Shown here: piece after piece, positions 1-64,000 of the stretch
Layout: each line of letters starts with the position of its first letter
How positions within the stretch are numbered: the first letter of the stretch is position 1
Origin: Trebouxia sp. TZW2008
Taxonomy: Eukaryota > Chlorophyta > Trebouxiophyceae > Trebouxiales > Trebouxiaceae
Reading direction: 5' to 3'
Assembly: GCA_002118135.1 (NCBI GenBank)
Contig: BDIU01000459.1
Coordinates: forward strand, 98,247 to 162,246
DNA: 64,000 nucleotides
Made by a program: the position numbers and the translations under genes
Notes under the pieces: generated by a model
Database searches by the model: none
Told to the model about the DNA's origin: nothing
Seen by the model: only the letters and a program-made list of their open reading frames with translations

Positions 1-236
1 ACCAGGTTACCTTTTGCTGCGCATACAGCAGCAAATGTATGGACAAGAGTGCTCAGATAGTCAAAAGCACGAACAGCAGCACTCCTGTCACACGTTTAAT
101 GACTGCAGCCTTTCACGGCATGAATAGATCGAAAGCTGCGCAAAGTAGACTTTCTGTGACGTAGCTGTAGTTGGGTATACAGCTCAAGGGACTGCATTGA
201 GCATCAAACCATTGGCAAATTTACTATTCTTAACAA

Positions 237-560
237 GCTGAGCTGCTTTTCTGCAGTCGAAGGTGCAAGCTGACACATAAGCCTGCCACACAGCAACTTT
301 GAAGGCACACATCAGCATTCTTTTTCTAAACAGGCTGAGACGCTTGGCTGTGGTCACAGGTGCAAGCTGACATACAATCTGCATAGCAGAAGGTTGGTAC
401 AGATTTCGATTTTATTTTCACTAGGCTGAGATGCTTTCTTGTGGTCGCAAGTGCAACTTGATACACAATCTGCCACTCAGTGAAAGTGTGTTCAAAGATG
501 TTGAATTGTTTCTCAGTAGGCTGAAACGCATACCTGTGATTACAGGTCCAAGTTGATGCA
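237..560 (+). repeat. Tandem repeat, about 95 bp x 4, in an intron
   Basis: Four diverged copies start near 237, 334, 425 and 520. Each opens with a GCTGAGA-like motif followed by a TGTGGTCACAGGTGCAAG-like stretch and an ACAATCTGC-like stretch. The last copy runs into the acceptor of the coding exon that opens at about 577. This fits the window-wide pattern of introns filled with copies of splice-site-flanking DNA. Confidence 0.75.
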
Positions 561-576
561 CAGCCAGCAGCTCAGC

Positions 577-1811
577 ACAAGCCCCAGGGCTCTGCCAAAC
601 CAGCCCCATTCATCAACCCAGTTGGTGCCTCCAGCAACTACAGCAACCAAAATCTGACGCCTATTGACAAGACCTCCCCTCATGGACAGTTGGGCACAGT
701 GGCAGCTCCAAGCAGCAGCCAAACTGCGACACATGCAGTCAGTGACAGCAGCGTTGACTTGGCAAGGCCAGGTGATGCTGCTACTGCAGCAGATAAGCCT
801 GCAGCTGGGTCTAACACAAGTAAATTGGACAAACCTGGGTTGTCAGATCCTCAGGACAATCAGCTGCCAGGCTATCAGGCAAGGCTACTGGAACTTTGTC
901 AATTTAGCATCATAACAAGTATGCTTAGTGTGCTGTTGCATTGAGTTGTGATCTATTGTAATCATTGTTGTTATAATGAGGTCTCCAGGATCATCAGCTG
1001 TCAGCCTATCAGGTATGGCCACGCTGTTGATCCCTGTATTGTCATCAGCGTGCCTTGTTTTGCTGAACTGAGCTCGTATTGATCAGGCTCATCTTGCTGC
1101 AGCTACTGCTCAATGTCATGATTTGTGCATACGCACTGTTGCCTGTCACGAGGACCCTTTTGTACGTACAAAAAGCAAATCAAGTCAGCACACAACGCAA
1201 GCTCACACGCTGATTGGAGAACAACAACTCTGTATCCATTGATATCAGCGTCAATCCTGCCATGAGCAATGCTTGATGTACGATGAAATGATGTGCTGAA
1301 TTGCCATATTTCAAGCCATATTGATCACATTGACCCTAGTGTGTGTGCTGTGCCTCAAGGCTGCTTGTCTTTTGGCTAGGTAGAGGCTTTTGGCAGGACG
1401 CATGGCGAAAAGGCAGGTCCTCAAATGCAAAACAAGCCCAGGGCATGCCTCAAATATTGCTTGCATTGAATTAGGCCTGTGGTATTGTGCTTGAAGGCTC
1501 TTTATTGTTTTGGCTAGGCTGAGGCTTTGGGCAGGGCGCACGGTCAAAAGGCAGGCGCAAGAGACCAGAATAAGCCCAGGGATCATCTTGGGATTCCAGC
1601 AGAGCCAGGGCAGGGCAGTGCAAAAGGCCCTGCCGCAGGATCAGCAGAACGGCCAACTCATGCTGTTGGTGCAACTGACATCCCACATGGCAAAGCTGTG
1701 GAGCCATCATACAATCAAAACCCGCAGCCGACTGGCAAAGCAGATCCTTCTTTCAAGCAAGCGGCAGCAGCTTTTGCAACTTCTCCTACAGAAGCTGCAC
1801 AGCGCAAGTAG
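577..1811 (+). CDS. 3' end of an unrecognised low-complexity protein gene (5' part outside the window)
   Basis: Two plus-strand segments read as coding, about 577-885 and 1600-1811, the second ending in TAG at 1809-1811. Both are rich in Ala, Ser, Pro, Gln and Thr, and both open with the same short motif (QGSAK) followed by similar Asn/Gln/Pro-rich text, so one exon was probably duplicated from the other. The first exon seems to end at a GC donor (CAG|GCAAGG, about 885). A shorter copy of the same exon end with a normal GT donor lies at about 990-1016. No domain, signal peptide or membrane segment is visible, and I do not recognise the protein. The gene continues left of the window. Whether the two segments are spliced together is not proven. 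Confidence 0.4.
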
Positions 1812-3277
1812 AGTTGAATATCATGTGCATGTGTTGGAGTGCTTGGTCATCATGTACACTGTTGCCAATTTCTGCTTGTTGCATCACTTGACAATGGTTT
1901 GCCCAGTTCATGTGACCGTCCATGATAGTCAGACTGTTGTACCACAACATTGGTCATACATTGACTGGTAGCTATTTTATGTTAGCTGATCATGGTGGGT
2001 GTCTGCTGCGTTGCCCAATTTTGCGGGATTTGGGTGTTTGTATTGAACGACAGCCAACCAGGTCTCATTGCAACAGAAGCAGAGTCCTTGACGAATTCTG
2101 TGGGTTTCAATGCCGGAGCTGTCCTGCAATGTATGCTTGAGCGAAACTGAGCAGTTGTTAATTTGTTGTTGCAACTGTTTGCAAGGAGGCTTGACAACTG
2201 TCGGCGGCAAAAATTTGCCGCAGAAGGAATCGCCGTTCAGGTAGGCCGTTCAGGTAGGCCCCTGTTCGCGGCAAAATTTTTGCCGGTCAGGTAGGCAGAG
2301 GGAATCGCCGGTGGCAAAGCCAAAAAAAAAAGGAATTGTTAAAACCCATCGGATTGCTTCCGGGCCAGCGCACCTGGCGGAATGATGCACAGGGCGCCGT
2401 TCATCAAGCCGGCGCGTCCTTGACTTTCGACAAGATCGCAGCCGGCAGCTGTCGCGCTCAGGGCCGGAAGCTTAGCATCGTCTTCTGAGTTGAGGAGTTT
2501 ATCTATTTTAGAGAAAACAGACGGGTGTACGAACTATAGAACAGATCCCGTTCAAGTATAGTCGTGAGAATGGCATCAACAAGTGGCGATACTTGTACTG
2601 CCACTCGTCCACAAGATCTCGAGTATGGGCCCTCCCTTTGGCTTAGGGTTGGCAACTGGCCAGTAGGGTTTTGGCTGCCACTGCTGTCACGCCAATGGTC
2701 TGCGTGCACATCACAGTATATATGCAGATACATGCGAATTAAGATGCGCGGCAACCATGAGAGTGATGACAGCACCGGTGCACGTGTTACCACAACATGG
2801 GTTCATCTTGCATGCAGTCATGCCAGATGTGCATTTGCAACATGATACACAATTTGTAGGTCTCAGGGTCCCTTCTTGGGAGGATTGCTTCCCAACCTGT
2901 GACAGTCTCCTGCTGACAAGTCAAAGCCGTACTCTTCAACTAGATTACTTAGCTGCTAGACCGAGTCAGCTGCGCCTGTGACTATCTTTGATTCATTGCT
3001 GTTCCTTCTTGTTCTCTTTCCATGCCAGGTGCGCACTCAAATGCTCAGCTTTTAAGGGCGCAAAGTCAGGAAACGATCCCACGCTGTGGACAACAAGCAA
3101 CGGCAACAAGCCTGAGGGTCACGTCAGCGCTAAGCACCACTTCATTTGCAAATCTCCATTTATGCATGCATAGCTGATGCAATTTGCTCAAAGTCAATAT
3201 CAGCGCTAGCAAGTGTGGTTACAGCCAGAGCTAAGATCAGTGCGAGCGATAGAGGGGGAACGACTAGCTATAGCTTC
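1812..3277. other. Intergenic stretch with a GC-rich insert-like segment
   Basis: No convincing gene. The part at about 2200-2480 is richer in GC and CpG than its surroundings. It holds two near-identical palindromes (2205-2220 and 2269-2285), a 13-bp direct repeat (2233-2258) with a third diverged copy, and an A10 run near 2325. A short open frame starts with ATG at 2570 (MASTSGDTCTATRPQDLE...), but no splice structure supports it. The rest shows nothing I can name. The right end should hold the RACK1 3' untranslated region. Confidence 0.5.
2205..2285. repeat. Pair of 16-17 bp palindromes around a direct repeat
   Basis: CGGCAAAAATTTGCCG (2205-2220) and CGGCAAAATTTTTGCCG (2269-2285) are each self-complementary and nearly the same as each other. 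Between them lie two perfect tandem copies of CCGTTCAGGTAGG (2233-2245 and 2246-2258). A third, diverged copy follows the second palindrome. The arrangement could be a protein-binding cluster, a terminal fragment of a mobile element or a hairpin-forming site; the sequence does not decide. Confidence 0.6.
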
Positions 3278-6200
3278 TCAAATTGCACGGCCAATGCCCC
3301 ATACTCTGATGATACCATCAGTGAATCCACCATACAAGGTGCCGCCGTCAGCTGACCAGTTGACAGACACACAGTAATGCTGCATTGCCTTCCTGCCTAG
3401 CTGGTCCTGGGACAACCTAAGCTCATCCACAACTGACTTGCTCTCCAGATCCCAGATCTGCACGCAGCACATAAAATGTGAGCCAAGATGCCCAATGCTG
3501 CTGGTTTTTGGACAAAGGTAGTTCTGCACCACGGAACAACCACAGCAAATACCCAGCTGAGCAATGCAGTGACAGCTGTATACACTGCACAGCTGCACGG
3601 AGCTGTTGCTTGGACGAGACATAGCATGAAGGTATGCCACAAGCGTCAACAGATGTGTCGCAGATCGTGGGAATGAGGAGGAATGAGGAGGAATTGCAGC
3701 AGGTTTGCAAGGGTTGACATCAAGACAAACTGTGAGGTGCTTAGTTGGCTGCCTGCCATTCCGCATCACAAAGTCTGATATGATCTGAAGACTTGCAAAA
3801 TACATGCTGCAACATGCCTTCATATTTCAACTCAATGCTTATGTGTCCTCTTCTAACAAGGGATACAGGCAGGTGCATGCCGGCAAGCTCAACAACAGAC
3901 CACAGAACACAACGACGGGCAGCAGAACAGACTGCAGCACAACAACCAGCAGGAGAATTTTGAATGCATTGCAACAGAAGGCAGCCAATGCTTACTCTGA
4001 TGCAGGCCTGCGTGGCGGCACACAGCCAGTATCTGTTGGGTGAGAAGCACAGGGCGTTGATGACATCACCAGCGTCCAGACTGTACAACCTCTTGCCCTC
4101 TGCCAAGTCCCACAGCATGGCAACACCGTCCTGCAATCACAGAGTTGCCATGATATGCAAGCTGCAACAGTCTTAATTTATGCAGTTTGCACAAACCACA
4201 CATGCACATACCCATGTGTATGCAAGCACAGTACAGAGGATGCCTGAGGCAGTGAGCTTGAGTACGAGCCAACTTGCACACAAAAGCACTCATGATATGC
4301 TCTGCAGCAGATCATACCGACACGCATTCAACACAGACATCAGAAAACTTGTACTAGATGTTCTGTAATGCAACAGCAAGGTATAGGTTACGAGCTGACC
4401 TAACCATTAGCTGCACACACTGCTTCTTGCAGCAGAACATGGCAACGTACACTCATCACAGGCATATCAGAAGACATAAAGATGCTGTATTGCAAAGGCA
4501 TGATTAAGACAAAGAGCTGACCTTGCCACCAGATGCACACAGGGAGCCATCTGGAGAAACAGTGACTGTGTTGATGTAGCCTGTGTGGCCAATTAGGTTG
4601 CTCCTCAGCTTGCAGTTTGTCAGGTTCCACACCTGCACACCAGAAACCGTGTGTTCAGACACGCAGCTCAGACAGTTGTCATGTCCCTTTTGCAGCCTCA
4701 ATTCCTCTGCAGCTTTTGAGGCATGTACATAGAAAGTCGGCTTTGTTGATGTCATGGTGAGGTCACAGCAGCTGTAATTGGTGCAAATTTTAGCTATTGT
4801 AGTCACTAACACAGCAGTGATGCCAGAGCGCACTTCTTGCATGAGAGTAGCAATTGCAACAATGGCAGCCAAAATGCACACAGGTGGCAGCTGCATCAGA
4901 GCCTACATGTGGCCTCAGATGACTAACTGACGCATGGGAATGCAGTATCAGCATGTGATTGAGGCAGGTGTAAACAGTTGCCATGCGCATCTGTGTTCAT
5001 ATGCCTAGCAGGTCATGGAGACGGTACAAATGAACCCCTTGTCGTGGTAAACGAGAACCATCATGCACGTTCCGCACTGGCAGTCACCTTGGCAAGCTTG
5101 TCACAGCCGGCAGAAACCATGACGAATGCTGAGCCAACAGAGACTGGAATGAATGCTTAGTGAACATGACAACATCTGCAGCATTACATGATGGGAACTT
5201 GCAGCATTTACGGATGAAACTTGCAGCATTGAGGGACAGAAGCTACCTTGACAAGCTTGTCCCAGCCAGGAGAGACTATGATAGATGCTAAAATAGAATG
5301 ATAGCGTTTGCAGCATTGCACGATGGAACTTGCAGCAGTGAAGGGTATCATATGCCGCATTGAGTGGTAGCAATTCTTGTCCCAGCCATCACAAACTGCA
5401 ATGATTGCTAGCATGAAACGGCAAGCTGGATGAACAAACATTTCCATCACTGGCAATTACCTTGACAAGCTTGTCCCAGCCAGCAGAGACTATGATGGGG
5501 TTGGTGGTGACTGGGCTGAATCTGACACAGGACACCCACTCACTGTGGCCATCTGGCTCTCCAATAGTGAATTTGCACTCGCCCAATGTGTTCCACAGCT
5601 TGATGCTTCTGTCGCGGGAGCCAGACACAATCTGCAGCAAACACGCAAATCACAATTGCTATGCGCAATGAATGTGCAATTGCCATGCACTTTCTTGCTT
5701 TTGGAGACTCCCCAATGTACTTCATAGCTTGGTCTAACAAAGCGCCTGGAGACAATCTGCAGCATACATCTCCCTATGCAAATTGTGCTGTATCTGCTGT
5801 GATGAACTTGCGATCGCCCAGTGTGTTGCAGATGATGACAAAGCTGTCGGTCATTGCCAGACAACATCGTAACAACAAGCAAAAACAAGATTTGTAAGTG
5901 ACGCATTCTGGCATGGGGGCTGAGTATGTATGGCTTCCGGGCTGCCTCTTTAGACAGAGCCTCCTGTTATGACGCCTGACGGCGCAAATTGTTCCTTGTT
6001 TTTCTGTTTCTGGCCCAGGTCCCATCTTGCCTGACCACCTTGTTTTCTGCACACGTGTGCCTCTCATGCAAGCTCACTATCAAGCATGTCCATAGTGATG
6101 GTAATGATGATGTCTTGATATGAGCGCTTGCTGGGGAGTTAAAGAGAGTCAACACTGTTGCGCTGAGCCAAAGAAAGCAAGGAAGGAAGAACAGTCCCTT

Positions 6201-7808
6201 GTCAGTGCCAAGGACAAGAAAATGTGATGCAAAGGTATGAGCTGAATCTTAGAATTCTCAGCAAAGCCAGGACGGCTCTGCCGAAGTCAAAGGTGCAGCT
6301 CACATCTTCAGAACAGCACTCTCTTTGCTCTCAGCAACTGGTGAGCAAGGTCAACCCGCTACGTAAGACACTTTTATCTGAGATGCATGTTCCAGGCAGA
6401 TCAGCAGGCACAATCGGCTGCACAAGGCACATGGGTATGAGTCGCATCTTGCCAGCAGATCAGCAGACACAACCATCTACACAGGACACATTGATCTGAG
6501 ATGCATTTTGCCAGCAGATCAAAGGGCACAATCAGCTAGATTGACTGAAGGGTCATGTTGCAAGCAGATATAAATGTGGGCGTGATGTTGCACACAAAAA
6601 CTGAATGATTTGACGGTGTGCCCTGTCAAGGTGTTGCACTTATCAATGCTGCCTAGTTGTGCTTGCAGACTGTGTTGCTGGAATGATGCAGCTGAGGCTG
6701 CTTCCTGCCAGGATCAACTGAACTGTAAGCTATGGATTGAAACAGAGCGTACCACAGATCATCCAGCAGACAGCAGCTTGTTTAGTTTGCAGTCAAATCA
6801 AGCCGACAATACTGCATAGCATCACAGATGACCTGTGAAGCTAATCAAGCAGCTTGAACACTCAGTGCAAATGCCATGCTTGCTAACAGAAAGCTTTGAC
6901 ACATGTACTACCTATGTCCTTGTATACATTTAGGTGCATCTGTGTGTGATGATGCACCTCAATGTACAGCTGCCAAGCCTCTCACACACAGCCTCTGCAC
7001 AAAGCCACAACTACCCCATGTATCACGCCAGAGGCACTGTTGCAATGAGCAGGGTGTCACGTGAAGAGGCTGTGTCCATGAGGCACTGCTGCACAATACC
7101 CGCAGCCTGTACCAGCACTGCAACTGGCCTGCCTACTTCTAGTCTACCATCTGTACATCCATCTTGCCCTTCAGAGGATTGAGATGAGGGTGCAGACCTG
7201 TCTGTTGTCCACAGAGAAAGCAACGCTGAGCACATCCTTGCTGTGTCCAATGAAGCGTCTGGTGGTGTTTCCTGAGTTTAGGTCCCACAGCCGGAGTGTG
7301 CCGTCCCATGACCCTGTACAGCACCACTGCTGTGAGCATTATCATCGACTGCTGACTGTCAATAGCTTGCTCTGTGTGCGCAAACTGTCTGCTGCATTGC
7401 CTGCAAGGGATTCTGACTGCTGACTGATCCCCATACCTGAAAGAGCGAACTGTCCATCTGAGGAAATGACTACGTCCTGAACAAAGTGGGAGTGCCCCTT
7501 CAATGCGCGCTTGGCGTGACCGTATGTGCCTTCCTCATGGGTCAGAGTCCAGACAATGATGCTCTTGTCCCTGAGCAGTAACAGTTGAAGCTAAAGTTTG
7601 CTTGTCAGCTTGCTGAAGCTTGTTTTGATACATCTTGCGGCGGCCCCTGGCCTCAAATATCTGAAGGGCTGTGCAGGTTCAGCTGACATTTGTTCTACCT
7701 GGATGCTGACAATACAGTGTCGGAGTTGGGGTCCAAAGGAGTGGCAATCGAGGTGACCCAGCCGGAGTGACCCTCCAAAGTCCCTCTGAGTGATAGCTGT
7801 TCCGCCAT
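3278..7808 (-). CDS. RACK1: RACK1 / Chlamydomonas CBLP-type seven-WD40 scaffold of the 40S ribosome
   Basis: RACK1 sits on the head of the small ribosomal subunit and links signalling proteins, such as protein kinase C, to translation. Seven exons read in phase on the minus strand: 7699-7808, 7437-7570, 7198-7313, 5461-5631, 4522-4632, 3996-4130 and 3278-3457. They sum to 957 nt, or 318 residues plus TGA, the usual algal RACK1 length. The seven WD blades are visible, for example [59 protein letters not shown] and [20 protein letters not shown], with the family's GH and WD signatures. The start is ATG at 7808 ([14 protein letters not shown]), matching the family N-terminus. All introns are GT-AG. 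The introns around exon 4 carry decayed copies of that exon's ends. The gene diverges from the large plus-strand gene beginning near 8.25 kb. Confidence 0.97.
5082..5500 (-). repeat. Donor-side copies of RACK1 exon 4
   Basis: The real exon end and donor lie at 5455-5500 (coding GWDKLVK then GTAATT). Decayed copies of the same exon end plus intron start lie near 5370-5410, 5245-5290 and 5082-5130, all inside the following intron. They retain the CAAGCTTGTCCCAGCC core on the plus strand. No copy is likely to be used because none is attached to the rest of the exon. Confidence 0.8.
5690..5860 (-). repeat. Acceptor-side copies of RACK1 exon 4
   Basis: Two decayed copies of the acceptor and first half of exon 4 lie upstream of the real exon (5461-5631): one at about 5690-5765, one at about 5798-5860. 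In the second, the peptide CNTLGDRKF still mirrors the real WNTLGECKF. Together with the donor-side ladder, exon 4 is flanked by copies of its own two edges. Confidence 0.75.
6377..6580. repeat. Tandem repeat, about 59 bp x 3-4, in RACK1 intron 3
   Basis: Copies begin near 6377, 6436, 6495 and, weakly, 6550, each carrying a GCAGATCAGCAG-like core. They sit in the 1.57-kb intron between exons 3 and 4. No coding content is apparent. Confidence 0.7.
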
Positions 7809-8249
7809 ACTGACCAATCAGCGCTGTACAGGCGCTGTCTGGCTCGTCGATTTCGCTCTAGCACCAAAAAGGGTCGGCGGCTTGTACGCAGAGGGCTTGA
7901 TAGCAAGACTGAATTTTTCTGAAAGTCATAGTCCCCGGGACTTTTTGAGCTTGTTTAGAGTTCAAGTCAGTTGCATGCATTAACAGCCGTTGCACGCAGC
8001 GCAGACTCGCTTGGAGAAGCCTCACTGCTGTGATGTCAATCTGTGCCGCTGAAGCGGGGTTATAGCACGGTACTGTGATACTCGTGCGTTGGCTGGTCGC
8101 TATGTAGCACCCTTCGATGGCTTTTTAGATGGACTTTAGGGGTAAGACAGTTGAGAGATCTTTTCTGCAAGAAATGCTGTTTCAGTTCCAATGCTACAAC
8201 TTGAAGCTGTGGATTGCCAAAGCTGTGTTGCTTGTCTGGACCGCAGCAA
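7809..8249. promoter_or_regulatory. Divergent promoter region of RACK1 and the giant plus-strand gene
   Basis: About 0.3-0.4 kb separates the RACK1 start codon (7808) from the first exon-like sequence on the plus strand, so both promoters and 5' leaders must lie here. The interval contains CpG-bearing DNA unlike the flanking introns. ATG at 8129 could start the plus-strand gene, with a possible donor (GGG|GTAAGA) at about 8142. I see no clear TATA box. Confidence 0.5.
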
Positions 8250-11200
8250 TCTCTCGACAAAGTCCAAGGCCTAGCTGTCAAGTTGATTGCAGGCACCTAC
8301 ACCCCACTCCACGCATTTCGAGAAGCTTACGCTAAAGCACGAGCCATCGGTGTTGGCTTGCATTCAGACAGCAGCTCGTCAGGCAGCGACGACGAGGCTT
8401 ATATGCCCTCGCCAAGAACTGGTGAGGGCTTTCATTTCAGTGCTTCTATACACTGCCCCTACAGGGAGCAACTCACAGCAGCTGTGTGAATGCAGGGGCT
8501 AGACGTGTAGCCAAAGTAGAAATGGTATGTTCTCTTGTACTGCTGCTGCTGGTTGTGACCTGCCTTGTGTATTGCTGCTATGTGTCATACTGCCACATGC
8601 CTCTGTCGTTGTCTTTGCTTGCACTTAAGAAGTACACACTGGTCCAGTCTTAACCCCAATGTTCACTGCCGTGGTCAGAAGGCAAGGCTGCCTTGATTGG
8701 GACTGCACATCCCATGACTTTGCATAGGCATGTCAGTAAAACAGGTCGACAGATGGGTGTACAGAGCTGCCATGAGTGGGACTGCAATCATCTTGTCTAT
8801 GTACAGGCATCGGAGCAAAGATTCAGAAAGATCGACAAGAGTCAGATGTCATGTAACTGCATAAGCATGATGTATGTGCACAGGTATCTGAGCAGAGACT
8901 TGAAAAGATGGACAAAGCCCAGGAGGTTCAAGGCCTGAGTTCTGGGGGGTCACCAAGGGGTACCCTGGGCCCCCGGGCCCCCTCAGCAACAGGCAGGAAA
9001 AGCTCAGTGTCGCGCGTCACAGCTTTTACACCCAATACCTTTGTGCCTGTCAGGCAGTCTGCAGCCAGCAGGTGAGCTACAATGATAGCAGCTTCATTCA
9101 CCAATTCTGTATGCCCCTAGCAGGGTCATCAAACCTCACTAGCAAGCATGTGTTTGATGGCGATGATGACAATGCTGGGGTTAATGACAGTGGTGGCGGG
9201 CATCTGGATTGTGCTGTGCTGTGTGATCTGCAAGTTGCAGTGCACTGCGTGCAAGGTTTGCTGATGCTGTCTGTTGAACGTCGCTTGTGACTTCACTGCA
9301 GCTTACTGGCAAGAGGCAGCATGCTGACTGTCACATCAGCAGGTGCTACAGGCATGAGTAAATCAGCTTGAACAATCATTGTGACAAACTTGCATGTGCG
9401 CAATAATGAACTCTAGCACAGTTGTAAGCCCAGGCTGTAATGACAGGTTGAAGCGTTCAGTGCATGTTGTTCGTATTATGACGACAGATTGTTGATGAGG
9501 AACTGCAGAGGGTTGCAACAGATACTGAGGCACAGCGCATGTAGTCTTGTCATATGGGAGACTGACACATCTTCAATGCGCAGGCTGGTGAACACAGAAG
9601 ATCAAGAGCACACACAAGTGGCTCCCAAAATTGGTCAAATTGCACGGTCGCAGCTTAGACCATCACAGACGCATGCAACAGCTGATAGCCTTGCTGAGGA
9701 TATCAGTGTTAAACCAGGTGAGCCAGCAAAGCAATTGCCATTCAGCCTCAGTGCATTGGGGAAAACCAGCTGCAATGAGCATTTTAGTAAATATTGCATC
9801 ATCAACTTCTGCCACAAAGTCAGGATTTCAAGAGTTCATGCTTCGTGCATCATCATTGACGTTGCTGATTGCAATTCTCAGAGCACAGTTGCATCGCATT
9901 GCAGTTTGCACATCGCCAGTTTGCAAGTAAACAGCACTACCCTGGCTGCAACCGGTGGCATACAGCCTTTACTGATCATCGCTAGGTCCCTGCCAAAATC
10001 GGCAGCTTTTGTTCAGCCAGTGTGGCACGGCTTGCACGAGCTGAAACAGCCTGAGGCCCGAGCGTCACCCAAGGGCAGCATCAAAGTTTGTTCTGCCTTC
10101 ACAGGGCTGGGCGTTAGCAAGCCTTTCGCAAGCAGTGCATCAGCTTCCTCAGCCAGTGGCAGACAACGTGCTCATGGTGCAGCACCCTTGTCCCCATCTC
10201 AGGTGATCACTGCTCTACAGTGAACTCAGTGACACTCCAGAGAATCAGTGCTTGCAACTAGCATGCCTTGGCTTTTGCTGGCAGCATGAGATGTCTACCC
10301 ACAGCAGGAGCTAGCATGCACATGTGCAAATGCATGGAGCTGTTCTGTAGGTCTTTGTTGCCTCTCACATGCCACTTGCAAGGAGTACGATTTGCACTGA
10401 GCATGTTGCTGGTGATCTGCGACCTGCAGCATGCCTTGACCCAGTTCTGAACAGCAGCAGATGACATGGTGCATGCTGGCAAACAATCACTCAAACGAAG
10501 GCTCCACAACAAACATTTGGGCTGCTGCAGGGGCCTAATTCTCAAGGGACGGCAGACCATGCAGGGCTGGCTGGTCCTTCACAGGTGGGAAGCAGCACCC
10601 CTGCAGTGCCTTTCAGGCCCGCAAAGGTGCCTTTCAGGCAAGCAGCAGCGCCTTTCAAGGCTCCTGCAGAGCCTTTCAGGCCTGCTGCTCTGGCCTCTGA
10701 GCCTGCAGAGGGGAGTGCAACAGCAGGACCACAGTCAGCAGCAGTCCCCTTGAAGTCTGGTGCAGTGCCTTTCAGGCCTGCTGTTGTGGTCTCTGGGCCC
10801 ACAGAGGCCTCTTCAACAGCAACTTCACAGTCAGCAGCAGTCCCCTCTAAGGCTGCTGCAGTGCCTTTTTTGCCTGCTGCTGTGGCCTCTGGGGCTACAG
10901 AAGGGAGTGCAATAGCAGCAACACAGTCAGCAGCAATCCCTTTTAAGGCTTCTGTAGTGCCCTTCACGCCTGCTGCTGTGGCCTCTGAGCCTGCAGAGGG
11001 GAGTGCAACAGCAGGACCACAGTCAGCAGCAGTCCCCTTGAAGTCTGGTGCAGTGCCTTTCAGGCCTGCTGTTGTGGTCTCTGGGCCCACAGAGGCCTCT
11101 TCAACAGCAACATCACAGTCAGCAGCAGTCCCCTCTAAGGCTGCTGCAGTGCCTTTCGGGCCTGCTGCTGTGGCCTCTAAGCCTACAGAGGAGATCTCAG

Positions 11201-14200
11201 CAGGAGCAGCACAGACAACAGCCTCATCTGTCAGCTCACAGCCAGCTGCACAGTCACATGGACAAGCTGCACCTCTCAGGTTGCTATCAGGATCAAGTAG
11301 AGCTCATGCAATGTCTGCTCAGCCATCACCAGTACTAGTACAGCCTGGTCAACCCCCTTCTGAGACCAACAGTCTGCCTTCTGGACCAGATGCCATCCCA
11401 GTCTTGACCACTACAGCAGCTGCTGAACGGTCTCAGAACTCTGCAGACAAGAGCTCTGACGTGACCAGCACAGCAACTGCAAGCACAGGGTCACAGAAGG
11501 CTCCTACATCTGTGGCTTTGCGTCAGCCCAGGCAACAGTCAGCTGTGCTAGGTGCAGGGCAGATGCAGCCTAGTCTTTCGTTGGAAGAATACACATCTGT
11601 ATCTGCTGTTCTGAATGCAGCAGCTGTATCCTCAGAAAGGCGCAGGCCAGAACGCAGGAGTTCAGCAGCGTTGACTGGTGCTGCTTTGTCTGCAAGGACA
11701 TCTGTCAGCAACACAGCAGTGGTTGAGAAATCTGGTAGTCAGCAAAAGGCTCCAGCTGCTGGTCACGGTGCCGTTACTGATGCTGCGTCAAACAGTGCAG
11801 CTGCAAAGGCAGCTGCCAGCAGCACAGCGCAAGCTGTGGCAGCAGCTGGAGGGGCAGATGCTATAGAGGCCCTGCTAGAGTCACTTTCGCCCTATCAGAC
11901 AGGGCCAAAAGGCAAGCCTCAAGTCCAAAGGGCAGCTGCTGAAAGGCAGGCTGTCAGTGCCTTGCCTTTGCAGACAGACTTGAATGGCAAAGCTGAAAGG
12001 CAATCAATAGCTGCTGAAGGAGAGGCGGCCAGCAGCTCAGAGGTTTCGACCACTGCAGAACTGCCACTTGCTACTGTTGTATCAAAGACGGGGACTGCTA
12101 CAGACAAGGTGTCTGGCCAAAAGGAGGCTTCTGAAAGGCAGCCTGCCGACGCTGCACAGAAGTCTGCACAGGCAGAGCAGCTGCTCACTGATAAGGCGTC
12201 TAAGGCAAAACTTCCACTGGCAGCATCAGGCCATATGGCACGGCAGTCGGCCACTGCAATGCCGTCGGACACTGCCCAAGTGCCTAAGGTGCAGACTCCT
12301 AGGGCCCTTCAAGAGGCAGAGGCAGCTTCACCATCTGATGACAGCACTGTTGTGACTGATCTGGCATCACATGCACAGAGGGCACGGAGGCATCAGCACA
12401 GCTTTCCAAGAGCCAGAAAGCCTATTGCATCAGCTTTGAGAGCTGTGCAGGTGTGGGATGATTTTGTCCTTCTGCACGAACTTGCTCATCGCAACATAAA
12501 TCCTGCATTGTCATCCCCCATCCATAGGCCAGACAGCATAGCACAATGCAAGCAACCGTTTCAATTGGAAACTTCACAAAGGCGCAAAAAGATTTCTGCA
12601 GCATCTCAATCGTGTTTGTCGCACGCAATGTGTGTTTGCGGCAAAGTATGTCTCACGCTTATCACAAAGCATATCAGCAGTGTGAGCACATTTGCCTTCA
12701 AACTCAGAATTAGCGTCTTCCAAGCAGCCAGTGCAACCACGCACCAAATGTCTGACAAGTCTTACATGATTTCCTGTTGTTGCAGCTTGTGCCAAGGTAC
12801 GAAGACTCAGCAGCTGCAATCCAGCTGGCAAGCACTGCTGCTAGTACTGTCAATGACAAAGCTGCTAAGGAAGCAAACGAAGTGCAGCTGCAGCCTCCTG
12901 CCAAGTCAGCAGCGCCAAAGCGTAAGTCCAGCAAGCAGTCTTTGCTGTCACAGCCAGCAACCCCAAATGGCTCCCCTGCATCAGCTGGGGAGAAGCCATC
13001 AGCAGCTTCAGGGGCTCCTTCATCAGCTGCTCAAACTCCTGCGTCGGCAGCTGTAACCCCTGCAGCAGCGGCAGCAACCCCTTCAGCAGTGGCAGAAACC
13101 CCTCCAGCAGTTGCAGCCAACCCTCCAGCAGTGGCTGTGGTCCCTTCATCAGTGACAGTAACCACTCCAGCAGTGGCAGCAACTTCCATGCTAGCAGCAG
13201 TCACCCCTGTTCAGGAAAGAGCAGCAGTCAAGTCACCGTTGGTCACTCCACCACAGCATGGCGTGTCACCGTATGTCAGGCATCAGAACACCCCTGCTTC
13301 TACCCACAAACCCCCGCTTGCCCCCAGGGTGACCCCCCAGTCCACCCCTCAGTCTACCCCCCCACAGAGCACCCCTGCCTCTGGGGTCAAGCGGGGGCGC
13401 TACCCTTCCCCATCACCTCAGTTGGCAGGCACACCAAATTCTGCCATAACATCAGCGGCAAATGGGCAAGGAGCATCTGCTGGAGAGGCCGGCAGTTTTG
13501 CCTGGAAGCACATGTTGGGTGCGTTTTTGAGCCATAAGTGTAACTCGATACTGGTCACAAACAAGCATCTGTAGGCACAGTTGCAACATCTTGCATGCAG
13601 CAGTGCTTCCTGTCTTCTGCAACAAATCCAAGCTGTACGCCCTGTGCAGGTCAACTCTCAAGGCACTGATGCAGATCGGAGTGCATCACCACAATGAATG
13701 CAACACATGAGCGTCAAAGCTCTATCACCTCGCTTGTGCCCCTGTCTCAGTGTTGTCTCATCAACAACCTTAAATGACATCCATGCGGGCTGCAACAGGG
13801 CTGAATCAAGCCAGCCCTGCCTCCAGCTGCTCCTCAGCTTCAATGGCAGCTGCCCATGAAGCTGAGCCAGCAGCTCTGCCGCCTGCTACCCTGCCAGGGC
13901 GGCTGCCTCTGATGTGCAAGAGCATGACTGTGGAGCAGTGGGAGGCCCACCAGCATGAAAGGGCCACCCGTCCTCCAAGGCAACCTTTGGCCTTCCAGTA
14001 TCCTCCAGGTATGACAATGCTGTGACCAGAGGAAAACAACGGAAAACTCTTTGCCAGTAGGCGTCAACAGGGAGCCTGTGGGAGTAGCAGCAACTTTTCT
14101 GATCACTTTCAGCATGATTGATCAGCAACACATTGGCATTCTTGATTCAAGCTTTGTTTCACATTCCCAACAGGCATGTGAGCCTTCAGGCAGACGACGT

Positions 14201-17200
14201 CTTTATGCTGCTCACAACCCAGGCCCCATGTTGCTCTCAAAATCTCTGCCTGAATCTGTCTAGCATGCATCCGACCATGTTAGGATAGCTCATGTTGGGA
14301 AAATCAATGTTGGCGTATTGCAGGCTTTCCTTGGCTTCCAGAGGAGCAGCAGGCAGCTTATGAGGCAGCAGCTCCAATGTCAGAACAAGGTGGACAAGAG
14401 GGCGTGCCTGAGACTGCCACTCTGGCAGTAGCAAGGCAAGATGCAGCTCTGCCCTCTACCAGCAGCCATGCTGAGGGGTTAGAATTCCAGCTGGGGTCTG
14501 ATAGGGGTTCCCAGGAGGGGGTGGGGACCTCCCAACCTGCTGGTTATGCCTCCAAGCAAACAGAGCAGAGTGCTGACAAGGACAAGCTGACTGGAGTGGC
14601 TGCTTTTGGGGTGAGTGACATGTACAGCACAATCAGAATGCATACACGGCATCTTCCCAGTTGGTCGACAGCACTGCAGCTTTCCCATAGTCTGCTCAAG
14701 AGTTCAAGGCTTTTGTTAGCAGTCCCAGCCTGTCCAAGCTTGAGAGATGGCGTCTATAAAATTTGCTGTAGCAAGGCTTAAGGGCAAAAATTTTCTGGGC
14801 TTGCTGTTGTTGAGACCCTCCAAGGCTCAGCTGGCAGGCAGCAATGTGGTGCAGTCCCCCCAGGCTGGCTGGGAGATCAGGCTGTTGGGCTATCAATCAA
14901 CAATCCTCAAGCTCAAGCTGTGGCCTATGATACTGCAGGCCAGAGGAGGTCCCACCTCACTGTTTGTTGAGGCCCTCTAAGGCTCAATCAGCAATTCAGT
15001 GCAGTTCCCCCATGGCAGCTTGGGACGTCAGGCTGTTGCATCAATGGCCCAACAGTGCTGAAGCTCAAGCTATTGACTGTAATACTGCAGGGGAAAGGAG
15101 GTCCCAACTCACTGTTGTTGAGGCCCTGAAAGGCTCAGCTGGCGGGCAGCAGTGCAGTGCAATCCCCCAAGGCCAGTTAGGAGACCACATTTCTGGCATT
15201 GCTTCAAGCATACTCAACTTTGGCCAATGCTTTTGGCTTTGCTGATGCAGGGCAAAGAAGCAAAAGGTGGTCCCAGCTCACTGTTGTTGAGGCCCTCCAA
15301 GGCTCAGCTGGCAGGCAGTAGTGCAGTGCAGTCTCCCAAGGCGGGCTGGGAAATCAAGGCTGCCAGCAGCACCTCTCCCACTGATGAGCCTTCTGCAAGA
15401 TCAGGCTATGCTTCTGTTTCAGGTGCGACCCTGCAATGTGTTTTGCCATAACACTCTGCCATGCAAGTTTGCTGAGACCTTGCCATGCATATTTCACTTT
15501 CCTTTGTCGTGCTTGGTCTCATACAGCATGAGCCTGGGTCGAGCTTTCATGCAGATCAATTCAGTCACGCTTGGTTTTAGTATGCGCCCTACACTCTTCT
15601 TCATGGTGCATGCCACAGTGCAGTTCAAACATGACCATCCAGCATTGCTATATACTCAAAGTGTTCATCTATGTGCCAATGAGCTGTTCCTGTTGCAAAA
15701 ACATTTCAGCATTCCAAACACGGGTTCTCTGTATGGTATGCTGCAGGCAATAACACTGCTGTCCCTGATCAGAAGTCAGCTGCGAATCAAAAGCCGTCTG
15801 CTGAAGGCTCGACAGCTCAGGACTCAGCAGGCAGGGCATTGAGCAGAAAGGCTCAAGCCAGGAGGACTCACAAGATGACCAAGTTGAAAGGTATATCATT
15901 GTAGTGGTCAACGTCGACGATGTTGTTCACAGTCAATGTGGTGATCTGGCCGGTAGGTTCTTGGTGTACATCAGCATATTCTAGCACAGGTACCAGGTGT
16001 GCGTGGCCAAATTTTGTCTGAAAGCTATCACTGACTGAAAGCTTCTCTCATGGTGGAAATGAAAGCTAGACGAGCAAAAATATGAGTCAAATCATGTGGG
16101 CATGCCTGTGGCCATGCATGCTCGAGTAAGGTGATACTTGGATGAGTGTGCCCATGATTCAACACATGCTACTTTGCATGCTTGCAGATGGATTGCAGAA
16201 GCGAACATGTGTGAAGGCAGTCTACTGCTTTATGCAGGTCAAAGAAAGTCTGGGCAGACCCAATGGCTGACTGCTGTTGTCCTTATGTTGGTGTGTGCTG
16301 GGGCAGGAGTCATGTTGATGCCTTCCACTAAGCTGCCTGCTTCAGTTGCTACCTGGCAGCAGTCCACTTCAGGCAAGTCCCACTGCGTATTGCATTGGTC
16401 AATACAGAAAAGGCATTACAAGGCAGAAAGAAGGTTTGGTTTCTTCCGATACTTATTGAGAGGAAGTTGCTTTTGAGTATCAGCAGCCAGGCTGTGCTCA
16501 AAATGCACAAGTCATGCTTCTGCCAGAGCTGAGCAGGTGGTCAAACAAGCATGAACGCTGCCTAGAGCAGCACGGCCTGTTCAGATCAGAGTGTACAAAT
16601 CATTCAAGTTGTCATGCAGCTCATGCAGATGCAGGCACAGGTCAGCCTGACAACATAGATTTTCCCTTTGCTCAGCAATTGCACCTAACCTTGTCTGAAG
16701 TTGTGCTGTATGTCTTCAGCTGGTTGAAGGCAGCTCACTGCCCTAGTACGCGCGAGCTGAGAGGTAGAACCGCACTACAGAGCATACAGATCATGCTAAG
16801 ATGATGCCTCCCTGCAGGAATGAGCAAGCAGGCTTCCCGCTTCCTAGCTCCTATTGTGCCTTTCACCAACTCAGCAGAGCGAACTGTGCCTGAAACCGAA
16901 TCATGGCAGCACCACATCGTGCAAAGTCCCGTGCAAGTCTGGCATTGGACTGCCTCTGCCCTTTCCTCCCTCATCTCAGAGCCAAAGGCACAGTCTGCGG
17001 TTTCAGAGCCAGCGGCTAAGCCCAGAAGTGTTCTTGAGCATGCTCTGGCCAGTGCTCAATCAGTCAGAGCTAGGATTACAGGGTCAGGGGTGAAGGCGCT
17101 TGTGCTGCCTGAGGGAGGGGTGTGGCAGGAAGCCCTGGAGGCCTGCAAGCAGTGGGCTGCGTTTCTGCCAGGGGTTGTGCCAACATCAGTGCAAGACAAG

Positions 17201-20200
17201 GCTGATCAGGTAAGGCACTGCCAGTGCATAATGAAACGCGAATGCTGCGTGGGATGTCTTGCAGGAAGGCTCCCTGCAAACAACCAGATCAGGCATTGCA
17301 TGGAAGGCAGGAAACACATCCACACTGCTTGCTCAATGGTTGCGCTGTCCTGGTATGGCTTAGGTGCAACACTTGCACAGACAGCTTTGTAAGCACAGCC
17401 AAGATTCATGGTAGCGATTAAGGCAAAACCCTTTGTTCAGTCCTGATGCTGTTCACAAATGTGGCTTCAATGCACATTTATCAAGAGCAGCAGCAGTTGT
17501 GCTTATTGATCATCTGAGCAACGACTATGTGTATCAGTGTGAACAACATGACCACTTCTGCATTTGACCTGCACTGAGGTTTGAGCATCTGTATCTCACT
17601 GATGAAGACATAGACAAGTAAGCGTACAATGACATTGACATGTACAAGCAGCATCTCGCATGTTATTGACATCATCCACAGTTTCCTAATGCTTTGCAGT
17701 CTGGGTGGCAGTGGCAGCAGCATGTCATCGCAACGCCTGTGGATGCGTGGTACCAGTGGACTGTACCCTCTGCAGAGCAAAAACCCAAGCAGGCAAGACT
17801 ACTCTGGACTCTGTGCTGGCAAAGCAGCGCAAGCATGCTCTGAGCTGATGTGGTTTCACAATGACAGGGAAACGTTTGAACTGAATGCACCCTGTATAAA
17901 GCAAACACCCAAGCAGGTGAAACTGCTGTGGAGCCTGCCTTTGCAAAGCCAAGGGAGCATGCTCCAGCTGCATTTAATTTGAATTGCGGTGCCTTTTAAA
18001 GGCTAACTATACCCTCTGACAAGCAGTCACTCCTAAGTAAGTCAGATTGCTGTAGACCTTGTTCTCACAAAGCAGCATGCTTGACACTGATCTCAACTCG
18101 ACTGTTTCACCAATCAGCACGTCTATGTCAGTTGGAAGTCAGCCTCTTTGTGAGAGTTGCAGTGAGCTCTCTTGTTACTAGAGAAAGCAGTGTGCTAACA
18201 TGTTAAGAGGTAGTACAGTCAACTGCTAATCGTTGGTCTCTTCAGCAGCAAGCTATGGCATTGTTGTCTGCAGCATGCATTTTCACATATACAGCTTGCT
18301 GCAGTTCCTGCTGCTGTCAAGAATGCAGACAGTCCTGCAGTGCTACTGCTCACGCTGTTGGAGTAGCACAAGTTCTGCAATTGACCAGTCCAAATTCTCT
18401 GTAGTGTCTGACCTGTGTTTGTATACCGTTTGAAGCACAGCGTCGTGCTTAAGGTGGTCCACGAACACAGCTCACACAGTTTACAGAGTCGGGACTGTGC
18501 TTGATTGCAGCGCATGCAGCTTTCCCAGAACAGCTTAGATCATTCAGTGTCAGTCACTGGTGCGCGATTCATCAGTGGTAAAGCGCTGTAAACCATACAT
18601 CTATTTGCTTATTCTTGCAGGTTTTGGCTGACGCTAGTGAAAACAGCAGCAAGGGATTCAAACTTGGCCAACTCCTCAGCACAGCACAGAAGGCTGGCTA
18701 TGAGCTGCTCAACATGTCAGGACTAATGCTGTTCCACACTTCCAAAGGCAAGCAGGAGGCTGCCAAACAGGCGGCAGCTGAGTCAGAGTTTGCTCAACAG
18801 CCTGATACTATAGAGGCAGCAGCTGAGGATGCTGCTGAACAAGCAGCAGCCAAGCCAGAAGCTGCACAACAGCCTGAGGCAAAGGAGGCAGCAGCTGAGC
18901 AGGAAGCTGCAGGACAGGCAGCAGCTGGGTCAAAAGCTGCTGAACAGGAAGCTGCTGCCCAGGAAGCTGCTGCCCGGGAAGCTGCTAAGATGGCAGCAGC
19001 CAAGCAGGAAGTTGCTGCACAGGCAGCTGCTGAGCAGGCAGCAGCTAAGCCAGAAGCTGCTGAACACGCAGCAGCTGAGCCGTCAGCAGAAGCTGATGTC
19101 AGCAAGGGTGACTCAGCTGCACTTGAACAGGCAGGCTCAGAGGCTGGCCCTCAGGGTAAGCTTGGCTCATAAGCAAAGCTTGAACTTTTTTGTGGCGTGT
19201 CAAAAGCTAGCTTTAAACATTGCTACGGTGTGTGTTCCAACAAAATTGTTTGCTGCTTGTTGATTGCTTATGCGGCAGCTGCACAAGCATCTGAAATAAC
19301 CAAGTCCTGCCTGAGATTGGCAGTGCATAAACAGTGTGTGGTGTCACTGGTACAGTGTTGCTATACGTGCACATGAGCAGGTCCTGCTCATTCATGCCTC
19401 ATCTGCTTTGTGTGACATGAAACTTCTGCAGCATTTGCCAGGCACTCTGGTTGCTGCCATGTTTAGACATATCAATGAAGCATTGCATGCATAAGCTATG
19501 CAACCCTTGTGCCTCAGACATCCTTCTTGAAAAACTCCCGACAATAGTCACATGTTAGCGTCGTCACTGCCGTTTGCAAGCTGATGGCATGGGCGTGCCC
19601 CATGTTGCCTGAACGCCTGACATTTGGATAATATCCTGAGCAATTTGTAAGCAGTAAGCACGCTGGCTACAGGTGAAGCTGGTGTCGAGGCTGAGCCACT
19701 TCAGCTGACCCTGCCTGTGCCTGGAGCCGAGCAGCCTAGTCAAGCCTCAGCACTCAGCCCTGAGCAAGCTCAGGAAGTGTCTTATGAGTATTCTCCACAT
19801 CAGGTAGAAAGTCCGTCTCAGCCTGTTGAGACATCGCCATCCACTCAGCCTTCTGAGTCTCAGCCTACAGCTCAGCCCTCAGTGACTCAACCATTCCCTG
19901 ACACTCAGCCACCTGAGGCTGAGCCACACCTCCAAGCTCAGGCAATCGAAAGTGAGTCACAGTCCAGCTCTCAGGGTCCTGAGGCTGCTGAGCTGCAGCT
20001 TGTGTCTCAGCCACCGGACACAGCATCCTCGCCGGCACATTCAGTTGACCCGCCAAGGCGCACTGTGGATTATGCCTCAATCAGTCATCTGCCACAGTAC
20101 AAGCTGAAACAGCTGACTAACTGGCTGAGCAGCAGGCCTCGCTTCACACATCAGACAGACTCAGCTCCTGTGGGTGAGGCTGCTCAGTCAAACCCTGCAG

Positions 20201-22980
20201 CCACAGAAGAAGAGGCAGTGCCTGCTGAGTGGAAGGAATCTGACAGCTTCCATGAACAGGATTGGTCCATCATGCACGATCAAGCCAACAGACCGATGTG
20301 GGCTCCGATCAAGATTGATAACGCTGGTCTCACCTATGCTGGCCATGTTGATATGAATCGTTTTGATCATGGTGGTGAAAGCGAGTCCTTCGGCTGGTCT
20401 GTTGATCAGGCAGACACAGCAGAACCTGACACAAGCTCCAGTGACACTTCCCTTGAGACTGCTGACTTGAGCACCAAGGTTGAAGAGCAACAGGCAGTGC
20501 CTGCTGAGCTGGCTGATTCTGACGCCTATCAGCTAGAAGAGTGGACAATGGGGCCTATGACAGTCAGGCCTGGTTATTGGAGTGATGTCAAGATCCCTTG
20601 GGACAGGATGAAGAGGCGTTTGAAGGCTGCAAGTGACTTCTGGGGCGGAAACAATGATGAGGCAGATGCAGCAGATCAGGACACAAGCTTTTCCAATGAC
20701 ATGGGTCTTGACACTGCTGACTTGAACATCAAAGGCAAAGAAGAAGCAAAACAGGCTGTTGACTTGAGCACCAAGGGTGAAGAACAACAGGCAAAGCCTG
20801 CTGAGTTGGACGACTCTGACAGCCATCAGGAGTATGACTGGACAGTGGTGCGTGTCATACCCAATCCTCCTAATCTTTGGCCTGGCGTCAAAATCAATGG
20901 TGAAGGAATGAACAGGCGTGCAAAGGCTGCAAGTGACTTCTTTGGCGGGAGTAGTGATGAGGCAGATGAGGCGTCAAGTTTCTCCACTGATTTGTCCCTT
21001 GCTCAGCAAGCCCTGACCACAGCTGCGTGGACTGCTGCCCCAGCTGTGGCTCTTCTGCTCACCTGGCTGTTCTGGCGATGGCTGTGCTCTGTTAGCAGTG
21101 GCAGCCCTCCAGCCATCAGTCATGCCTTGCCTGAAGCAAAAGAAGAAGCGGCAGCGGTTGTTGAGTCAATTCAGGCAGACTCAGAAGCAGCTGAAGCAGA
21201 AGATGAAGGGGCGTCAGCTCAGGTCACTCAGGAGGCTCCAGGACCAGTGTCTGTCACACGCAGTCTCAGGTCAGCGGCCACCGCTGCCACAGCTGGGGTG
21301 CAGGCTGTCACCAGGTCGGTCTCTCAGGCAGTGTCAGGGTCACGGCGCGGCTCTGAATCCAGGGCAGGGCAGGAGGCTGACTCTGCCCTGGGGCCCTCTG
21401 AGGTCAGTGGTGGCAGGCGCAGCAGGAGGCTCAACAGGGAGATGAAAGCCCTTGGTGAGCCCAACTCACATAATTCATTCGTTTCAGGACAGTGGTCAAT
21501 TACACTCTCTCTCTCTCTCTCTCTCTCTCGAAGTTATGTATCTCGTTGGACAGGTATGCTTGTGTGTCACATGGCTGTCTTGATTGAGAATGCCATATTT
21601 GTCATTCCTGAGCTTACAACTACTCATGGAGTCTTTCAGTGGCGGCCTGAGTGATGAAGCAACTCAGGTCAGATTCCAAATCTAACTTTGGATTGCTCTT
21701 ACAACGTTGGTGTCAGACCTGTGCTCAAGCCTGTGCTTGCAGCCAGCCACCAAACGTCTTGTACAATGTTTCAGACCCAGTCCACCATCAGCACAACTCT
21801 CTTCAGTAAAGGCCCACAGCATCTTTGTTGTGGTTGCGTCAACTGCATATACACTGTACAGGGCTGCATGCAATGTGTGCATGCTGCAGCCCTAAATGTT
21901 GCATGCGCTGGTAGTGCCTCAGATCTTGTCATAAACTACCAACATAGCTGAGCTGCAAAGCACAGATTGCGTACAGTCTAATGTATTTGCATTGTCAGCA
22001 CAAAACATGGTCAGCACTACACTGTCTGCACATGTCACTAATCCGTACAAATTGCAATGAAGGTGTAGCTCAAAGCTACAAAGTTGCTGATGTGTGTTGC
22101 TCAGAGGTGCAGTGTATGAGATGTCCTACTCAGTCTGCAGATCGTTATGACCAGCATGACTGCTACTGTCATCACCACCATCATCATCACAATCTACAGC
22201 ATCAATGCTAGGTATATGTGGCACTGTGTTGAGTAAGTCTGGGTGTGGCTTGACTACAGGTGATGTTGTGCTTGAAACGCCACGCACACGAGGCAAGGCA
22301 ACAAGGCTGTCATACGCTGACACGTACAACGCCAGGAAGAAGGACATCCCCAAGTACCACAGGATGGAGACCATGACCCAGTCTGTGGATCAGCTCAACC
22401 TGCGGGACCGCAGCGTGCTCACACCCAGTCCAGCTGAGGTGAACTGGCCTCCTTCTTCTTTGGCGTCTTTTATCTGTGTTGCTCTTGATCTTCTTCATTG
22501 TGTCAATAGGGCTGGGACAGTTGTTGCCTCAATTGCAAGTGAATCAGCTCAACTTGCGGGATCACAGCGTCCTTACACCAGCCCTGCTGAGGCAACCTTT
22601 TCTTATTCTTCTTTGTGTTCATAGTCCTGTGACACTTATGATGACAAGTGCAGCTTCTTCAGCCACCATCAGCGCTTATGATGCATGTTCGTCTACCCTG
22701 TCGCTGCTTTTATGTTAAAGAATTGAGGTCATGAATGTGACTGCTGAAGGTAGCGCGCGGCATTGTGTCGACGCTGTGTTGCCATCAGATGTCAATGGGC
22801 CACTTGCACGTGGGGCATTGACTCAGCATTGGACAAGCAGCAAGACTAGTAACTTTGCTGCCTTCTTTTTCATGCTTAAATTTGATGAAGCTTTCTTGGG
22901 TTGTATTGAACATACAGTGTTTTGCTGTATTGCAGGTGGAAGCAGCAGCTCATAGTCGTGAGCTGCGCAGCCTGCAGTGA
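8250..22980 (+). CDS. Giant Ala/Pro/Ser-rich protein with two membrane segments
   Basis: I do not recognise a family. Exons from 9584 on join in phase: 9584-9717, 10021-10202, 10585-12450, 12786-13518, 13799-14008, 14324-14610, about 15303-15422, 15747-15890, 16238-16372, 16818-17209, 17700-17792, 18621-19155, 19673-21454, 22260-22438 and 22936-22980 (TGA). Likely earlier exons are about 8250-8421, 8884-9071 and 9488-9540; their joins and the start codon are unsettled. In order the protein has an acidic SSSSGSDDE patch, PF-rich repeats, TP/SP-rich stretches, a basic patch followed by a hydrophobic segment (WLTAVVLMLVCAGAGVMLM), an Ala/Glu-rich probable coiled coil (18.78-19.1 kb), two related blocks with SDFWGG and SDFFGG, a second hydrophobic segment (AVALLLTWLFWRWLC, about 21.04 kb), and a basic tail (GGRRSRRLNREMK). 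The total is roughly 2,400 residues. Two introns (after 16372 and 17792) appear to have GC donors. A membrane-anchored scaffold is a guess only. Confidence 0.75.
8700..8883 (+). repeat. Acceptor-side copies of exon 8884
   Basis: Two decayed copies of the acceptor and start of the exon at 8884 lie near 8725 and 8800, about 77 bp apart. They share an ACAGG(C/T)ATC.GAGCA(A/G)AGA-like core followed by AGAT.GACAAG. Confidence 0.65.
10600..11190 (+). repeat. In-frame peptide repeat array inside the giant gene, with a near-perfect 288-bp-offset duplication
   Basis: The exon at 10585-12450 opens with repeats of a roughly 48-residue unit whose core is AVPF.PA..VAS.P.E, then QSAAVP.K. Positions 10693-10869 recur at 10981-11157 with, by eye, one base difference before the last few bases. 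The offset of 288 bp is a multiple of three, so the frame is kept. The near identity points to a recent duplication or to gene conversion. Confidence 0.85.
14798..15302 (+). repeat. Acceptor-side copies of exon about 15303-15422
   Basis: Copies of the intron end plus exon start begin near 14798, 14956 and 15108; the functional one is near 15277. The period is about 150-170 bp. All share GTTGTTGAGGCCCT followed by CAAGGCTCAGCTGGCAGGCAG or a close variant. Only the last copy runs on into the rest of the exon and a donor. Confidence 0.8.
17776..18060 (+). repeat. Donor-side copies of exon 17700-17792
   Basis: The exon end (AAACCCAAGCAG) is followed by GC as donor at 17793. A copy of the exon end at about 17886-17916 is followed by a normal GT (GTGAAA). 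A third, weaker copy lies near 18010-18050. The normal-looking donor therefore sits on the decayed copy. Confidence 0.65.
21503..21530. repeat. (CT)n microsatellite in an intron
   Basis: An uninterrupted CT dinucleotide run in the intron after exon 19673-21454. It looks like ordinary simple-sequence DNA. Confidence 0.9.
22540..22620 (+). repeat. Donor-side copy of exon 22260-22438
   Basis: About 65 bp repeat the exon end: the real exon reads DQLNLRDRSVLTPSPAE and the copy reads NQLNLRDHSVLTPALL. The copy's donor position has GC where the original has GT. The following intron start (CTTCTTCTTTG-like) is copied too. Confidence 0.8.
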
Positions 22981-24103
22981 CCTTTTTGCTGCAAATGGTG
23001 GTGTTCAGCGCCATGACGCTCAGTAGTGTTGCTCTGTGTAGTATAGTAGTCAGCACAATTGGTGTGCAAGAACACACTGTCAGGCACTCATTGGCAGATC
23101 AGAACACAACTTTTTTTTGGGGGTGTTATCAGTGTCTGTGAGCAGTGTGCAGCAATGAAAGACTTTGCTGCAGCCGCATGTGCATGCTTTTCTGCCAATT
23201 TCAGACTACAGTAGCTGCCATTGTACGTGATTCTGCCTGATTGAACTCTTACTGCCGATTTGATGTAAAATTGAGAGAATCAGAGCAGATCTTGTTTATG
23301 CCACGTGGCACATGCATGCACTGCTCCGTTCAACTGTCGTGTAGGCTCTGCCAGCCACCAAAGCAATGCATATGCAGCGCATCCTGTTTTTGCAGGGTAT
23401 TGTCACTGCTCTGACCAAACCTCATATCTGCCAGAATGAGATTTGGCGCATGCAAAGTATTGATTGTAAGTGTTGCTGGCTGCATGACCTTTAGTGCATG
23501 CTGAACAAAGGAGTGACCAAGACATGCTGGCAGTTCACAGGGATCACACACATGTTTGTTACATCAGCTTCCGCAGCAAAAACTGAAACATGAAATGTGG
23601 AGCAAAATCTCAACTAGCTACACAAAGCTTGCTATCAGCCTGCTTACTTTAAAGGCAAGAAGGATGCAGCACATCTGCTACCATGCTATACAACAAGCCG
23701 TATCTTCCTTACCAAGCTACCCTCTAATAAAATGCCAAAGACTGTTCTGACTGCCACCAAGGCCTAATGCTGTATTGGTGCTTTATTCAATACATGCCAA
23801 ATACTAATCAGTACCTCGAGCCTACAGTCAGGCTGACTCAAATTCTGCTGTGTGCGTATGTTTGAAATGTAGTACGCTTCCACTCAACATTGACTCTGGT
23901 CCAGAATGCGCCTGTTGCTTCAGCAAGCAGAAATCAGAAAATCAAATCTTAGGCAGTGGACTATGACACAAGCTGTAGCGAGCAAAGTCTGAAGTGTGAG
24001 ACTCTGCTGGCCTATAGACACACCCCAAGGAGCGTGTCTCTCAGGCCTTTGATGTGCACTGTGCACCAGTCATTTTGATGCTTGATAGTTGCCTGAGGGG
24101 GGC
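22981..24103. other. Intergenic, no gene seen
   Basis: This stretch lies downstream of the giant gene's TGA. Reading frames are short on both strands and no splice-phase chain can be built. A T8 run occurs near 23111. I see nothing else to report. Confidence 0.5.
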
Positions 24104-24352
24104 TCAGACAAGTGTCTCAAGGCGCTGCGTCTCAGCAGGAGACCCGGCCGAATCGGTGGTCCTGCGTGAGGAGTTTCCCGACTTGTGCCTCTTCTCCGAT
24201 TCCAGGTCGACGAGAACGCCGCTGGGACCGACAGGGTACTCGCTGCGCTTCACCCAAGGCAGCAACCTCTTTAGCCAATCGGACCCCACTCCATATAGAG
24301 GCGCTGCCAACAGCCCTGCAACTGCCCCTCCTACTGCCTCTGCACACATCAT
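24104..24352 (-). CDS. Possible small single-exon protein, 82 residues
   Basis: A CpG-richer island holds a minus-strand frame from ATG at 24352 to TGA at 24104. Its N-terminal third is a glycine-containing hydrophobic helix (GGAVAGLLAAPLYGVG) followed by a basic patch; the C-terminal half is polar and basic. Genes elsewhere in this window also start in CpG-richer DNA, which favours a real 5' exon here. The plus strand over the same interval also has an open, plausible frame, and no splice sites decide between them. I do not recognise the protein. Confidence 0.3.
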   Translation of the reverse strand: MMCAEAVGGAVAGLLAAPLYGVGSDWLKRLLPWVKRSEYPVGPSGVLVDLESEKRHKSGNSSRRTTDSAGSPAETQRLETLV

Positions 24353-24785
24353 GCCAGCCTAAAGTTGCATGAAAGCGTCAGGTCATGCATCAAGCTTGAC
24401 CTCAATGCCCAGCTTCGCATTGCATCATGGTGATGTTTTGCACCAAGCTTCATCAGTAGTCTGCTGTAAAGCATCATGTCCTGCTACAAGCTCTGCTTGT
24501 GCAGCCTAGAGGCAAGCACGCTTTGCAGTTCCGATGTAGCTAGATACAAGGTTAAAGCCACAAAAGCAGGGACCCATGCAAGCATTTGAGTTGTATGGGG
24601 AGATCTTCTGTCACGCCTTTCAGCATTGTATTTGAGGGTGCCAGCGCCCTAAATGCAGCTGTTCTATTGCTTTCATGTGCAGTGATGATCATCTTGATTG
24701 CACAATTTGTGCAGCAGACCGTGATTCAGCAGAGAATGTATTGCAATGCCGCAATATCCTCTGCAGATCTTGGTCTGATGCAGTA
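24353..24785. other. Unannotated stretch before the repeat array
   Basis: AT-richer DNA with no gene model I can defend. It leads directly into the 24.79-26.9 kb tandem array. Confidence 0.4.
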
Positions 24786-24789
24786 ATGG

Positions 24790-26900
24790 TCCAAATCAAG
24801 CAGCAGCTCCTCACTCACAACATTGGCAGGGTGTGGAAACATAGTACAAACACCAATGGCAGTAATGATGCATGGCTATATAGAATGTCTGGTATAAGAC
24901 TGTGACAGCCACAGGGCACACATTGAACGGCATAGCAGATTAGAGTGAGTGCCTGAAACAACCCTCAACTCATACAATAAGGGCAGCCAGGCAGCAGTCC
25001 CCTTATCTCCCACATTCTGTCTTCAACTAAGGCTGTGTGTACATGAGCGGCTTGTAGTCCTGTTTTTGCGTGTGTGTCGAGGACTGTCTCAAAGCATAAC
25101 AATCAGCCAAAGCATACTGTGTACAAGCATTCATGATAAATGACAATATGACGGGCACAGTACTCAGCATTGAGCAGATATGAGTGCACCGCCTGAAACA
25201 ATCCTCAGATGTGTACAAATTCAACAGTAGGGTTGCACTGACCAGGACCGCCCAAATCCTCCTTTTATTGAAGGACTGCTGATCTGGGCGGCTTAGCTGA
25301 TGCAGTCCTGCTCTTGCATGTGTGTGTCGGGGATCGCCTCAAAGATCACACATTAGGAACAGGACATTTTGCCAAATGTCCATGATCAAGAATGCTCTGA
25401 CTGGCACAAAACGCAGCTTGGAGACATTGAGCAGATATGCCTCAGTGTTTGAAACAATTTCCACACCATGCAGTAGCAGGATTGCACCAAGTGAGCCATA
25501 CAAATCCTTTCCTCATTCAAAGCTGTTGATATGGGCGGCTTAGCTGATGCAATCCTGCTCTTGCAAATGTATGTCAAAGATTGTCTCACAGCACATAGAT
25601 GAGGGAAGGCATACTACGTATCACCATCCATGATAAGTGAAGCTGTGACAGGCAGGCACAAGATTGTAAATTGAGACATTGGGCAGATATGAGTGCACTG
25701 CTGAAAACAGCTATCACACACAAATGCAGTAGCAGCGTCACAACCAAGGTTGTTGATATGGGCGGCTTAGCTGATGCAATCCTGCTCTTGCATGCTTATG
25801 TCTTGGATTGCCTCACAGCACTTAGATCAAGGAAGGCATACTATGTATCACCATCCATGATAAGTGAAGCTGTGACAGGCAGGCACAGTACTCAGCATGG
25901 GGGCATTTAGCAAATATGAGTGTACTGCTTGAAATAACCCTCAACACACACGCGCAAAGCAGCAGGGTTGCATCAGACTAGCAAGCCAAATCCTCTCCTC
26001 AATCAAGGCTGTTGGTATGGGCGGCTTAGCTGATGCAGTCCTGCTCTTGCATGTGCATGTTGGGGATTGTCTCAAGGCACATAGGACAGAGACTGCATAT
26101 TGCGCATGAGCCATCACTACAAATGAAACTGTGACGCGCAGGCACAGTACTCAACATTGGGGCATTGAGCAGATGTACCTGAGCGCTTGAAACGATGCTC
26201 AACATAAACAGACGCAATAGCAGGGCCAGGGCAGTAATAAACGCAACAACTGGACCAGCCAGATGATGCACTCATTGCTGTGGATATGAAGTGTTTGGCT
26301 GATGCACTCGTGTTTGAAGTGTGTTGTGGACTATGTGAAAGCGCCCATTGTCCGGCAAGGCGTATTGCAAATAAGCGTACAGTATGAATGGTGCTGCAGC
26401 AGGCACAGCACTCAGTATTGCGCCATTGAGCAGATATGACTGAGCTCTTGAGAAACACTGCTCAGCACACACAAACGCAACAGCAGGGTTGCAACATCTG
26501 GACCACCGAGATGATCTGCTCAATGCTGTTATTATGAGCAAACTGGCTGACAAAGTCCTGTTCTTATGCGTGCAATGAGGACTATCTCAAGGTCCACAGC
26601 TCGGGGAAGGTGTATTGCAAATCAGCATCCAATCTGAATGACGCCGTGTCAGGCAGAGCACTTAGTATTGAGCAGGTATGATTTGGTGGTGGGAAGAACC
26701 CAAACAACACACAAGGCAACAGGGCTGTACCTACCAAAGCGTCTAAATGCTTTCTTCATTCGAAGGTTGATACAGGCAGTTCAGGCAATGCAGCCGCATT
26801 TGTGTGTGTTGTTGGTCATGTTCAAAATTTGTGTCTACTTTTGTTTGACATTGCACACCAGAAAATTTATAGTGCGGCTACAAGGCGACAGCATTGCCAC
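24790..26900. repeat. Tandem array, about 225-260 bp unit, 7-8 copies
   Basis: The marker GGGCGGCTTAGCTGATGCA, followed by TCCTGCTCTTGCA, occurs at about 25286, 25531, 25755 and 26013. Weaker versions occur near 25048, 26290 and 26540. The spacing is 224-262 bp. Central copies are the most alike, and outer copies are increasingly diverged. Units also share CATCCATGATAAGTGAAGCTG and TTGAGCAGATATGAGTG-like blocks. No frame stays open through the units, so this reads as non-coding minisatellite or satellite DNA. Confidence 0.85.
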
Positions 26901-26999
26901 AGGGTAGACACACCCAAAGCAACCAAGTTATTTGCCATAAGGGACGAGACCTATTGCTTTGACAGAAATCTCTGGATCACCCTGGCTTACAAGTTGCAG

Positions 27000-28470
27000 A
27001 GACAGCAGCACTGCATCAGGTGTCTGCCTTGCCATCTGCGTCATGCCTCACCCTGACATCTTTTCTGTGGGGTGCAAGCACGATGCTGATGGCAATGCAG
27101 CCAAGTTGGGCAGAGCAAGCATGTGCGCTGCAAAAGAATGTCCTGAACCACCCAGGGTTCACAGGTTGCCAAGACACAGCACTGCATCAGGTGTCTGCCT
27201 TGCCATCAGCAGCAGTCTAGAACCTGACATGGGTTTTGTCGAGTGCAAGAAGGACGCTGATGGCAAAGCGGCCAAGTGAGGCACAGCAAGCATGTGGGTT
27301 GCAATAGAATGTCCTAAACCACCAATGGCACAGGTTGTGGAGACAGCAGCACTGCATCAGGTGTCTGTCTTGTCATCTGCATCATGCCTTAACCTGACAT
27401 AAATTCTGTGGGGTACAAGAAGGATGCTGATGGCAGAGCAGCCAAGTGGGGCAGAGCAAGCATTCTTGCTGCAATAGACGTCCTGAAGCACCCATGTTTT
27501 ACAGGTTGCAGAGACAGCAGCACTGCATGAAACGTCTGCCTTGCCATCAGCGTCATTCTTGAACCAGTGTCATTCTTGAACCTGACATGGGTGTTGTCGA
27601 GTGCAAGAAGGATGCTGATAGCAGAGCAGCCAAATGGGGCAGAGCAAGCATGTGGGCTGCAACAGCATATCCTGAACCACCCATGATTCACAGTCTGTGA
27701 AGACAGCAGAAAATGTATCTGGTATCTGCCTTGCCATAATTCTTGAAGCTGAGATGAATTCTGTTGATGGCAGGAACGATGCTAATGGCAGAGCAGCCAA
27801 AGTGGTGCAGAGCACACATTCTCGCTGCAATAGAATGTCCTGAAGCAACCACGTACAGGTTGCAGAGACAACAGCACTGCATCAGGTGTCTACTTTGCCA
27901 TCAGCATCATGAATGAACCTGACATGGGCTTTGTAAGGTGCAGGGATCACGCTGGTGGCACAGCAGTCAAGCAAGCATGTGGGCTGCAACAGCATATCCT
28001 GAACCACCCATGATTCACAGTTTGTGAAGACAGCAGAAAATGTATCAGGTGTCTGCCTTGCAATCAGCATCCTTCCTCAACCTGACATAAATTCTGTGGG
28101 GTGCAAGAAGGATGCTGATGGCAAAGTGGTGCAGAGCACGGATTTGCGCTGAATATCCTGAACCACCCATTGGTCACAGGCTGTGGAGACAGCGGCACTG
28201 CATCAGGTGTCTGCCTTGTCATCAGCGTCAGTCTTGAAGCAGCGTCATTCTTGAACCTGACATGGGTGTTGTCGAGTGCAAGCACAGTACTAATGGCACA
28301 GCAGCCAAGTGGGGCAGAGCAAACATGTGTGGTGCAAAAGCATATCATGAACCATCCATGGTTCTCACATTGTGGAGACAGCAGCACTGCATCAGATGCC
28401 TGCCTTGTCATCAGCAGCATTTCTGAACCCACGTGTTGAAATTCCAGATGGATGCGATAAGGGCTGTCAT
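27000..28470. repeat. Tandem array, about 170 bp unit, 9 copies
   Basis: The marker GCACTGCATCAGGTGTCTGC (or a near variant) recurs at about 27009, 27179, 27350, 27520, 27705, 27874, 28030, 28196 and 28385. The spacing is 156-189 bp, close to 170. Units also share GTGCAAGAAGGATGCTGATGG and GGGGCAGAGCAAGCATGTG. The array lies directly right of the longer-unit array and just beyond the 3' end of the aquaporin gene. The long minus-strand frames crossing it are by-products of the repeat. Confidence 0.9.
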
Positions 28471-28599
28471 TGACAGAGCAGTCAGATGATGCAGAGCAAG
28501 CTAGTCCCCTGCAACACGCGGCTGGTCTGAGCTGATACCAATGACTTGCAAGGGCTGACCTTGCAGTAACATCTATCAGCATGCATGCAAAGATGGCTC

Positions 28600-31500
28600 T
28601 TATAGTACAACTTGATCCATGCAGTTGTTGCCCACAAACCAACATGCAAACTGGACGGTTTGCAATGCAGCAGGGTGATGAGTGAGGCCTACATACAGCG
28701 CGCTTTCCAGAGTGGCTGTGATTGCCACAACCCACCAGGCAAGATTCCTGTACATTACTCCGGAAGCATTGCAAATACGCAATGGGTAAATTTGGCGCGA
28801 TGTTCAGAACAGCGCAGAGGGCGAGGCTCACCTGCTATGCCATACAGCGACACTTCATTTCAGTGGCACTGTATCAAATGATACCTACGTGCTGTCAAAT
28901 ACAGCCACAGTGCATTTCAGTAACGATGTATGCAGTGATGCCCACCTGCTATGACGTAAAGCCACACTTCGTTCCAGTGGCAGTGAAACACGACAGCGGG
29001 GCCCAAGGCTCGAGCTGGGTTGATGGCTGTCCCTGTGAACTGTGAACCTGCATGCCACACCCACAGTCAATAACACTGATGGTCAGCACAGTGATACCAT
29101 GGCAAGAGGACATTGCTTCTACAGAGGTCGACACGCTCAGCATCTGTCAGGTGTGTGAAATGCAACAATGTTCTTGCAACGCTGCTGTTACTGTATTGAT
29201 GTTGTTGTCATTAGCTGAGCCTCTGGACGTGATGATGAGATCTGCATGCAGCTTGTGCAAGAACGATGCAACAGCAAATGCCACCAAAAGTCTGGCCGTT
29301 ACTTCGCGTCGTCTATGCAGCAAATTCTGCTCTTCTGACTTCAGCCAGACGAGCAAAAACTGCTGCTTAGACAAGGCAACAGCAGGCCATCCTGAAAGCA
29401 AGCAACTAGTATTATGCTAGAGGACAGGAGCTCTAAGCGCTTTTTGTATGGGCCAGTAGCTATTCACTACTATGCAGCGCTTGAGGCAGTTTGACGCAAG
29501 CTTTGCAAATCCCACTGGCATGATATAATACAGCACAGTCGGTCCGGGCCAGCATGGCTTGTGTTCATGAGGCTAATTCCATAAGCAGCTTGCGGGACAG
29601 TGCAAGCAGGTGACAGTGCATGCCCAGGGCCAAAACGCCTGCAAGATGGCAGCTTTGGCTTACTGTGAGTCATTGACCGCAACTTGCCTGCAAAAACAAT
29701 GGCAACAGGCAACATTTAGTGCTGAATGCCATCAGCCTGCAAGTTCCGTAGCATCAGGTTACACCAACAGCAACAGGACAACACGCTTGCAAAGAGTGTT
29801 GCATTAGCTTGCTTTGAGTTTGAAAAGGAAAATTTGCCAGAAAAGACAATGGCAGCAGACAACATTCAGTCCTTTGCCAACCAGCCAGCAAACACCATGG
29901 CATCAGATTACACCCAAAGCTTAGAGCCAGCTTGCTTGCAGTGGTTGTACCAGCAGCTGATAGTGAGTGGCTAGGGCCAACCTGCCAGCACAGGCCATGG
30001 CATTGCCTTGCAGTGAGTCGGCAAAAGAAATTTGCCAGCGAAGACTTTGGCGTCAGGCCACACTCAGTCCTTAATGCCAATTAGCCAGCAAAGACCCCAG
30101 CATCAGATTACACCCGAACTTTAGGGCCAACTTGCTTGCAGTGCTCATATTAGCAGCTTGTAGAGAGTAATTTAAGGCCACCCTGCCAGTACAGACCATG
30201 GCATTGCCTTGCAGTGACTTGAAAAGGGGGACTTGCCTGCAAAGACCATGGCAAAGAGGGACAGCCCAACAGCATAGGGTCCCACATTGCCAAAGGAAGG
30301 CTCCCCAACTGCCACAGCATACACCACTGACACCAGTATGAATGTCATGATCAGCTCCCAGCCAAACAGCATTCCTGCAGCAGAGGCCAGATCTTTTACA
30401 AGTCCACCAAGACTGGCAACATGCTATTAGCAGAGGTAAGATCTGTTACAGCTCCACCAAGGTTGGCAACATGCTGTTGTAGCTTGAGAGCACAAGCTTA
30501 CAGCAGTCACCTCTAACACCTCTAATGATGTATCACATAGTGAGCATGCAATACGTTGCTCATGAAGGTTGACGCCACAAACAACGTCAAAGCATGAACA
30601 ATAGAGCGCAAGAGAGTTGCATGATGAAACACTGCCGTATGTAAAAAAAGAAGCAGCAACAGGACCTAGACAGCCATCAACAGCTCAGCTCTGCTATTGC
30701 GGCATCAGCATGATTGTGAATTTGCATGTGTGCTGCAGACCCACCCATCACAACTCAGCACTGTCACTGCAGCAGGGTGATAGAGCAGTTGTCACAGCTA
30801 TATGCATGTGTGAGGAAGACCTACCCATTGAGATCCCTGCTCCTCTGGTGAAGCAGCCAGTACCATCATTGCCCATACCCACATAGGATCCTGGCACCAA
30901 ACCTGCCTGCAGCAATACATTGGTCAAAATCTTCATTCTTTCATTCATTCCACTCACTCAAATGGCATGCTAGCCAGGCTCAGCAGGACCAGCTAGATGC
31001 ATACTGGAGCAAGCAACTGTCTCCGACCAGTGACTGGGCAGCAAATGCTGCTGCAGACATGATGTTGACTCATGTATCAAGCTTTGGAACCTGCATGCAT
31101 GCATTCATGCACGGCAAGAGAAAAAACCTGCCTGAGCATAGATGACTCACTTACAAAGTGGTGTGTCATGTGTGTTTGTTTCTTGAAGCCACAGAGACCA
31201 TGCCAGGCAATGCAGATCACCCAAGACAACTTTAGTGGAGGTGCCGAAGCTTACCACCATCAATGAGCCAAAACAGGATCCGCAGATCTGCACAAAGATG
31301 TAGGCCAGGCCTTTAAAGAATGGTATGTGTCCTGTGATGATGGTTGCCAAGGTCACAGCAGGATTCAGGTGGCCTCCTGAGATGTTTGCCGTGATGTAAA
31401 CTGCAGGTACAATGATATTTGTCAGTCATTCGCAGAGATGCAGGTGCCCAATGGGCCCAACGCATTGGAAGCAGCATGTTGCAAAGCAGAAGCTCACTCA

Positions 31501-31825
31501 GGACTGCCAACGACATGCCATTGCCCCTGTACCCACAAAGCAAAATTTAGTGCTGCAAGCACACATCCTGCTGCTGCAGCAGCAGCAAAACTGGATGCAG
31601 CTTCAGACACTGAAGCTTGATCGCTGACCATGGTGCCCAGTTGGCGGCGCCTGATTCCTGCTGCACTGCACTTGTCATAGTGCCTTGCTGCGTGCTGACA
31701 TTGCCCGTGGGAGTTGCGCTTCCGGCGAAAGCAAACAGCATGACGCCGATGAATTCGGCAATAAGTGCATAGACGAATTTAGCTTCGCCAAACTGGCCAG
31801 ATGGGGTCTGCAGGAGCCCTGGCAT
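28600..31825 (-). CDS. Aquaporin (MIP family), TIP-like
   Basis: A six-helix membrane channel for water or small solutes. Exons on the minus strand: about 31627-31825 (ATG at 31825), 31255-31400, 30825-30906, 30237-30374, 28946-29047 and 28600-28757 (TAA). Helix 1 is FVYALIAEFIGVMLFAFAG. The first NPA box is SGGHLNPAV and the second is TGTAINPARALGP. The last exon supplies a plausible sixth helix (AWWVVAITATLESALY). The join between exon 1 and the first NPA exon is unclear: helix-2-like text (GCVLAALNFALW) lies near 31535-31590, but its phase does not match cleanly. The donor after exon 30237-30374 is GC (G|GCAAGT). A 5'-leader intron ending at about 31841 is possible. Two introns hold ladders of exon-edge copies. 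Whether the channel sits in vacuole or plasma membrane cannot be told. Confidence 0.88.
28820..28990 (-). repeat. Donor-side copies of the second-NPA exon
   Basis: The real exon end (coding EVWLYVIAG, donor at 28945) is followed in the intron by two copies about 60 bp apart, near 28880-28915 and 28820-28860. Each ends in a (C/A)(G/A)TAG or GCAG plus GT. The nearer-perfect third copy retains a strong GTGAGC donor. Confidence 0.7.
29600..30260 (-). repeat. Ladder of donor-side copies in an aquaporin intron
   Basis: The real exon end codes LSLFAMVFAG and is followed by GCAAGT at 30231-30236. In the following intron, about eight decayed copies of the exon-end/donor segment (plus strand: TTGCC.GCAAAGACCATGGCA and variants) occur between 29620 and 30215. 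Longer-range blocks (CATCAGATTACACCC..A) are also repeated. This is the clearest single case of the intron-growth pattern. Confidence 0.8.
30937..31022 (+). repeat. Dispersed repeat copy with ATTC/ACTC tract (copy 1)
   Basis: A short ATTC/ACTC tetranucleotide tract is followed by GCCAGGCTCAGCAGGACCAG and further matching text. The same order (tract, then GGCTCAGCAGG and similar downstream bases) occurs at 63840-64000 on the same strand. The tract is short and degraded here. Confidence 0.55.
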
Positions 31826-32917
31826 GGCTGCTGCAGAAGATCTGCAAAGACAAAAGTGTGTAGTTAATCATCGATTACAGCGCGAAGACGTCAGCATGGT
31901 ACAGCTCGAAGCCGGGAAGAGTTACTGAACGACATCGCGCACCCGACGAAGTCCTTCGCGTGCGCTGATCAACACAGATCAGATACTCGCAGCCATTGAT
32001 GGCAGTGCTGCGAAGTCGGACCGCCGAAATTGGGCGTCTCGGTGTCAATAGCAACTTCGAGGCACTGCACAGTTTGCGTTCAATAGCGCGGATCAAGCTG
32101 TAGTGTTAGCGATGCCAGAATGCAACGAATCCCAAGATGGGATGCGCATGTAGCAGCTGATCGTGTACTGCGGTTTGAGGAAGTGGTTACACGGTGCACA
32201 GGATGCCTTGGACTGCACTCTGATAGCTTTATTAGCTCGCGCGATTACCGGAATACAAATACGGGACGTAAATAGTAATGATGAGTCACGTGCCTGAGCG
32301 TGCCCCTCCACACTTGCCAGCTGCAAGATGTGGTGGTGCCCATTCCAGATCCTAGGCAGCTGCAGCAAGCCTGTACAGTTTTGCCAATGCGAAGGCTTTA
32401 CCTATTTGAGCATGCATAGGAAACGGCACCCTGCCGGCAGACCGCATGATAGCAACATCATGACTTATTTGCAGGCACTACACTATTGTGACAAAGCACA
32501 TATGCATGCATATCATATGCATAGGCTAGCGTCGCGCTTGGCAAATCTTTCTGTGCGTTCAAGCAAAAGAATGCCTAAAGAATTGCCGACACCTCTCACA
32601 GTGACCGAGTACCGTTTTTGAATGTTTGCAAAGCTGCAGTTGTAAATGGTGCACACTCTTGGGCAACGCTTTTAACAGTAATTTCAATACTGTCTGCCCA
32701 TTGTCTGTGGATGAAAGGATGCTGAATCTTCATAGGTAAGTCCACAGCTGCGATCTGCCTTCACTTGACAACTTTGAATGTGTTTCACACATGCATCGAA
32801 GTGAATTTGGGCGCCAGCAAAACAGAATAGCTGCGGCATTCCAGCATGGCAAAGTGCCAGCGCATATGCCAGCAATGCTGATAGAAACCACAGCAACGGA
32901 ACGGAACAAGAACCCTC
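31826..32917. promoter_or_regulatory. Aquaporin upstream region and V-ATPase C downstream region
   Basis: About 1.1 kb between the aquaporin start (31825) and the V-ATPase C stop codon (32918). The left 300 bp is CpG-rich and probably holds the aquaporin promoter and leader. A pyrimidine-rich acceptor (reverse strand TTTTGTCTTTGCAG at about 31842) suggests a leader intron. The right part holds nothing I can identify. Confidence 0.45.
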
Positions 32918-35900
32918 TCAGCTGTCAATGTTGATTGTGAACGATACATAGGGGTACATTTCACCTTCTGCTCCAGGGGCTGCACCACCACCACCATCTT
33001 TATCATCAAAGTACTTGTCAGCCCCTGCAGGGTCAGAAAGACAGCATTGTCATACATACAGTACCAGCTACTTGAATGGTTTATCATGAAAGCACAACTC
33101 AGACACTACATCACACAAGCCAGCATACTTACACGTACAACCATGCATGTCGGGCTGCTGTTGCTCACAAGAATCATGTCAACACGTCTAATGGCATTTC
33201 TTTCTCTCTGCATGTTTACAAATGTGTGATAACTCATGTGCGATTCGCTTACAAAATGCAGTCCAAACTTGTGGGGCAGATGAACTAACTATGCAATTGT
33301 AAACCGTCACGGTTGCAAATGAGATGCCCCAGGTCTGTCTTAATGCCTAGAGAACATTACGAACATTCAACGAGTTGCTGCCAACTACAGTGCAAAAGTG
33401 CGCCCCTCAGCGGATAGCAATGACAGCTGCAAGAGACATGCAACACTGAGCAGCAGGCAAGTACCTGTTGACCCAAACACGCTAGCCAGGGATTTCCTCA
33501 ACTTGGCCTGTGCCTTTGCATTTGGCTTCATGAGCACGCCCAGAAATTGTGGTGGCAGCCCATATCTGAGAATGCTCTCTGTGAACAGCCGCACTGCGCA
33601 CGTGTGTATCCAAGCACTGAAAGCCTGCATGCATAAACCGATGAGCATGACATTGATTCCACTGTATAAAGGCGGCCATTCAGGCTTGAGATGTATCATT
33701 GGGCAGCACTGCAACTGCATTTTGCCTGCTGTGGTTTGACTGCATCAGTGGCGTATGGCCATCTTCAATTATGCCAACAACAGCAAATCTTTGCACATCT
33801 AGTCTGTGGTGCTTGGCCAACGTTTCAAAGTCAGCAAATAAGCTATATCAGCACATACGCACCTGAAACTGCAGGAATTTGCAGCAGACTCAGATGTGTT
33901 GCTGGTAACTTGTCACATGGCAAGTACAGTAAATTCTCTTTGCAACAACTGCTTTGGTTACCAAGAAATTTGTCCTTACATCGAATTGCTCTTTACTTGG
34001 AGGGACCACTGCAACCAGAAGGCAATGATTGGTTTCCGATGACATCGTCCTTACATCGCTATTGTCCTTTCATCAAGTATCCTTACAAAGAAAGTTGACT
34101 GTAAGCAGCATTTGACTTGACTGCAGCCTGATTCCCAAAGCGTGCTTGCACCTGTTATTGGTGATGCTAAATATTATGCTTTGCATCATGTTGCTGGCCC
34201 AGCACAATTGACAGGACAGACAAAATGCAATGAGCACACCTCGCCATAGGCAGTAGCAGACCATTCCTCCAGTTGACTCCGCTTTGCCTGAGCATCTGAC
34301 TTCAGATGCTCACTCGCTACCTTGGACTCCTGCTGGTGGTCTGGGTCATACTCATACTCTCGCACCTGCAAGCGCCAGACATGCATTGCTTTGCATTGCT
34401 TTTGCTGGAGGCAGCTTGTACATATATCAGCATCAATCGCATGTGCCTTCCAAGCCCCAAGATTGATTCATTGATTGATGATTGATCGACTGGCTGACTG
34501 ACTGACTGACTGACTGACTGACTGAAAGATGATGCAGGCTCTGTATTTCGATTGCTTGAGGCAGTTGAACAATGTAGCGTGGTGCAAGCTCAGCTTTGCC
34601 ATTGCTTGAAGCAGCTGGCAGGTGAATATGATGCAGGCTGTGCTTTGCCAATGCTTTAGGCAGGGTGCATATGGCGCCAGACATGATGAGACACCACACT
34701 AGGGTGAACCCATGTTGCAGTGTGATGTAAAAGCATTCATACAGCCTGTGTGGGCAGGCTGCCAGTTGATGCCAGAATGCAAATGCTCATATGGTCAAGG
34801 CTTACCTGAAAGCCTCGTGTGCGGGCTGCAGTCTTGAATGTATCTGCTACTCGCCGGAACAGGGTCACTGTGAATAGTGCATTATCATTGTCCTCTGCAA
34901 CCACCTTGGAGGATCTAGGCACCTGAACAAATGTTATGCCAGCATCACCTCAATGAAGGGTGCCTGAGCTTCATGTATGAGCGATGCAAGCATGTGCTGC
35001 CTTGCCCTTGACTCACAGAAGTCAATACATTCGGGATGCAAACATGAGCTGATGCACCCAACTCCACAGAGACTGATACAATTATAATGCAAGCATGTGC
35101 TGACTGGCCACAAACTCACAGAGTCAAATACAGTCATGATGCAATCAATCAAGTCAGCCAAGCCTCACAAAGTTTGAAACATTTGCAATGCAAGCATGAG
35201 CTATCTTGCCTCAAGCTCACAGAGCTCCACAGCTTTGTGAAGCATGAGCTGACTCCTCACATGTTGGTAGAGTTGCATATGTTTTGAGATGCCGACTCAC
35301 CACAAACTCACAGAACTTCTCATACGAGGACTGCCATTCCAATTTGGTGTGCTTGGAAACCACCACAAACAGGGTGACAAGGTTTTCTGTGCTAATGATG
35401 TCTTTGCTGCTGACAACTCCTGTCAAGTCTCTGACTGCAAGACTGCCTGTCTGCTTGCGTGTTTGCTGATTGACCTGACCCTTGAGCTGATTGTATTCGC
35501 TGACTCTCACCTAAGGGTCAAATGCTGTTGTCAACAAGGCATTTTGAAGCCGTACAAAGCAGACAGCTACAATACAGCAAGCACGATTGCTGTCACAGCA
35601 GGGTTGCTTTGCCACCTTGAGGTCATCTTCTAGCTTTTGCACAGTCTCTGTCAATGTGCTGATTGTTTCCTGTAGCGGCCGTCTGGGTGGGTACTTTGCC
35701 TCATCCCAAGTGAACCTTTCCAAATAATTGTCTGGTGGCACGCCTTCTACCAAAACCTCCTGGACATCTTTGTCTTCAGATGCTGCAAGTGTCTGCATCT
35801 CGAAGAGCTGCCGCCGAATCTTGTTCACTACGGCTTCCATGAGGCCATTGACCTTCACAAGGTCATCGCTGAGGACCATGAGCGAGTCTAGCGTCCCTAT

Positions 35901-36029
35901 GCGCAAATCTGGTAGCTCGAACCGATAGTTGATGCTCATGTCGGCATCATATGTCGTTTTCTGCTGTAACAGATTCCACGTCCTATCTTTGGCACCATCC
36001 AGCAGCGGCAGTGCACAAAGCCAATACAT
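32918..36029 (-). CDS. VHA-C: V-type proton ATPase subunit C
   Basis: Subunit C bridges the V1 sector to the peripheral stalks and controls assembly of the vacuolar proton pump. Six exons join in phase on the minus strand: 35616-36029, 35301-35510, 34806-34922, 34240-34365, 33465-33624 and 32918-33024. They total 1,134 nt, or 377 residues, close to plant subunit C. Family signatures are visible: FELPDLRIGTLDSLMVLSDD, GVPPDNYLERFTWDEAKYP, KQTGSLAVRDL, VPRSSKVVAEDNDNALFTVT, LFTESILRYGLPPQFL and the C-terminal YPYVSFTIN. The start is ATG at 36029; a downstream in-frame Met is unlikely because the family N-terminus (YWL...LP) follows directly. A Gly-rich insertion (KDGGGGAAPG) precedes the C-terminus. 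All introns are GT-AG. It diverges from the pTAC5-like gene. Confidence 0.96.
34494..34525. repeat. (CTGA)n microsatellite
   Basis: About seven to eight uninterrupted tetranucleotide units inside a V-ATPase C intron, next to a degraded GATT tract at about 34470-34490. Confidence 0.9.
34980..35300 (-). repeat. Ladder of donor-side copies after V-ATPase C exon 2
   Basis: The real exon end (plus strand CACAAACTCACAGAACTTCT, from 35301) is followed in the intron by five to six decayed copies near 35250, 35205, 35151, 35094, 35042 and 34985. The spacing is about 55 bp. They share CTCACAGA and GCAAGCATGAGCTGA-like blocks. Confidence 0.78.
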
Positions 36030-36312
36030 CGTTGATGGCCTTTACGATCTCACTGCATGCAAGAGGAAGACGATTGTTCACATGCGACGCGCGCAGTCTG
36101 GGCAACAGTTCGACTGCTGCAGATACCAAAACGCACAGAGATTGTCGAGACCGCGTGCACAGATTCGTTCATGCGCTGATGGCAGTTGTTCTGCCCAAAG
36201 TGGACTTTACAAGACTGAAGAGGATGCAGAGGAAGAGGCATGCATAAGCAGGTGCATACGAAAGTCTGATCAGATCGATAAGCGCAGCTAGCGCATCGGC
36301 AGCCTGCTCACT
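36030..36312. promoter_or_regulatory. Divergent promoter, V-ATPase C / pTAC5-like
   Basis: The two start codons are 283 bp apart on opposite strands. The interval is CpG-rich relative to introns and has no exon of its own. Open frames crossing it on the plus strand (36.0-36.3 kb) are chance readings. Confidence 0.6.
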
Positions 36313-39300
36313 ATGCCTCCGACGTATGCGTTACAATCGATGCAGTTGACGGTCTGCTCGGCAGCCTCGCTGCAACCGCCTCATCCCGTGCCCCGTGGCG
36401 TCAAAGCGAGAGCGTTGCCTGTAAAGAGATCTAGGCAAACTCGCAGAGCCCTCGTCGTGGCTGTGCGAGCTGAGGCATCTCAGCAAAACGATAGCAAAAT
36501 GACCACTGCATCCTTCGAGGTGAGCTTTCGCAATAGAATGTGCTCACAGGCAGCGTCGTTCAAGCTCCTTGCTGTTTGCTCGAAATGTTTAGTTGCGAGT
36601 GTCCCCAGTGCCGTGTCAGATGGCTCGTTGTGCTAAGTGCAGGAACTGCAACACCCCGGCTTCGACAATGCGACGTCCTCTTTCACACAAAGGTGACCAC
36701 CTTTTTGCTGTCTGCCGCACCTGGTCAACATCTACACAGCAACAGGAGTTCCAGGACAATCTTGACAGCAAAATGACATCAACTTGCATGTCATGGGAGC
36801 CTTTGTGCATGATCTCAACAGAATCTGGTTTAACATGCACAGCATGCGATGCAGCTCAAGCACTCAAAAGGCCTTCAAGCACTCAATTCTGGCCAATGCA
36901 GAGGTCACGATCAGCAACAACAGCTAGCGCGGCGGGAGGAGCAGCTATGGCAGCGTCAAGAAGCCCTATGGCAGCAGCAGCTTGCTCACTGGCAGCATGA
37001 GCGCCAAATCTGGGCTCAGCGTGAGGCAGCGCTTCTTGCCACCATTCAAGACTTACACACTCTTCTCACCACAGCCTCTTCCCGCCACATTCCAGTTCAC
37101 TCCTCATCTCCCTCCCTTCAGATTGAGCCTGCTTTGCCTTCAGCTCAATCTTCTGAACAACCCAGTGCTCTGCAGCAAAATCAGTCTGCTAGTGCTGTTA
37201 CAGCACAGGCATCTCTCAGTCCAACAGCATCTCAGTCAAGCTCATCACAGCGCATATCTGTACCACTAGACGACGCAGAGCCAGCAGACCCTTCAGTCAA
37301 GCCAGGTGGACCAGAAGACAGCAGTGCTGGTCCAGGGGTCAGACCCCAGCAAGGGCCCCCTCCACCCCTCTCCATTGGTAATGATGACATCTACTGGGTT
37401 CACCAGCTGCAGTCTGGGCTCATGGCTGAGGGGTATTACTGTGGGGAGGAGGAAATGGAAGACTTTGTGTTTGGGTCAGGCACTGAAAGCGCTGTCCTCT
37501 CATTTCAGGTAAGGCTCAACTGACATCTGCAATTGCAGCTGCTCTGTGCATGACTCAGACTGCAATAACTGGCTGAGCTGAGATCCAAATTAGCAGATTG
37601 TCTGTGCAGATGTGTGAAGTCAGCATGTATCCTGCACTGCGAGTTTGAGGCAGACAACAGTGCATGACAGGCATCAGTTGAAGAATGCCACCAGATGCCT
37701 CCTGCCAGTGTCAATGTTTTCATCAACATGATCAATACTGCTACCAGATTTCCCTTACCTTGTAAATGATTATTCTTATGCTCCAGGCCACTGCAACTCA
37801 TGTTCAGGAGGTTTGGAGTGGCCAATAATGCCACCTGGCGAGGCCCATCGTTATCAGCATCATTTTTGCATGTTATGAGTATGCATATCAGCATCATCGT
37901 CATGACCATTGATTTGTCTTGATTTAGGCTTGTCAGGGTGTTGAGGAGAGTGGAGTGGCCAATGACGCCACCTGGCGGGCCCTGCTCAAGGACAAATACC
38001 AAGCTCATGTCCCACCTGTTGATGTGAGCTCCTCCAAATTTACCCTGCATGCAGCTTTAGATAGCTGCATGTATGTCATCAAGCTCATGCTGGCATGCTC
38101 TCTGGTACCCTTCACCACTTTGTTGTGATGGCTTGTACGCCACAGCATGCGAGGCCTTATTCAGTCTTGTTGCTAACGGCGTTCATGACGCACAATATTG
38201 AATGCCACAGCATGCATGATCCCAGGCAATGTGCTTGTCATTCAGGACAGGTAGTGTGCAGGAATACCTAATCTAAAGTATGTAATGCACACCATTCAGG
38301 AGGAACCCCTTGAAGAAACTCCTGACCTGCCACGCACTGCACCTCCACCCACAGCCCCCTCAACCCCCAAGCAGGGGTCCCAAGTCAAGGACCCCAACCC
38401 CTGGCAAGCCAGCTGGGGTGACCTTTTCAGCTCAGAAGAAAACGACGCTGAACTTGAACCCGAGACCAGGTCCAGTAGCAACGCTGCACCCAGCAACAAC
38501 CCTGCTGCTGCACAGTCTGAGGCTGCAGCTCTTGATGAGATTTCTGGCAGTATCGAAGCTAGCCCAACCACTTCCGCAGCTGCAGCTTCCACAGGTGACT
38601 GCATCACCATCACGAATCATTTGCTTGCTGTTGAGTTTTGAAGAGCCTGCCAGCCGCATATGGAGGAAAGTCATTGCCTCAAAAAATCTCAGCAGCCACA
38701 GCTTCCATGCGTGACTTCATCATCATCATGATTCGTATGCTTGTTGAGGAGATTCTGTGACCCTGCGAAGTGCATATGAAAGTAATAACTTGCGTCCAAA
38801 CAACCCCGTCCAAAACCAACTCATGCCAACAGGGGACTTGGAGTGATGCATCTTGCATGCAAGCCATGCGGAATTTGCTGACTGTGGTACAAGTTGTACT
38901 GAGCATAGCTGAGGCACATTGCGGTTCAAGGGTGCAAGACAACCCAGCGTATCAATAAAGCACCTGTGTTGCTGTATTGGGTCAGTACTCCAAGGCTGGT
39001 GTGGAGTGCTGCTTGTGCTAGGCTGTATACGCTGTCCAAAACAGTCTTTTTGCGTGACAAACAATGACTCCATGACAGTTGACCTTGCTGGCACTTGTCT
39101 ATAACTATTTGAAGGTGTCGTCAGTGCTTGCTCAGTATCGGGTGCAAGCTTAGTCTGTGTGCAGTGTTGCCATGCTTGCGTGAAGTTGACGGCCATGTGT
39201 GCTGATCCAAGGATCATTGCAACTTCCTTGGATGAGTTTACCAGACCATCAACTTCACGCATACAAAGGAAGGCTGGACACAAACTCCTGCAGATACATC

Positions 39301-41121
39301 AGTGGGCATGGGTCAAACCAGTGAATGCAGTGACATGACAGAACCAGGTATGACACGTGTGGCTTGTACATTCAAGCACAATGGAAGCTGCACATGATAT
39401 GCAGCAAGTAGACAAATGCTGTTGCTGCTGTGATGTTGATGATCATCAGCGACGTCGTTGACATGCGCGCATGACAGGCTGAAAGGACTCATCTGATGCG
39501 TGTGCTGCTGTAACGACACCTGTAATGAGTTCATTGCAGGACAGTGGAAGCCATACATGAATGAGAAGGACTACAGTATATGAGAAGTGCTGAGGGAGGG
39601 GAATGGGGTTTGTCATGTGCAGGAGCTGCAGACTGCTGCTGCTGTTGCTGCTGTAACGGATCCGTACATTACAGAACGACAAATGCCATGTGTTGATGAG
39701 GCGAAGGACGCCAGCCAAGGGATGGTGCTGTTGGTGCTGTTAATGCTAATACAGGCACAAACTGCGCATTGCAGGGCCAGGAAGCCATACGTGAATAAAG
39801 AGACGGACTACAGCAAATGGACAGTGCTGTTGCTGCTGTTGTTGCTAACACAGACATGAACTGCACATTGCAGGGGATTGGAAGCCATACGTGAATGAAG
39901 AAAAGGATTACAGCAAGTGGACGGTGCTTAGAGAGGGGGACGGCGGTCGCCATGTACATGAGCTGCAAGCTGCCTTGGTGCAGCAAGGCTTCTGGCCAGG
40001 CGAAGATGAGATGCAATGGTGGCAGTTTGGCAGTGACACCTGCTCAGCTGTACAGACCTTTCAGGTGATCACCGCAGTGGCCAGGCGACGACAAAATGCA
40101 GTGGTGGCATTTTGGCAGTGATGCATGCTCAGCTGTTCAGACCTGTTTGAGTGACATGCATTCAACTCCTGTTGCTGTATAGATTTGACATTTGACATTC
40201 AAGCACCCCACACTGCTGGTCCAGGGTTTGAAAATGGGGGTTTGCTTTGCGCACCTTGTGCTACTCAGCCATCAAAACCTTCCAGGTACCTACTTGCCCA
40301 TACAGTATAAAGCTGTAGTATAAAGCTGTGATGTCTTGTGCGTCACCGGGCCGTGCTGTCATTGTGAGGCTGTTAGGCAGCGGTGGCAGTTCGGCAGTGA
40401 CACATGCTCAGCTATTCATGCCATCCAGCTGAGTAGCTGTCAAGCACAGCACAATGCTGCTCCAGGAGTAGTAAATTGCGTACATGCAGACGTGGAATTT
40501 TGACAGTGACCCCTGCTCAGCTGCCCAGGCGTTCCTTATGAGCAGCTTATTGTTCTTCTGAAGGCAGCAGCCACAGCATGAATCTGAAACTTGCACATGC
40601 GCATCTGCTGCCTCCATGCATCTGCTGTCCCCTGCATCACACATGTATTGTCTCTTACTCATGCTGCTGTGACATGGCACTCCTTGCTTTGTCAGGGGGT
40701 TCAAAGCTCAAAATCTTGGCCCAGTTCTTTACTCAAGGCAGAGTATCTTCAAGGCTTCAAAGCTTCACCATGCTGGCATCCAACCATTTGTTGTCTAAGA
40801 TTGTAATTCCTTCTTGAGTAAAGGCTCTTTGCTTGTCAACACTTGCTGACGGAAAAGCCCTAGGTAAGTATGAACGCTAGCAACAGGCTTTGACACATGC
40901 ACGTCAACATTTATTACCGTGTGCAGGCGACAGCCAACTTGCCAGAGAGTGGTGTTTGCACAAGCGACACATGGCAGGCTTTGCTTGGGCCAAATGCCAC
41001 TCCTGCAGATGCTAAGATGCTGGTGATGAATGATGCCACTGATGATGACATGACAGCAGACCACGAGGGCATGGTGTACTTGGTTGGGGAGCAGCGTTGG
41101 GCACGCAGATCTGTTGTGTAG
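36313..41121 (+). CDS. pTAC5-like plastid protein with peptidoglycan-binding-like repeats
   Basis: Plant pTAC5 is a protein of plastid transcriptionally active chromosomes. Six exons read in phase: 36313-36519, about 36855-37508, 37928-38023, 38300-38594, 39874-40064 and 40927-41121 (TAG). They give about 545 residues. The N-terminus is Ser/Arg-rich with hardly any acid (PRGVKARALPVKRSRQTRR, then VVAVRAE), as in chloroplast transit peptides. Next comes a Gln/Trp/Arg-rich coiled coil (REEQLWQRQEALWQQQLAHW). Two peptidoglycan-binding-like folds follow, each split by an intron: YWVHQLQSGLMAEGYYCGEE with GVANDATWRALL, and HVHELQAALVQQGFWPGEDE with TSDTWQALLG. The second is preceded by DWKPYVNEEKDYSKWTVL, as I recall for pTAC5. 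A Ser/Ala/Pro-rich linker joins them. The C-terminal DnaJ-type zinc finger known from plant pTAC5 is not seen. The acceptor of exon 2 is chosen by phase and could be a few codons further in. Confidence 0.82.
37790..37850 (+). repeat. Acceptor-side copy of pTAC5-like exon 3
   Basis: A copy of the exon start (GGAGTGGCCAATAATGCCAC, then CTGGCG) lies about 135 bp upstream of the real one at 37928-37980. It still reads as SGVANDATWR-like text, but no long frame joins it. Confidence 0.75.
38588..38775 (+). repeat. Donor-side duplication after pTAC5-like exon 4
   Basis: The exon end and about 90 bp of intron (AGCTTCCACAGGTGACT..., with ATCACCATCA) are repeated once about 110 bp downstream (from about 38698). 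In the copy the donor GT has changed context (CATGCGTGACT). Confidence 0.75.
39540..39873 (+). repeat. Acceptor-side copies of pTAC5-like exon 5
   Basis: Two copies of the exon start (GGAAGCCATACGTGAATGAAG-like, then GACTACAGCAAATGGAC-like) begin near 39545 and 39780; the functional one is at 39874. The first copy extends far enough to include the CAGGAGCTGCA of the next motif. Confidence 0.8.
40075..40545 (+). repeat. Donor-side copies of pTAC5-like exon 5
   Basis: The exon end (TTTGGCAGTGACACCTGCTC, then AGCTGTACAGACC) recurs, decayed, near 40105, 40235, 40383 and 40490 in the next intron. This exon is thus flanked on both sides by ladders of its own edges. Confidence 0.8.
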
Positions 41122-41531
41122 AGTATGTGGTGCTTACAAGCCCTTGTCAGCCTAGTCGTGCATCTATTATGCTTCATTTCCAGCCAGAATGAAGGCGAAA
41201 GCCTGTACCTGTGGCACATTTCGAAGGCCTCAGCTGGATCGATTTATCATGCCAGGACATTTTATGTACACAAGTTAACAATTACAAAAACGTTGACTGA
41301 CATCGCGCTTCATTTCATGCTTCGCAGCAGCACGATAAGCGATATGTCAGCGATGACACTGCATCCAAAAATGCATTCTACACAACAAGCATGCACATGA
41401 CTAAGTTCTCTGTATATCTCGTATACAGCAACACGAGTCTGTGCAATCCTTTCAATGCCATTCAAACGCTGTAACACACACACACACAGCAAGCTTGCAA
41501 TCATATGCATATGCATTCAAGCTCGTGCTAC

Positions 41532-41612
41532 CTTTTTGCGATCATAACCCTCTGTTGCTGGGATGGTGTCAGCAGGCACCTGGTACAGCACATCACATTT
41601 GCAAATCTTGAG
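41532..41612 (-). CDS. Orphan exon candidate
   Basis: 81 nt, phase 0 at both ends, bounded by a good acceptor (CTTACCCCAG) and a GTAGCA donor on the minus strand. It reads LKICKCDVLYQVPADTIPAT and then EGYDRKK, which looks like real protein text. I cannot find its partner exons with confidence, and I do not recognise the protein. It could be the last-but-one exon of a short minus-strand gene or a relic. Confidence 0.35.
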
Positions 41613-41855
41613 CTGGGGTAAGGCTTCAATTCAGACATGCCTGAGTCAAGCTGTACTACCAAAGAGGACAAAAGCTGAACACCTAGCAAGGAAGCTTTAT
41701 TTGGTGACCTTCATAACTAGCAGACAAGCTGTCTACACAATCGTGCTCATACTTGCTTAATAAGGCTTGGCACATAGCTTCAATTCAACAGCTGCAAGCT
41801 GCTTGTTGCTGAGGGTTCAGACACTACTGGCCTTGCGCCCTAGGCCCTAGTAGTC

Positions 41856-42138
41856 TTTCTGTCCCAGTCTGCAAGGACAGCTTGTGAGGTCTACTGAGAC
41901 AGTTCAGGCTGTCTGTGAAGGTACCATTTTGATGCAGGCTGATGTTGGCTGCGGTGTCAAGGATGTTCTGTGTAAGCTAGTATCACTTTCCAAGTCAACT
42001 GTAGCATTGTGCTGCCCTGCTTTAGACTGTGCTGCTCTGGTCACACAGGCAATGCACCTTTGAGGGAAGCTTTCAGCAACCAGTGCTGAATATGAGGAAG
42101 TGCTGTACAGTGTACCCAAGAAGCCCAAGTACCTGGAC
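41856..42138 (+). CDS. Orphan plus-strand exon pair candidate
   Basis: Two segments join in phase: about 41856-41972 (reading QLVRSTETVQAVCEGTILMQ, then ADVGCGVKDVL) and about 42077-42138 (TSAEYEEVLYSVPKKPKYLD, then LPR). They are linked by GTAAGC and TTTCAG, and the second is followed by a GTATGC donor. The text is coding-like, but neither a start nor a continuation is found, because the next kilobase is occupied by the minus-strand M​YND gene. Unrecognised. Confidence 0.3.
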
Positions 42139-42300
42139 CTTCCCAGGTATGCGTTCACATGCTGACAGCAGGCTGCATCATACAAATAGGCAAGAATGTG
42201 CTGCTGTGTTGTTTCTGTATGTGTGCTTTGCCAGCATGGTTTGCCATCATGCTCAGTGCTTTGCTGCAAGCTCAGGGGACCAGCATCATGACAGGTTCTG

Positions 42301-44286
42301 TCAGTACCCACAGACTTGCTTGTGGTTTTTCCAGTTCTTAGTCTGACAGTCCCTACTGCAGTAGCTGACTTTCTTGCATTTGCCACATTTGGTGAGTGCG
42401 GGCTTCTTGCATACCTCACATTGACGCCCTGTCTGCATGCCACAAGTTACCAACGTCAATGCAAAGGTAACCGCATAAGTGCAATGCCTTGCTTGCTAGG
42501 CAGCTTGAGAGTCAGCAATATCATGCTGTAACTTTGCTCCTGCTTGCGGGGATGACAGAGCAGCAAAAGCTTATGGTGTTTCACAAGAGCACAGTCTTAT
42601 GTATATGTATGCATGCAGAGGGAAATGCAGTCTGATTGACAGCATTTGCACTTGGCAACACATGTAGTGCTATGCTAAGCTTGCAGCATACACAGCAGCT
42701 GTTAAGGCAGGCCCAGCGCACCTTTTCGAAATAGTCCTTTTTCAGATAGTTGTCGTGGTGGCATGGAGTATGGACTGGATCTCATCAATTTCTGCATTGA
42801 TGTTGATCTTTGCCAAGGCTTTCACAAGCTGTTGTTTGATGCTTTTTGGGGAGATAGCCTCTAAGGGGCTGCCAGGGTGATGAATAAGGTAAATTTCAGA
42901 GTCCCTGCCAGCTCGCATCAACTCTTCTGAAGGTGGTGGTCTCTTTGGGTCTAGCAAGTTCCTCATCAAGTTGATTAGAATTGCACCAACAGCATCATGG
43001 TTTACGATGTCAGAAGCTAGAAGAGTGGTATCCCTCTCTGCACCATGTCTTGATTTGCTTTGCTTCAGGAGTGACCTTTGCTTGCCCCTATGTTTGAACT
43101 CTGGATACTTCCAGGTGACGACTTCCTCTATTGTTGTGTTGGTTTGTACGCAGACGGTGGTCAACATGCTGCGCAACATGATGACAAGTCAGTCAATCTG
43201 CCGCGACTCACATGACTGTTGATAGGGACAGCAATTGCATTCTGTGTACAGCACCAGGGCAGAAGCAGCGTTGGGCCTGCTGCAATTGATTGCACTTGAA
43301 CGCACAATCTGAGAGCAGGGGTCAGAAACAGGTCACGCAAGACTGCACCAGATGATGATGCAAAACAAGAGACGCAGCCTGACCTGGCTGCTATCATTGG
43401 TGGTTGAATCGCAGCATCTCAGCCAGCAAAGCATCATATGCTGACAGAGAAAGCCTCTTGAAGGAGGCTTTTGCAACTGGCTGTTTCAGTGCATACACTG
43501 AGGGATTGGGTCTGGCATGGTAGATTGGAGGATAGGTTTCTAGGCTGTACTCCTTCTCATTGCTTATTACGGCCTGGATTTTTCTAAGTAGGCTGAGGGT
43601 AGTTTGCACAATTCTGAGACTGGGGGTAAGCTCATGACCAGCATTTTGCCATTGACCAATTGCATTATAGAGCACAAGAGTCTGGAAGTTGGTCAGCTTG
43701 CTCCACCGTCCACCTAAGAAGAGCTTGAGGGCATCTAAAATTGCCTCAACTAAATTTGCTGTGCCAGCGCTGGCCATCAGCTGGACATCTTGTGCCAGAC
43801 ATTGCATCACTAATACGTGCAGGCTGAAAGGCCTCCTGCAGATTACAGCAGGCGTGATGGGCCTGCAGCGAGAATGTGCGGGCGCTCTCGGTTGTTTGTT
43901 TCGCACCATTTGCATAGCCCGGTCACCACCAGCCGAATAAAACTTTGCGACCACGACCCTCACATCTACGTCGTAGCTCGCAGGGTGTCTTTCGATGTAG
44001 CTTGCCCATAGATCAATGCCTTCTTCGCAGGTGAACGGCTCTTTTTGAATACAAGAGGGATGACAAGATCCCGGCCAGATTTCAAGTCGCATCTGCAGTC
44101 GATGGCCGCGTCGCGGCAGATAAAGCAGATCGGCCTTTCCAATGGATCCATCTGGTAATCGTCCCGCTGCACTAATTGCAGTGCAAGCTGCAAGGGCAAG
44201 CCCAAATCGCGCATGTGTTGGGGATTCCGGAATAAGGCACTGAACTTCCTCTTCCTCTTCAGCTTACCGCCATGGCTTCTGCGCAT
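42301..44286 (-). pseudogene. MYND-type zinc-finger protein gene, apparently frameshifted
   Basis: The last exon (42301-42432) is a clear MYND finger: CEVC, then CGKC, YCSRDCQ, NWKNHK and VC, ending in TGA. The exon before it (from 42722, donor AAG|GTGCGC) reads DNYLKKDYFEK in the phase that fits. Its upstream part (to about 43165) is open only in another frame (KSIKQQLVKALAKININAEI...), which hits TGA at 42742. A further block (43394-44090, GIDLWASYIERHPASYDVDV to LLAEMLRFNHQ) also ends in a stop before any donor. The first block, from ATG at 44286, has a second Cys pair (PICFICRDAAIDCRC) and runs in yet another frame. Three frame changes with no good introns to explain them suggest a decayed gene or sequence errors. 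MYND fingers bind proteins; lineage-specific MYND families are known in green algae. Confidence 0.6.
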
Positions 44287-44509
44287 ATGTCCTCGTACCT
44301 GCTGCAAAACTCCACAAGATACTCGATGACTTGAGAGATTGGGGCTTTGGTCCGCTCTTTTCTGCTTTGCACACGTAGGTCTGCTGCTGTATCAGCTAAG
44401 CAGCGCTTGCTTACCCCGAGTTTGCGACGAGTGATCAAAGCGTGAGGTACTGCTCCTAAAGCACCTACGCTGGTTACTCTGGTGACAACTTCGGATCAAC
44501 ATAAAGCAG
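44287..44509. promoter_or_regulatory. Divergent promoter, MYND gene / propeller-like gene
   Basis: 223 bp between opposite start codons (44286 minus, 44510 plus). CpG-rich compared with introns. No motif is recognised. Confidence 0.5.
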
Positions 44510-47500
44510 ATGGCGGAGGGTGCTGCCCGGACGGGAGCCAAGCTCTTGGGGTGCACGAAAGTCGATGTGCACCACGTGTGCGATACAGATGTTGAGACCA
44601 CACTGGAGCGCTCCCAAGGTCAAAGCACCTGCAAGCAAGCGGGTGAGCTGCCGAACTACATTGACCTTATTTGCACGGCAATCACGGTGGCATATCTGCT
44701 GGTTCGCGCCTGTACTTTGCCGCTTTCAACTGGTTGGTGATGCCTGCTTCCTGACCACACAGGTTTTGCGTCTTTGATGCATGCTGCTGGAGGCAAGAAC
44801 TTTCTTGTCAGCACGGCAGCGGGCCGAGATCTGAGCTTCCTATCCGCCACTAGCGGGTCGGTTTCCAAGGTGTGGAGGGCAGCAGATATCCCAAGCTTGG
44901 CTGCTGGGGTTATCAGGGTTGTCCAGGCTGAGGGCAGTTTGACCGCCCATCAAACTCTCAATGGTCGAGTGTGCCTGCACTCCAGGTCAATTCACTTATC
45001 TCATGGCTTAAGTAGACCTGCTTGTGACTGTTTGTTCCCAGACTCATTGCACTTGGTTGTGTTGGCTTGTAGCAACATGACTGCTGTATACATCACAAAC
45101 ACAGCATGCATCTGACAAGCTCTATTTCTGATCCACACAGCAGAGCAGAGCCTGACACAAATTCCAAAAGACAGCTTCACTACACTGACAACACTGTTGC
45201 AGTCAGCTTTGCATGCATGGGCAACAGCATTGCTCAGCTGCAGCACCTTGTGGCTGTACTCAAGCGTGACTAAAAGCAAACTTCCAAGCAGTGTCGTGCA
45301 TTGCAATCAACTGATGCTTGATGAACAGTTGACGAATCAGCATGTGTTACAGCTTCAGTATCAACCAATCGTTGTTGTCTGCAGCAATGGAGACTCCATA
45401 TGTACCTGGCCAAATGCATGGGAGGGAGCAGTGGCAGCAGATATGACGCCCATGGGCTCACGACAGATGGCTATCTTGACAACCGATGGAGCTGTCTACC
45501 TGATGCCTTCCGAGGCTTCACTGCCAGTAACCCAGCTGGCCTTAAACCTCCAGGTATGTCTCTACCAGCGCTCAGGATAAGAAGCAACAGGAAGTGACAA
45601 CAGATTGCAGATGTCAGTTGAGGTGCTGAGTGTGTGGCCTGCATCCTGTACTGCCATGCCAGCTTGTCTGAGCATCACAAGCACCATGCATTTGCATTGG
45701 CACGCAAAGCTTGGCAAAGCATGCAATCTCTCTGACTGGGACAAATCCGTTTGATATATTTGCGCACTCGTGACTTGTTCTAGGACAACAGCTTGTGCAT
45801 GCAATGCTGCCTGTGACAATTGCTGTCTGCCTCATCAGGCAAACATCTCCTTCATTGATGTGCATTTCCTTCTGGGTGTAGCATGTCTGCACGTTGACAT
45901 CTTCTCAGCCTGCACTTGATGAAAAAATGCAAAAGATGTAGCCTGAGTGACCATCATAACATGCCACTGGCAGACATGTGCTATGGCCATGTGTTGCTTG
46001 TATGAAAGGCAAGTGTTCACAGCAGCATCTGCTGTCCACAAGCATGGACGATTGTTTTCACGTTCTGGCACAGGTGCTGGATGTGTGTGATTTGCGTTTT
46101 GTTGCGTCAGGCCGGCTTGCTCCAAGCCTCAAAGTGAACACATCTTCTGTTCTGATAAGTCATGTTCTGCAGGCAGTCCATCTTGTGGTGCGATGCATCA
46201 GCTGCATCTCCTACAGTCAAGATGCATCTGTTGCACCGCACCACAAAATGCACTCCCTGCAGCACATGTGACCCATCAGAACAGGAAATGTGCTCATCAC
46301 GATGACTGGTCTGAGCCTGCCCTGACACTTCGTCGTCACCAGACAGTTTCTTGCCCTGCAGGCAATGCATCCTGTGGTTCATTGCATCAGCTGCATCTCC
46401 AACAGTGACAATGCAGCTGATGCACCGCCCCACAAAATGCACTCCATGCAGCACGTGTGATTCATCAGAGCAGAAACCATGCTTATCATGATGACTAGTC
46501 CGAGCCTAGCCTGATAGTGCATTGTCACCAGCCAGGCTCATCAGCTGCAGATCCGTCAGTGGTGACGAAATGCACCACAGGATGCACTGCCTGCAGAGGC
46601 TCAGAGTGGTTATCAGCTGGCTTGTGTTGAGCTATATAAACAGAACGCCTTTTCAATTGATGGTTTTTGTGTTCTGCAGGCAAGGTATACTGTGGTGCAC
46701 TGCATCAGCTGCATCTCCAACAATGATGATACCTCGCACCAGAGGCTCAAAGTGGTCATCAGCTGGCTTGTGTTGAGCAATATGAAGAGCACGCCTGTTG
46801 ATCTAGTTGGTTTGTATTCTGCAGGCAGTACATCCTGTGGTGCGATGCATCACCTGCATCTCCTACAGCAAAGATGCAGCACAGCTGGTGATTGCCGGGG
46901 ATGATGGGACTTCAGGCCAGGCTAAGACTGGTCGTCAACTGGCTTCTGCCCTGTCCCTGTCAGTATGGGAGCTCAGCCATGAGGAGCACCCAAAGTTGGT
47001 GACCATGTGGAATGATGGCAAGGTACAATGCTGAAACTGCTGTCCTGAAAACAGCTGGTGGCCCTTTGTGCTGTGCATATGTCGACACGTATGTTGGAGC
47101 TTGAAATCATCATGTCAGGCCAGGCTGACACCGAGCCGCAGTTGGCTTCCGCGCTGTTCTTGTCAGTGTGGGAGCTCAGCCGTGTGGAGCACCTGAAAAT
47201 GGTTACCACATGCAATGATGGCAAGGTATACTGCTCAAACTGACGTCCTGAAAACAGCCGATGGCATCCTGTGTGCTGTGCACTGTCGACATCTATGTTG
47301 GAGTCTGAAAGCATCGTGTCAGAGTTAGCTCCTTACAGCTGAGCTCCCACACTGACAAGGACAGGGCAAAAGCCAACTGCGGCTGGGTGTCAGCCTGGCC
47401 AAAATTGGTCAACATGTGGAATGATGGCAAGGTACAATGCTGAAACTGCTGTCCTGAAAACAGCCAGTGGCATCCTGTGCTGTGCACATGTCAAGATGTA

Positions 47501-50500
47501 TGTTGGAGCTTGAACGCATCATGTCAGGCCAGGCTGATATTGCGCAGCAGTTGGCTTCTGCCCTGTCCTTGTCAGTGTGGGAGCTCAGTCAGTGGAGCAT
47601 GCTAGATTGGTAACAGCATAGAGTCATGGCAAGGTAGCATAATCAGCTCGTTTCCTACACACATCATGTTGCAGCCTGTGCTGCGCGCATCTTGACACGC
47701 AGCAGCTTGGCTGTATCATGTCAGGCCAAGCTAGGATGGTGCAGCACCTGGCTTCTGCTCTTTCTTTCTCTGTGTGGGGTGGGCTATACCTTGTCATCAT
47801 TCAACAGTGTGGCCAGTCTAGAACGCTCCACACAAGTTGAGTCCCTCACAGACAGGGCAGAAGCTGAATACTTGTCTGTGTGGGACCTGACTCATGTGGA
47901 GCATCCTACACTGGTCACACTGTGGAACAACGGGAAGGTACAGCCTTCTTTTGATGGCCTCAACAGCACAGCCAGCAAGCTGTGTCGCAAATATGTTGAC
48001 ATGTATGCTGGAGCTTTTGTGCATCTTGCCAGGCTTAAAATGGACAGCAATTTGCTCCACCATGCATGTCAACGTGTGCACAGCACAGCTTGCCACCTGC
48101 TCTACTTGCGAGGCCAACTGGTTGTGCTAGCTGCCAACACTCCACAGTGTGATGAGCCTTGGGTGCTCCACATGGCTCAGATCCCACACAGACAAGGACA
48201 GGCCAGAAGCTGTACACTTGTCTGTGTGGAACCTTAGTCATGTGAAGCGTTTTAGAACTGTGGAATAACGCAGCAAAAGGCACATGTTGAGTTGTGCTGT
48301 TGAATCAAGCAAGTGGCAACCTGTGTTGCGTGCATGTTGGCATGTGCATTGGAGCTTGAGGGAGTGGCGCTGAGTGATGTATGTGCTTGCTGTGTGCTGT
48401 TGATGATGTGTGCGTGCCCTTAACTTCTTGTGTTCGTAGCATGTTGACATATGCTATGCATTGAATGAGATAGCCTCTGTGCTTGCTTGCAATGATCAGC
48501 AACTGGTGAGTCAGCATGTCTGCTGTGTGTTTGCCTTGCATGCTGCTCAGGCCCCCTTCAGAAACCCGTTACATCGTCATTGTCACGCATTGTCATTGTC
48601 ACAATGATGCATCATCTCCAGTGGTCTGAAATGCGGTTCATAGTAGAAGGCTGTGGAAAATGCACAGTCTTCTGACTGGAGCTTGGAAACACTACTTAGG
48701 ATGCAGAGCCTGTCAAAACAAAAACTGTCAGATGTGAAAACCATTTTCCTCAATGACCTGTTCTGCCCTGTGCAGGATGGCGTTGCGAGGAAAGCACAGC
48801 CTTCTGACTGGAGCCTGGAAGGGCTGTTTGGCATGAAGAAGGTTGAGACAGTTGACGCTGACTGGAGCGTGACCTGCTGCAAGGACTTTGTTGCCGTCAC
48901 CTGCCCTGTGTTCGACCACTGCTATGTGAACACAATGGTCTTTCAGCTTCAGGTAAGACTCTGACCTGAACAAACTGATCTTTGAGTTTCATGCTTTTGG
49001 CTCTGTTGGCATCATGTGCCCTAAGGTCAGCCATTGCCACGTGAATGTCATGGTCTTCACCTTTCAGGTAATACCTTGATCAAAATGTCTTTGTTGAAAC
49101 TATGTGTTACAAAGACAAACTACTGTCACCTATAGCTCGTGGTGTCCAAGCTTCAAACACAAAGGCTGACGAGCTGCAAGGGTGTTGTCTGACAATGCAA
49201 GACTATCACATTTACATGGCAGTGCCCTGAGTATGTCAAAGCACTGCTTGACACACTCAAGTGAATGTCATGGTCTTTCAGTTCCAGGTAGAATTCTGAC
49301 CAGCTGCAATGGCTTACTTCCCGTTGCATCTTTCAAGACGCCCTTTACCACCCACACATCATGTTCTTCAAAGGGCAAACAAAAGTGCTGACCAGCCGCA
49401 TGGCTTTGCCTGACAACAGAAGACTATGACATAGAGGTAGCAGTGTATTGAGACAGTCTTGGAGCACTGCAGCTTTGATGTCATTGTCTTCCAACTTCAG
49501 GTAATAGCCTACCAGTTGCAACTGCTTCGTTGCTGTCATTTGTCCCAGCCTCAATAGAAAGCATGATGATGGTGACGATGATGATGATGTGTCTCAAGCA
49601 ACACCACTGCGACCTATTGGAACGGTCTTGCGATGCCAAGTAAACCCTTGACCTGCTGCAATGATGGAAGCAGTGCTGCTGTGCGTGTTCACTGTCAATT
49701 TGCGACCTGAATGTCTTAGTCCTTTACTATCAAGTAGCAATCTGACCACAGCAGCTTCGTCTCTGTCATCTACTTGTCTCAGAACAATACCACCTCAAGT
49801 TCATGGTTTTCAAGCTTCAAGCCTCAACTGGAAACGCCGACCAGCTGCAGGGGTTTTGCCTGACAGTTGAAGACCATGACTTTGATATAGCAGTGCCTTG
49901 CATGTGTCAAAGCACTGCCATTCGGATGTCATGGTCTTCAAATTACCCACAGAAGCCTGACCAGCTGCAGTGGCTTGATTGCCGTGTCCTCGTCTCAACA
50001 CAACTGCATATCATGGTCTTTCAGCTTGAAGCTTCAATTGAGACGCTAATTAGCTGCAGGAGTTTTGCCTGACACTGCAAGACCCTCATGCCGAGATAGC
50101 AGTGTCAACGTCAGCGTCATGGTCTTCCAGCGTCAGGCATGACACCACTTGCAATGACTGGTCACGTTAACAGTGTAGTCGCAACACAGCCTGGCAGAAC
50201 TTTCCCAAACTTTGCTGCAGGCTCAAGAGCAACTCTCAAAGAATCTGCTGTGAAACTTACTGTACCACCTTATCTCAATCGTTCAAGCTGATAATTTGGC
50301 CATGGATGCTCAAGGACACGCTGAGACCAATGCACATGCTCAGTGGAGCCTGTACCGGCCTGTCACCACTAAAGATGTGCACTGGTGTCAGCGCTTCCTT
50401 CTGCATGCAGGTCCAGACAATCATTGTTGAGATGATGTGAGAGTGTGTGAGCTGTGTGGCCTTGTAGGGACCCGGTCACCTGGCATTTGCCCCTTTCTAC

Positions 50501-53500
50501 CTTCCCACCATCCAAAGCTACTGCATCACACCACCTGAGCATTGGCTTGCTAGCAGTTCAGTCAATTGGCATGGACAACCCTCCACAGCAATATGTTCCA
50601 TCAATCACACTATCTTGAAGTTGATTATATGTATGCAGGAGGAAAAGCTGACTCCAGTGCATGTGTTCAGCGGTGACAGGCTGGTGCAGTCAGTGAGCAG
50701 TGTAGCCTGATGGTCAGCTGGTCAACTGGCATTGGCCTTTTTGTACCTGTCCATCAGCTAAATTTATGCTCCATCACACTATCTGAGGGTTAGCTATGTG
50801 GATGCAGGAAGACCAGCTGACTCCTTCCCACATTTGCAGTGGTGACAGGCTGGTGCAGTCAGTGAGCAATGCGGATTGGTGGCAGCCCAGTCAACTGGCC
50901 TGTGCCCCTTTCCACCTGTCCACCTGTCAAAATAGCTGCTTCACACCGTCTCAGAATCGTTTGCCTGGATGCAGGAGGAAAAGCTGGCGCCAATGCTCAC
51001 ATTCAGCGGTGACAGGCTGGTGCAGTCAGTGAGCTCTGTGGCCTGGTGGCAGCCTGGGCAACTGGCCTTTGCCCCACCCAACATACAGCATGCATCCATG
51101 TGCATCACTATACGTGACGTCAAGACCGGGGATTGCGTGGCTGAGGATGAAACTGGCATGATGCTGCCAGGTAATCAACTATATGCTCTTTTCTCTGCCT
51201 TTGACTGGACCAGAATGAAGCCACGCATCCATGTGCATCGCCAGCTGTCATGTCAGGACTGGGTGTTGTGTGGGCAAAGACCAGCTGGGCATGATGCTGC
51301 CTGGTAAGCAGCTGTACAACCCTTTTGCGCTATGATGCCCAGTCAACTGACCTTTGTCCCACCCAACAGCAGCTACGCGTCTATGTGCATCACCATATGT
51401 GATGTCAAGAGTGAGCAATGCGTGGCTGAGGATGACTGCGGCATGATCCTGTTAGGTAATCAGCTATATGCTCTTGTGACTGCCTTGACTGAACCAGACA
51501 GACGCCATGCATCTGTGTTCATTGCTGTGTGTGATGTCAAGACTGCGCAGTATGTGGCCGAAGATCAGTACAACTTGGTGCTTCCAGGTGAGCCTATGCT
51601 ATGTCTGTTGCCAGAACACCGTTCATTGGCATGCTCCAAACGAGCATCATGCCACAGTTTGCATTGGCCACCCTCTGCCATTCTTGGCATTGCGCACGGC
51701 ATGTCTCTGTGTGTATTGCCGTGCTTGATGTCAAGAACGGCAGAGGGTGGCCAGTGAAAATTATGGCATGATGCGGCCTGACAAAAGTGTGCTATGTCTG
51801 TTGCCAACGCACCAAATTTTGTCATGCTTATGAACGCATGCTGCATCGCTGTGTGAGATGTCAAGACTCGGCAGTATGTGGTACTAACAACAACCAATAG
51901 GGCACGAAGCCTTATGTCATGTGTCTTGAGCCACATTCTGCCCAGCATCAATATTGCAAACGGCTTTGCGCATAGAGGCATGCTGCCTTTTGGGTGGGGC
52001 AATGACCGGTTGATAGGGCAACATGATGCAGTCTGGCCGCAGACAGAGCATGCATTGGCTTACCAGGCAACAGCCTGTCCCCTTTTGATATTCAGTCACA
52101 TACTGCCGGATCTTGACATCACACGCGGTGATGTATATAGATTGTCAAGATGCTGCCCGCTAAGGAAGCACATGCTCTTTCTGTTTCTGCTGTCAGACTG
52201 TGTGATGCTGCCTGGTTGACAAGTGCATGGCCGCTCAAGTGTCAAAGTACCATGCTGCCTGGTAAGCCAATGCTTGTTGTTTCTGTCGCCATGCTGTTGT
52301 CCAAGAGCTCTGCTCTGGCACATGAAGAGCTGTTGCTGTTGCTGTTGCTGCTGTCGCTGTTGCTATTTTTGCTGCTGTTGCTCTTGCCATTGCTGTAGTT
52401 GTCGCTGTTGCTGTCACTACTGCTGTGGCTGTGGCTGTGGCTGTGCATGCTCTTGTCGTGCTTGCGCCGCCACAGAACATGACCCTCAGCTTTGATCTGT
52501 TTCCTACAGTTTGACGTATAGCACGGCAGGCACGAGCAAATGCTGTTTGTGGCGATAGCATTAGACATACACATGCAGTAAATGATCTCTGATGCCCACA
52601 GACAAGCACACGTTCCTTGGGACTCTCGTCGAGTTGGTGCGTTGTGTGCAGGTAGCAGGCTGGCATGCACTACTTCTGAGGACTGCATGGAGCGGCAGCT
52701 GTTTGCCTGGACGCCGCTAATGCAGTGCACCAACAGGTATGCCACACGTTTGTTTCACTGCAACCTGCTGTTTTGCCAAACACTATGGTGATTTTGGTGT
52801 CTTTCCCATGTGCAGCGCAGCTTGCCTGTCATTTTGAGACGAGCATGTTTCATTCAGTTGACTGCGTGCTGTGCTGTGTGCCAGCAATGTCTCAGCTTCA
52901 TGTGGCCAACAACAGGCGAAGGCAATTTTGATGGCCAGTGTGCAGGTGTGATCTGCTTCACGCAATCATGCTGCAAGTCTACAACACTGACAAGTGCTTG
53001 CAGTGGTCACCACCACCAGCGATAGCAGTTTGTGCTGATGGCAGCTCATGAAGTGCTGCGCACTGCTGTGACAAGTTTATGTGATGAGCAGCACATCACC
53101 TCTAGTGTTCTGTCATGCAGGCGGCGTGCAAAGGGTGTGCCACTGGTGATGCGCCGTTGGGCCCTCTTCATTTTCACCCTCACACCACATGGGCTCCACA
53201 CCATTGCATCAGACACTCCTGCGTTTGCACTGGATGCTCCTACCAATGCACTGGATACTCCTGCCACTGGACTGGCAACCCTTGAGCTGATTGGAGCAGC
53301 TCCTAGCGGTGTCGATGGTTCAAAGGGTGGGGCTGCTGCAAAGGGCAATGGGGTTTGGGGTGACAAGGGTGGCATGTGCATGGTTGACATCCAGGCCTCA
53401 GCTGTGTTGTTAAGCACAGGTAAACCAAGCATGCTTGCACTGCAATTTTGTCTTTATGCTTTGCTTTGCCTGTAACTTTTTCTGGTGCTGCTTTCGCAAT

Positions 53501-56500
53501 TTTACTTCTGCTGCTGATTCTCACGCCCCAGTTCATCCTGCATTCAGTGTTTGTCAGCAATCTTGCATAGCAATCTCGCATCATGCCTATTACCAGGAGT
53601 TCTGCCCCTCACATGTCATGAGCAAGACACACTCACAAACAGACTCCGAGACAGATGTAGTTGAAGGCTCACGCGTCAACACTGCATGCAGGTGCTACGC
53701 TGGGGTCTGGAGACCAATTCACAGTATGTGAGGAGTCAAAGAAGACAAGTGAGCTCAGCCCCTACCTCGTCCCCACCCCTACTTCCATTCCTGACCATAT
53801 CGCCACTATTGACCCTCTGCACATCAGCACCCTCGCCAATGGAGTGTCTCACAGCAAGTGCCCTGTTGCTGTGAGCCCCAGCAGTGCTACTGCTGCAGCG
53901 GCAGGCAAGCCTGCAGTGCAGACACTGCACAGGGTACAAGTGGCTGAGAAGCCAGAGTGGCAGGTGAAGGAGGATGCTAGGAGGGCTAAGCGGCAGGCTG
54001 CCCAGCTTCGCTCTGGTAAGCCATCAGCAATCATGGAACACATGCGTGCTGGTCATCATGGCTCATCAATTTTATGCTTGCTGCTGATCATCCTTCATTG
54101 CATACAATCCTGCCAGTCATTGCAAGTCACCATCATGAAGCAATTACACGCTTGCTATTGACCCTGTCAGCCTCGCAAGATAGGATTTGTGCCACACACA
54201 CCTAGCACATGTGCTGGAAAGTATGACTAGTTGTTGTCATCATTGTTGTGAATTCCAGGCCCTGCTAGCTGCTCTGGACAGTTTTCACCCCAAAGCTGCA
54301 AAGGCCAATGCATGTGTACTTTGTCATCCGTGTATGTCCCATGCACATGTGACTGTGTCAGTCATATGTGTGTCTTTGGCATATTTGTGGCATTGCCGCT
54401 GTGCCAGGCCCTGCTGATGTAAGGAATTTTGCTTGCCATGTGATGTACTCCTCGACATTTGGTTCAATAGTCAGTGCTTTGATGGGGTCTCTTGCATGAA
54501 GGCAAGCTTCTTTGCTGAGTGAGTGTTGCTGTTCTGCAGAGCGGCGCAGGCAGCTGTGTGCCAAGGCAGTCAAGTGGGGTCTCCCCACCTTCTTCTTCCT
54601 GGCTGTCATCAGCCTGCTCTTCCTTCCGTCCCACCCCCTCAGCATCATCTCTTCAAACCCCCTCACCCCCCAAGCCCCATCCACTGGGGTCCCTTGCAAT
54701 GTCACCCTCCCACATGCAGGCTTCAGCCTGACAGACACCTTCATCAAGTTCTTGCCAGCATCACTTAGCCCCAAGCAGACAGTTCAGGGCAGTTCTGACA
54801 GCCCTGCTGGTGAGCTGCAAGGCTTTGCAGCTGTTCCTCACCTGATGAGGGCAATTGGACTGGACTGCTTGGCCCCTGTGCTGGCTCCTGTCAACCTGAC
54901 TGGCCTGTGGATGGCAGCTTTACCACATGTGAGGCCAAATGATGCTCCTGGCATGCTTATGGAGGATTCTACGCTGGGACTGATGCGTCAGGTGTACACT
55001 GGCAGCAGCATGCCATGCCAAGGATGTCTCTGGTGTACCGCTTCACGCCTGAATCTGTTTCTAGTTGGGCTTCCAAGCTTCAGGTCAGGCTCTTGCAGCA
55101 AATGCAAGTGAACATAAAGTGCAGTATAACACTTTCATTCTTCTTGAGACAAGTGTCATGAGCTTGTTCTGTATACGCCTGCAGAAACTGAAGTCAGACT
55201 GCTGTTTGACAATTTGGTCATTGACTATGCATGATGGCACTGCAGTGGTGACGTGACGTTTACAGCACACATATCATTCAGCGCTATATGGAAGGAACTT
55301 CCTGCGATTTGGTGCATGCTGTTTTTGTGAGCCACTGCACAGCAGACATTACATAAACAAGCGTGTAAGTAATTGTGTTGCTATCTTCATCAGCCACTGC
55401 ACAGCATGCACTTCATTGAGCTTCATTCCAGTAATCACCTTGTCATCCAGTCTTGGGATTTGACTATGCAGGCTGGCCTCAAAGCAGTGCATGAGTGGTA
55501 CACCTCGCTGATGAGCAGCCGTCAGTCTAGTTGCAACGGCAAGGCCGGCTCAGAACCAGCAGATGATGCTGCAGCCCATGCAGCTGACAATCATGAGCCC
55601 CAGTCTACATTGAACTCAATTGAACTGCCTGCTGTTCTCTATCACGATGGGTCTACTGTTCACAGCACTGCAGACCTGGCTCAGACTGACCCAGAGCCAG
55701 CAGCTGATGCCACAGTCACTGCAGCTGACAACCGTGAAGCATTGCCTGCATCAATAGACTCAGCTGAGACAGCTGCTCTTCTGGACCATGATGAGTCTGC
55801 TGTCCACAGCGCTTCACACCTGGCTCAGACTGACTCAGGGGTAGCAGATGACACCACAGCCATTGCAGCTGACAGCTGTGAAGAAGTGCCCCTGCTGGTG
55901 CTGAACCCAATTGAACTGGCTGGCACAATTTGCCACGATGAGTCTGCTGTTCACAGTGTCGCTGAACCGCCTTGTGTGCTGGGGGTTCAGTCTGTTACAG
56001 CTGCTACACCTGCCTCAAGCGAGGGTGCATCTGTGGGCAGCCGTGCAGTATGCAGCGGTGTTACATGCTCAGAGCAGGCATCAGTGGTTGGCCTGGCTGC
56101 TGCTAATTTGCACACGCAGCGTTTTGATCTGCCAGGTGATGAATCTCTCACTGGTCTGGATCAGCCACAGCCATGTGAGGCCACTCTGCTTAGCAGTCCT
56201 TCACACTTGCCTGACACAGCCGAGGCAAGCCCTGCAGCAGTGCAGACCACTGCAGAGGTCTGCAGCAGCATCACAGCTTCAGCTGCTGAGCAGCAGTCAG
56301 AGCAGCGGTCAGAGCAGCAGTTGGAGCAGGCAGACATCAACAGACCTCTGGCAATGGCAAGTGAGCAGAACAGCAACCTGCACCCCAAAAGAAGCAGCCA
56401 AGCCACTCTGCTTAAGGCAGCAGTGGCGCTGCTTTTGACAGCCAGTACCTGCTGGATCATTGGGATGCTCTTCTTCAGCCCAATGACTGTTGACACTCAT

Positions 56501-56978
56501 CTGACTGAGGTTGACTCAGCTGCCACGGGCAGCCCTACTGGTGCATCGTGTCGGCGCCAATCTCAGGCTGCTGTCAGAACACCCAAGAGGAAGCCAGGGG
56601 CGAGAGAGCTGGCAGCACTGGGTAAGCTACCACTTGACTGCAGACATGCTGAAATTGTCTAAGCTTTCACACCGTCATGAAGTCTTTGCAGCCGCTGCAT
56701 CAAGGCTTGCATAGCTGGCTGTCAAAGTTGTGACTGAGATGCTGAACTGTTGACGTTTGACAGCAAACATCACACATCAACAGACAGCATGAAATGTGTC
56801 TTTGGCATTTTGTGCCGTCCTACTGGAGCTGCTTCACATGTGACTTATGACTTGTCAGTAGACCACAAACCATCGTTCAAGCATTGAAATTGAGAATTTG
56901 GTTTTGCACGCAGGATCTGGTGTGATCTTGGCGCCCAGGGTGCGGCACAGGCCTGTGCGCTTTGGGTTTGAGGGCTAG
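44510..56978 (+). CDS. Large protein: propeller-like N-terminal half, two membrane segments
   Basis: I do not recognise a named family. Exons: 44510-44642, 44763-44985, about 45137-45270, about 45330-45553, 46074-46133, 46825-47022, 48440-48505, 48776-48952, 50975-51170, 52652-52736, about 52821-52945, about 53030-53419, 53692-54015, 54540-54991, 55472-56621 and 56914-56978 (TAG). Most join in phase; those marked 'about' are less sure. The first 600 or so residues read like beta-propeller strands (CITCISYSKDAAQLVIAGDD, LSVWEL, FSGDRLVQSVSSVAWWQPGQ, LAFAPP). A basic stretch (RRAKRQAAQLRSERRRQ) leads into a membrane segment (WGLPTFFFLAVISLLFLP). After it come a globular part and four acidic repeats (HDESAVHS-type), then a second membrane segment (AVALLLTASTCWIIGMLFF) and a basic tail ending VRHRPVRFGFEG. 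A cytosolic propeller anchored to an internal membrane is my inference; SEC12-like roles are possible but unproven. Confidence 0.68.
46160..46600. repeat. Inverted (palindromic) copies of an exon start
   Basis: At 46164-46262 and 46359-46452 the acceptor plus start of exon 46825 (CTGCAGGCAGT.CATC.TGTG and on to CAGCTGCATCTCC) is followed at once by its own reverse complement. Each block is a near-palindrome of about 95 bp. Both strands therefore encode similar peptides (plus RCISCIS, minus RCISCI). A third, partial arm lies near 46550-46600. Confidence 0.75.
46665..46824 (+). repeat. Further acceptor-side copy upstream of exon 46825
   Basis: A copy of the acceptor plus exon start begins near 46673 (TTCTGCAGGCAAG) and includes GTGGTGCACTGCATCAGCTG, then CATCTCC. 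It ends before the middle of the exon. The functional copy follows at 46825. Confidence 0.7.
47023..47945 (+). repeat. Donor-side copies of exon 46825-47022, about 200 bp unit
   Basis: Copies of the second half of the exon (LSVWELS.VEH..LVT, then NDGK) plus donor and intron start recur near 47113-47226, 47400-47432, 47525-47630 and 47840-47938. The last reads LSVWDLTHVEHPTLVTLWNN and then GK, followed by a full GTACAG donor, so it could act as an alternative exon. The units also carry copies of the acceptor side of exon 48440 (TGTCGACA.GTATG). Confidence 0.78.
48640..48720 (+). repeat. Partial copy of exon 48776 start
   Basis: The phrase CACAGTCTTCTGACTGGAGC, coding AQSSDWSLE, mirrors AQPSDWSLE in the real exon at 48797-48823. 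It lies about 140 bp upstream, in the intron. Confidence 0.7.
48953..50135 (+). repeat. Long ladder of donor-side copies after exon 48776-48952
   Basis: The real exon end is ATGGTCTTTCAGCTTCAG followed by GTAAGACTCTGACC. Decayed copies occur near 49045, 49262, 49478, 49800, 49925, 50015 and 50112. Several retain CAGGTA plus CTGACCAGCTGCA. The whole 2-kb intron seems to be made largely of this unit. Confidence 0.82.
50637..50974 (+). repeat. Acceptor-side copies of exon 50975
   Basis: Copies starting near 50637 and 50793 repeat the acceptor and the first 20 to 25 codons (EEKLTPVHVFSGDRLVQSVS and EDQLTPSHICSGDRLVQSVS against the real EEKLAPMLTFSGDRLVQSVS). The first copy meets a TGA soon after; the second continues as NADWWQPSQLA. 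Confidence 0.82.
51171..52270 (+). repeat. Donor-side copies of exon 50975-51170
   Basis: The second half of the exon (HASMCITIRDVKTGDCVAED, then ...MMLPG|GTAATC) is repeated near 51360-51455, 51500-51590 and 51690-51780, with weaker traces to about 52260. The first copy (ASMCITICDVKSEQCVAEDD) and its donor are well kept. Confidence 0.82.
52325..52445. repeat. (GCTGTTGCT)n-type imperfect trinucleotide/hexanucleotide tract
   Basis: About 120 bp of CTG/TTG/TGG-rich simple sequence in an intron. It opens long frames on both strands that have no other support. Confidence 0.85.
55590..55970 (+). repeat. In-frame acidic peptide repeats in the propeller-like gene
   Basis: Three to four units of roughly 38-45 residues carry SIELP or PIELA, a (H/C)(H)D.S.VHS core and AQTD(P/S), followed by A(A)DN.E or AADS.E. 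They form part of the exon at 55472-56621, between the two membrane segments. Confidence 0.75.
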
Positions 56979-58246
56979 CAAAGAGATTCTTGCCATGCTG
57001 CTTATCAACAGTTGTCGCCGATCAGTAACCTCAACAGTGCCTCACACCCTCACATGATTACGTTGACAGAAATACTAGCCAGCCCCAGGGCTGGATGCTG
57101 CTGACATTTGTGCAGCCCTATTGCACTGTTAATCAAAAACTTGACAGGTCTTGCCAATGAATCATTCGGAACAGCTGATGGTGCCCTGGTCATTGCTGTG
57201 TGACAATGTACAGAATATTTGCTGTCAAGTCGACCGCCCATAGGTTGCGTGATGATCTGATTGCTATGCCAGTGACCGGTTCATGAATGCCGTGTAACTT
57301 GACTTTGTAGCTGATGTTTCCTAAGGCTCTGAGGCATCATTGCAAATGCGCATATGCCGATGCATATGTGCATATCTAATTTCACCGACCTGTGAGACTA
57401 CCGTAGTTTGTAGTACAAACCAAACTAGCAGTGTCCAGTGCAAGCAGCGCGCACAGGCTGCATGAGCTGCTTAAGCTTGAGCTTCACGCTTGATCACCCC
57501 GCATGCACACATGCCTTGCTTGGGTAATGGGTTGTCCCGCGCTCTTTAGAATGGCGCGCAGATTGTGACCTTTGCAAGAGATAGATGGCAGGCAACGCTG
57601 TAAATGCTGCCATAATGACGAAGCTGACCTTACCCCAGGTTGCAGTGCCTTTTGACAGCTGTGACGAGCTGCAGTGCCTTATGACAGCTCTGACGACAGC
57701 TGTGACTGCCTGCAATGATGGTTGCATCAATGACAGACCAGCCTTTGTAATGAGATGCCGTGAGCTTCCAGCAGAAATCAAAAATCAAATCCAGTGAGCT
57801 TCGTCATGCTGCACGTGTTATGACAACACTAGCATTAAGTATTGACTTTGCACCCGCCAGAATCCTCATCCGAAGGCCCCCTACGTCATGTGTCATTTTG
57901 AAGCCTTCCACAAAATACATAAGCACAGGGGCGCGCTTGACGTCTTTACTCTGCAAGCTCGCTTCGATCTGCCGGTGCAAGCTCCTGCCTCAGAGCACCC
58001 GTGGTGTCAGCGTCAAAGTCCTTCTCAGGTGAATGCTGTGCGCTTCGGTGCCGTCCGCCTGCTGCCTGCCTGCATATCCGTACAAGCTGTTAAGCTTCCA
58101 CACCTGTTGCGACGCTGCAAGCCGTGGCGGCTTGCTGCCTTGCGCTCGATTGCTATGCTGCATGATGCTGACGCTGGTGCCGCATTGTCTACAGCGCATG
58201 CTACCTCACACGCGACCGTGTGCTTGCAGGACCGCCTTTTCTTACC
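56979..58246. other. Intergenic stretch upstream of the module-repeat gene
   Basis: No gene model holds. A minus-strand frame at 57494-57781 contains a hydrophobic stretch (VSFVIMAAFTALPAIYLL) but also a perfect donor-like GGG|GTAAGG in the middle, so its reality is doubtful. A small duplication lies at about 57636-57700 (GCAGTGCCTT.TGACAGCT twice). The right end should hold the promoter of the 58.2-kb gene; a possible leader acceptor (GTGCTTGCAG) lies at 58229. Confidence 0.4.
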
Positions 58247-60143
58247 ATGAAGGCTACCGCTACTACCGCGACCTGCTGTCTACTGCTGCTGCTGGCTGTC
58301 TGTGGCCCTGCCACAGGCAGGGAGCTCAAGGAAGGTAAGCTCAAGCTCGCTCACGACCACGGCCAACGAACTGACTGCCTGCCTGATCGCTCAGCTTGCA
58401 CAGGCGTCGACAGCTTGCACAGGCATCGACCGCTTGCACAAGTGCTGCACTGACCCATGCCGGGCTGCCTGCAGAAGGGCGGCGATTGCTGGCTCATCGC
58501 TTCTGCCATGGCAGCCACTGTCACTACCACAAGTACTGCAACTCACACGCTGCGGCTGCTGCCGCTTCAGCTTCTGGTGGAGACGCTTCTGCTGCAGCAG
58601 CTGCAGCTTCCTCAGGTAAGCTGTCTGCAGTCACGACAGCAGGACTGCATGAGGGTATGTGCACCTGCTGCAAATACTCATTTGAGCATGTCTTGACTCT
58701 CACCTTGCTGCAGGCAGCTGCTATGAGGGCTACTTCTCAGATGAAGCAGCATCAGCTGCTGCTTCTGCCAGCTCAGGTGAAGCTGATGTATTGCTTTCAC
58801 CATGATAGGCAAGCTCTGATCAGCTGCATAAGTGCGCACACAGCAACTCTCAGTACATTTGCTGCAGGTCGCCATCTGCTATCAGCCCGCTTCTGCCACG
58901 GTGACAACTGCCGCTACCACAGATACTGTGACTCCAGTGTAGCAGCAGCTGCGGCTTCTGCTTCTGGTGGAGATGCTTCTGCTGCTGCAGCTGCAGCTTC
59001 CTCAGGTTAGCTGTTGGCACTTATGACAACAATGGCAGCAAGAATGCAAGTAGGCGTGAGTACCTGCTACAAGTGGATCCTATCTGAACTCGATCAATTG
59101 CTGCAGGCAGCTGCTATGAGGGATACTTCTCAGATGAAGCAGCATCAGCTGCTGCTTCTGCTAGCTCAGGTAAAGCTGCTGTGTTGTACCTGATTGTGAA
59201 ATGCAATCTCTGTTCAGCTGATGAGTGCACACTCAGCAAAGCTCGGTGCAAATTCTTGCAGGTCGTCATCTGTTGGGAGTCCGTTACTGTTATGGCGACA
59301 ACTGCCAGTACTACAAGTTCTGCGACTCCAGTGCAGCAGCAGCCGCAGCAGCAGCTTCTGGTGGTGACGCTTCAGCTGCTGCAGCTGCTGCATCTTCAGG
59401 TGAGCTTTGAGCTGTCCAGTTTGATTATTAGTGTCAAATACCCTCCTGATTGCGTATCCTAATGCACTGTGGCATGCAGATGACTGCTACGAGGGATACT
59501 TTTCTCCTGAAGCCGTGGCATCAGCTACTGCAGTAAGCTCAGGTAAGCCTGCATACGAGAATGACACATCCCTGAATGCAAAGGAAGTCATGCCTCACTC
59601 TTCGCTGCTATACCAGACGATAGCTGCACTGCATGACTGAGCTTGAACTTGTTGCAGGCCGCCACCTTCTCAACGTTCACCACTTCTGCCATGGTGACAA
59701 CTGCCACTACCACAAATACTGCAACTCCCACGCTGCAGCTGCTGCAGCAGCAGCTTCTGGTGGTGATGCTTCAGCTGCAGCTGCTGCTGCATCTTCAGGT
59801 GAGCACAATACCTCCTTGAGTGCTTTGTTGGCTGTGCTGTGACGCAAAGTTGACAGATTTGGCTGCATGAATCTGCTTACTGTAAGCAATGCTGCCTGCA
59901 GTCTGACTCTGTACCACTGCAACAGTCAGCTCAAGATCTGATCATGCACTTGCTGATGGAACACAGCTCCAAGCTTGATGGGACTTGCATCAAGATCTGC
60001 TGCAGAAACGGCATTTGTGACAGTGGCGAAATGCTGTTCTGTGCGTCTGCCATGCTTGACAGATCCTGACTGCAGGTGGCTGCTATGAGGGTTACTTCTC
60101 ATCACAAGCAAGCTCTGCTGCTGCTTCTGCATCATCAGGATGA
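58247..60143 (+). CDS. Secreted protein of alternating duplicated Cys/His and Cys/Tyr exon modules
   Basis: Nine exons, all introns in phase 1: 58247-58334, 58475-58615, 58714-58776, 58868-59005, 59107-59169, 59262-59399, 59480-59542, 59658-59798 and 60076-60143 (TGA). They sum to 903 nt, 300 residues. Exon 1 is a signal peptide (MKATATTATCCLLLLLAVCG). Exons 2, 4, 6 and 8 each code a 46-47-residue module A: GR.LL, then FCHGDNCHYHKYC, then an Ala run, SGGDAS, another Ala run and SSG. Exons 3, 5, 7 and 9 each code a 21-residue module B: CYEGYFSDEA, then Ser/Ala. Module A has three Cys and B one, so each A-B pair has four, suggesting disulfides between modules. No membrane anchor is seen. I know of no such family. 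The His/Cys core could bind metal and the Ser/Ala runs could be glycosylated linkers, as in cell-wall proteins; both are guesses. Confidence 0.9.
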
Positions 60144-61176
60144 GCAACATCTGCAATGCCTGGATGAGCCTGGAGCACTATTGCTTGCACCACCTGAGAC
60201 TTCAACAGCTAGCTATGAATGACACATTACAGCTTTAGTAGTGGCTGGAAGTTCTTCCTTTGCTGAGATTTAAGGGTCTGGTTTTGAGTCGCTTGAGGTC
60301 AAGAATTTGCCTGACACATGAGCAGGCTTTGATGCTAGTGTTAGCTGGTTTGCTTTACGCTGCTCTGTGAGAGGTGTCATGTTGTTGCTGCCTTGTGCTG
60401 ATTTGCGCCATGAAGCTAGCAGGCTATGTCAGGAACCCTAATCATTTCTGCAATGTGCTTAGCTCGTGAACTGTTTGCTTGACAGTGAAGGGCTTACTCA
60501 AGATGACTCAATTTTTTTGTAACATGCTGATGCACGCATCTCAGACTCTAGCAAGACTGCATCTGCATATCAGCAGCATGCCACAAGCACAAGTGCTGCC
60601 ACTAGCACTACTGCATGCCACGTTGCAGCACCATTCACTTGTCATGTGCATTGATCTGTACATTCTGTAGCAGCTGCCTCTGAATTACTGTGTCTCTTGT
60701 CAATGACGCTGACGCACTGCTTGGTGCCTTGCCTTCTGCTTTGTCATGCAAGCAGCAGTCTTGCCATGCTGCAGGCGTTTTGGCCTTGCTGCTAAGCTAT
60801 GAAGCTGAGCTGTGTAGAAATTATTTGTCCACTCCCACAGATATTGACAGCCTTGCGCATTTGAAACATGTACTTTATGCTTGCAGCAAAACAAAGTGCA
60901 GTGCAGTGTAGCTTGACGCAAACCTGCTTGTGAGTCAGCAAGCGCAGAGCGTGTGATTCTCAACCAGCGCTTATACATTACAGCTGCTACTATATATGTC
61001 AGATTGAGCCCACATCAAATGAACCAAAGTCACTGATGTAGCAAGGCGTCCCAGCTTGCTACAGAGCAGTCTACACAACAAATCAAAGCTTTACAGCTAA
61101 ATAATGCGATCACGTACACTTGTCAGAACTGACACCACAGGTGGCTTGTTTGGCCCAGCGAGATCATCTTGGTGCA
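60144..61176. other. Intergenic between convergent genes, nothing seen
   Basis: This 1-kb stretch lies between the stop of the module-repeat gene and the stop of the minus-strand gene. Frames are short, with no splice chain and no repeat beyond isolated short runs. The 3' untranslated regions of both neighbours are expected here. Confidence 0.5.
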
Positions 61177-63817
61177 TCAGGAGAAGCCCCCACGCAGCTC
61201 CTCCAGCAGCTCCAGGCACCAGCCCTCTCTTGACCAGTAGTACACAAACTCGCACATCTCCACTTGCTTCTGCATCTCGCTGCACACCTGTACGCAACGC
61301 AATATGGCCTACTTAGCTGCAATTCAGACAACAGATTGTGTCCGTATGCAAGGTGTGCTGCATACAGCTGATTGTAAACACATTGATGCTGATGAAAAGG
61401 AAACAGATACAGCTTTGACTGCATGAAGAATGCCAGGCAGGATATGCGTGCTATTTCATCAGGACTGTTTCCAGCTCGTAATTTTGCATCATCAGAATAA
61501 TAATCTCAACCTCAAAAAAGTGCTGAATAAAGCAAATTTCAGGCCGAAGCAGCTGGGCCCACAACATGCCAACCACTACATGCAATGGTGTACAGTGTGA
61601 ACTAAACAAGCTGGCCAGGTTCGTACTGACATGCCTTGCAGTCAGTGCTGCATGTCCAACACAAAGCATACTAGAGCAGCATGCAGAGGATCAGGAATGA
61701 AAGCAAGTCTGTTTTTGCTGATGAGTGCAGGGAACAGATAGCTTACCGCTTGCTGGGTGGCGCTGAGCCTGTCTCTGGGCAGGAAGGTGGGGTTCATGGT
61801 GAAGACCTCATCGCCCACCTCTTCATTTTGCCAGGGCTCCACCAGCTGCATGTTCTCCCACAACAGCTTGCTGCGCACCTCTGGATCCTCCAGCAGAATC
61901 CTGAAAGTCAAGCAGACTCAATTTGAAACGTCGAGTGGCGGTCAAGATCTGGACTTTTGGAAAGAGGGTGAGGTGTGGTGATTCATGCCTGTCGTCAATG
62001 AACAGCTTGCTGCACACGTCTGCACATCCTCTGACAAGGTCCTGAAGCTGTAGGCAGAATGCATGTCAAACATCAGCTGAGGTCAAGCTCGGTCTCTGAC
62101 AGGATGACTGCATGTTCTCCCACAGCATGTTGCTGCGCACCTCTGGGTCCTCCAGCAAGATCCTCAATGTCAAGCATAGTCTGTGTCATCAGTTGTCAGT
62201 CAGTTTCTTGTGGTGTGGAAGTACATGCCTGCCCTCATACAGCAGCCTGCTGTGCACCTTGTAGTCCTGCTGGCCCTTTACATAGCTTGCAAACGTCTCA
62301 TGTCAGATGCAGATCAATATTTGTGGGGAGTTGCAGGCCTGGTCTGAGACAGCAGGTTGCTGCGCACCTCTGGGTCCTCCAACAAGATCCTAAATGGCAG
62401 ACAGAATACATGTCGTCACTCAGAATGTGTCTGTGTAGGGTTGCACGCCTGCCTTCAAAGAGTAGCTGGCTGTGCACCTGTGGGTCATCCTCAAGAGCAA
62501 GCAGACCTTTCTTCAGATGCTGTTCAAGACCTGTGTAGACAGCAGGATTTCACAAGACAAACAAACTCATGCTGGCCTTCAGATGTCAACAAGGGCGTTT
62601 CTGTGTGAGTTTGCATGCCTGCCCTCACACAGCAGCTTGCTGCGCGCTTCTGGGACCTCCAGCAAGCTTTAATAGGCAGACAGACTGCATGTCAATTGCT
62701 GGTAAAGGTTTGTCTGCATAGCAATGCATGCCTGCCCTCACACAACTCACCGACTGCACGTCATTTGTCAAATCTCAAATGCAATCTGTCTGGGTCAATA
62801 TACTTGCCCTGCTGCACCAGCTTGCAGCAATTGCAGTGCTAGGGCAATTCCCCTTGCAGCAATTGCAGTGCTAGGGCAATTCACCTGCAAGCCCTCCTGC
62901 AGGCAAAACAGAACTTGCATGTCAGTGTACAGCTAGAGCGCATGAGTAGCCCTCTACAGTAGCTGCTGCTCAATTTAGGCCCACCACCATGCATCCTAAA
63001 AGCAGTGAAGCTTCAAAGTGTGAAGACCATGGGAAGTGGCGCCTGTGCAAGCAGTGTGTCTGCAACAATTTTATTTGATGGCATATGGCGTCAATGGCCT
63101 GTGCTTGTGTGGGATGTGCATGTGGCTTGTGCAAATTATGTGAAGGCCATGTCTGTCCAGACATGTGTGTCCCTGAGTTCTGTAGCAGGTGATGTCAGAA
63201 TCACCCACAGATGCCAGTCAACGTGACTTGAATCACCAGGTCTGTCTGAACAGCTTTGCATGACGCATTTATGCAATCATTCAACCCTGTCAGCCTGTCA
63301 TACTGTAAAAATGTATTGGGCATGAGAGATTCTGAACAGGACATTCGCGGAAAATTGCACAGTGTCTTGTGGTCCCTCAAGCTTTCTGCATGTTTCCTGC
63401 TGTGCTATGCTTGCATGCAGACAAGTTTGAAGGTTTGCAAGCCTGCAGGTTTTGAAGCCTGCAGCTTTTGCACATTTGACTTATAAGAACGCATCTCTTG
63501 TTGGCACAGCAATCACCTGAAACAGTGTTGCCATGGTACTGCTGTGCTCTATTGTAGGTGCATATCCATGAGCATGATCCGCCTGTCGCCTGATGTCCCT
63601 TTCTGAGACACATGCCACAACAGGATGCGCGCAAATAGCTCTCTCAATATCATGTGACAAAGGGCCATTACTTGCAACGTTGCAAGCAGGGGCAAGCTCA
63701 CCTAGGAGGCACCAGGACAGGGGAGACATCACCCCCCAGCTTGCGAGCCCCCTCATACACTGCAATGACAATCTGCTTGGCCAGCTTCAGCGCCTGAACT
63801 GGGTTGTCCTGAGGAAC
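61177..63817 (-). CDS. 3' part of a conserved-looking, unrecognised protein gene
   Basis: Three exons join in phase on the minus strand: 63702-63817, 61747-61900 and 61177-61287 (TGA at 61177-61179). The gene continues right of the window. The text is highly protein-like and not low-complexity: NPVQALKLAKQIVIAVYEGA, KLGGDVSPVLVPPR, LLEDPEVRSKLLWENMQLVE, GDEVFTMNPTFLPRDRLS, and a C-terminus with EMCEFVYYWSREGWCLELLE. This is probably a soluble helical domain near the end of a conserved protein, but I cannot name the family from sequence alone. The intron between 61900 and 63702 is filled on its exon-proximal side by copies of the start of exon 61747-61900. Confidence 0.72.
62000..62900 (-). 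repeat. Ladder of acceptor-side copies of exon 61747-61900
   Basis: The start of the exon (plus strand CTTGCTGCGCACCTCTGG, then ATCCTCCAGCAGAATCCTG) recurs near 62007, 62118, 62240, 62350, 62465, 62625 and 62730. Decay increases with distance and the period is about 110-150 bp. Each copy is followed by AAGTCAAGCAGACT-like intron text and a shared TGTGTCGTCA..GT block. All lie upstream of the acceptor in transcript direction. Confidence 0.85.
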
Positions 63818-63839
63818 CTGCAAAGGTATAATGATGCAT

Positions 63840-64000
63840 AAATTCATTCATTCACTCACTCACTCATTCATTCATTCACTCACTCACTCACTCACTCACT
63901 CATTCATTTGTTCATTCATTCATTCATTCATTCATTCATTACAAATGTGGGCTAGGCAGGCTCAGCAGGCCCAACTAGGTACGTACAGAAGCAATCAACT
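63840..64000 (+). repeat. ATTC/ACTC microsatellite plus dispersed repeat copy (copy 2)
   Basis: About 100 bp of ATTC and ACTC units (63841-63940) is followed by GGCTAGGCAGGCTCAGCAGG and further bases resembling 30960-31020. The match runs to the window edge, so its right limit is unknown. Confidence 0.7.

Follow-up and report, generated by a model that had tools for sequence, protein, structure and literature searches.

A tandem-repeat gene of the green alga Trebouxia with an R-x-L-L motif before every unit, possibly a precursor of silk-like material that is cut by site-1 protease

A nine-exon gene in Trebouxia sp. TZW2008 encodes a chain of four tandem units, each of which opens with an R-x-L-L motif, and the motif keeps this position in relatives elsewhere in the genome. 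The reading that we put forward, which we rate slightly short of an even call, is that the product is a secreted repeat precursor cut by site-1 protease (S1P) into four-cysteine units of 64-67 residues, perhaps as a silk-like surface material. The chain would start with a signal peptide and a short propeptide that ends in RRLL, and four A+B units would follow, with RHLL parting the units from each other and no site behind the last. The alga's own S1P would cut after every R-x-L-L in the Golgi, so releasing four units of 64-67 residues with exactly four Cys apiece. Within a unit, a bridge between two of the Cys in module A could close a small hairpin, leaving the third to pair with the Cys of module B, and the Ala/Ser blocks and Tyr-rich patches would allow packing of the units into a silk-like material of the wall or sheath. 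Cutting of the intact relatives would yield units of about 95-119 residues, nearly Cys-free and with an extra Tyr/His-rich module.

The gene was reconstructed exon by exon in the window, by which we mean the whole stretch of 64,000 nucleotides that was analysed; it forms one end of contig C428 (162 kb). The gene runs on the plus strand from 58247 to 60143, and its 903 nt encode 300 amino acids and end in a TGA stop (Table 1). The A exons measure 141, 138, 138 and 141 nt and the B exons 63, 63, 63 and 68 nt, the last including the stop. This model agrees with an earlier sequence-only reading of the same DNA, which had described four A and four B modules in strict alternation with three Cys in the one and one in the other; the mature part thus has 16 Cys, with 3 more in the signal peptide. 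All eight introns are phase 1, begin with GT, end with AG and have TGCAG acceptors. The claim that every module exon has phase-1 introns on both sides holds with the exception of B4, which is terminal and so not symmetric. By hydropathy the first exon resembles a signal peptide, and the protein is probably secreted.

Table 1. Features of the repeat gene, with positions in the window.
Feature	Position	Strand	Basis
Exon 1: signal-peptide-like MKATATTATCCLLLLLAVCGPATG and propeptide start RELKE	58247..58334	+	Hydrophobic first exon, also accepted in 6/7 relatives
Exon A1, 141 nt	58475..58615	+	Gene model, module alignment
RRLL, proposed S1P site 1, propeptide end	58480..58491	+	Motif count, published S1P sites
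A1 three-Cys core CHGSHCHYHKYC	58504..58539	+	Gene model, module alignment
Exon B1	58714..58776	+	CYEGYF at 58719-58736
Exon A2	58868..59005	+	Three-Cys core 58894-58929
RHLL, proposed S1P site 2	58870..58881	+	Motif count, published S1P sites
A2 donor GTTAGC; in-frame stop (GGT TAG) on intron retention	59006..59011	+	Gene model
Exon B2; peptide identical to B1	59107..59169	+	CYEGYF at 59112-59129
Exon A3; core CYGDNCQYYKFC, no His, 59288-59323	59262..59399	+	Gene model, module alignment
RHLL then G, proposed S1P site 3; P4-P1' residues as in human ATF6	59264..59275	+	Motif count, published sites
Exon B3	59480..59542	+	CYEGYF at 59485-59502
Exon A4; core CHGDNCHYHKYC 59687-59722	59658..59798	+	Gene model, module alignment
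RHLL, proposed S1P site 4	59660..59671	+	Motif count, published S1P sites
Exon B4 with stop; ends SSG-stop	60076..60143	+	CYEGYF at 60081-60098

The modules are duplicates under coding constraint. Identity to the first copy is 67-75% for the A modules (over 172 nt) and 61-94% for the B modules (over 89 nt). Synonymous differences between the A modules (pS 0.49-0.65) are those of well diverged duplicates, and dN/dS is 0.11-0.18 in 6/6 pairs, with dS to be taken as rough at synonymous differences this large (up to 0.65 in A). This low dN/dS indicates coding constraint, and a pseudogene reading was set aside on the same ground. In the B pairs, too, substitutions are mainly synonymous (pN 0-0.28 against pS 0.15-0.72); B1 and B2, which are recent duplicates or have been converted, differ at two silent positions. 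The A exons are 71-78% identical, compared with 44-78% for the 60-base flanks (ungapped columns, 12 comparisons). Eleven of these flank comparisons fall below 70%; the exception, upstream of A2 and A3, is as alike as the exons.

The gene is not alone, as the genome (68.5 Mb in 527 contigs) contains at least eight loci of the family: the window gene, one each on contigs C473, C77, C50, C9 and C175, and two on C373. Eight is a lower bound because the search scores the best candidates only; a second round in the same genome, with the most divergent relative as query, gave no further locus. Spliced models of the family comprise three module types. Module A is G-R-x-L-L followed by a Tyr/His head and an Ala/Ser spacer, module B is GG(Y/F)DGYF with an Ala/Ser spacer, and module C, which is Tyr/His-rich, is typically DDYDHGYG...GNFHHSGG with Ser/Ala. 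Six relatives have the layout (signal peptide), A, B, CA, B, (CA, B), C-stop, in which C and A share one fused exon; the window gene is without C and has an intron exactly at the unit boundary. A search of positions 57000-62000 for a decayed C module found none, the best match outside the exons being 42% over 19 aa on the opposite strand (E 0.046).

Open exons whose splice sites are plausible could be identified in the relatives, and in 6/7 the model closes with a stop. Their exon candidates were sought as phase 1 on both sides, which makes the phase 1 of their 38 introns partly a matter of construction. A hydrophobic first exon was accepted, by hydropathy, in 6/7; for C50 none was accepted and the best candidate lies 1.6 kb upstream. 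The C175 locus looks decayed, its first A holding a stop and reading RSLS, and no C-terminal exon was found there. In two close pairs of the family the exons are 91% identical compared with 61-67% for the introns (ungapped columns), and gene-pair dN/dS is 0.13-0.26 in six chosen pairs of the 28 possible. The two relatives on C373 (L011 and L012) lie about 13 kb apart on opposite strands with a dS of 0.30, equal to that of the C473/C77 pair.

What sets the window gene apart is its cysteine. Among the eight family loci found it is the only member with Cys modules: against its 16 mature Cys, the mature parts of all seven relatives' models have one in total (in C373b), and across the family the Cys of the A and B modules occur or are missing together. 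The motif C-[HY]-G-x-[NH]-C, searched for as a DNA pattern, matched 20 places in the genome, compared with 3 for a control. Four of the 20 are the window gene; the other 16, all translated, had no family features, and the source of the excess over the control is unexplained. Beyond this genome, the relatives' CA exons gave 166 and 171 pattern stretches in viral and prokaryote DNA collections, and the window A module gave 73 in the viral collection, with none confirmed in any of these searches.

The sequence-only reading had described the A module incompletely, overlooking the invariant R-x-L-L at its head. The motif is present in 20/20 modelled A modules, the decayed C175 A being left out of the count. 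As the first count had picked A modules by the motif itself, they were recounted by aromatic head and Ala spacer, again with 20/20. Its Arg uses all six codons and its Leu positions use four and six codon types, its second residue is not fixed (11 K, 3 R, 3 H, 2 S and 1 Q), and the stretch from the motif to the next invariant Tyr is mostly variable. Of 41 Leu in the 1,976 residues from the first site onward in eight models, 40 are inside R-x-L-L and the last is in C9; Ile, Met and Trp are absent from the repeat region of all eight. R-x-L-L arose in only 17 to 89 of 50,000 shuffles of single window units. Shuffling the whole region gave three or more sites in 0/200,000, a figure that overstates the case because the units descend from one another and their sites are not independent.

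The sites are also placed as those of a precursor would be. In the intact or open models there is one before the first unit and none past the last, and in six of these seven loci the distance between successive sites, or between the last site and the end, is near-constant. It is 67, 67, 67 and 68 in the window gene and 109, 109 and 108 in C373a, and uneven (95, 119) in C9. A virtual cut of the window protein after each R-x-L-L gives 67, 67, 67 and 64 residues with 4 Cys each. In the published S1P motif, R-X-aliphatic-Z, Leu is the best residue at Z and X is neither Pro nor Cys, and natural sites include RHLL-G (ATF6), RRLL (site C of S1P itself) and RSLL (OASIS) (PMC8310232). The family motif agrees with this in all 20 modelled A modules; RKLL, the commonest form (11/20), and RQLL are not among the sites in the available text of that source (PMC8310232).

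The genome also contains the protease. All five matches of MBTPS1_4th over the cut-off fall at one place, the S1P gene. Open frames near this match carry DTG, GHGT and SGTSVA, which we take to be the catalytic motifs, and the stretch just upstream of the first motif-bearing frame aligns with human S1P, with an RRLL in register with site C. Two similar stretches, each with SEDTKRRLLLSS, occur in the prodomain region of this locus (L064, minus strand, frame from about base 2696), as if the segment with the cleavage site had been duplicated in the prodomain. S1P-type subtilases are conserved across lineages (PMC6713707), so the presence of the gene discriminates little. An exon-wise six-frame search of the genome for the kexin P-domain (P_proprotein) found none, in a format that a domain split by introns could escape.

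That the protein is instead an uncut structural component of wall or sheath is unlikely, yet it deserves serious weight. Ala/Ser blocks would pack, Tyr, His and Cys patches would cross-link, and R-x-L-L would be structural or serve in sorting. The composition speaks for this: Ala, Ser and Gly make up 54-61% of the seven intact or open models, signal peptides included, the heads are rich in Tyr and His, and Ala-rich blocks alternate with Tyr/Gly-rich ones throughout the family models. In outline the family is similar to silk-like block proteins such as the suckerins of squid ring teeth, in which Ala-rich crystalline segments alternate with Gly/Tyr-rich amorphous ones and His is common (PMC6393770, PMC4595719). 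Unlike suckerins, the window family has Cys and R-x-L-L, and squid ring-teeth material is described as lacking inter-chain covalent cross-links in the available text (PMC4595719, PMC6393770); the likeness is one of composition and does not imply homology. The motif could be kept for another reason than cleavage, such as sorting or assembly. However, an uncut silk leaves the confinement of Leu to R-x-L-L unexplained, and does not account for why the variable position of the motif is one that S1P tolerates, nor for the fact that the end of the chain coincides with the end of a unit.

For the proposed S1P-cut units, the Ala/Ser blocks and aromatic heads hint at surface assembly, by comparison with Rep1 (PMC4617103) or with suckerin composition (PMC6393770). 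An AlphaFold2 model of the A2 exon (mean pLDDT 67.4, pTM 0.41) has a hairpin, with the Ala blocks modelled as two helices. The first two Cys lie in the hairpin of this low-confidence model, which would leave the third for B; this is no more than suggestive, and the model says nothing about A-B bridges themselves. The helices modelled in the Ala blocks, if anything, do not favour a beta-sheet silk, again with low confidence. Each unit has an even number of Cys, three from A and one from B, and the disulfides between modules that had been predicted are plausible, with Cys in 4/4 A and 4/4 B modules and one mature Cys across the seven relatives. The same parity bears on the suggestion that modules could be skipped freely: an A+B pair could go, while a single skip may be harmful as it would break the 3+1 Cys arrangement and the unit length. 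A retained intron at the A2 donor might possibly give a shorter A1-B1-A2 product. This product would end in SSG, as does the full protein; SSG is also the C-terminus of three of the six stop-bearing relatives, the remaining three ending in ASG or SAG.

Four Cys in each 64-67-residue unit, and a Cys content of 5.8% in the mature part, might also point to a precursor of small Cys-rich secreted peptides, signals or antimicrobials and not a material. There is a plant precedent in the CLEL6 precursor, which is cut by the S1P homologue SBT6.1 (PMC7162652). We hold this to be improbable: Ala/Ser/Gly spacer takes up much of each unit, that of module A hardly changes among the window copies (pN 0-0.04), and the relatives retain their Ala/Ser spacers with almost no Cys.

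The sequence-only reading had proposed a metal-binding Cys/His core, and the A1, A2 and A4 cores are indeed dense in both residues. The core it gave, CHGDNCHYHKYC, is exact in A4 only, the other copies differing. The Cys are fixed and the His are not, as His positions swap with Tyr, Arg and Gln among the four copies and the A3 core has none, and the relatives are without the Cys. Metal binding as the main function was put aside on the lack of His conservation among the four A copies, and we regard it as very doubtful. An Ala-rich protectant against desiccation or ice would suit a low-complexity, probably secreted protein of a lichen alga, and its chances are slimmer still, with no LEA or antifreeze family among the Pfam and NCBIfam matches and the Tyr/Cys heads and R-x-L-L left unexplained.

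The protein had also been called novel. This stands insofar as no Pfam family exceeds its cut-off (the best, Ly49, reaches 18.4 bits of the 31.5 needed), the whole protein matches no NCBIfam family and the best PDB match for two of its four units has E 0.12; it is qualified by the relatives in the genome, two of which, of the seven, were compared with Pfam and likewise had no match over the cut-off. Among the literature matches listed, in which subscription journals are thinly covered, there was neither an algal silk-like family nor an algal repeat precursor processed by S1P.

Elsewhere in the window, a tandem array of period 96 (5.7 copies, with a 288-base unit 94% alike) at 10641-11191 lies inside an 823-aa open frame of AVPF.PA-type repeats with no Pfam match at E 0.001. 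A longer array at 26978-28429 has period 171, 8.5 copies and 69% matches, and an open frame at 36849-37523 has a weak match to the peptidoglycan-binding family PF01471 (21.6 bits against a cut-off of 23). The GC content of the window is near 50%. The rbcL of the genome is of the plant and green-algal type, with algal entries as its top PDB matches. In size and GC the genome is similar to that of Trebouxia sp. A48, which has 69.1 Mb and nuclear contigs kept at 48-50% GC, and the window protein resembles the small or Cys-rich uncharacterised part of the A48 secretome, with Cys above 5%, a signal peptide (putative in the window protein) and no annotation (PMC12712428).

By layout, the closest comparison is with the fungal KEX2-processed repeat proteins (KEPs), secreted precursors of tandem units with a convertase-type site between units (PMC9769878), and with Ustilago Rep1, whose repellent peptides form fibrils on the hyphal surface (PMC4617103). 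The window gene, as a presumably secreted precursor, shares the tandem units and the convertase-type site between them. It differs in its green-algal host and in its sites, which are R-x-L-L, of the S1P type, and mostly not dibasic. KEP repeats are flanked by dibasic KR, RR or KK, while the window sites begin RR, RH, RH and RH, so that 3/4 are not dibasic (6/20 family-wide). The window gene is therefore no KEP, though a different protease may let it act in a similar way. With known S1P/SBT6.1 substrates (ATF6, OASIS, SREBP and the plant CLEL6 precursor) it has the cleavage motif in common (PMC8310232, PMC7162652). In contrast to the window gene, each of these has, in the available text of those sources, one or two sites, and none is presented there as a tandem repeat in which every unit carries a site. 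With somewhat less assurance than we attach to the cleavage of the window protein itself, we suggest that the family is a green-algal analogue of the fungal repeat precursors, with an S1P site before every unit, near-identical silk-like surface blocks and one member with four Cys where its relatives have Tyr and His.

Even if the protein is left uncut, the genome contains a silk-like family built on module exons that lies outside the coverage of Pfam, NCBIfam and PDB as searched. Should cleavage at the sites occur, S1P and not a kexin would process this repeat precursor, and a regulatory protease of the Golgi would be tied to a surface material of near-identical units. The family would then offer a natural pair of designs on one silk-like scaffold, one with Cys and one almost Cys-free, and a system in which to test surface construction in a photosynthetic alga.
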